Below the pieces are notes generated by a model. The model ran no database searches. It saw only the letters and a program-made list of their open reading frames with translations, and was not told the origin of the DNA. Source: a virus. From it: a stretch of 25,629 nt of DNA. The stretch lies in the IMG/VR virus record IMGVR_UViG_3300025652_000480, positions 1 through 25,629 of that record; one strand, given 5' to 3'. A program made the position numbers and the translations under genes. Positions 1 to 25,629 of the stretch are shown piece by piece. The first letter of the stretch is position 1; each line of letters starts with the position of its first letter.

Positions 1-80
1 ACATCGAAGGCTTTTATCAAATGGCAGGTCAGAGTTTAGAAACACTGATTGAAATGAGAGAACTACAACCAAAATTATAG
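1..80 (+). CDS. 3' end of an unidentified gene, truncated by window edge
   Basis: An open frame runs from the window edge (first full codon at 3) to a TAG at 78-80. The 25 visible residues are polar and helix-like, ending in RELQPKL. The next gene starts 9 nt later on the same strand, so the two are probably co-transcribed. The fragment is too short to identify. Its place upstream of a membrane/coiled-coil gene and opposite the replication operon suggests the end of a late or structural module, which is inference only. Confidence 0.5.
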   Translation, partial: IEGFYQMAGQSLETLIEMRELQPKL

Positions 81-89
81 GAGAACATT

Positions 90-446
90 ATGGATTGGTT
101 ACAAAATAAAACAACACAGTTTATTGCGTTGGCTGGTATCGTTGGAACACTAGCCGGATTTGGATACACTGGGGCAACCTATGTCAATAGGATTGAAAAC
201 TTAGAATCAAAAGCTCAACAAGCTAAAGAAACTGAGCAAGGAGTTGATGAGGTTATCAACAGGATTGAAGCGTTAGAAACATCAGTAGAATATATTAATA
301 AAACTATTGATGAAACTATCTTACTTAAAATTAATAACCTAGAGTCTATCAAGTCTGATATGTCGGGCATGAAAGCTGATATCGAAAGTGTTAAGACTGA
401 TATAAAAATATTTAAAGAAGAAAATAAAAATCCATTAGCTGGTTAA
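90..446 (+). CDS. Small membrane-anchored coiled-coil protein
   Basis: This 118-aa protein has one hydrophobic segment at about residues 10-32, rich in G and A. A long charged heptad-like region follows (about 35-112), so a single-pass protein with a coiled-coil domain is likely. The ATG has a good ribosome binding site (AGGAG, about 6 nt upstream). This architecture occurs in phage inner-membrane spanins and in small holin-associated or tail-chaperone proteins. No family signature was recognised, so lysis is only one option. Its TAA overlaps the stop codon of the convergent leftward operon in the shared tetranucleotide TTAA (443-446), leaving no room for a terminator between them. Confidence 0.75.
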   Translation: MDWLQNKTTQFIALAGIVGTLAGFGYTGATYVNRIENLESKAQQAKETEQGVDEVINRIEALETSVEYINKTIDETILLKINNLESIKSDMSGMKADIESVKTDIKIFKEENKNPLAG

Positions 447-679
447 TCTTTTAACTTTCTAGCATTCAAAGATGTCTCGATATAGTTATGTATTTGATTT
501 AATTTATGAGTTGCTTCTCTCATAACGGTTTGTAAAATATTATATTCTTCTTTAGAAAAATATTTCTTTAAAGAAGTAATATCTGTAGTCACCCGTTCGG
601 TTATAAGTTTACCTTCATAATCATAAAAAACTTGATAGCCAAGAAGACGTGCTTCTTTTCTTTTATTTTTAGTGGTCAT
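443..679 (-). CDS. Hypothetical protein, last gene of the replication operon
   Basis: This 78-aa basic protein is not recognised. It begins with a lysine/arginine-rich stretch, has a short predicted beta region (YQVFYDYEGK, about 16-25) and then a helical region (about 37-73). Its ATG lies 11 nt inside the 3' end of nrdB, with AAGGA about 7 nt upstream. It is the distal gene of the leftward operon and ends convergently on the neighbouring rightward gene. No function can be assigned. Confidence 0.7.
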   Translation of the reverse strand: MTTKNKRKEARLLGYQVFYDYEGKLITERVTTDITSLKKYFSKEEYNILQTVMREATHKLNQIHNYIETSLNARKLKD

Positions 680-1649
680 TTTCTATCCTTGTAAAATTTA
701 CTTTATCCTGTCTACCACGTAGTCCTGCTTTCATATAAGAAGTAGCACGACCTTCAAAGAAGTTTTGATGTTCAACACCCATAACTTCATCCAACCAACC
801 AAGAGGATTCTCACGTTGGTCATAGTTTGTTTTAAGACCAAGCTGGAGTAATCTTCTATCAGCTATGTATCTATTGTAAGCATACATATCTTTCTTGGTA
901 AGACCTTCAAGGTCTCCCATATCAAACACTAGGTCTAAGAACTTATCTTCTAATTCTACCATTTGTCTACAGATTTCATAAAGTTCTTTCTTGAAATCAT
1001 CTGTCCATATTTCTATGTTCTCTTGAATAAACTCTCTAAATAGTTTAGTCATAGCTTCAACGTGCATAGACTCATCACGTATAGAGTAAGTAACAATCTG
1101 ACCCATACCTTTCATACGTCCGAAGCGTGGGAAGTTTAACAAGATTGCAAAGCTAGAGAACAACTGTAGTCCTTCGGTAAAAGCTGAATAGACTGCTAAA
1201 GTTTTTGCAATACTCTTCTTATCTTTCTTGATAGTCTTAATCTTATGTACGTACTCATGTTTATCTGCCATCTCTTCGTACTCTGCAAAAGCTTTGTACT
1301 CTATCTCAGGCATACCTACTGTATCAAGTAATAAACTGTAAGCATGTTGATGAATAGATTCCATGTTAGCAAAAGAACCCATCATCATTCTAGCTTCAGG
1401 CTTTCTAAAGATACGCATGTATCTATCAACGTAACCTGCACCAACATCTACATCTGACTGAGTAAACAATCTAAAGATTTGTGTAAGTAAGTTCTTTTCT
1501 TTTGGATTTAATTCTTGCCAATCTTTTACGTCTGTATGTAGTGGTACTGACTCCGGCATCCAATGCATTTGATTCTGTAACACGTAGTAATCAAACATCC
1601 ACGGATTGTCAAAAGGTTTGTAGTAATCTCTTGTATCTAATAAACTCAT
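669..1649 (-). CDS. nrdB: Ribonucleotide reductase class I beta subunit
   Basis: The small subunit of aerobic ribonucleotide reductase houses the di-metal centre and radical that drive NDP-to-dNDP reduction by NrdA in the cytoplasm. At 326 aa it has usual beta length. Aligned by eye to E. coli NrdB, the metal ligands are D66, E97, H100, E159, E193 and H196 (motifs ESIH and RDESMH). Y104, four residues after H100, sits at the radical tyrosine position, so it looks like a tyrosyl-radical enzyme. The ATG overlaps the methyltransferase stop as ATGA, with an AGGA-type binding site inside that gene. nrdA lies three genes upstream in the same operon, separated by a zinc ribbon, a 60-aa protein and a methyltransferase. 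The short acidic C-terminus (ENDH) would be the NrdA-docking tail. Confidence 0.97.
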   Translation of the reverse strand: MSLLDTRDYYKPFDNPWMFDYYVLQNQMHWMPESVPLHTDVKDWQELNPKEKNLLTQIFRLFTQSDVDVGAGYVDRYMRIFRKPEARMMMGSFANMESIHQHAYSLLLDTVGMPEIEYKAFAEYEEMADKHEYVHKIKTIKKDKKSIAKTLAVYSAFTEGLQLFSSFAILLNFPRFGRMKGMGQIVTYSIRDESMHVEAMTKLFREFIQENIEIWTDDFKKELYEICRQMVELEDKFLDLVFDMGDLEGLTKKDMYAYNRYIADRRLLQLGLKTNYDQRENPLGWLDEVMGVEHQNFFEGRATSYMKAGLRGRQDKVNFTRIENDH

Positions 1650-2425
1650 AATTCTTTCCTATATAATGTATGTATTGTTAATCCAATATTAAAAGCTATT
1701 TGAGGAACAATAGCGTTCCCTAAAGCCTTTAATCTATCTTTGTCCAATTGTGAGGGAACCCCATCAGAAATTCTACAAACTGAGGATTCAGAAAGCCATC
1801 TATCGAGTTTGAATTTTCGTTTAGGTGTACCTGTTCTCGGAGGTTGGAACACCCTCCTTGTTTTGCTTTCATTGATAATTCTGTTTTTTTTCTTATTTGC
1901 ATAAGTCGTAGACCGTCCATAGCTTGTGGAGTCGCCCATAATTTTTGCAATGACCCAAAGCCTGTCTCTTTTATGGGGTGCTCCAACGCTGCAAGCTGGT
2001 ATAATAAACGATTGCGTGGCGTAGTTTTCGTTTTCCAAGTCAAGACACACATCATCGAGTGCCATAGAGACGAAGTTAGGAATATTTTCGAAAATAACCC
2101 AAGTTGGTTTTTTGTATTTAATAATTTTAAACATATAATCCCAGAGGTGTCGGTCATCTTTCTTTCCCTTTTGCTTGCCTGCCAAACTGTAGGGCTGGCA
2201 AGGAAGTCCCGATACAACAACATCAAATGTTTCTTTAATTCTGGAAGGGTCATTTCCTATCTCCAATAAGTCATTATATATTTTAACATCTTTCCAATGT
2301 TTAGTTAAAACTTTTTTACAAAAATTATCATTCTCACAAAACGCTACTGTTTTAAAAAATCCGGTTTGTTCTAGACCTAATGTAAAACCTCCTATGCCGG
2401 AACATAAATCTAAAACATTAAGCAT
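1646..2425 (-). CDS. DNA (cytosine-5) methyltransferase
   Basis: It transfers a methyl group from S-adenosylmethionine to C5 of cytosine in a specific DNA site, probably protecting phage DNA from host restriction or marking it. All core motifs are present: SAM-binding DLCSGIGGFTLGLEQTGF (6-23), catalytic PCQ (C76, in SGLPCQPYS), ENI (113-115), the HKRDRLW motif (151-157) and GNAIVP (236-241). At 259 aa it is short: the target-recognition region between about 160 and 225 is compact. The sequence around RISDGVP (218-224) is typical of phage solitary methyltransferases. No cognate restriction enzyme is nearby. It lacks a Shine-Dalgarno, and its ATG follows the preceding TAG by one base, suggesting translational coupling. 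It sits between the two RNR subunit genes. Confidence 0.95.
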   Translation of the reverse strand: MLNVLDLCSGIGGFTLGLEQTGFFKTVAFCENDNFCKKVLTKHWKDVKIYNDLLEIGNDPSRIKETFDVVVSGLPCQPYSLAGKQKGKKDDRHLWDYMFKIIKYKKPTWVIFENIPNFVSMALDDVCLDLENENYATQSFIIPACSVGAPHKRDRLWVIAKIMGDSTSYGRSTTYANKKKNRIINESKTRRVFQPPRTGTPKRKFKLDRWLSESSVCRISDGVPSQLDKDRLKALGNAIVPQIAFNIGLTIHTLYRKEL

Positions 2426-2426
2426 A

Positions 2427-2609
2427 CTATTTAATTTTATTACTATTAAATCTTTTAACTAAATATTTAAAATTTTCAATTACATAGCCTGCATAATCTT
2501 TTGTTTTTGAGAAAGGGTCTTTATGTTCATCACAATAATCTAACCACATCCTACTAGTAAAACCAGAAAACTCTGGGCTAAACACATCTTCAAATTCTGA
2601 TTGTTTCAT
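2427..2609 (-). CDS. Small hypothetical protein
   Basis: This 60-aa protein of unknown function is rich in aromatic and acidic residues near the N-terminus (FEDVFSPEF) with a basic C-terminus. Its ATG overlaps the stop of the upstream zinc-ribbon gene as ATGA and has no clear Shine-Dalgarno, so it is probably translated by coupling. The methyltransferase starts two bases downstream of its stop. Tight packing on both sides supports a real gene. Confidence 0.65.
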   Translation of the reverse strand: MKQSEFEDVFSPEFSGFTSRMWLDYCDEHKDPFSKTKDYAGYVIENFKYLVKRFNSNKIK

Positions 2610-2752
2610 TTTTCTTTTGGTAAATATACTATAACTTCTGAATTACATTTAGGACAACTTAAATTAGTTTCCATTATATACTCATTATCTTCATCATCAA
2701 TATCGTGGTCTGCTCCCCATATTAATTTTGTATTACAATGCCAACAGTTCAT
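2606..2752 (-). CDS. 48-aa zinc-ribbon protein
   Basis: This short gene fills the gap between nrdA and the 60-aa gene. It encodes 48 residues with two CxxC pairs, C3/C6 (CWHC) and C32/C35 (CPKC), separated by an acidic linker (DIDDEDNEY). This is the pattern of a small zinc ribbon. It starts one base after the nrdA stop and ends in an ATGA overlap with the next gene. It could be a DNA/RNA-binding or regulatory protein. A redox partner for RNR is conceivable because of CWHC next to nrdA, but two spaced CxxC pairs argue for zinc binding. Confidence 0.75.
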   Translation of the reverse strand: MNCWHCNTKLIWGADHDIDDEDNEYIMETNLSCPKCNSEVIVYLPKEK

Positions 2753-4648
2753 TTATCCCTCACACGCTATACATTCAGCATCGTCTAACTTAATACGTTG
2801 AACTTTAGTATTGACATTCTCTACACTACGAGCAGCATTAGACCGGAAGTAATATAGAGATTTTAATTTATTCATTCCATACCAGTGTACATCATTTACA
2901 TACTGCATGTACTCATCATGTACTTCCTGTGGCTCTGTAGCTTTAGGAAGGGTAAAAAATAGATTAACTGATTGTGCTTGACAGATAAACTCTTGACGTT
3001 TAGAGGCGTGTTCAATAACCCATATTTGGTCTATCTCATTAGCCGTTTTAAACACTTCTTTTTCTTCATCTGTTAATATATCGAGATGCTGGACGGAGCC
3101 GTCTTTACCGCTAATGTCTTTCCATAAAGCAGTCAACTCATCTTTTTTTAATCCTTTGTTATTTAAAACTTCTTCTAAGTATTTGTTTTTAACTTGGAAC
3201 GAACCTGAGAGAGTCTTGTGCGTATAAACGTTAGCACGATATGGCTCAATCGAAGGAGATGTCCCGCCACATATGATGCTAGAAGAAGCGTTAGGAGCAA
3301 CAGCGAGTAAATGAGCATTACGCCTACCACTACCATTGATATCAGGTGACTCACCACGTTCATCAGCAAGTCGTTCAGTTGCTCTAAGCGAATGTCTCTT
3401 AATGTGTTTAAATGCTTTATAATTAAAGCCCGTAGCGTATATACCTTCAAATGGAATGTTGCGAGACTGGAGATACGAATGGAATCCCATCGCACCAAGA
3501 CCCAACGACCTTTCTCTATAAGCTGAGTAGGTAGATTTAAGAAAGCCTTCCCTGCCTTCTTTAATATGTTTTTTAAAGCGTTTAAAGTTTGCATTATATT
3601 CTCCTAAGTTATTTGTATCCACAGCGTTATCAATGTAATGCTGTAGTACATTGTCAAGCATGGTAATTAAATCATCAATAAACAGAGGATTCTCACTCCA
3701 CTCATCAAAGTATTCTAAGTTTACAGAAGATAAACAACACACTGCTGTTCGTTCTTCGTTGGTAGGTAAAGTAATCTCAGAACATAGGTTGCTCTGTTTA
3801 ATTTCTAAGCCTAAATCTTTTTGTTCTTTAGGTAATGCTTCGTTACATGTATCTATATTAATCATGTATGGCTCACCAGTCTCTGCTCTAGCATTTATAA
3901 TTTGCCACCATAAGTCTCTAGCATTCACAATCTTTGTAGGTTCGTGAGTCTTAGGGTCAATCAATCTAAAGTCTGCATCCTCTTCAACAGCTTGTAAAAA
4001 CTCATTCGTAAGATTGATACCGTTATGCAGATTAAGGTTCTTACGATTAATATCACCACCTGATTCTTTACGCATGTTAATGAACTCTTCAATCTCAGGA
4101 TGAGATATGTCCATGTATGCAGCATAAGAACCTCGTCTTGTAGTGCCTTGATTAAAGGCTAACATCTGAGAATCTACAACATGCATAAAGGGGATTGAAC
4201 CAGTAGACTTACTACCGTGAGTAGTAGAAATACCATTGCTACGAATATCGCCCCAATATCCACCGATGCCTCCACCCGAACTTGCGAGCCATATGTTTTC
4301 ATCATAGTGAGCAGATAAACCATCCCTGCTATCAGGAACATAATTGAGGAAGCAACTAATAGGAAGCCCACGGCTGGTTCCCCCGTTACTAAGTATAGGG
4401 GTGCTAAACATAAACCAGCAAGAGGAACTGTAGTGATAAAGTCTTTGAGCCAATTCAAAATCTGTGTGACCTTTGTAGGTTGCTCCGAAGACGGATGCTC
4501 TTGCGAATGCTTCTTGTGCATGTGTTTCATTCTCCCATAAGTATCTATCCTTGAGCGTGTCAAGGCTAAACTTATCTAAATTATTTTCATTACTGTAATT
4601 AATTTTTATACCAAGATATTCCTTGATACCAACTTTGTCGTCAACCAT
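2753..4648 (-). CDS. nrdA: Ribonucleotide reductase class I alpha subunit
   Basis: The catalytic subunit reduces ribonucleoside diphosphates using the radical supplied by NrdB. Visible active-site residues are N287, C289 and E291 (SNLCSE), the redox pair C99 (PISCF) and C304 (AVCC), the phosphate-binding region PNASSSIICGG, the radical-transfer tyrosines Y599/Y600 (LKSLYYF), and the C-terminal regenerating pair C626/C629 (CIAC). At 631 aa it lacks the roughly 90-residue N-terminal ATP-cone of E. coli NrdA (761 aa), so dATP feedback through that domain is not expected. The ATG overlaps the upstream DUF3310-type gene by 8 nt and has AGGAG about 8 nt upstream. Confidence 0.97.
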   Translation of the reverse strand: MVDDKVGIKEYLGIKINYSNENNLDKFSLDTLKDRYLWENETHAQEAFARASVFGATYKGHTDFELAQRLYHYSSSCWFMFSTPILSNGGTSRGLPISCFLNYVPDSRDGLSAHYDENIWLASSGGGIGGYWGDIRSNGISTTHGSKSTGSIPFMHVVDSQMLAFNQGTTRRGSYAAYMDISHPEIEEFINMRKESGGDINRKNLNLHNGINLTNEFLQAVEEDADFRLIDPKTHEPTKIVNARDLWWQIINARAETGEPYMINIDTCNEALPKEQKDLGLEIKQSNLCSEITLPTNEERTAVCCLSSVNLEYFDEWSENPLFIDDLITMLDNVLQHYIDNAVDTNNLGEYNANFKRFKKHIKEGREGFLKSTYSAYRERSLGLGAMGFHSYLQSRNIPFEGIYATGFNYKAFKHIKRHSLRATERLADERGESPDINGSGRRNAHLLAVAPNASSSIICGGTSPSIEPYRANVYTHKTLSGSFQVKNKYLEEVLNNKGLKKDELTALWKDISGKDGSVQHLDILTDEEKEVFKTANEIDQIWVIEHASKRQEFICQAQSVNLFFTLPKATEPQEVHDEYMQYVNDVHWYGMNKLKSLYYFRSNAARSVENVNTKVQRIKLDDAECIACEG

Positions 4649-4913
4649 TTACATTCTCCTTATCATGAATGTCTAACATTATTATACCATAGTGTAAAAT
4701 TTTTAATAAGTCTTTTCTATTTTTTCCTGCTTTATTACCGTATCGTTTTGCATACTTCATAATGTTTCCCATACAAAAACCTTCACCGTGTCCTGAATCA
4801 ATAATAACATCCGTTGCTTGATACTTATCAGAAGCATAGTGCTGACCATACGTATCCTCAATGTAAGTTTTTAATTCAAGTAAATTTTTATCTTCGTTAA
4901 ACTTGTAGTTCAT
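4641..4913 (-). CDS. DUF3310-type nucleotide kinase-like small phage protein
   Basis: This 90-aa protein carries the signature of the DUF3310 family: a region preceding FCMGNIMKYAKRYG (46-59), then a lysine-rich turn and a hydrophobic helix (KDLLKILHYGIIML). Family members are common in phage replication modules and are often labelled nucleotide kinase, without biochemical proof. The start at 4913 is chosen because GGAG lies about 6 nt upstream and this leaves a 17-nt overlap with endonuclease I. The longer open frame to 5021 would overlap that gene by over 120 nt. Confidence 0.8.
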   Translation of the reverse strand: MNYKFNEDKNLLELKTYIEDTYGQHYASDKYQATDVIIDSGHGEGFCMGNIMKYAKRYGNKAGKNRKDLLKILHYGIIMLDIHDKENVNG

Positions 4914-5340
4914 TGTTTCTCCAACCATCAGGTAAAGTATCTTCACTGTACCATCTAAAATTATTTGTTTCAGCCCACTCAGCATGGGTTCTTTTTGTTC
5001 CGTCTTTACGTACTTTAGCACCCGGCATAGGAGAGTAAGGTTTTTGAAATAGAAAAACTAATTCCATATGTTCAGGTAAAGCTTTTCTAATCCAAGTATA
5101 TTTACTGTACTCTGCATGGTCCCAAAATCTACCCTTAGCTTCTAATAAAATAGTTTTATCTTGAAATGTTTTAACAAAGTCTACTTCGTATTTCTTGTCA
5201 ATAATATATTTAATAGCTTCAAAGTGATGTGCCCAATCTTTTAAAACTGTTTGATGTATATTGTATTCCCATAAACTATCATACCCTTTTGGTACATTAA
5301 TTTTTTTAGGTCTTGGTTTTCTTGGTACTCTTCTAGGCAT
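4897..5340 (-). CDS. T7-like endonuclease I (Holliday junction resolvase)
   Basis: This 147-aa protein matches the length of T7 gp3 (149 aa). It has the PD-(D/E)XK layout of that family: E25 (LWEYN), D54 (YEVDF) and E67-x-K69 (LLEAKG). A conserved YxKYxWIRKA helix and an aromatic C-terminal part follow. In T7 this enzyme cleaves branched DNA and contributes to breakdown of host DNA and resolution of replication intermediates. The start at 5340 overlaps the upstream gene by 8 nt. A longer frame begins upstream, but its extra residues encode nothing family-like. The N-terminus is very basic (MPRRVPRKPRPKK), which suits DNA binding. Confidence 0.9.
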   Translation of the reverse strand: MPRRVPRKPRPKKINVPKGYDSLWEYNIHQTVLKDWAHHFEAIKYIIDKKYEVDFVKTFQDKTILLEAKGRFWDHAEYSKYTWIRKALPEHMELVFLFQKPYSPMPGAKVRKDGTKRTHAEWAETNNFRWYSEDTLPDGWRNNELQV

Positions 5341-5584
5341 TGGTGAGTTCCTTAACAGTAATGTTAGGATTCTTTTTAACCTGTTTATAAAACCAACGTA
5401 AACTATAAGCACTCAACATAAATTTATTTTGAGAATAAATATGTGTTTGCTCAGGTAGAAACTCATGTAAATTATTTTTATTTATCTTTGAAGTATCTTC
5501 TCCGTCCGGAACCATAGTTCGTAACCATTCTATTAATAAATTTTCTGCTCTTCTTCTTAGCTGTTTAGATTTTCTAGCGTGCAA
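5333..5584 (-). CDS. Small basic hypothetical protein upstream of endonuclease I
   Basis: This 83-aa protein is not recognised. Its N-terminus is strongly basic (RKSKQLRRRAENLL), followed by an acidic middle (DGEDTSKINKNN) and an aromatic helix (SAYSLRWFYKQVKKN). It overlaps the exonuclease gene by 11 nt upstream and endonuclease I by 8 nt downstream, so it is embedded in the operon. A nucleic-acid-binding role would fit the charge pattern but is not shown. Confidence 0.75.
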   Translation of the reverse strand: MHARKSKQLRRRAENLLIEWLRTMVPDGEDTSKINKNNLHEFLPEQTHIYSQNKFMLSAYSLRWFYKQVKKNPNITVKELTNA

Positions 5585-6449
5585 GTTTTATCTCCTCTAC
5601 TTTAGGTACTGATTTTACAGTGGTTAAATAAGTAATTCCTTTAGCATATTGAAATGCTCTTAAACCTTTTCCGTTATTGGATTCTTTATGACATTCAACT
5701 TTATGTCTACAATAAGTACATCCCCTTGCTAATTTAAAATTACCACCCTTGCCTTCAGGAACAGGCGAGTAACACAGAGCCGGAGGTGTTTTCTTTTTGA
5801 TAGTTTTCTTTACATTTTTTATTGCTGAAACTATATTTGGTTTATCAAATTCATCAGGTTTAAATAAAGCAAGCTCCCCAGTTTCTTTATTCAGAGCAAG
5901 GAAGCCTCCATTAGAAGTACCTTCACTGTGCTCATACCCTGCTAATTGAGATATGTAACCGAAAGGGTCATCGTTTGTTAGGGTTCCTTCTTTAAATTTT
6001 TTAAACGCAAAGCCGGATGTTGTTTTAATGTCTACAACTTCACCATCAATAACACAATCCATATGTCCTTTTATGCCTTCTACTTCTACAGTTTTCTGTT
6101 CAGAGGTAACTTCATGACCAGCCATTTTAACAAAGAATAACACTAGCTCTTCTAATAAATGTCCGTATAAAAATTTAATTAATGTTGATGAGGCTAACTG
6201 TTGAGGTACTTGCTCTGCATTTAAATCGTACCATAGTTGTCGTGAAGGCTTACCAATGTTAGACATACGTAACGTTGAAGTATCTCTTGGTTGAGGCGTA
6301 GCCCAATGTTTTAAAGCAGATGCCATAGCTTTACCAAACTTATCTATGTCTTCATCGTTAACTTTTATTTGTTTGTTTTCTGTTAATGGACTTATAGCTT
6401 GATATATATCTTGAACTAAAGTATCAATTGTTTTTTTATTTTTTTTCAT
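5574..6449 (-). CDS. PD-(D/E)XK exonuclease, RecB/Cas4-like
   Basis: This 291-aa protein has a RecB-type nuclease core: GHLLEEL (96-102), GHMD with D131, and VVDIKTT with D140 and K142. A QLAGYEH motif (168-174) corresponds to the conserved QxxxY helix. The C-terminal third carries C226, C244, C247 and C253, a spacing that recalls the 4Fe-4S clamp of Cas4/AddB-type nucleases, although those usually have one cysteine near the N-terminus. It probably degrades or resects DNA, replacing T7 gp6. The ATG has AAGGA about 6 nt upstream. It overlaps the preceding nuclease gene by 14 nt. Confidence 0.88.
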   Translation of the reverse strand: MKKNKKTIDTLVQDIYQAISPLTENKQIKVNDEDIDKFGKAMASALKHWATPQPRDTSTLRMSNIGKPSRQLWYDLNAEQVPQQLASSTLIKFLYGHLLEELVLFFVKMAGHEVTSEQKTVEVEGIKGHMDCVIDGEVVDIKTTSGFAFKKFKEGTLTNDDPFGYISQLAGYEHSEGTSNGGFLALNKETGELALFKPDEFDKPNIVSAIKNVKKTIKKKTPPALCYSPVPEGKGGNFKLARGCTYCRHKVECHKESNNGKGLRAFQYAKGITYLTTVKSVPKVEEIKLAR

Positions 6450-6852
6450 CGTAATCCTTAAAAGCTTTTATAACATCGCTAGAAAATAATTTTTGTAAAT
6501 TAACTAAATACATTTTACTAGCTTTGTTATCCCCACCGCTAACAGTTTTAAATGTGTCTAACTTTTTTACAATAGTTCTAAGGACATCAGTTTTAAATAC
6601 TAGGGTACAGTATTCATTATCTCCAACACATAAATGATGAAACCAGTAGTCTGATTCAGTAGCGTTTATTCCGGAAGGTTTGTTCCAACACTCATACTCA
6701 ATGGCTATGTTTCCTGTGTTCATCCACATACCACGTTCAGATTTAACTTCTATCTTTTTATCTTGTAGCATTTCAGCTACTTTATCTTCTCTGACTTGAC
6801 CGTATTCTAAATCTAAATCAAATTTTTTTCTATTAGCTTTAGTGGGTTTCAT
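6436..6852 (-). CDS. Small PD-(D/E)XK-type nuclease-like protein
   Basis: This 138-aa protein contains a short nuclease-like core: E22/D23 in a helix, then E35-x-K37 (KIEVK), a TGN motif (46-48) and E52 (IAIEYE). This resembles small phage proteins in the restriction-endonuclease-like superfamily. The remainder (NKPSGINATESDYWFHH) also resembles those phage proteins. It directly follows the two-repeat gene (its ATG abuts that TAA) and has GAGGAA as binding site. It may act on DNA with the neighbouring exonuclease. Its substrate is unknown. Confidence 0.7.
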   Translation of the reverse strand: MKPTKANRKKFDLDLEYGQVREDKVAEMLQDKKIEVKSERGMWMNTGNIAIEYECWNKPSGINATESDYWFHHLCVGDNEYCTLVFKTDVLRTIVKKLDTFKTVSGGDNKASKMYLVNLQKLFSSDVIKAFKDYDEKK

Positions 6853-7461
6853 TTAAAGTTCCTCTTGTGGTATAAAAAATTTTTCAATAAAACTTTCAAT
6901 ATGTCCGGCTTGATAGTATGAATCAGGGTAACTTTCGTCAATTCGCATACCTCGCCATTTACCTTTTCCAATTATGTATTCATAAGTGTAACGTCTTTTA
7001 TTACCCCTACCATCTTTTCTAGGTATAATTTTAGTAGTTAAAGTAACAACATCTTTTTTTATTTTAAACTCTATTCCTTTTTCTTCTAAAAAATTTTTTA
7101 CGCTGGCTTTTGTTTCATCTTCTATTTTAAATTTAGGTTCAGTTAATAAAAATCTATTGTAAAAATCTTCAATACCTTTAGACGTGTAATGTTTTGAAGG
7201 AAAGCCTCGTCTAGCATAAGGTGCCCATCGTCCGGTAGTAGTATAGTAAGAATAAAATTGTCCATTAAATTCTATTCTAAACATGGTAGAGCCGGCTCCT
7301 GCCGTAAGTGAGTGTTTGATATTTTTAGATTCTAAAAAATTTCTTACAGTATTAACTGTTTCATTAGTAATATGACTAAAAAGTATTTCTCCTTTAGAGT
7401 TTACTCTATTAAATCTCCAATCATATTCTTGTTCTTGTACTTCTTTTTTAATGGGTTTCAC
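6853..7461 (-). CDS. Protein with two tandem copies of an unnamed domain
   Basis: This 202-aa protein is not assigned to a known family. It contains an internal duplication: residues about 34-104 and 116-196 share the framework ET..V+NFLE.K.I, then a beta-rich part with a GRW/GKW motif (77-79 and 167-169), a (S)K..Y or S.YY turn, and GIE/HIE.F...F at the end. The start is a GTG at 7461, supported by TAGGAG about 9 nt upstream inside the polymerase gene and a 14-nt overlap with it. Its place between DNA polymerase and the nucleases suggests a role in DNA replication or processing. No catalytic motif is visible, so a binding protein is likeliest. Confidence 0.8.
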   Translation of the reverse strand: MKPIKKEVQEQEYDWRFNRVNSKGEILFSHITNETVNTVRNFLESKNIKHSLTAGAGSTMFRIEFNGQFYSYYTTTGRWAPYARRGFPSKHYTSKGIEDFYNRFLLTEPKFKIEDETKASVKNFLEEKGIEFKIKKDVVTLTTKIIPRKDGRGNKRRYTYEYIIGKGKWRGMRIDESYPDSYYQAGHIESFIEKFFIPQEEL

Positions 7462-9178
7462 TCCAGTTGTCTCCTATCTTGTATTCACCGTCCATGGGAC
7501 AACGAAGATTAAAATGTTCTCCGGCTTTTATTATACTCTCTACTGCTAAGTTTCCAACAAAATCTGCTTGAGATTCTTTAACCTCTATCTGCCACTCATC
7601 ATGAATATTAGCTACAAATTTATAATCAATTGTATTTAATGTTAAAACATCATTCAGTATGACCAGTGCTTTCTTCATAATAATAGCACCGGCTCCTTGA
7701 ATTAAAGTATTAAGTGCAGCATGTTGACTACGCACAAATAATTTTCTGCCGTCTAATCCTTTGAAATATTTTTTTTCCGCAGTTCGTTGCACCTTTGTTG
7801 TAAGAGATGCAAATGATGGATTACTACCGAAAAAGCGTTTTCTAAGTTGCCCGCCTCGTGTAGCATTTCCCCCAACAATTTGTCCAATCTTTTCATTTCC
7901 TGCTCCGTAGCAGAGTGCATAGATAAATACCTTTGCCTCATCTCTTGATTTAAGTCCAGCAAGTTTTTGGTTGTAAGTGTGAATATCTCCTTGTGTAATT
8001 TCATAAATGTAATCCTCATCATTCATATAATGGGCAAGCAATCTCAACTCAAGTTGACTTGCATCTACCCCTACTAATTTATAACCCTCAGCAACTCCCC
8101 AAAAACTTCTACAAGATTTACCATAAGGAGAAGTTACGCTGGGTACTTGAGCCATGTTAGGATTCCTATGTGTCATCCGTCCAGTGATAGTGCCGTTGGG
8201 TATTACATAGCCGTGAACCCTACCGTCATCTTTTAAACTATCAATCCAACTTTCTGTTTGTACAATTCTCTTTTGTAATAGTAGATACTCAAGTATTAAT
8301 TTTGCTTCCGGTATATCTTGTATTTTAGAAAGGCTACCCTCATCTACAATAGGTTGTCCGGTGGGTGTAAATTTTGTAGGCTTCCAGCCAAAGTCTTTTA
8401 AGTATTCTCCTATTTGTTGTCGAGAGCTTAGGTTAAATTCTTTAAGCTCTTGTCTCATAAAAGGTTTCATATCACCGCTTTCTTTTATCTTTTCATATTC
8501 TTCAGCACGTAACCCTTGTTTAGATAACTCCCCGTCTTTCTTTAATTTAGGCGTAACTTCTTTTATGTCAACCCATTTAGGTTTGAAGGTTCTATGTACT
8601 TCATCTTCTAAAGACTGAACCTTTTCTCGTAGTGTTGCAACAAAAATACTAGCTCTTCGGTCATCGAATTTAAAACCGTTAGCCTCTTGAGTTTTCATAA
8701 TTTTAAAAACATCATGTTCTAAGTCTTGACTTTGTTGAGAGAAATAAGAACCTTCATTTAATAAATAGTCATAGACAGCAGAGTTTAATCTGACATCATT
8801 AGTACAGTACTCTAACATTTCAGGAGTGTAACTTTCAAATTCTTTGAAGTCTAACTTAGGGTATTGTAATTTATTACCCCACACTTCTAGGCTATGCCCT
8901 CCGTCTCTAACAGGATTAAACAAACGAGAAAGGACTAGCGTATCAATAACAGGTATATCTTTTAAATCTACCTCAGTTAATTTCTCTAAGACAGGTATAT
9001 CAAATCCTATTATGTTGTGACCAATAAGACATGAAGCACTCTCTAATAAAGCCAGCCCTTCTTTTATTTTTTCAGGAGGAAACTTATATACTTTTGAAGT
9101 TTCAATATCTTGACAAACAATACACCATATTACATTTGCATCTAGTCCGTCTGTTTCAATATCAAAAATTAGTTTCAT
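7448..9178 (-). CDS. Family A DNA polymerase with 3'-5' exonuclease
   Basis: This is the replicative polymerase of the phage. The proofreading domain has DIETDG (D6, E8), GHNIIGFD (D60) and YCTNDV (D128). The polymerase domain has motif A VDASQLELR (D372), motif B RDEAKVFIYALCYG (R412, K416, Y420) and motif C HDE (526-528). The residue equivalent to E. coli Phe762 is tyrosine (Y420), as in T7. At 576 aa it is shorter than T7 gp5 (704 aa). It starts two bases after the primase-helicase stop without a clear Shine-Dalgarno, so coupling is likely. Gene order primase-helicase then polymerase resembles the T7 replisome. Confidence 0.97.
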   Translation of the reverse strand: MKLIFDIETDGLDANVIWCIVCQDIETSKVYKFPPEKIKEGLALLESASCLIGHNIIGFDIPVLEKLTEVDLKDIPVIDTLVLSRLFNPVRDGGHSLEVWGNKLQYPKLDFKEFESYTPEMLEYCTNDVRLNSAVYDYLLNEGSYFSQQSQDLEHDVFKIMKTQEANGFKFDDRRASIFVATLREKVQSLEDEVHRTFKPKWVDIKEVTPKLKKDGELSKQGLRAEEYEKIKESGDMKPFMRQELKEFNLSSRQQIGEYLKDFGWKPTKFTPTGQPIVDEGSLSKIQDIPEAKLILEYLLLQKRIVQTESWIDSLKDDGRVHGYVIPNGTITGRMTHRNPNMAQVPSVTSPYGKSCRSFWGVAEGYKLVGVDASQLELRLLAHYMNDEDYIYEITQGDIHTYNQKLAGLKSRDEAKVFIYALCYGAGNEKIGQIVGGNATRGGQLRKRFFGSNPSFASLTTKVQRTAEKKYFKGLDGRKLFVRSQHAALNTLIQGAGAIIMKKALVILNDVLTLNTIDYKFVANIHDEWQIEVKESQADFVGNLAVESIIKAGEHFNLRCPMDGEYKIGDNWSETH

Positions 9179-9180
9179 AA

Positions 9181-10833
9181 TTAAAAGTCATCATCAGTAT
9201 TATCTTCTTCACCGCCTATGACTTCGTTAAGTCTACCAGTTTCTCTATCATATAGCAACTTCGTTGCCGTACCTACATCACCGGTATATCTAGACTTTAA
9301 TACTCTCATTTTTGTAGTATTAGATTCCGACTCGCTATCGGATTGTTGGTTTCTTTCTAATGCTATAACACAGTCTGATAACTGGGCAATACTTTGAGAG
9401 CCTCTAAGATGAGAGAGACTCACCTCTATACCATTCTCATGTCCTTTGTTACCGTCAACTCTTCTCAGATGAGACACGAGTATCATACCTACACCAGTCT
9501 CTTCTACGATACTTCTTAGGCGTGCCATAATATTATCAATAGCTCTTCGCTCATCGCCCTCAGCAGTGGCTACAACCAGCATATGTAAGTGGTCAAGTAC
9601 TACCCATTTACAACCACAGCCAACAATCATAAACCTAATCTTAGAAAATATTTCTTCAATGTCGTTGGTTCCAAAGTGTGCATGTACCCACACTCTATTT
9701 TTATTTTCTCCGTCATAAAGAATATCAAAGAACTTATCTAGTTCTTCCGGAGAATACTGTTCCCTAATGTGGTCAATGTATAATCTGTTGTTAGCTTCAA
9801 TAGAAAGAATACCGTCAATGGTTCTTCTCCAGTCTTCTTCTAAAGCAATAACGCCCACATTATCAGTGGTGTTTTTAATTAGATGATGCTCTAATTCACG
9901 GGTGACACTAGACTTACCAAGTCCTGTACCTCCTGTTAAAGTGACTAGCTCTCCTCCTCTCAAGCCTACAAGTTTTTCATTAAGACCTTCCCAAGGATAA
10001 GGTATGCTAGGTTTCTTTTCTCTCTTATGAAACTCTTGTCTCTTGTCAGATACATTGATAACACCGGAAGGTGTATAAGTTTTAGCATCCCAAAAAGACT
10101 TAACAAATAAAGCATGTTTGTTTTCTTTTAACATTTCATTAGGGTCTTTAAACCCATTAGGCAATGTCATAATCTTAGACTTACGAGGTGAAAATAATTG
10201 AGCAACTTTTTTAGAAGCCTCTTTACCAGCCTTGTCATTATCAAAACAGATTATAATATTTTCATACTGTTCTAAAAACTCTAAGCTTTCTTTAACATCC
10301 TTGACTGCTCCTTGACATCCTCTCTTAATAGAGACAACATCATACTTAGAGCCAAATAATTCATAGGCTGCCATAGCATCGCACTCACCTTCAACTAAAG
10401 TAATATACTTACCACCTTTAAAAAGTTGTTCACCGAATAGTCCAGTGCCGTCAGGTGTTCCTCTGAAACTAAAGTTCTTATCTTTTACATAACGAATCTT
10501 TAGAGCGACCTGCTCGTTTAAATTAAATAAAGGGTATAGGTGTTGTACCACTTGCCCATTACTATCTTGAACAACTTTAACACCATACTTTTGTGCGGTG
10601 TCTTTTGATATTTTTCTATCAGTTAAAGCACTATATATAGCACCGTGTTCATTGCTTAATGATTGAAAGTTATTTGTTTTTACTGGTGATGCTGATTGCA
10701 CGTCCGGCTCCTCCTTATAATTTTTAAAATATCCACTACAGCTAAAGCAGTAAGCAGACCCGTCATCGTTTAGAGATACGGCATCACTACTACCACATGA
10801 TTCACAGGGTAAATGATATTCAACAAACGCCAT
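9181..10833 (-). CDS. T7 gp4-like primase-helicase
   Basis: This bifunctional replisome protein has 550 aa. The N-terminal zinc-binding domain has C10/C13 and C29/C32. The TOPRIM primase domain has VEGE (E148) and FDND (D198, D200). The C-terminal DnaB-type helicase has Walker A GGTGLGKS (301-308), Walker B VVLDHLHM, and an HLRGSQSIAQLSD arginine-finger region. The last residues (EEDNTDDDF) form an acidic tail ending in Phe, like the T7 gp4 tail that docks on the polymerase. Its binding site AAGGAGG lies 4 nt before the ATG. It is preceded by a structured intergenic region that may control its translation. Confidence 0.97.
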   Translation of the reverse strand: MAFVEYHLPCESCGSSDAVSLNDDGSAYCFSCSGYFKNYKEEPDVQSASPVKTNNFQSLSNEHGAIYSALTDRKISKDTAQKYGVKVVQDSNGQVVQHLYPLFNLNEQVALKIRYVKDKNFSFRGTPDGTGLFGEQLFKGGKYITLVEGECDAMAAYELFGSKYDVVSIKRGCQGAVKDVKESLEFLEQYENIIICFDNDKAGKEASKKVAQLFSPRKSKIMTLPNGFKDPNEMLKENKHALFVKSFWDAKTYTPSGVINVSDKRQEFHKREKKPSIPYPWEGLNEKLVGLRGGELVTLTGGTGLGKSSVTRELEHHLIKNTTDNVGVIALEEDWRRTIDGILSIEANNRLYIDHIREQYSPEELDKFFDILYDGENKNRVWVHAHFGTNDIEEIFSKIRFMIVGCGCKWVVLDHLHMLVVATAEGDERRAIDNIMARLRSIVEETGVGMILVSHLRRVDGNKGHENGIEVSLSHLRGSQSIAQLSDCVIALERNQQSDSESESNTTKMRVLKSRYTGDVGTATKLLYDRETGRLNEVIGGEEDNTDDDF

Positions 10834-10837
10834 ATGT

Positions 10838-10946
10838 CCTCCTTAAAAGTGGGCTATTACAATACTAGGCAAGGCAAGGAGGTGCGGTAAAGTGCCTAAA
10901 GTAATAGCCCTTAATATTAGTAAGACCCTCCTGTCTTACATATTAA
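10838..10946 (-). promoter_or_regulatory. Double-hairpin leader of the primase-helicase gene with SD and anti-SD loops
   Basis: In the leftward mRNA two hairpins abut. Hairpin A (10946-10911) pairs 14 bp (ATATTAA/TTAATAT and GTCTTAC/GTAAGAC as written on the + strand) with one 2-nt bulge, and displays AGGAGG as a six-base loop. Hairpin B (10910-10851) has a perfect 10-bp stem (GGGCTATTAC/GTAATAGCCC) and an inner 6-bp stem (TAGGCA/TGCCTA). Its apical loop contains CACCTCCTT (10884-10876), identical to the 16S rRNA 3' end. The primase binding site AAGGAGG (10844-10838) follows. The B loop can pair with either the A loop (6 bp) or the real binding site (7 bp), so a translational switch is plausible. 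Confidence 0.6.
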
Positions 10947-10947
10947 A

Positions 10948-11187
10948 CTAATCAGAATCTAGTGATTCATCCACAGGCTCTTCAACAATAGCTTCCTCTT
11001 GTTTCTTTAAAAGCTCTTCGAGGTTAGCTCTATGTGTCCTGCTAGCAAAATCCAAAGCTTCTATAATAACCTGTAGGTTTCCTACTTTCTGTACTATTAC
11101 AGTAGCTTCTTGTTTGACTGACTCATCAGATATTTTATTAACATCGTAAAGAGTATTACCTTCTTCGTTATTAATTGTAATTATCAT
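10948..11187 (-). CDS. Small acidic helical protein between SSB and primase
   Basis: This 79-aa protein is not recognised. It opens with a short beta-like stretch (MIITINNEEGNTLYDV), continues with helices containing regular hydrophobic positions (QEATVIVQKVGNLQVIIEAL) and ends in an acidic tail (EEPVDESLDSD). AAGGA lies about 7 nt upstream of the ATG, and the gene follows SSB by 9 nt. Its position between two replisome genes suggests a replication accessory role; that is inference. Confidence 0.75.
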   Translation of the reverse strand: MIITINNEEGNTLYDVNKISDESVKQEATVIVQKVGNLQVIIEALDFASRTHRANLEELLKKQEEAIVEEPVDESLDSD

Positions 11188-11196
11188 AGTGAATCC

Positions 11197-11685
11197 TTAA
11201 AAGTCTGCATCGGAATCTAGCTCTTGTCTTTCAACTAAGTCTAAGATTCTAACACCGTCTAGTATATAGTAATTAAATGTACCATAACTATTGGTTAATT
11301 GCCAGTAATGAAATTGAATTCTAGCACGGGTGCCTGTCCATACAGTAATCTCTCTACCGGATTCAACATCAACAAAATCAAAGGGTTGTCCGTCAGCATC
11401 TTTAACTACTGGAGGATTGTTTTTCTTACCACTTTTAAATGATGTATACCTTTTAAGATATATAGCCTCAGACATATTATCTTCGGAGCCTACCATTTTG
11501 GTTTTAACGCCCATTGTTTTAGCTATCTCTAACTCTTCTTCGCTGTCAGGTAGTATAAAGGTTTCCCATATACCCTCTTGCACAAACTTAGTGTTAGGAA
11601 TATTAATAGAAGGATAGACTAAAGTACCTTCCATAACGTACTTTTTAATCTGTCCCTCATCGTTTCTTTCAATTTTTAAATCCAT
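11197..11685 (-). CDS. Single-stranded DNA-binding protein, T7 gp2.5-like
   Basis: This 162-aa protein is beta-rich with many aromatic residues, as expected for an OB-fold. It ends in an acidic tail with a terminal phenylalanine (ELDSDADF), the hallmark of T7 gp2.5. The family coats ssDNA during replication and contacts the polymerase and helicase through this tail. The order SSB, small protein, primase-helicase, polymerase supports the call. It has its own consensus promoter just upstream and a strong binding site (GAGGAG). Overall sequence similarity to T7 cannot be judged by eye, so fold assignment rests on size, tail and context. Confidence 0.8.
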   Translation of the reverse strand: MDLKIERNDEGQIKKYVMEGTLVYPSINIPNTKFVQEGIWETFILPDSEEELEIAKTMGVKTKMVGSEDNMSEAIYLKRYTSFKSGKKNNPPVVKDADGQPFDFVDVESGREITVWTGTRARIQFHYWQLTNSYGTFNYYILDGVRILDLVERQELDSDADF

Positions 11686-11717
11686 ATATTCTCCTCATGA
11701 ATTGATTAACTATAAAT

Positions 11718-11745
11718 ATTATAATAAATTATTTGCGAATGTCAA
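11718..11745 (-). promoter_or_regulatory. Sigma70 promoter upstream of SSB
   Basis: On the minus strand TTGACA (11745-11740) is followed after 16 nt by TATAAT (11723-11718); both hexamers match consensus. Transcription would start near 11711, about 25 nt before the SSB ATG. The -35 box lies within the last codons of the upstream gene. This would let SSB and the genes below it be transcribed apart from the operon head. Confidence 0.8.
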
Positions 11746-12061
11746 GTAAAATATCCTTTAAAGTTGTAAATTCATTGCTTGTTAATTTAACTTCAAAGTT
11801 TTCGCCCACCTTGGTCACATCATAACCAACTTTACAACCGTAAAACTCATCATAATTTTTATCAACATAATTTAGAAAGTCTCGATACTCAGCACGTGTA
11901 AGTAATTCAGGCTCCGGTTCCCGCCCACTGCCGTCATGTTGCATACGCTCATAAATATAATTCATAGTTTTTCTCCTTTGTTCTTTATATAAAAATTTAC
12001 ACAGTTCAATGTATTGCTTTTCATCCATATAAGAATAAGCAATGTGAGATAGGTTAGACAT
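11729..12061 (-). CDS. Hypothetical protein
   Basis: This 110-aa protein of unknown function begins MSNLSHIAYSYMDEKQYIEL. It is charged and helical, with a cluster of aromatic residues around 68-80 (FLNYVDKNYDEFYG). The start at 12061 is chosen because it forms a TGATG junction with the upstream stop; the open frame extends further but would invade that gene. No domain is recognised. Confidence 0.7.
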   Translation of the reverse strand: MSNLSHIAYSYMDEKQYIELCKFLYKEQRRKTMNYIYERMQHDGSGREPEPELLTRAEYRDFLNYVDKNYDEFYGCKVGYDVTKVGENFEVKLTSNEFTTLKDILLDIRK

Positions 12062-12564
12062 CAAGCAACCTCCGTGTGTTGTGTATTCCACCAAGCAGGC
12101 TTAGGTCTATTTTGTTCCCACTTGGCATAATGTTTTTCGTTAATGCAGTAATCACGATAAGCAACAATAGCATCCTCATTTTTATATTCCTCCGGCATAG
12201 CCTGTGCTAAGGGTGTCATACTTGTATGTGTAATGTTGTCAGGCATCTTGCTCAATGGTTCTTCTAACTTAACCACGCTTGCATGATGCTTACCATACCT
12301 GTAAGTATACTCCATACCTAACGCTATGAAGTGACGATACAACCACGAATAGTTAGAGCTGGATTCTCTCGCCCATATAGTACACGGATGATTCCAGTAT
12401 GCACGCTTGTAAAGTCCCTTAGCATCTGCATACTCATCCCCGTCCAGTTCTCTATGTGCCGTGCATAACATCTGTGCTGTTTCAAGTGGCATCTTGACTA
12501 ACATCTTATCAGGCTGTGCCTCTGCTGATATAACAGGACACTCATCAAAATAAAATATGTTCAT
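12061..12564 (-). CDS. Conserved phage protein of the MNIFY-type family
   Basis: This 167-aa protein belongs to a family widespread in phages with the opening MNIFYxDxxP and the motifs DK..VKM..E.AQ (19-31), NHP (58-60), IW.R....NY.WLY (63-76) and YRYGK.H (89-94). Conserved D, H, E and W residues suggest an enzyme. Some relatives have been linked to pyrimidine-dimer glycosylases, but I cannot confirm this here, so the function is left open. It overlaps the upstream gene as ATGA and the downstream gene as TGATG, so translation is probably coupled. Confidence 0.75.
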   Translation of the reverse strand: MNIFYFDECPVISAEAQPDKMLVKMPLETAQMLCTAHRELDGDEYADAKGLYKRAYWNHPCTIWARESSSNYSWLYRHFIALGMEYTYRYGKHHASVVKLEEPLSKMPDNITHTSMTPLAQAMPEEYKNEDAIVAYRDYCINEKHYAKWEQNRPKPAWWNTQHTEVA

Positions 12565-12794
12565 GCTTTATCTTTAGTATATTTATACTCACTTCGATTA
12601 TAAGAAAGACCAAACAATTGAGTTAGTTTCCACCTAGTAGTTTGTAGTTTACCTAAGTCTGATAAATACATATCACTCATTTCTACTGTATTATCTACAA
12701 TTTTATCAAATGTATTAATTGTTTCAATCCATTGATTAGTTTCTTCTGGAGTTAATTCAATTGTTGTTTTAGTTTTTAAATGTTTTACTTTCAT
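12561..12794 (-). CDS. Hypothetical protein
   Basis: This 77-aa basic protein of unknown function has threonine-rich N-terminal strands (KHLKTKTTIELTPEE) and a long amphipathic helical region with an acidic centre. Both ends overlap neighbours by ATGA, which supports a real gene under translational coupling. Confidence 0.7.
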   Translation of the reverse strand: MKVKHLKTKTTIELTPEETNQWIETINTFDKIVDNTVEMSDMYLSDLGKLQTTRWKLTQLFGLSYNRSEYKYTKDKA

Positions 12795-12940
12795 TTTCCT
12801 TGCCCTCGATATTTTTTGTAGTTGCTTTTCTTGTTCTTATTCATAGTAGAGAAAGCAACATTGCCTCTACCTTGACTTGTCTTCTTGCCCCTGCCTTGTG
12901 TCGCAGATGTATATACAGATTTATTCCACGTCTTCGCCAT
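12791..12940 (-). CDS. 49-aa very basic protein ending in YRGQGK
   Basis: This 49-residue protein is rich in K, R, G, S and T. It has a twice-occurring QGRG element (15-18, 23-26) and a C-terminal motif STMNKNKKSNYKKYRGQGK (31-49). Similar short tails (NK.KK....YRGQG) recur in many marine phage genomes, as far as I recall. GAGGAG lies about 7 nt upstream of the ATG. It overlaps the previous gene by 20 nt and the next as ATGA. The charge suggests nucleic-acid binding. Confidence 0.7.
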   Translation of the reverse strand: MAKTWNKSVYTSATQGRGKKTSQGRGNVAFSTMNKNKKSNYKKYRGQGK

Positions 12941-13133
12941 ACCTATTCTCCTCTATGGTTGCTCTGCGTTTGTCTCTGTACTCTGTAACACTTCGACCAT
13001 CAGCATAGTCAACAGTTTGTTTATACCATAACCCATCTTTGTACCTTGTGTCAATACCTACAACTCGTTTGGCTTGTTTTTCTAATTCAAGTATTTGTCT
13101 TTGCTGTTCAACAGCATCACTGTGTTGTGTCAT
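12921..13133 (-). CDS. Hypothetical protein
   Basis: This 70-aa charged protein starts with a predicted helix (DAVEQQRQILELEKQAKRV), then a short beta-like part (YKDGLWYKQTVDYADG) and ends acidic. It is not recognised. It overlaps the preceding membrane-protein gene by 17 nt and the following basic-protein gene by 20 nt. Confidence 0.65.
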   Translation of the reverse strand: MTQHSDAVEQQRQILELEKQAKRVVGIDTRYKDGLWYKQTVDYADGRSVTEYRDKRRATIEENRYGEDVE

Positions 13134-13329
13134 TTTGTTCCCTCAATTTTTTAAGTTCCATTAACTCATCCCATTTGTAAAACTTCTTGGTCTCTGCATC
13201 CCAAAAGTTTCCACGATTTTTCATTGGTGGTACGTGAGGTTCTATCTTGTCCTCGCCCACCAAGTACATATACAAGGTTGTCATTGAAAGAATCAAGACA
13301 ACACCTACTACTACTAATATAAATTCCAT
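13117..13329 (-). CDS. Small single-pass membrane protein
   Basis: This 70-aa protein has an uninterrupted hydrophobic N-terminal helix at about residues 3-24 (ILVVVGVVLILSMTTLYMYL) with no lipobox. A charged soluble tail of about 45 residues follows. It is probably anchored in the inner membrane with the tail cytoplasmic or periplasmic. Being early in the replication operon, a host-takeover or exclusion role is more likely than lysis, but nothing shows this directly. Confidence 0.7.
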   Translation of the reverse strand: MEFILVVVGVVLILSMTTLYMYLVGEDKIEPHVPPMKNRGNFWDAETKKFYKWDELMELKKLREQNDTTQ

Positions 13330-13331
13330 AG

Positions 13332-13586
13332 TTAAATTGATTTTGTGTAGTTATTACTACTGATTATTTGTTTGAATTTAACGCCCAGTAATTTATGTAT
13401 TTTATCTTCAAAGATACTTACATAATCTAACACGCTATCCTCTTCCTTAGATGTAAGGTACTGCCAATCACTGTCAAGTAATTCCGGATTCTTTTTTAAG
13501 TTATCAAATATTTTCATAACCTCATCGGATACTATGTGTTTAGCTTTTACTTTAGCTGTAACCTTTTTACCTTTATAAGTTATCAT
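13332..13586 (-). CDS. Hypothetical protein
   Basis: This 84-aa protein is not recognised. A basic N-terminus (MITYKGKKVTAKVKAKH) precedes helices with acidic and hydrophobic residues. No Shine-Dalgarno is seen within 15 nt of the ATG, which weakens the start choice. It sits between two compact genes in the same direction. Confidence 0.6.
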   Translation of the reverse strand: MITYKGKKVTAKVKAKHIVSDEVMKIFDNLKKNPELLDSDWQYLTSKEEDSVLDYVSIFEDKIHKLLGVKFKQIISSNNYTKSI

Positions 13587-13601
13587 AAATATTATGAGAG
13601 G

Positions 13602-13754
13602 TCAATCATCCTCATTTTCCTTAAACATTTCTATAGTTCTATCAACTGCTGATAAGACTGGAGTTTCTTCGTCAAACTCTCCTGCATCTTTGTCTGCTAA
13701 TTGAGATTCTATGTAGTTAAAAACTTTTTCTAAGTTATCGCTAGTTAGTTTCAT
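13602..13754 (-). CDS. Small acidic protein
   Basis: This 50-aa acidic helical protein begins MKLTSDNLEKVFNYIESQL and ends in KENEDD. The start at 13754 is preferred over the longer frame because GGGAGG lies about 9 nt upstream and the upstream gene stops one base before it. Function unknown. Confidence 0.65.
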   Translation of the reverse strand: MKLTSDNLEKVFNYIESQLADKDAGEFDEETPVLSAVDRTIEMFKENEDD

Positions 13755-13755
13755 T

Positions 13756-14037
13756 TTAAGATTCCTCCCTAGTGTAATGATTACGCTGGGCATTTAAACT
13801 TTCATTAGCCATTTGTTTTAAGTCATCGGTTGATAACGCTTGCGTACAATGCTGGGATAAAAATTCTATAACTAATTCATACATCTGTTTACTTGGATAA
13901 TTATTCTCATGATGTACGTGCTCATAAACATAGGCGATGCAGTCATTTTCTAAGTCCGGTCTGCCGTCCATAACCCACATTCTACTAACTGACTCACGGC
14001 AGTTGTCCATAATAATATCGTTTACTATATTCGACAT
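13756..14037 (-). CDS. First gene of the leftward operon, hypothetical
   Basis: This 93-aa helical protein is the promoter-proximal gene of the replication operon. It has histidine- and acid-rich segments (YEHVHHENNYPSKQ) and no recognised domain. It has the best binding site of the operon, AGGAGG about 8 nt before the ATG. A structured 250-nt leader precedes it. Very early expression is expected from its position. Confidence 0.7.
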   Translation of the reverse strand: MSNIVNDIIMDNCRESVSRMWVMDGRPDLENDCIAYVYEHVHHENNYPSKQMYELVIEFLSQHCTQALSTDDLKQMANESLNAQRNHYTREES

Positions 14038-14294
14038 ATATATTACCTCCTAAATAACATATAAAATAAGGTGGCAGTTTTTACAGAACTACCAAACTGT
14101 TTAATTCCATGTATAAATATCGGTTCATCACCTTGCTCGTTCCATTATACACATATGCTAATTAGGAAATAAAGGTGCTAGTTTTACAGGTCTAGCAACT
14201 GTTGTAGTTAGTGCATGGTGGTATAGTACTCATTTACTTTTAGCCTTAACACTACACTCAGTGGGATTTTATAAAGGCTCACTCCTAACTACAA
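14038..14294 (-). ncRNA. Structured 5' leader of the leftward operon
   Basis: From the predicted start near 14293 the leader opens directly with one arm of a 10-bp stem: TTGTAGTTAG (14294-14285) with CTAACTACAA (14211-14202). Inside it AAGGCT/AGCCTT form another 6-bp stem. Two related hairpins follow. Copy R1 (14203-14167) has stem GCTAG/CTAGC. Copy R2 (14102-14063) has stem GGTAGTT/AACTGCC with one U-G pair. Both share AACAGTT before the stem, CTGTAAA in the loop and CACCTT after it. Between them TTATAC/GTATAA can form a long AU stem. The SD AGGAGG follows R2 closely. It may bind a regulator or stabilise the mRNA. Confidence 0.55.
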
Positions 14295-14299
14295 ATAAC

Positions 14300-14328
14300 A
14301 ATATATATAAACAAATAAATCGTGTCAA
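14300..14328 (-). promoter_or_regulatory. Leftward promoter of the replication operon
   Basis: TTGACA (14328-14323) is followed after 17 nt by TATATT (14305-14300), one mismatch from consensus. The start would be near 14293, giving a leader of about 255 nt. It is the obvious source of the long leftward operon. Its -35 box is part of an inverted repeat shared with the divergent promoter at 14361. Confidence 0.8.
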
Positions 14329-14367
14329 GCTTTTTTTAATAAATAAATAAATTAATTTTCTTGACAC
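14322..14367. repeat. Inverted repeat GTGTCAAG / CTTGACAC between divergent promoters
   Basis: GTGTCAAG (14322-14329) and CTTGACAC (14360-14367) are perfect 8-bp inverted repeats separated by 30 bp of AT-rich DNA. Each contains the -35 box of one divergent promoter. The symmetry may be simply the two -35 boxes plus one flanking base on each side, or an operator for coordinated control. Confidence 0.6.
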
Positions 14368-14388
14368 TTAGTAAGGACTTAATATAAT
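14361..14388 (+). promoter_or_regulatory. Rightward consensus promoter
   Basis: TTGACA (14361-14366) and TATAAT (14383-14388) are both perfect, with a 16-nt spacer. The start would be near 14395. No rightward gene of normal size begins until 15607, and the Gp88-type gene in between lies on the other strand, so this promoter would give a long leader, a short RNA or an antisense transcript. Direct repeats TAATTAGT (14405, 14421) lie just after the start. Confidence 0.75.
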
Positions 14389-14478
14389 ACTTTATATAGT
14401 TTCTTAATTAGTGGTTTTAGTAATTAGTTCCTATATAGTATACGTAATAAGAGACTAAAAATCTACTCTTAATTATAC

Positions 14479-14547
14479 CGCTCACTGACCTCCAAAAAAC
14501 ACCCTCTCTCGCTCACTCAGCTCTTATATAAGAGCATCTCCGCTCAC
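14479..14547. repeat. Three CGCTCAC direct repeats with 31-bp period
   Basis: CGCTCAC occurs at 14479-14485, 14510-14516 and 14541-14547, exactly 31 bp apart each time, close to three DNA helix turns. The first two extend to CGCTCACT. Equal helical phasing suggests sites on one face of the DNA for a cooperative protein, such as an origin iteron or operator array. No such protein can be named from the window. Confidence 0.6.
14520..14535. promoter_or_regulatory. 16-bp perfect palindrome, candidate operator
   Basis: GCTCTTATATAAGAGC is its own reverse complement. It lies between the second and third 31-bp repeats, in the leader of the rightward transcript. A dimeric DNA-binding protein is the usual partner of such a site. 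As RNA its small loop would be strained, so a DNA role is favoured. Confidence 0.55.
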
Positions 14548-14583
14548 ATAGGACTACGGCTATAGACTTATAAAATAATTGAA

Positions 14584-14621
14584 TGTAGGGACTTATTTTG
14601 TATAGCTCCCTACAGGCTATA
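14584..14621 (+). promoter_or_regulatory. Two mutually exclusive hairpins in the rightward leader
   Basis: TGTAGGGA (14584-14591) can pair with TCCCTACA (14607-14614), an 8-bp stem. TATAGC (14601-14606) can pair with GCTATA (14616-14621), and the TCCCTACA arm lies inside that loop, so both cannot form fully. A GGAGG site and ATG follow at 14631-14641. The layout resembles an attenuator-like switch but no poly-U tract is present. Confidence 0.4.
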
Positions 14622-14638
14622 TTCTACATGGAGGAACC

Positions 14639-14725
14639 ATGTTTTATTGTGGTAGTCAACTTCTTTTAGTGTTGTATATAAGATATATTTTTAATATCTT
14701 TATTCCAACAAGCGGTACAATCTAG
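14639..14725 (+). CDS. Possible 28-aa hydrophobic peptide
   Basis: An ATG with a strong binding site (GGAGG, 4 nt upstream) opens a 28-residue hydrophobic frame (QLLLVLYIRYIFNIFI near the centre). It lies downstream of the rightward promoter at 14361 and the switching hairpins, but overlaps the 3' end of the Gp88-type gene on the opposite strand by about 60 nt. It could be a leader peptide or small membrane peptide, or chance; the binding site is the only strong support. Confidence 0.3.
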   Translation: MFYCGSQLLLVLYIRYIFNIFIPTSGTI

Positions 14726-15301
14726 ACACTTGCCCCCTTGGTCTTTTGCTTTGCATAAAAAGTCAACGGGTGTTGATTCCTTATGCACGGTGCTAGTATG
14801 GCTCCAAGATTTAGGCGGTTTCCCGTCTATCATGGAGGCACTTAATCGAATAATAAGGTTATCCGGAAGTTTCCCGCCCAGTTTCTCGATGTCTTTTGTT
14901 AGCATCCCCGCCTCATGAGTGGGCAACCAGTGCCGTATTTCCGGTGTTAGCTTACAAACTTCAACGATGCGGGCAAGCATTCCTTTTTGTAAGTCTCCGC
15001 TATCGAACCACCGAAACAAGTTAGTATCATTTTCTAGTGCTTGGATTCTTATTAATGAAACCATGGCTCCCGCCCAGTTAGGATGATTAAGATTTTTTAT
15101 CCTTTTTGCTTGGGCAGTTTTTACGCTAGGATATAAATAACTATTTTTCCGTGCATAACATTTATTACAGACTGAGCCTTTAATTTTTGCCAGCTTGGAA
15201 CCCGTGACACAATCGAATGCACTTAATGAAAAACTTCCGCATTCTAATTTGCTAGTCCGTGAAAGTCCTCCCGTGATTTCTTTTGCTTGTATTAATTTCA
15301 T
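14666..15301 (-). CDS. Gp88-family cysteine-rich phage protein
   Basis: This 211-aa protein resembles the phage family named after mycobacteriophage gene product 88, whose function is unknown. It has nine cysteines: C21, C31, C45/C48 (CNKCYARK), C116, C183 and C192/C195/C198 (CLDCTAC). Conserved-looking segments are FRWFDSGDL (96-104) and HWLPTHEAGML (124-134). The cysteine spacing suggests one or more metal or Fe-S sites. It has its own binding site (GGAGG, with a run of A before the ATG) and is the only leftward gene in this part, divergent from the DUF932 operon. No promoter with good hexamers was found for it. Confidence 0.75.
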   Translation of the reverse strand: MKLIQAKEITGGLSRTSKLECGSFSLSAFDCVTGSKLAKIKGSVCNKCYARKNSYLYPSVKTAQAKRIKNLNHPNWAGAMVSLIRIQALENDTNLFRWFDSGDLQKGMLARIVEVCKLTPEIRHWLPTHEAGMLTKDIEKLGGKLPDNLIIRLSASMIDGKPPKSWSHTSTVHKESTPVDFLCKAKDQGGKCLDCTACWNKDIKNISYIQH

Positions 15302-15606
15302 AATTTTTTTTACACCTCCATGTAATAATTTTTGAGAATGAATATTAACAGTTACAAAGGCGGAAACAATCTCAACTGATACAGCCAGTTATAACACCTG
15401 AAATATTATGTTTACTTTAAATACCTTATCGTTATAGAATACTTACAAGGGCAATGCGACCTGCTAGACGGTGAGAAAATCATCCTGCATCAAGGCAAGG
15501 CTTACGCTCCGGACACTTTAAAGAGTGAACCCCACGGGACAACGTGGCTAAACAAAAACTAAAAAATTCTTTTAACTTTAATTTCTATTTATGGAGGAAC
15601 ATAAAA
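15302..15606. other. Intergenic region between divergent Gp88-type and DUF932 genes
   Basis: About 305 bp without an intact gene. It holds binding sites for both flanking genes (minus-strand ATGGAGG near 15321-15315, plus-strand ATGGAGGAAC at 15591-15600), a start-less reading frame (listed separately) and a small hairpin CCACG-GGACAA-CGTGG near 15532-15547. No promoter close to consensus was seen; a weak TTTACT-16 nt-TATAGA pair (15411-15438) is possible. Confidence 0.6.
15395..15562 (+). pseudogene. Reading frame lacking a start codon, possible gene remnant
   Basis: This frame is open from 15395 to a TAA at 15560-15562. It encodes a protein-like stretch (EYLQGQCDLLDGEKIILHQG, then a segment ending TTWLNKN) with higher GC than the surroundings and codon choice like neighbouring genes. 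It contains no ATG, GTG or TTG in frame; only a CTG near the beginning could serve. It may be the 3' part of a gene that lost its start, or a gene using a rare start. DUF932 follows 45 nt later. Confidence 0.35.
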
Positions 15607-16596
15607 ATGGAAAATATAATTAACTTTGAGGCTAAGGCTAATCAAATATTATTAACCAAACAACCTGCGGAGCCTGACTTTGGCGAGGCTGGTTTTAATT
15701 GTGTAGTAGTTGATTCAGCTTACCGGAACCCTAACGATGCGGGGCACTTTATAGAAGTCCCTGATAGTAAATTTATTATCCGTGAGGATACCGGCAAGGC
15801 GTTCAAGGCAGTAGGCTTGGACTATCAATTAGTAAATCATTCTGAGGCGTTTAAAACGGCTGAGAAGATTATTCAAGGCTCCGGCTTAGATACTACTGAT
15901 ATGACAAGGGAGTTTAAAATATCCCATGAGGGAGCGAGGGCTTTTGCTTATTATCGCTTTCCTATGCATCAAGAAGAGATAGCATTGAATGACACTATTG
16001 AATTGCAACTTTTAGTTCGTAATTCAGTGGACGGTTCTATGAGATTTTGTATTGAATATGGAGCACTCAGGCTGGCTTGCCTTAATGGCATGACGGCTCT
16101 AGGTTCCATAGGAAAATTTAAACGCAAGCATACAAAGTATTTGAATATTCATGATGCGATTGAACCATTAACTAATGTTATGGAAGTCTATAATTCCAGC
16201 GTTGAAACTTGGAAGAGATTCACCACTAGGAATGTGAGCGATGCGGAGGCAATTAAAATTATTGCGGATGCGGTAGCTACTCCGGACATTAAAAAATTCA
16301 TTATCAATTCTATTGATTCAGAATTTAATGGCGATGTTGAACATTGTTTATGGCATAAGCAATTATCTAGGGCGTATCAAGTTAAGGACGTATGGAGCGA
16401 GTATAAAAAATATAGACGTGACTTAGGTTCTAACTTGTGGGGTGTTTATAACGCTCTTACGCATTGGTCAACTCATGCTGAGGCGTATAAGGAAACTAGC
16501 CAGCCAAATATTGAGGCTATTAAGAATGATAGACGTACCGCAATTTCTAAAACTGCGGATGCTGTTATTGTTCCCATGCTTGAAGAGGTGGCGTAA
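15607..16596 (+). CDS. DUF932 family phage/plasmid-like protein
   Basis: This 329-aa protein shows the DUF932 pattern common in phages, plasmids and genomic islands: a middle region with a conserved cysteine-asparagine-glycine element (LACLNGM, after RFCIEYGALR) and a C-terminal WGVYNALTHWSTHA helix. The family function is unknown; members are often near anti-restriction or replication genes. The start at 15607 is chosen because GGAGGAAC lies about 6 nt upstream; the longer frame has no binding site. It heads a four-gene rightward operon with junction TAATG to the next gene. Confidence 0.85.
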   Translation: MENIINFEAKANQILLTKQPAEPDFGEAGFNCVVVDSAYRNPNDAGHFIEVPDSKFIIREDTGKAFKAVGLDYQLVNHSEAFKTAEKIIQGSGLDTTDMTREFKISHEGARAFAYYRFPMHQEEIALNDTIELQLLVRNSVDGSMRFCIEYGALRLACLNGMTALGSIGKFKRKHTKYLNIHDAIEPLTNVMEVYNSSVETWKRFTTRNVSDAEAIKIIADAVATPDIKKFIINSIDSEFNGDVEHCLWHKQLSRAYQVKDVWSEYKKYRRDLGSNLWGVYNALTHWSTHAEAYKETSQPNIEAIKNDRRTAISKTADAVIVPMLEEVA

Positions 16597-16919
16597 TGAC
16601 ATTACAAGTTGACTTATCAAAATGTAAAGAAACCAAAATTAAACAATCAATAGATTATTTTACTTTTGGAATGTATGCGTGGAATATTGGAATGCCAGTT
16701 ATCACGGAAGAGAACTATCAAGAATTTTACCAGCGTTTAAGGCTCTATTTGTTCGCTTATAGAGAGAAACAATTTCTAACCTTGAACCAAGTAAAACAAT
16801 TAATTGGTGCTTGGACTAATGTTTCCTATATGAGCCAGTCAAAATTTTTGAATCATCATTTTAAAAATTCATTGACTGAACTTGAACGGGAAAACATCTC
16901 ATTCAAAAGGGTGGCTTAA
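16596..16919 (+). CDS. Hypothetical protein in the DUF932 operon
   Basis: This 107-aa protein is not recognised. It is rich in aromatic residues (YFTFGMYAW, YQEFYQRLRLYLFAY) and ends basic. It starts in a TAATG junction with the DUF932 stop, implying translational coupling, and the next gene's ATG directly follows its TAA. It probably works with DUF932, as inferred from position only. Confidence 0.75.
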   Translation: MTLQVDLSKCKETKIKQSIDYFTFGMYAWNIGMPVITEENYQEFYQRLRLYLFAYREKQFLTLNQVKQLIGAWTNVSYMSQSKFLNHHFKNSLTELERENISFKRVA

Positions 16920-17087
16920 ATGGAACGTCAATTAACCTTAATTGAAGAGTTGCAAAAAGCAGTACCTGCGGAAGTTATGAATACCTTACCTATTGAGGAA
17001 CAAGGTTTATATTTGAACTTCCTATTGTTACAAGTCCTAAAAGAAAAGGACATTAACTTTAATAACGCTGAGGGAGGCAGTAAGTAA
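16920..17087 (+). CDS. 55-aa hypothetical protein in the DUF932 operon
   Basis: This short gene exactly fills the gap between two operon members. Its 55 residues begin MERQLTLIEELQKAVPAEVM and continue as leucine-rich amphipathic helices (LYLNFLLLQVLKEKD). The ATG directly follows the previous TAA, and the next ATG follows its TAA by one base. The protein may mediate protein-protein contacts; no family is recognised. Confidence 0.7.
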   Translation: MERQLTLIEELQKAVPAEVMNTLPIEEQGLYLNFLLLQVLKEKDINFNNAEGGSK

Positions 17088-17088
17088 T

Positions 17089-17280
17089 ATGTCATATGCA
17101 GACTTAACAATTCACGATGTAAAAAGCGTGGATGTTCTCAAAAGAGAAAATAAAGATAAGGACGGGAATGTTAAATTCACAACCTTGAAAATAGAAATGG
17201 CTGATAAAAAAGGTGAACGCTATACGTTAACCGCATTTCTAAATGACGGCGATGAGGGTTACAACATTAACCTAGTCTAA
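17089..17280 (+). CDS. Small beta-rich protein, last gene of the DUF932 operon
   Basis: This 63-aa protein has alternating charged and hydrophobic residues typical of a small beta-barrel (VKFTTLKIEMADKKGERYTL) followed by an acidic turn. GGGAGG lies about 11 nt upstream of the ATG. A strong terminator begins 7 nt after its stop. Function unknown; an OB-like or SH3-like fold is possible but not shown. Confidence 0.7.
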   Translation: MSYADLTIHDVKSVDVLKRENKDKDGNVKFTTLKIEMADKKGERYTLTAFLNDGDEGYNINLV

Positions 17281-17286
17281 ATCTAT

Positions 17287-17330
17287 AAAGCCCGTACCGG
17301 TTCTCATGAGCTGGTACGGGCTTTTTTTTT
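17287..17330 (+). terminator. Rho-independent terminator of the DUF932 operon
   Basis: A perfect 12-bp stem (AAAGCCCGTACC, 17287-17298, with GGTACGGGCTTT, 17313-17324) has a 14-nt loop and is followed by a T run to 17330. It is by far the strongest terminator in the window. It would separate the DUF932 operon from the packaging genes. Confidence 0.95.
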
Positions 17331-17358
17331 GCCCGTGATAAGTTCGCACGCAGTGAAT

Positions 17359-17589
17359 TCAAAATTGTAATAAGCTTGGCCGGAGGAATTCTATCTGGTC
17401 TTTTTTTAATTTAGCAGCGTCCGTCTTTAAAAAAATATATGCGGAGCTGTCACTTTTTATGGAACCTGAGCAAGCTTTGTAATGGAATGTTGATTTAATC
17501 ACGTTCTTTTTTAGGCGTGTTAAGAATGTTTTTTTAACTTTATACGCTTTATACGTCTTCTTATTGCTTGTTAGCCAGTGGCAATGCAT
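17359..17589 (-). CDS. Possible small basic protein in the pre-terS region
   Basis: This 76-aa open frame is very lysine-rich (KTYKAYKVKKTFLTRLKKN) and has a more protein-like second half with C39 (ACSGSIKSDSSAYIFLKTDA). AAAGG lies immediately before the ATG, which is too close for a good binding site. In its favour, a perfect minus-strand promoter lies upstream at 17891-17862. Against it, no neighbour runs in this direction and no family is recognised. It may be a recently acquired or decaying gene. Confidence 0.4.
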   Translation of the reverse strand: MHCHWLTSNKKTYKAYKVKKTFLTRLKKNVIKSTFHYKACSGSIKSDSSAYIFLKTDAAKLKKDQIEFLRPSLLQF

Positions 17590-17861
17590 CCTTTAAACGT
17601 GTAAAGACGTGTATAGCTTGGCACGTCTTATCAATGGTGGATGCGTAGGAACGTGATAAGGGCGGGGCAGGAGCCACCCCCCACGCCCCCCCTATACATG
17701 CACATACACGCACATTTTGAACCAAATATGGTTGGTAAGTAGGTTAGGGACGGGACTATAAAGCACTGATAACACGCATAAGAATGCTTGTTACGCTTAA
17801 TCAGGGATATAAAGGTAGAGTAGGGTTACTCTATATTGAACCGGGGGGACCGTATATACTT
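17590..17861. other. Non-coding region with G/C tracts and hairpins before terS
   Basis: No convincing gene lies here. An 8-bp hairpin AAGACGTG/CACGTCTT (17604-17611, 17622-17629) is followed by an unusual G/C-rich tract near 17660-17692 (GGGCGGGGCAGG, then runs of six and seven C), an AACCA/TGGTT repeat near 17720-17733, a 7-bp hairpin TAGAGTA/TACTCTA (17816-17833), and CCGGGGGGACCG (17841-17852). Such GC blocks stand out in this AT-rich genome. Position just before the terminase genes makes it a candidate packaging (cos/pac) region. Confidence 0.55.
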
Positions 17862-17891
17862 ATTATAGCTATGAATTCCTATTTCTGTCAA
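17862..17891 (-). promoter_or_regulatory. Leftward consensus promoter in the pre-terS region
   Basis: On the minus strand TTGACA (17891-17886) and TATAAT (17867-17862) are both perfect with an 18-nt spacer. The transcript would start near 17855, run through the G/C-tract region and reach the 76-aa frame at 17589-17359. It is divergent from the terS promoter. The product could be a small RNA, the 76-aa mRNA or both. Confidence 0.75.
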
Positions 17892-17923
17892 GCCCTGCTT
17901 AAAAATAAAGTAATTATTTACTC

Positions 17924-17952
17924 TTGACAAAGCCGTAAATAGGGTATATAAT
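17924..17952 (+). promoter_or_regulatory. Consensus promoter of the packaging operon
   Basis: TTGACA (17924-17929) and TATAAT (17947-17952), both perfect, are 17 nt apart. The predicted start, about 7 nt after the -10 box, falls at or next to the terS ATG (17960). The mRNA would therefore be leaderless or nearly so. Confidence 0.85.
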
Positions 17953-17959
17953 ATTAAAC

Positions 17960-18397
17960 ATGAGCTACTTACCTAGAGAAGTTAAAAAAGAAAAGAAACT
18001 AACAGAAAAACAGCAATTGTTTTTAGATAATATTATAACAACAAATGGAGACTTATCAAGGGCAGCAGAACTAGCGGGCTACGCAGGAAATCATCATCAA
18101 GTATTAAAAAGTTTAAAAGAAGAAGTGATTGAAATAGCCTCAGATGTACTTGCTCGTTCTGCACCCTCCGCAGCTTTTAAGTTGATGGAGGTGTTAAACT
18201 CTGACAGACCCGTGCCTCAAGCTAACGTAAAGTTACAGGCAGCTCAGACGATTCTTGATAGGGTTGGTTTAGGTAAACAAGATAGAATGGAAGTTAATCA
18301 TAACGTTGGAGGCGGGATTTTTATTCTTCCAGAAAAACAAACTATAGATATTGTAGCAGAAGATGGAGACTATGAGGACATAAGTCCTACTGACTAA
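17960..18397 (+). CDS. terS: Terminase small subunit
   Basis: This 145-aa protein should bind the packaging site and present DNA to the large subunit. The N-terminal segment LTEKQQLFLDNII (14-26) followed by DLSRAAELAGYAG (31-43) is a typical TerS helix-turn-helix. The central helices (about 48-80) and VKLQAAQTILDRVGLGKQDR (90-109) match the oligomerisation part of many phage small terminases. The C-terminus is acidic. No Shine-Dalgarno precedes the ATG, and the promoter puts the transcript start almost at the ATG. No in-frame later start would preserve the whole DNA-binding part. Its stop overlaps the next ATG as TAATG. Confidence 0.85.
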   Translation: MSYLPREVKKEKKLTEKQQLFLDNIITTNGDLSRAAELAGYAGNHHQVLKSLKEEVIEIASDVLARSAPSAAFKLMEVLNSDRPVPQANVKLQAAQTILDRVGLGKQDRMEVNHNVGGGIFILPEKQTIDIVAEDGDYEDISPTD

Positions 18398-18606
18398 TGA
18401 AGATATTTCTAACTGAAATAGAGGCTTATGGCACAACCTTTGCAGGTCCTAACATCGTAGCTTCATCCTATGAGAAAGCAGAACTAGCTGCAGCCCAGAA
18501 CCATTTAGTGGTTGTAGGTGAGTTAGACAGCATCTATGTGGATGATGAGCTAGAAAAAGAATATTTAAATACAATACCTCAAAAAAAAGATAGGATAATA
18601 CACTAA
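18397..18606 (+). CDS. Small acidic phage protein
   Basis: This 69-aa protein begins with a beta strand (MKIFLTEIEAYG), an alanine-rich helix (YEKAELAAAQNH) and a second strand (LVVVGELDSIYVDDELE). It resembles short conserved proteins near terminase genes in marine phages, without known function. Start and stop both form TAATG junctions, so it is translated in a coupled series with terS. Confidence 0.75.
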   Translation: MKIFLTEIEAYGTTFAGPNIVASSYEKAELAAAQNHLVVVGELDSIYVDDELEKEYLNTIPQKKDRIIH

Positions 18607-18809
18607 TGTTATTAGAAAGATTACAATTTAGAAAGGGTGGTTCAACTGTAAACGCTGCAGGAAACTATACACAACCAACCAAACGTAAGAAGATATTCCA
18701 AAGAATAAAGTCACAAGCTTCACACGGTACTGCAGCCGGTAAATGGTCTGCCCGTAAAGCACAGGCACTAGCCAAAGCATACAAGAAAGCTGGTGGTGGT
18801 TACAAGTAA
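18606..18809 (+). CDS. Small basic protein with WSARKAQALAKAYK motif
   Basis: This 67-aa basic protein contains FRKGGSTVNAAGNYTQPTKR (8-27), a short lysine-rich segment and GKWSARKAQALAKAYKKAGG (45-64). Such short proteins are common near terminase genes in phages. The high positive charge suggests DNA contact, possibly in packaging or the virion; this is inference. Both ends form TAATG junctions. Confidence 0.75.
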   Translation: MLLERLQFRKGGSTVNAAGNYTQPTKRKKIFQRIKSQASHGTAAGKWSARKAQALAKAYKKAGGGYK

Positions 18810-19339
18810 TGTTAAAGAAATCACAACAATCGTTAAAAGACTGGAGCAAACAAGACTGGGGAACTAAGTCTGGGAAGAAGTCCAGTGAAACTGGTGAAAG
18901 ATATCTTCCTAAGAAAGCTAGAGAAGCTTTAACTGATTCAGAATACGCAGCTACCACAGCAGCTAAACGTAAAGACAAAGCTGCAGGTAAGCAACACTCT
19001 AAACAGCCTAAGAAGATTGCAGAAAAGACAGCAAAATTTAGAATGGCTAAAGGCGGTAAAGCTGATGGTAGATTAAAACGAGCAGGAGTTAGTGGTTACA
19101 ATAAACCTAAGCGTACTCCTAATCATCCTACTAAGTCACACATTGTTGTAGCTAAATCCGGTAGTACAATCAAAACTATTAGATTTGGACAGCAAGGTGC
19201 TAAGACTGCAGGTAAACCTAAAGCAGGTGAGTCTCGTAAAACTAAAATGAAAAGAAAATCATTCAAAGCTCGTCACGCTAAGAACATTGCTAAAGGTGTA
19301 CTGTCAGCAGCTTACTGGGCTAATAAAGTTAAATGGTAA
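18809..19339 (+). CDS. Two-part basic protein (DUF6321-like N-terminus)
   Basis: This 176-aa, strongly basic protein has two parts. Residues 1-77 carry the pattern SLKDWSKQDWGTKSGKKSSE followed by GERYLPKKAREAL and EYAATTAAKRK, which I associate with DUF6321-like phage proteins. Residues about 78-176 begin again at MAKGGKADGRLKRAGVSGYN and end with SFKARHAKNI and AAYWANKVKW; this second part appears in other phages as its own unit, as far as I recall. It therefore looks like a fusion. It starts in a TAATG junction. Function unknown; nucleic-acid binding is plausible. Confidence 0.8.
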   Translation: MLKKSQQSLKDWSKQDWGTKSGKKSSETGERYLPKKAREALTDSEYAATTAAKRKDKAAGKQHSKQPKKIAEKTAKFRMAKGGKADGRLKRAGVSGYNKPKRTPNHPTKSHIVVAKSGSTIKTIRFGQQGAKTAGKPKAGESRKTKMKRKSFKARHAKNIAKGVLSAAYWANKVKW

Positions 19340-19557
19340 AAAAATTAATAGTCTTGTGTTTGTTATCGGGATGTGCTCAAACTCCTATAGTTGAGATAGT
19401 TCCCGATGAAAATCAAAAAGAATGGAATGATAAGTATAATCCTACTGACTGGCGTAAACAATTTGAAAAGTGTAAAGCCATTTTTTATGCTCCTTATCCT
19501 GAAGAAATAGTAGCTGAAGAGTGGAGTAAATGTATAAACGAGAAAGATTATGGGTAA
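19333..19557 (+). CDS. Small lipoprotein, possible outer-membrane spanin
   Basis: This 74-aa protein starts MVKKLIVLCLLSGC, a short signal peptide with a lipobox LSGC and lipidated C14. Residue +2 is alanine, not aspartate, so outer-membrane sorting is expected. The mature part is about 60 residues, charged, with P-rich bits and two further cysteines (C47, C68). Small phage lipoproteins of this size are often outer spanins (Rz1-like) or superinfection-exclusion proteins; no inner spanin gene overlaps it. It overlaps the previous gene by 7 nt and the next by 8 nt. Confidence 0.8.
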   Translation: MVKKLIVLCLLSGCAQTPIVEIVPDENQKEWNDKYNPTDWRKQFEKCKAIFYAPYPEEIVAEEWSKCINEKDYG

Positions 19558-19735
19558 ACAAATAGGCAGTGACGAAAAACCAATAACATTTAGGTCGCCA
19601 ATATACAAAAATACACACGGAAGTAAGGGTGCTAATCCCAGACCCGGATTCTATACACAAGATTACAGAGATAATTGGGATAGAATATTCGGCAAAAAAA
19701 AGAAAGCCGAGGAGAACAACAATGACAATGATTAA
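19550..19735 (+). CDS. Small hypothetical protein
   Basis: This 61-aa protein is rich in N, K, D, G and aromatic residues (GFYTQDYRDNWDRIFGKKKK) and ends in an acidic asparagine-rich tail. It overlaps the lipoprotein gene by 8 nt and the next gene by 14 nt. It has no hydrophobic segment and no recognised family. Confidence 0.6.
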   Translation: MGKQIGSDEKPITFRSPIYKNTHGSKGANPRPGFYTQDYRDNWDRIFGKKKKAEENNNDND

Positions 19736-19859
19736 TAAATGGTTAGAAGCAGTAAAGAAAGCTTATAGTAAGTTATTCAAGAAAGCTCTAGCTCCAAAGA
19801 AACAAACAACGAAGAGGAAAACAAATGTTAAAAGAACTACTAGAAAAAAAAGTAAATAG
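19722..19859 (+). CDS. Small lysine-rich protein
   Basis: This 45-aa very basic protein has an amphipathic N-terminal helix (MTMINKWLEAVKKAYSKLFK) and a lysine/arginine/threonine-rich tail. GAGGAG lies about 8 nt before this ATG; a longer in-frame extension upstream lacks such a site and would fully overlap the neighbour. It overlaps the following membrane-protein gene by 35 nt. The composition resembles DNA-condensing or membrane-active peptides, unproven. Confidence 0.6.
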   Translation: MTMINKWLEAVKKAYSKLFKKALAPKKQTTKRKTNVKRTTRKKSK

Positions 19860-19956
19860 TATAATTAATACTAATGACCTTACAGACATGCAAGTCTGGG
19901 GCGTTATGTGTAGTATAGGCTTTATATCAGCTTTTATAATTATGTGGATTATTTAA
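19825..19956 (+). CDS. 43-aa membrane peptide
   Basis: This short gene has GAGG about 7 nt before its ATG. It encodes 43 residues: a charged helix (MLKELLEKKVNSIINTND) and one C-terminal transmembrane segment (about 23-43, VMCSIGFISAFIIMWII at its end). The next gene starts directly after its TAA. A tail-anchored single-pass membrane protein is likely; a holin or antiholin is possible but not shown. Confidence 0.65.
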   Translation: MLKELLEKKVNSIINTNDLTDMQVWGVMCSIGFISAFIIMWII

Positions 19957-20208
19957 ATGTTATTACCTGACGGATATATCAAACGTAAAACATCTACGAT
20001 TCCTTTTGGATATGAATTTGATGATTTAACTGGATATTTAAAACCAATAGAAGAACAAATAATTGCTTTGAGCGTAGCTGAGGTTATGGTACAAGATGAA
20101 GAAATATCTTTGAGAGATGCTGCAGATTGGTTACATGTTAAAACTGGCAGATATATTAGTCATGTAGGTTTAAAAAAACACATAGATAAATTAAATAGTG
20201 AGCTTTAG
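19957..20208 (+). CDS. Helix-turn-helix-like protein upstream of terL
   Basis: This 83-aa protein has an opening GYIKRKTSTIPFGYEFDDLT and a body (IALSVAEVMVQDEEISLRDA, then ADWLHVKTGRYISHVGLKKH) that resembles the DNA-binding recombinase-type domain of serine resolvases: a P(F/Y)GY strand followed by helices and a GLKKHI end. It lacks any catalytic domain. Placed immediately upstream of terL, it may bind DNA during packaging or act as an accessory terminase factor. The function is inferred from fold-like features and position. Confidence 0.65.
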   Translation: MLLPDGYIKRKTSTIPFGYEFDDLTGYLKPIEEQIIALSVAEVMVQDEEISLRDAADWLHVKTGRYISHVGLKKHIDKLNSEL

Positions 20209-20211
20209 TAA

Positions 20212-21900
20212 TTGAAAACATATGACTGGGAGATACATCCGGATAACTATTTAAAAGATATTGAAGGTAATTTTGTTTTAAAAAAAGACGGAACGCCTAA
20301 AAAGAAACCCGGAAGACCTACTGGTACTACTTTAAAAAATAAATTAATTACTAATAAAGCTGCAAAAACATCAGCAAAACGTTCTGTTAAAAACAAAGAA
20401 AAAAACATACAAAAGCTTGAAACGGCTTTGTATAATAAACGTAAAGCGTTAGCAAAACAGAAAAAATTATTAGGTGAAGTAGAGTCTACATCAGATAAAA
20501 GTGAAAAAGTTTTTACAACCAATGACTTAGAAGAATTACCTATTACAGCAAAAGAACATATTCTTCAAACAGAAAATGTGCTATTCCATGCTAACGAAGG
20601 TCCACAAACAGACTTCCTTGCTGCCGGTGAGAAAGATGTGTTGTATGGTGGAGCTGCTGGTGGTGGTAAATCTTTTGCCATGATTGTAGACCCACTACGC
20701 TATTGTCACAAAAAAGCACATAGAGCTTTAATACTTAGAAGGTCTATGCCAGAACTTCGTGAGATGATTGACAAGTCTCGTGAGCTATACCCACAAGCAT
20801 TTCCCGGTGCTAAGTTCAGAGAAGTTGAAAAGCTTTGGAATTTTCCCAGTGGTGCGAAGGTTGAATTTGGATTCCTTGAACGAGATGCAGACGTCTATCG
20901 TTATCAAGGACAAGCCTATAGTTGGATAGGATTTGATGAGATTACTCATTTACCTACAGAGTTTAGTTGGAACTATCTTGCTTCTCGTCTTCGTACTACT
21001 GACCCCTCAATTACAACTTACTTACGATGCACAGCAAACCCCGGAGGTGTTGGGTCGCATTGGGTAAAAAAAAGATACATAGAGCCTGCAGAACATAACT
21101 CAAGTTTTGAAGGTGCAGACGGACTGACACGTAAGTTTATTCCGGCTAAGTTAGCTGATAACCCATACCTTGCAGAGGATGGTGTCTATGAGCAAATGCT
21201 TAAGTCTTTACCACCAATTCAACGTAGACAATTACTTGAAGGTAACTGGGATGTAGCAGAAGGAGCTGCTTTTGTAGAATTTAATCCTAGTGTGCATGTT
21301 GTTACACCTTTTCAATTACCTTTACCTTGGGAAAGAGTAAAGGGGATTGACTATGGATATGCCTCAGAGTCTTGTTGTTTATGGGGTATTATTGATATAA
21401 ATGATGGAACTTTAATAATTTATAGAGAATTATACAAAAAAGGCTTGACAGGTGAAGAATTGGGTGCTATAATAACAGATATGGAACTTGAAGACCCTTT
21501 TTCGGTCTCAGGTGTATTAGATACAGCAGCATGGGCTAGAACAGGCACAACTGGACCTACTGTTGGAGAAGCCTTACAAAAAGCAGGTCATAAACTTAGA
21601 CGTGCAGATAAGAATAGAATACAGGGTAAAATCCAAATACATGAGTTTTTAAAAGTTCGTGAAAATGGTAGACCTAAGTTACAGATATTTAACACATGTC
21701 CTAACTTAATAAGAGAATTACAGAGTATACCTTTATCTAAAACAAATCCAGAAGATGTAGACACACATGCATCTGACCACGCATATGATGCACTGCGTTA
21801 TATGATAATGAGCCGACCAAGAATGGAAAGCCCACTAGAACGGATGAGAGGATTGAAACGAGAAATGCATCAACCGTCTGATTCAATATTTGGTTATTAG
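20212..21900 (+). CDS. terL: Terminase large subunit
   Basis: The packaging motor and nuclease. The ATPase has Walker A GGAAGGGKS (146-154), Walker B IGFDE with D242/E243, and a coupling motif CTANPGG (273-279). The RNase H-like nuclease has acidic residues D380 (GIDYGY), D437 (VLDTAA) and D526 or D522 (SDHAYDAL). At 562 aa it has a basic N-terminal extension of about 110 residues with an AT-hook-like core PKKKPGRPTGTT (29-40) and a lysine-rich helix, absent from minimal terminases. The start is a TTG at 20212 with little Shine-Dalgarno; if translation began later, the extension would be shorter. Confidence 0.95.
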   Translation: MKTYDWEIHPDNYLKDIEGNFVLKKDGTPKKKPGRPTGTTLKNKLITNKAAKTSAKRSVKNKEKNIQKLETALYNKRKALAKQKKLLGEVESTSDKSEKVFTTNDLEELPITAKEHILQTENVLFHANEGPQTDFLAAGEKDVLYGGAAGGGKSFAMIVDPLRYCHKKAHRALILRRSMPELREMIDKSRELYPQAFPGAKFREVEKLWNFPSGAKVEFGFLERDADVYRYQGQAYSWIGFDEITHLPTEFSWNYLASRLRTTDPSITTYLRCTANPGGVGSHWVKKRYIEPAEHNSSFEGADGLTRKFIPAKLADNPYLAEDGVYEQMLKSLPPIQRRQLLEGNWDVAEGAAFVEFNPSVHVVTPFQLPLPWERVKGIDYGYASESCCLWGIIDINDGTLIIYRELYKKGLTGEELGAIITDMELEDPFSVSGVLDTAAWARTGTTGPTVGEALQKAGHKLRRADKNRIQGKIQIHEFLKVRENGRPKLQIFNTCPNLIRELQSIPLSKTNPEDVDTHASDHAYDALRYMIMSRPRMESPLERMRGLKREMHQPSDSIFGY

Positions 21901-21906
21901 TAATAT

Positions 21907-24111
21907 ATGGAAAAAGAAAATACATTTTTAAACGCTGATAACATTTACGAAGAAGTAGAGGGTGAAGCGGGTAAAGAACTTTCTCTTGAAATAGAACAAA
22001 AAACTAATCTTGTTGGTATTATCAAAGGCAGATTTACTGTAGCTGAAGATGCAAGAAGGTCAGATGAATCACGATGGTTAAAAGCCTACGAAAACTATAG
22101 AGGACTTTATAACAAGTCTGTTAAGTTTAGAGACTCAGAAAAGTCTCGTATCTTTGTAAAAATTACTAAAACAAAAGTACTGGCTGCTTTTGGTCAACTT
22201 GTTGATGTAATTTTTGGTACAGGTAAATTTCCAATCGGTATTGCTGAAACTAAAATACCTGAAGGTGAATTAGCAAGTGCTCATTTAGATACACAAACAG
22301 GGGCACCCGGAATTGAAAGTACAATAGGTGGGGGCGAGTTACCGGACGATATTGGTAATCGTATAGAAGAAAACCCTTACGATGTAGGGTATGATGGAGA
22401 TGGTAAAACTTTAAAACCCGGAGCATCTTTTGTAAAAGGTTTGTTTGAAGACAGTTTAGAAGACCAAGCAGAAGATAAACTTATAGAAGGTTTTAGCCCT
22501 ATACCTACTAATTTAGAAATTTCTCCAGCACAAAAAGCTGCAAGGAGAATGGAAAAACTTATTCACGACCAAATAGATGAATCAAAAGGTTCGTCAGAAA
22601 TTAGAAACGCTCTTTTAGAATCTTCTTTGTTAGGTACAGGAATTGTAAAAGGACCCTTTAATTTTAACAAAAAACTTCATAAATGGGATACCGATGAAGA
22701 TGGTGAAAGAAGTTATAACCCATTAGAAGTTAGAGTTCCTAGGATTGAGTTTGTTAGTTGTTGGGATTTTTATCCAGACCCTGCAGCTACTAGCATTGAA
22801 GAGTGTGAGTATGTTATTCACAGACACAAACTAAACAAATCTCAACTTAGACAATTACGTAACATGCCTTACTTTGATGAGGACGCTATTCGTAATTGTT
22901 TACAGATGGGGGCTAACTACGAAGAGAAAAGCTTTGAGTCACATTTAAAAGATGATGCAAGAGCTGATGAAGACTATCAAACAAACTTTGAAGTTCTTGA
23001 ATACTGGGGAATCATGGATGCAGAGTATGCACGTGAAGTTGGTATCGAACTTCCAGATGATATTGATGATTTAGATGAAGTCCAAGTTAATGCTTGGATA
23101 TGTGGTGACAATCTATTAAGAGCAGTGGTTAATCCATTTACGCCTTATAGATTACCATACCACGCTTTCCCATACGAAAGAAATCCTTATAACTTCTTTG
23201 GTATTGGTGTAGCTGAGAACATGGATGATTCTCAACAGATTATGAACGGTCATGCACGTATGGCTGTAGACAACCTAGCAATGGCTGGGTCTTTGGTGTT
23301 TGATGTAGATGAGTCTGCTTTAGTTGGTGGACAATCAATGGAAATATATCCGGGTAAAATCTTTAGAAGACAAGCTGGAATGCCCGGACAAGCTATACAT
23401 GGTTTGAAGTTTCCTAACACAGCACCAGAAAACATGATGATGTTTGACAAGTTTAGACAACTTGCAGACGAACAAACTGGCATACCTAGTTATTCACACG
23501 GACAAACAGGTGTACAAAGTATGACAAGGACTGCTTCGGGTATGTCCATGTTGTTAGGTGCATCAAGTTTAAATATTAAAACAGTTGTCAAGAATCTTGA
23601 TGACTTTTTATTAAGACCTCTAGGAGAAGCTTTCTTTCAGTGGAACATGCAGTTCTTTGAAGGCTCACTAGATGTTAAAGGCGATTTAGAAGTTAAAGCT
23701 ACTGGAACAAATAGCTTAATGCAAAAAGAAGTAAGAAGTCAAAGATTAACTACGTTCTTACAAACAACACAGAATCCTGCTATTGCTCCTTTTGTTAAAA
23801 TTTCTAAACTCGTTAGTGAACTTGCTTTTAGCTTAGATTTAGACCCTGATGAAATACTCAATGACCCTGAAGAAGCAGCTATTATGGCACAAATTATAGG
23901 AATGCAAAATGCTGGACAAACAACTAGCCCTGAAGCTCAAAGCCCTGACGGGCAACCAAATGCAATGGGAAGCCTTGCAGGAACACCTGCTCAACCTCAA
24001 GACCTTGGACCTACAGGCACTGGCGGTGGCAACATCGGAATCGGAAATGTACCGGTTGCAGGGGAGAGTGAATTCTCTGGTACGCCTAGAGCAGTTGCCG
24101 GAGCAGGTTAA
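21907..24111 (+). CDS. Portal protein
   Basis: The dodecameric channel at the capsid vertex through which TerL pumps DNA. The 734-aa protein has features of phage portals: an N-terminal acidic region, the segment FVKITKTKVLAAFGQLVDVI (about 83-102), conserved LLGTGIVKGPF, CWDFYPDPAATSIEE, and AGSLVFDVDESAL with a following Gln-rich region. The last 60 or so residues are low-complexity G/P/A/T. It directly follows terL by 6 nt, the usual order. Its length is greater than T7 gp8 (536 aa), fitting portal families of other marine phages. No recognised protease fusion. Confidence 0.9.
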   Translation: MEKENTFLNADNIYEEVEGEAGKELSLEIEQKTNLVGIIKGRFTVAEDARRSDESRWLKAYENYRGLYNKSVKFRDSEKSRIFVKITKTKVLAAFGQLVDVIFGTGKFPIGIAETKIPEGELASAHLDTQTGAPGIESTIGGGELPDDIGNRIEENPYDVGYDGDGKTLKPGASFVKGLFEDSLEDQAEDKLIEGFSPIPTNLEISPAQKAARRMEKLIHDQIDESKGSSEIRNALLESSLLGTGIVKGPFNFNKKLHKWDTDEDGERSYNPLEVRVPRIEFVSCWDFYPDPAATSIEECEYVIHRHKLNKSQLRQLRNMPYFDEDAIRNCLQMGANYEEKSFESHLKDDARADEDYQTNFEVLEYWGIMDAEYAREVGIELPDDIDDLDEVQVNAWICGDNLLRAVVNPFTPYRLPYHAFPYERNPYNFFGIGVAENMDDSQQIMNGHARMAVDNLAMAGSLVFDVDESALVGGQSMEIYPGKIFRRQAGMPGQAIHGLKFPNTAPENMMMFDKFRQLADEQTGIPSYSHGQTGVQSMTRTASGMSMLLGASSLNIKTVVKNLDDFLLRPLGEAFFQWNMQFFEGSLDVKGDLEVKATGTNSLMQKEVRSQRLTTFLQTTQNPAIAPFVKISKLVSELAFSLDLDPDEILNDPEEAAIMAQIIGMQNAGQTTSPEAQSPDGQPNAMGSLAGTPAQPQDLGPTGTGGGNIGIGNVPVAGESEFSGTPRAVAGAG

Positions 24112-24142
24112 GGAAGCAATTAATAGGAAACAAGAAACATGA
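24047..24142 (+). CDS. Possible 31-aa gene overlapping the portal 3' end
   Basis: In another frame over the low-complexity end of the portal gene, an ATG at 24047 opens 31 codons (MYRLQGRVNSLVRLEQLPEQ, continuing helically to KQET). Its stop overlaps the next gene's ATG as ATGA, a coupling pattern frequent in this genome. The peptide is regular and amphipathic, unlike shadow frames, but the binding site is weak (CGGAA). The following gene also has its own AGGA, so coupling is not required. Confidence 0.35.
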   Translation: MYRLQGRVNSLVRLEQLPEQVKEAINRKQET

Positions 24143-25569
24143 GTTTATTAACAAAAGATACCATCGAAGGTTTAAACAGAAATCCTAGAACATTACTAAA
24201 TGGTTTAGAAGCAGCAGCAAAAGAAAAAATGCTGGACTATAATGATGCTATTGAAAATAACAATGAACGTGAAGCTGAAAGATTAAATGCTGAAATTAAC
24301 GAAATCGATGAACGCATTGTTGAAGTTAAATCTGAGTTAGGCGAAGAGTCTTATGAAGAAATGCGAAAAGGTAATGCAGAAGGCGGACTAACAGGTAATC
24401 AAACTAAACTAGATATGAATAAAGATGGTAAAATATCTGGTGAAGATTTTGCATTATTAAGAAAAGCTGATGGTGGTTTATTAATAGACGATAGACAACG
24501 GTATGGAATTGGTGGTAAAGCTGCACAAGAAATAGCAGAAAAATTAAGAACTATAATGGCAAAACGTTCTAAATTAGAAAAAGAAATAGATACCGAAAAT
24601 GTTTCCAAAAAAACTGAAAAAAAACTTAAAAATGACATTAAGAATTTAGATGAAAAAGCTGAAAAATTAAATCATGAAAAGTTTTTAGAAGAAAATAAAA
24701 ATAGACCTTTATCTAAAGATTATGAATATTTTGAAGGTATGAAAAATTCAGATGTTATTCCTCATCGAGAAACAGAAAAATTTTTAAAAGACCACGGATA
24801 TACAGAAGGAACCGTGGATGATTTAACTCGTATTGGAATGCAAAATTACGAATTAAAATATAATGATATTGGTGAAATTGATTCTATTATTGCAAGAGAA
24901 AATATGGGCGATAAGATTGATGAAAAAATATTTAAAAATCCTAAATTGCTTGAACTTGCTCGTTATATGAATTATGCAGAAGGTGGAGAAGTAGATAAGC
25001 AAATGTCTATGTTAATGATGCCTAGTGACCCTGAAGAGGACATGCTTCCAGACAATCAAATGGAAGATGAATACTTAGATTTTATTTTAGACGAAGCATT
25101 AGATAGCGAAGAAGAAGACTATCTAATGGAACAGTTACAAGGCAATGAAAGACTTAGCGAAATATTCGACAAAGTTATTGACATTGCACAAGAATTTGCT
25201 GGGTCTGGTCCTGTTGAAGGTCCGGGTTCAGGAGTCTCTGACAGTATACCCGCAAGGTTATCTGATGGAGAATTTGTCTTTACTGCTAAAGCTGTAGACG
25301 AAATCGGAGCCGACAACTTAATGGCGATGATGAAAGATGCAGAAATGAAAGCAGATGGAAGACAAGATTTAGCTGAGGGTGGTCAACCTGAAGAAGAAGA
25401 AACTGTTGAAATGCCGGTTGAAGAACCTGCATCTAGACAGGACATTAGAGTAGTGAAAACTACTGTAGATAATGGTGGCAAAGGATTATTAGATGAAGAC
25501 GAGATATCTAAAAGTATTAAATCTAAAATGATGCTTGACAACCGAACTGGAAGACACGTCCAAAGCTAA
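24139..25569 (+). CDS. Large acidic virion-associated protein with EF-hand loop
   Basis: This 476-aa protein is not assigned to a named family. Its N-terminal part is coiled-coil-like (about 25-70). Residues 92-103 form a complete EF-hand loop, with D92, N94, D96, G97, I99, S100 and D103. A second helical region (about 127-185) follows. Acid-rich stretches (296-330) precede a glycine-rich segment and the element DSIPARLSDGEFVFTAKAVD (368-387), which recurs in many phage structural or scaffold-associated proteins. Several EGG/DGG/IGG tripeptides are scattered along it. It follows portal, where scaffold, protease or head-completion genes usually lie. A calcium-dependent structural or assembly role is inferred. 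Confidence 0.75.
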   Translation: MSLLTKDTIEGLNRNPRTLLNGLEAAAKEKMLDYNDAIENNNEREAERLNAEINEIDERIVEVKSELGEESYEEMRKGNAEGGLTGNQTKLDMNKDGKISGEDFALLRKADGGLLIDDRQRYGIGGKAAQEIAEKLRTIMAKRSKLEKEIDTENVSKKTEKKLKNDIKNLDEKAEKLNHEKFLEENKNRPLSKDYEYFEGMKNSDVIPHRETEKFLKDHGYTEGTVDDLTRIGMQNYELKYNDIGEIDSIIARENMGDKIDEKIFKNPKLLELARYMNYAEGGEVDKQMSMLMMPSDPEEDMLPDNQMEDEYLDFILDEALDSEEEDYLMEQLQGNERLSEIFDKVIDIAQEFAGSGPVEGPGSGVSDSIPARLSDGEFVFTAKAVDEIGADNLMAMMKDAEMKADGRQDLAEGGQPEEEETVEMPVEEPASRQDIRVVKTTVDNGGKGLLDEDEISKSIKSKMMLDNRTGRHVQS

Positions 25570-25582
25570 ACAAACTTAACGG

Positions 25583-25611
25583 TAGGGCTACCTTATGTCA
25601 TAAGCACCCTA
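25583..25611 (+). terminator. Imperfect hairpin after the EF-hand gene
   Basis: CTTAT-GTC-ATAAG (25592-25604) lies inside outer arms TAGGG/CCCTA (25583-25587, 25607-25611), followed by TCATTTTAT. The T run is short, so termination would be weak; it could be a partial terminator or an RNA processing site. Confidence 0.4.
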
Positions 25612-25629
25612 TCATTTTATAAACCGAAA

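Follow-up and report, generated by a model that had tools for sequence, protein, structure and literature searches.

A conserved two-hairpin leader before the primase-helicase gene in one clade of marine phages: a candidate translational switch with a loop complementary to the Shine-Dalgarno sequence and to an upstream element

The window, i.e. the whole 25,629-nucleotide stretch of viral DNA analysed here, carries a gene for a 550 aa primase-helicase with Toprim and DnaB_C domains (9181-10833, minus strand), the presumed target of the switch discussed below, which is followed by a family A DNA polymerase gene. Upstream of the primase lies an ORF of 79 aa (10948-11187, minus) without Pfam or PHROGs family, and a single base separates its stop codon UAG (10950-10948) from the first hairpin of the primase leader. 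A small, acidic-tailed ORF (78-92 aa) between the SSB and primase genes is conserved in all type I phages. Two genes upstream of the primase, a probable ssDNA-binding protein (SSB) gene is located at 11197-11685 (minus). Its product shares 27% identity with an annotated putative ssDNA-binding protein of Pelagibacter phage HTVC103P and 25% with a protein of Pelagibacter phage HTVC115P annotated as ssDNA-binding, and yields no match in a Pfam search. Directly upstream of this gene, a sigma-70 promoter consensus TTGACA-16-TATAAT (11718-11745, minus) is present with 12 of 12 positions matching, as a consensus match only. Since this perfect consensus precedes the SSB gene and no other good promoter was found ahead of the primase, SSB, small ORF and primase probably share one transcript, with its presumed start at the consensus.

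The leader of the primase gene contains two abutting hairpins (all coordinates in this paragraph on the minus strand). Hairpin A (10946-10911, -10.1 kcal/mol folded alone) has 14 bp, formed by a 5' arm at 10946-10933 and a 3' arm at 10926-10911 that holds a 2-nt bulge, and its entire loop is AGGAGG (10932-10927), complementary to CCUCCU in the loop of the second hairpin. Hairpin B (10910-10851, -21.4 kcal/mol folded alone) starts at the very next base and consists of a basal stem of 10 bp (10910-10901/10860-10851), an upper stem of 7 bp (10899-10893/10871-10865), a 4-nt bulge (10864-10861) and a loop containing CACCUCCUU (10884-10876), and within it the anti-Shine-Dalgarno (anti-SD) motif CCUCCUU (10876-10882). 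The linker ACUUUU (10850-10845) connects hairpin B to the primase Shine-Dalgarno sequence (SD) AAGGAGG (10844-10838), which is able to pair with loop B and precedes the start codon at 10833-10831. The first-pass annotation had placed hairpin A, its loop and the SD 6 nt past hairpin B accurately; for hairpin B the start and the 10-bp stem were correct, and the upper stem has 7 bp instead of the 6 counted there. The primase SD is among the strongest of the window. Folding energy of the 126-nt region is ordinary (z = -1.5; 18 of 200 shuffles fold equally well), so that the single sequence is unable to settle whether the element is real, and CCTCCTT alone occurs four times in the window against 2.6 expected. 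Judged by its relatives, the leader is a real, conserved and clade-specific RNA element, and the evidence against chance is comparative.

Relatives were collected from viral-contig scans with the primase of the window and those of four relatives, plus a DNA pattern search. The element is present in 16 unique leaders from these scans and the pattern search. The comparison set comprises 149 unique primase leaders, among which the clade is defined by a primase at least 78% identical to that of the window. All 14 unique leaders of the clade possess CCUCCUUGC in a hairpin before the SD. None of the 135 leaders below 78% identity has the element, and one of them has the eight letters CTCCTTGC by chance. 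Homologues lacking either stem had been named beforehand as counting against the element, and the outcome of this check is mixed; the clade retains it, with an unconvincing A hairpin in L010 and L011, and phages with about 70-74% identical primases lack it wholly. It was not seen in the leaders of the cultured relatives HTVC103P, HTVC115P and CHOED (primases 46-49% identical), and no relatives of the window's primase were found among genome contigs. In more than half of the 149 leaders less than 30 nt separate the upstream stop from the primase start, which points to the element as an addition in one clade; gene order is the same in some related phages without it. Before other genes in viral contigs, outside the primase clade, most of the motif matches listed look like chance occurrences with weak stems. 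One match, L356, concerns an unrelated gene start where a stem of 12 bp encloses CCTCCTTGC ahead of the SD, possibly an independent case. As far as these sequence sets reach, the element occurs in a group of marine phages and is confined to one clade.

The basal stem of hairpin B is found in 10 distinct versions, all with 100% standard pairs and with changes on both sides at 7 of the 10 pairs. When arms were swapped among versions, none of 10000 swaps paired as well, and slid partners pair at only 28-50%. In the alignment that includes the SD pseudoknot helix, 99.5% of cells are paired, with a covariation score of 0.458 versus 0.238 in shuffles. Loop B and the SD can form 7-10 Watson-Crick pairs in every leader, and their helix extends past the SD core lineage by lineage, with GCAAGGAG in L005, AGCAAGGAGG with CCUCCUUGCU in L153 and AGGAGGUAA with UUACCUCCU in L155. 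The SD helix is nearly invariant and shows no covariation; it is unable to, because the SD sequence is held by the 16S rRNA. It is supported because the loop is constant in an otherwise changing leader and because the extensions beyond the SD core are specific to lineages. Conservation of both the B stem and the anti-SD loop is shown by this comparison. As in SD-sequestering pseudoknots, the loop on a conserved stem is thus complementary to the SD that follows it. If the basal 10 bp are formed and the upper stem is open, the connecting segments measure 9-17 nt (L2) and 5-9 nt (L3), lengths that permit a pseudoknot; where the stem is long, as in L153 with 19 bp, the linkers leave little length for one if the whole stem stays intact. 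The pairing core CCUCCUUGC is the only unpaired sequence that the lineages have in common, which would argue against a pocket for a ligand and, to a small degree, against a binding site for a protein. Searches against Rfam with gathering and relaxed thresholds returned no usable match, only two chance matches to microRNA families at E above 1.

Covariation in both stems and conservation of both loops had been proposed as a check of the element; stem B covaries and CCUCCUUGC is kept in loop B, whereas loop A varies in sequence and retains its complementarity. The upstream hairpin of the relatives has different stems and different loops, and in most leaders the loop is again complementary to the leader's own loop B: AGGGACUG to CAGUCCCU in L005, GAGGGA to UCCCUC in L003, AGAGCAAGGA to UCCUUGCUCU in L008, AGCAAGGA to UCCUUGCU in L153 and GCAAGGA to UCCUUGC in L155. 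In L006 the complementarity spans only 5 nt, and in L010 and L011 the A sequence is complementary (GAGCAAG to CUUGCUC in L010), but no convincing hairpin surrounds it. Over six lineages the matches of 6, 6, 8, 10, 7 and 7 nt sum to 44 nt, versus a mean of 28 and a maximum of 37 in shuffles; none of 4000 shuffles, which respect position and preserve composition but not codons, was as good. The purine-rich upstream coding sequences favour chance complementarity. Probabilities for single lineages range from <0.001 to 0.37; the 8- and 10-nt matches of L005 and L008, each a hairpin loop, reach P < 0.001, and L003 and L006 alone are not significant (P 0.24-0.37). Complementarity is often similar if A and B are swapped between lineages, because CUCCUUGC is common to all loops. 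The A stem, GAAUC/GAUUC in L003, reads GAGUC/GACUC in L006 and remains paired; the difference consists of two synonymous third-codon changes within the upstream ORF. In all cases 12-24 nt separate the end of A from stem B. A is placed 96-111 nt ahead of the primase start throughout, while the upstream stop ranges over 41 nt (-128 to -87), which suggests that the position of A follows B instead of the stop; A lies between 18 nt before and 16 nt after the end of the upstream stop codon. A complementarity of A to loop B that varies by lineage is shown by the same comparison.

In every lineage the sites of A and SD on loop B have 2-8 nt in common, with 2 nt shared in L005 and the entire site in the window, and full A-B and B-SD pairing are therefore mutually exclusive. 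Computed for bare duplexes with loop costs excluded, energies range from -9.0 to -17.8 kcal/mol (A-B), from -11.4 to -18.9 kcal/mol (B-SD) and from -8.3 to -11.8 kcal/mol (SD-16S). On this bare-duplex scale B-SD is stronger than SD-16S in every member and stronger than A-B in most lineages, not in L008; in the window A-B (-11.0 kcal/mol) is near B-SD (-12.3 kcal/mol). The first-pass annotation had suggested loop A and the real SD as alternative partners of loop B, and both complementarities are indeed kept in lineages of differing sequence. It had also predicted a toggle for primase-helicase translation, a prediction strengthened by the overlapping sites and the two maintained pairings. For the same reasons a toggle is the natural reading, and it appears well supported by comparison.

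We consider the leader, with a probability of about two in three, an intercistronic cis-acting translational switch of the primase-helicase, with B-SD pairing as the OFF and A-B kissing as the ON state. When OFF, the anti-SD CCUCCUUG on hairpin B would fold onto the SD 5-9 nt past the stem, and the resulting loop-to-tail pseudoknot would block binding of the 30S subunit. When ON, A, usually a hairpin loop, would kiss part of loop B, so that the anti-SD is occupied and the SD free. From the sequences we infer that the loop pairings form in vivo, in which direction they act and what triggers the switch. Candidate triggers are the order of folding and ribosomes that terminate on the upstream ORF. 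A and B are synthesized ahead of the SD, so A-B may form first on the nascent RNA; as SD pairing is computed to be stronger in most lineages, it should win later unless A is held. Because A lies at or beside the stop of the preceding ORF, a terminating ribosome could mask or unfold it and shift the balance. That ribosome traffic throws the switch, with ribosomes ending the preceding ORF masking or unfolding A, freeing loop B and closing the primase SD, is a tentative proposal with the odds against it. If true, primase output would be coupled inversely to translation of the SSB operon, without ligand or protein factor.

Hairpin B might alone sequester the SD as a constant down-tuning, with hairpin A separate (RNA stability or an RNase III site) and the A-B complementarity a purine-rich by-product. 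The shared anti-SD loop does give any purine-rich upstream stretch partial complementarity, and some lineages are not significant individually; this reading is nevertheless unlikely in view of the combined test (0 of 4000), the two long loop matches of L005 and L008 (8 and 10 nt, P < 0.001) and the constant position of A before B. Alternatively, primase or SSB could bind the hairpin or pseudoknot as a protein operator and repress primase translation, the pairing merely building the site. The probable SSB gene in the same predicted transcript would fit, as would the precedent of T4 gp32, which autoregulates via a leader pseudoknot (PMC3014915). Yet a protein site usually keeps some unpaired sequence, of which none is kept beyond CCUCCUUGC, and related phages with the same gene order do without the element; we regard an operator as quite improbable.

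A weak intrinsic terminator or an RNA processing hairpin between SSB and primase could set transcript ratios. Three to four U follow the stem in several type I leaders, and the leaders L203, L207 and L212 bear terminator-like hairpins with U runs at the same place. No terminator was called at hairpin B, however; the U tract is short and missing in L089, L153 and L155, and this explanation, which we hold to be very improbable, leaves the invariant CCUCCUUGC loop and the A-B complementarity unaccounted for. An intrinsic terminator, with a GC-rich stem and a U run, was accordingly rejected as the main role of the leader. Least credible is ribosome sensing, a possibility raised in the first-pass annotation, in which loop A would act as decoy or standby site for the 30S subunit and loop B as a 16S mimic. 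The window itself would fit: AGGAGG has a computed pairing energy of -10.8 kcal/mol with 16S, and nine bases of the 16S end are present in loop B. The nine-base match is correct for the window, but CACCUCCUU is found only in its close group. The universal part of loop B is CCUCCUUGC, and in several lineages its last bases fit the leader's own SD region or loop A, not the 16S end. Relatives carry AGGGACUG, GAGGGA, AGAGCAAGGA, GCAAGGA or GAGCAAG in place of the supposed ribosomal SD mimic; computed pairing of A with 16S falls to -4.5 kcal/mol in L005 and -2.3 kcal/mol in L010, while its pairing with the loop B of the same leader remains between -9 and -18 kcal/mol. With affinity and identity both differing by lineage, 16S mimicry as a conserved feature was rejected, and ribosome sensing is not supported.

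In its logic the leader is nearest to that of the timP mRNA of enterobacteria, which has mutually exclusive conformations (PMC11228461). There, upstream and downstream stem-loops form a covarying 7 bp pairing that is needed to translate a structurally occluded SD; this leader of a host toxin gene has four stem-loops, an antisense RNA (TimR) and the SD inside a stem (PMC11228461). Covarying long-range pairing between two stem-loops is likewise found here, with L010 and L011 lacking a clear upstream hairpin, but the present leader has two hairpins, the anti-SD in an apical loop and a phage replication gene inside an operon, and no sequence relation is claimed. Among the nearest systems in biology is the gene 32 leader pseudoknot of T4, T2 and RB69, which lies upstream of the ribosome-binding site, is bound by gp32 and controls translation (PMC3014915). 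It shares with our leader the phage replication gene and the leader pseudoknot, but does not pair with the SD and has no competing upstream hairpin. A pseudoknot of the gene 32 type, upstream of the ribosome-binding site and leaving the SD unused, was rejected for the present leader, as the pairing partner here is the SD. Equally near are the T4 genes e, soc, 49 and I-TevI, in which an ordinary hairpin contains the SD or start codon and is relieved by later promoter use (PMC3014915). These are phage mRNAs with a sequestered SD as well, in contrast to which the present leader combines loop-to-tail pairing with a built-in competitor. In the repY-repZ leader of IncI/ColIb-P9 plasmids, the choice among alternative structures depends on a ribosome translating the leader ORF, and control of the SD involves loop pairing over a long range as well as an antisense RNA; the SD becomes accessible there when the pseudoknot forms, whereas the loop-SD pseudoknot here would hide it. 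The preQ1 and SAM-II riboswitches take the SD into a pseudoknot; the present leader differs in that it lacks a conserved unpaired sequence of aptamer type and is matched by no Rfam family. The leader would belong with the SD-sequestering leader pseudoknots, and no compared system has its three-part layout. The earlier remark that no described phage element with such a layout is known agrees with our literature search, conducted in open-access papers.

Few phage translational switches of RNA alone are known to us. A 2010 review remarks that, among viral pseudoknots, the one of T4 gene 32 may be alone in serving autoregulation of translation (PMC3014915). The leader described here holds a sequestering loop together with its own competitor in a compact form of about 110 nt, and compensatory tests are already available in its natural variants. 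It is relevant to the question of how the relative amounts of SSB, primase-helicase and polymerase made from a single operon are adjusted by phages, and may be useful in synthetic biology as a part that needs no ligand.

In sister clades, at least two further structured RNAs, unrelated to this one, are found at the corresponding place in the leader, so that control of the primase by RNA seems recurrent in these phages. One of them, GAGAGGC...GAUAAG-loop-CUUAUCC-GCCUCUC, is located about 60 nt before the primase SD in L043, L044, L048, L051, L070-L072, L140 and L274; it displays compensatory outer-stem changes and a possible pseudoknot, and has no Rfam match. A second structured-looking module of the window (about 14308-14203, minus) follows just after a promoter-like TTGACA and has the core pattern AAGUAAAUGAGUACUAUACCACCAUGCACUA at 14239-14209. 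At least 119 viral contigs contain this pattern, for the most part in intergenic leaders that belong to different genes, and none of the window shuffles does; the closing stem of the module has both-side changes at several positions, and Rfam contains no match for it. Some sister phages carry the module in the primase leader and close relatives of these do not (L184/L188 vs L182/L192), a patchy presence which suggests that it may be mobile. A possible small H-type pseudoknot, ACAGUUGCUAGACCUGUAAAACUAGC, is situated at 14201-14177 (minus), with a topology that recalls preQ1-I riboswitches; primase leaders of sister phages contain it in the form CAAGUUGCUAGACCUUGAYAAAACUAGC.
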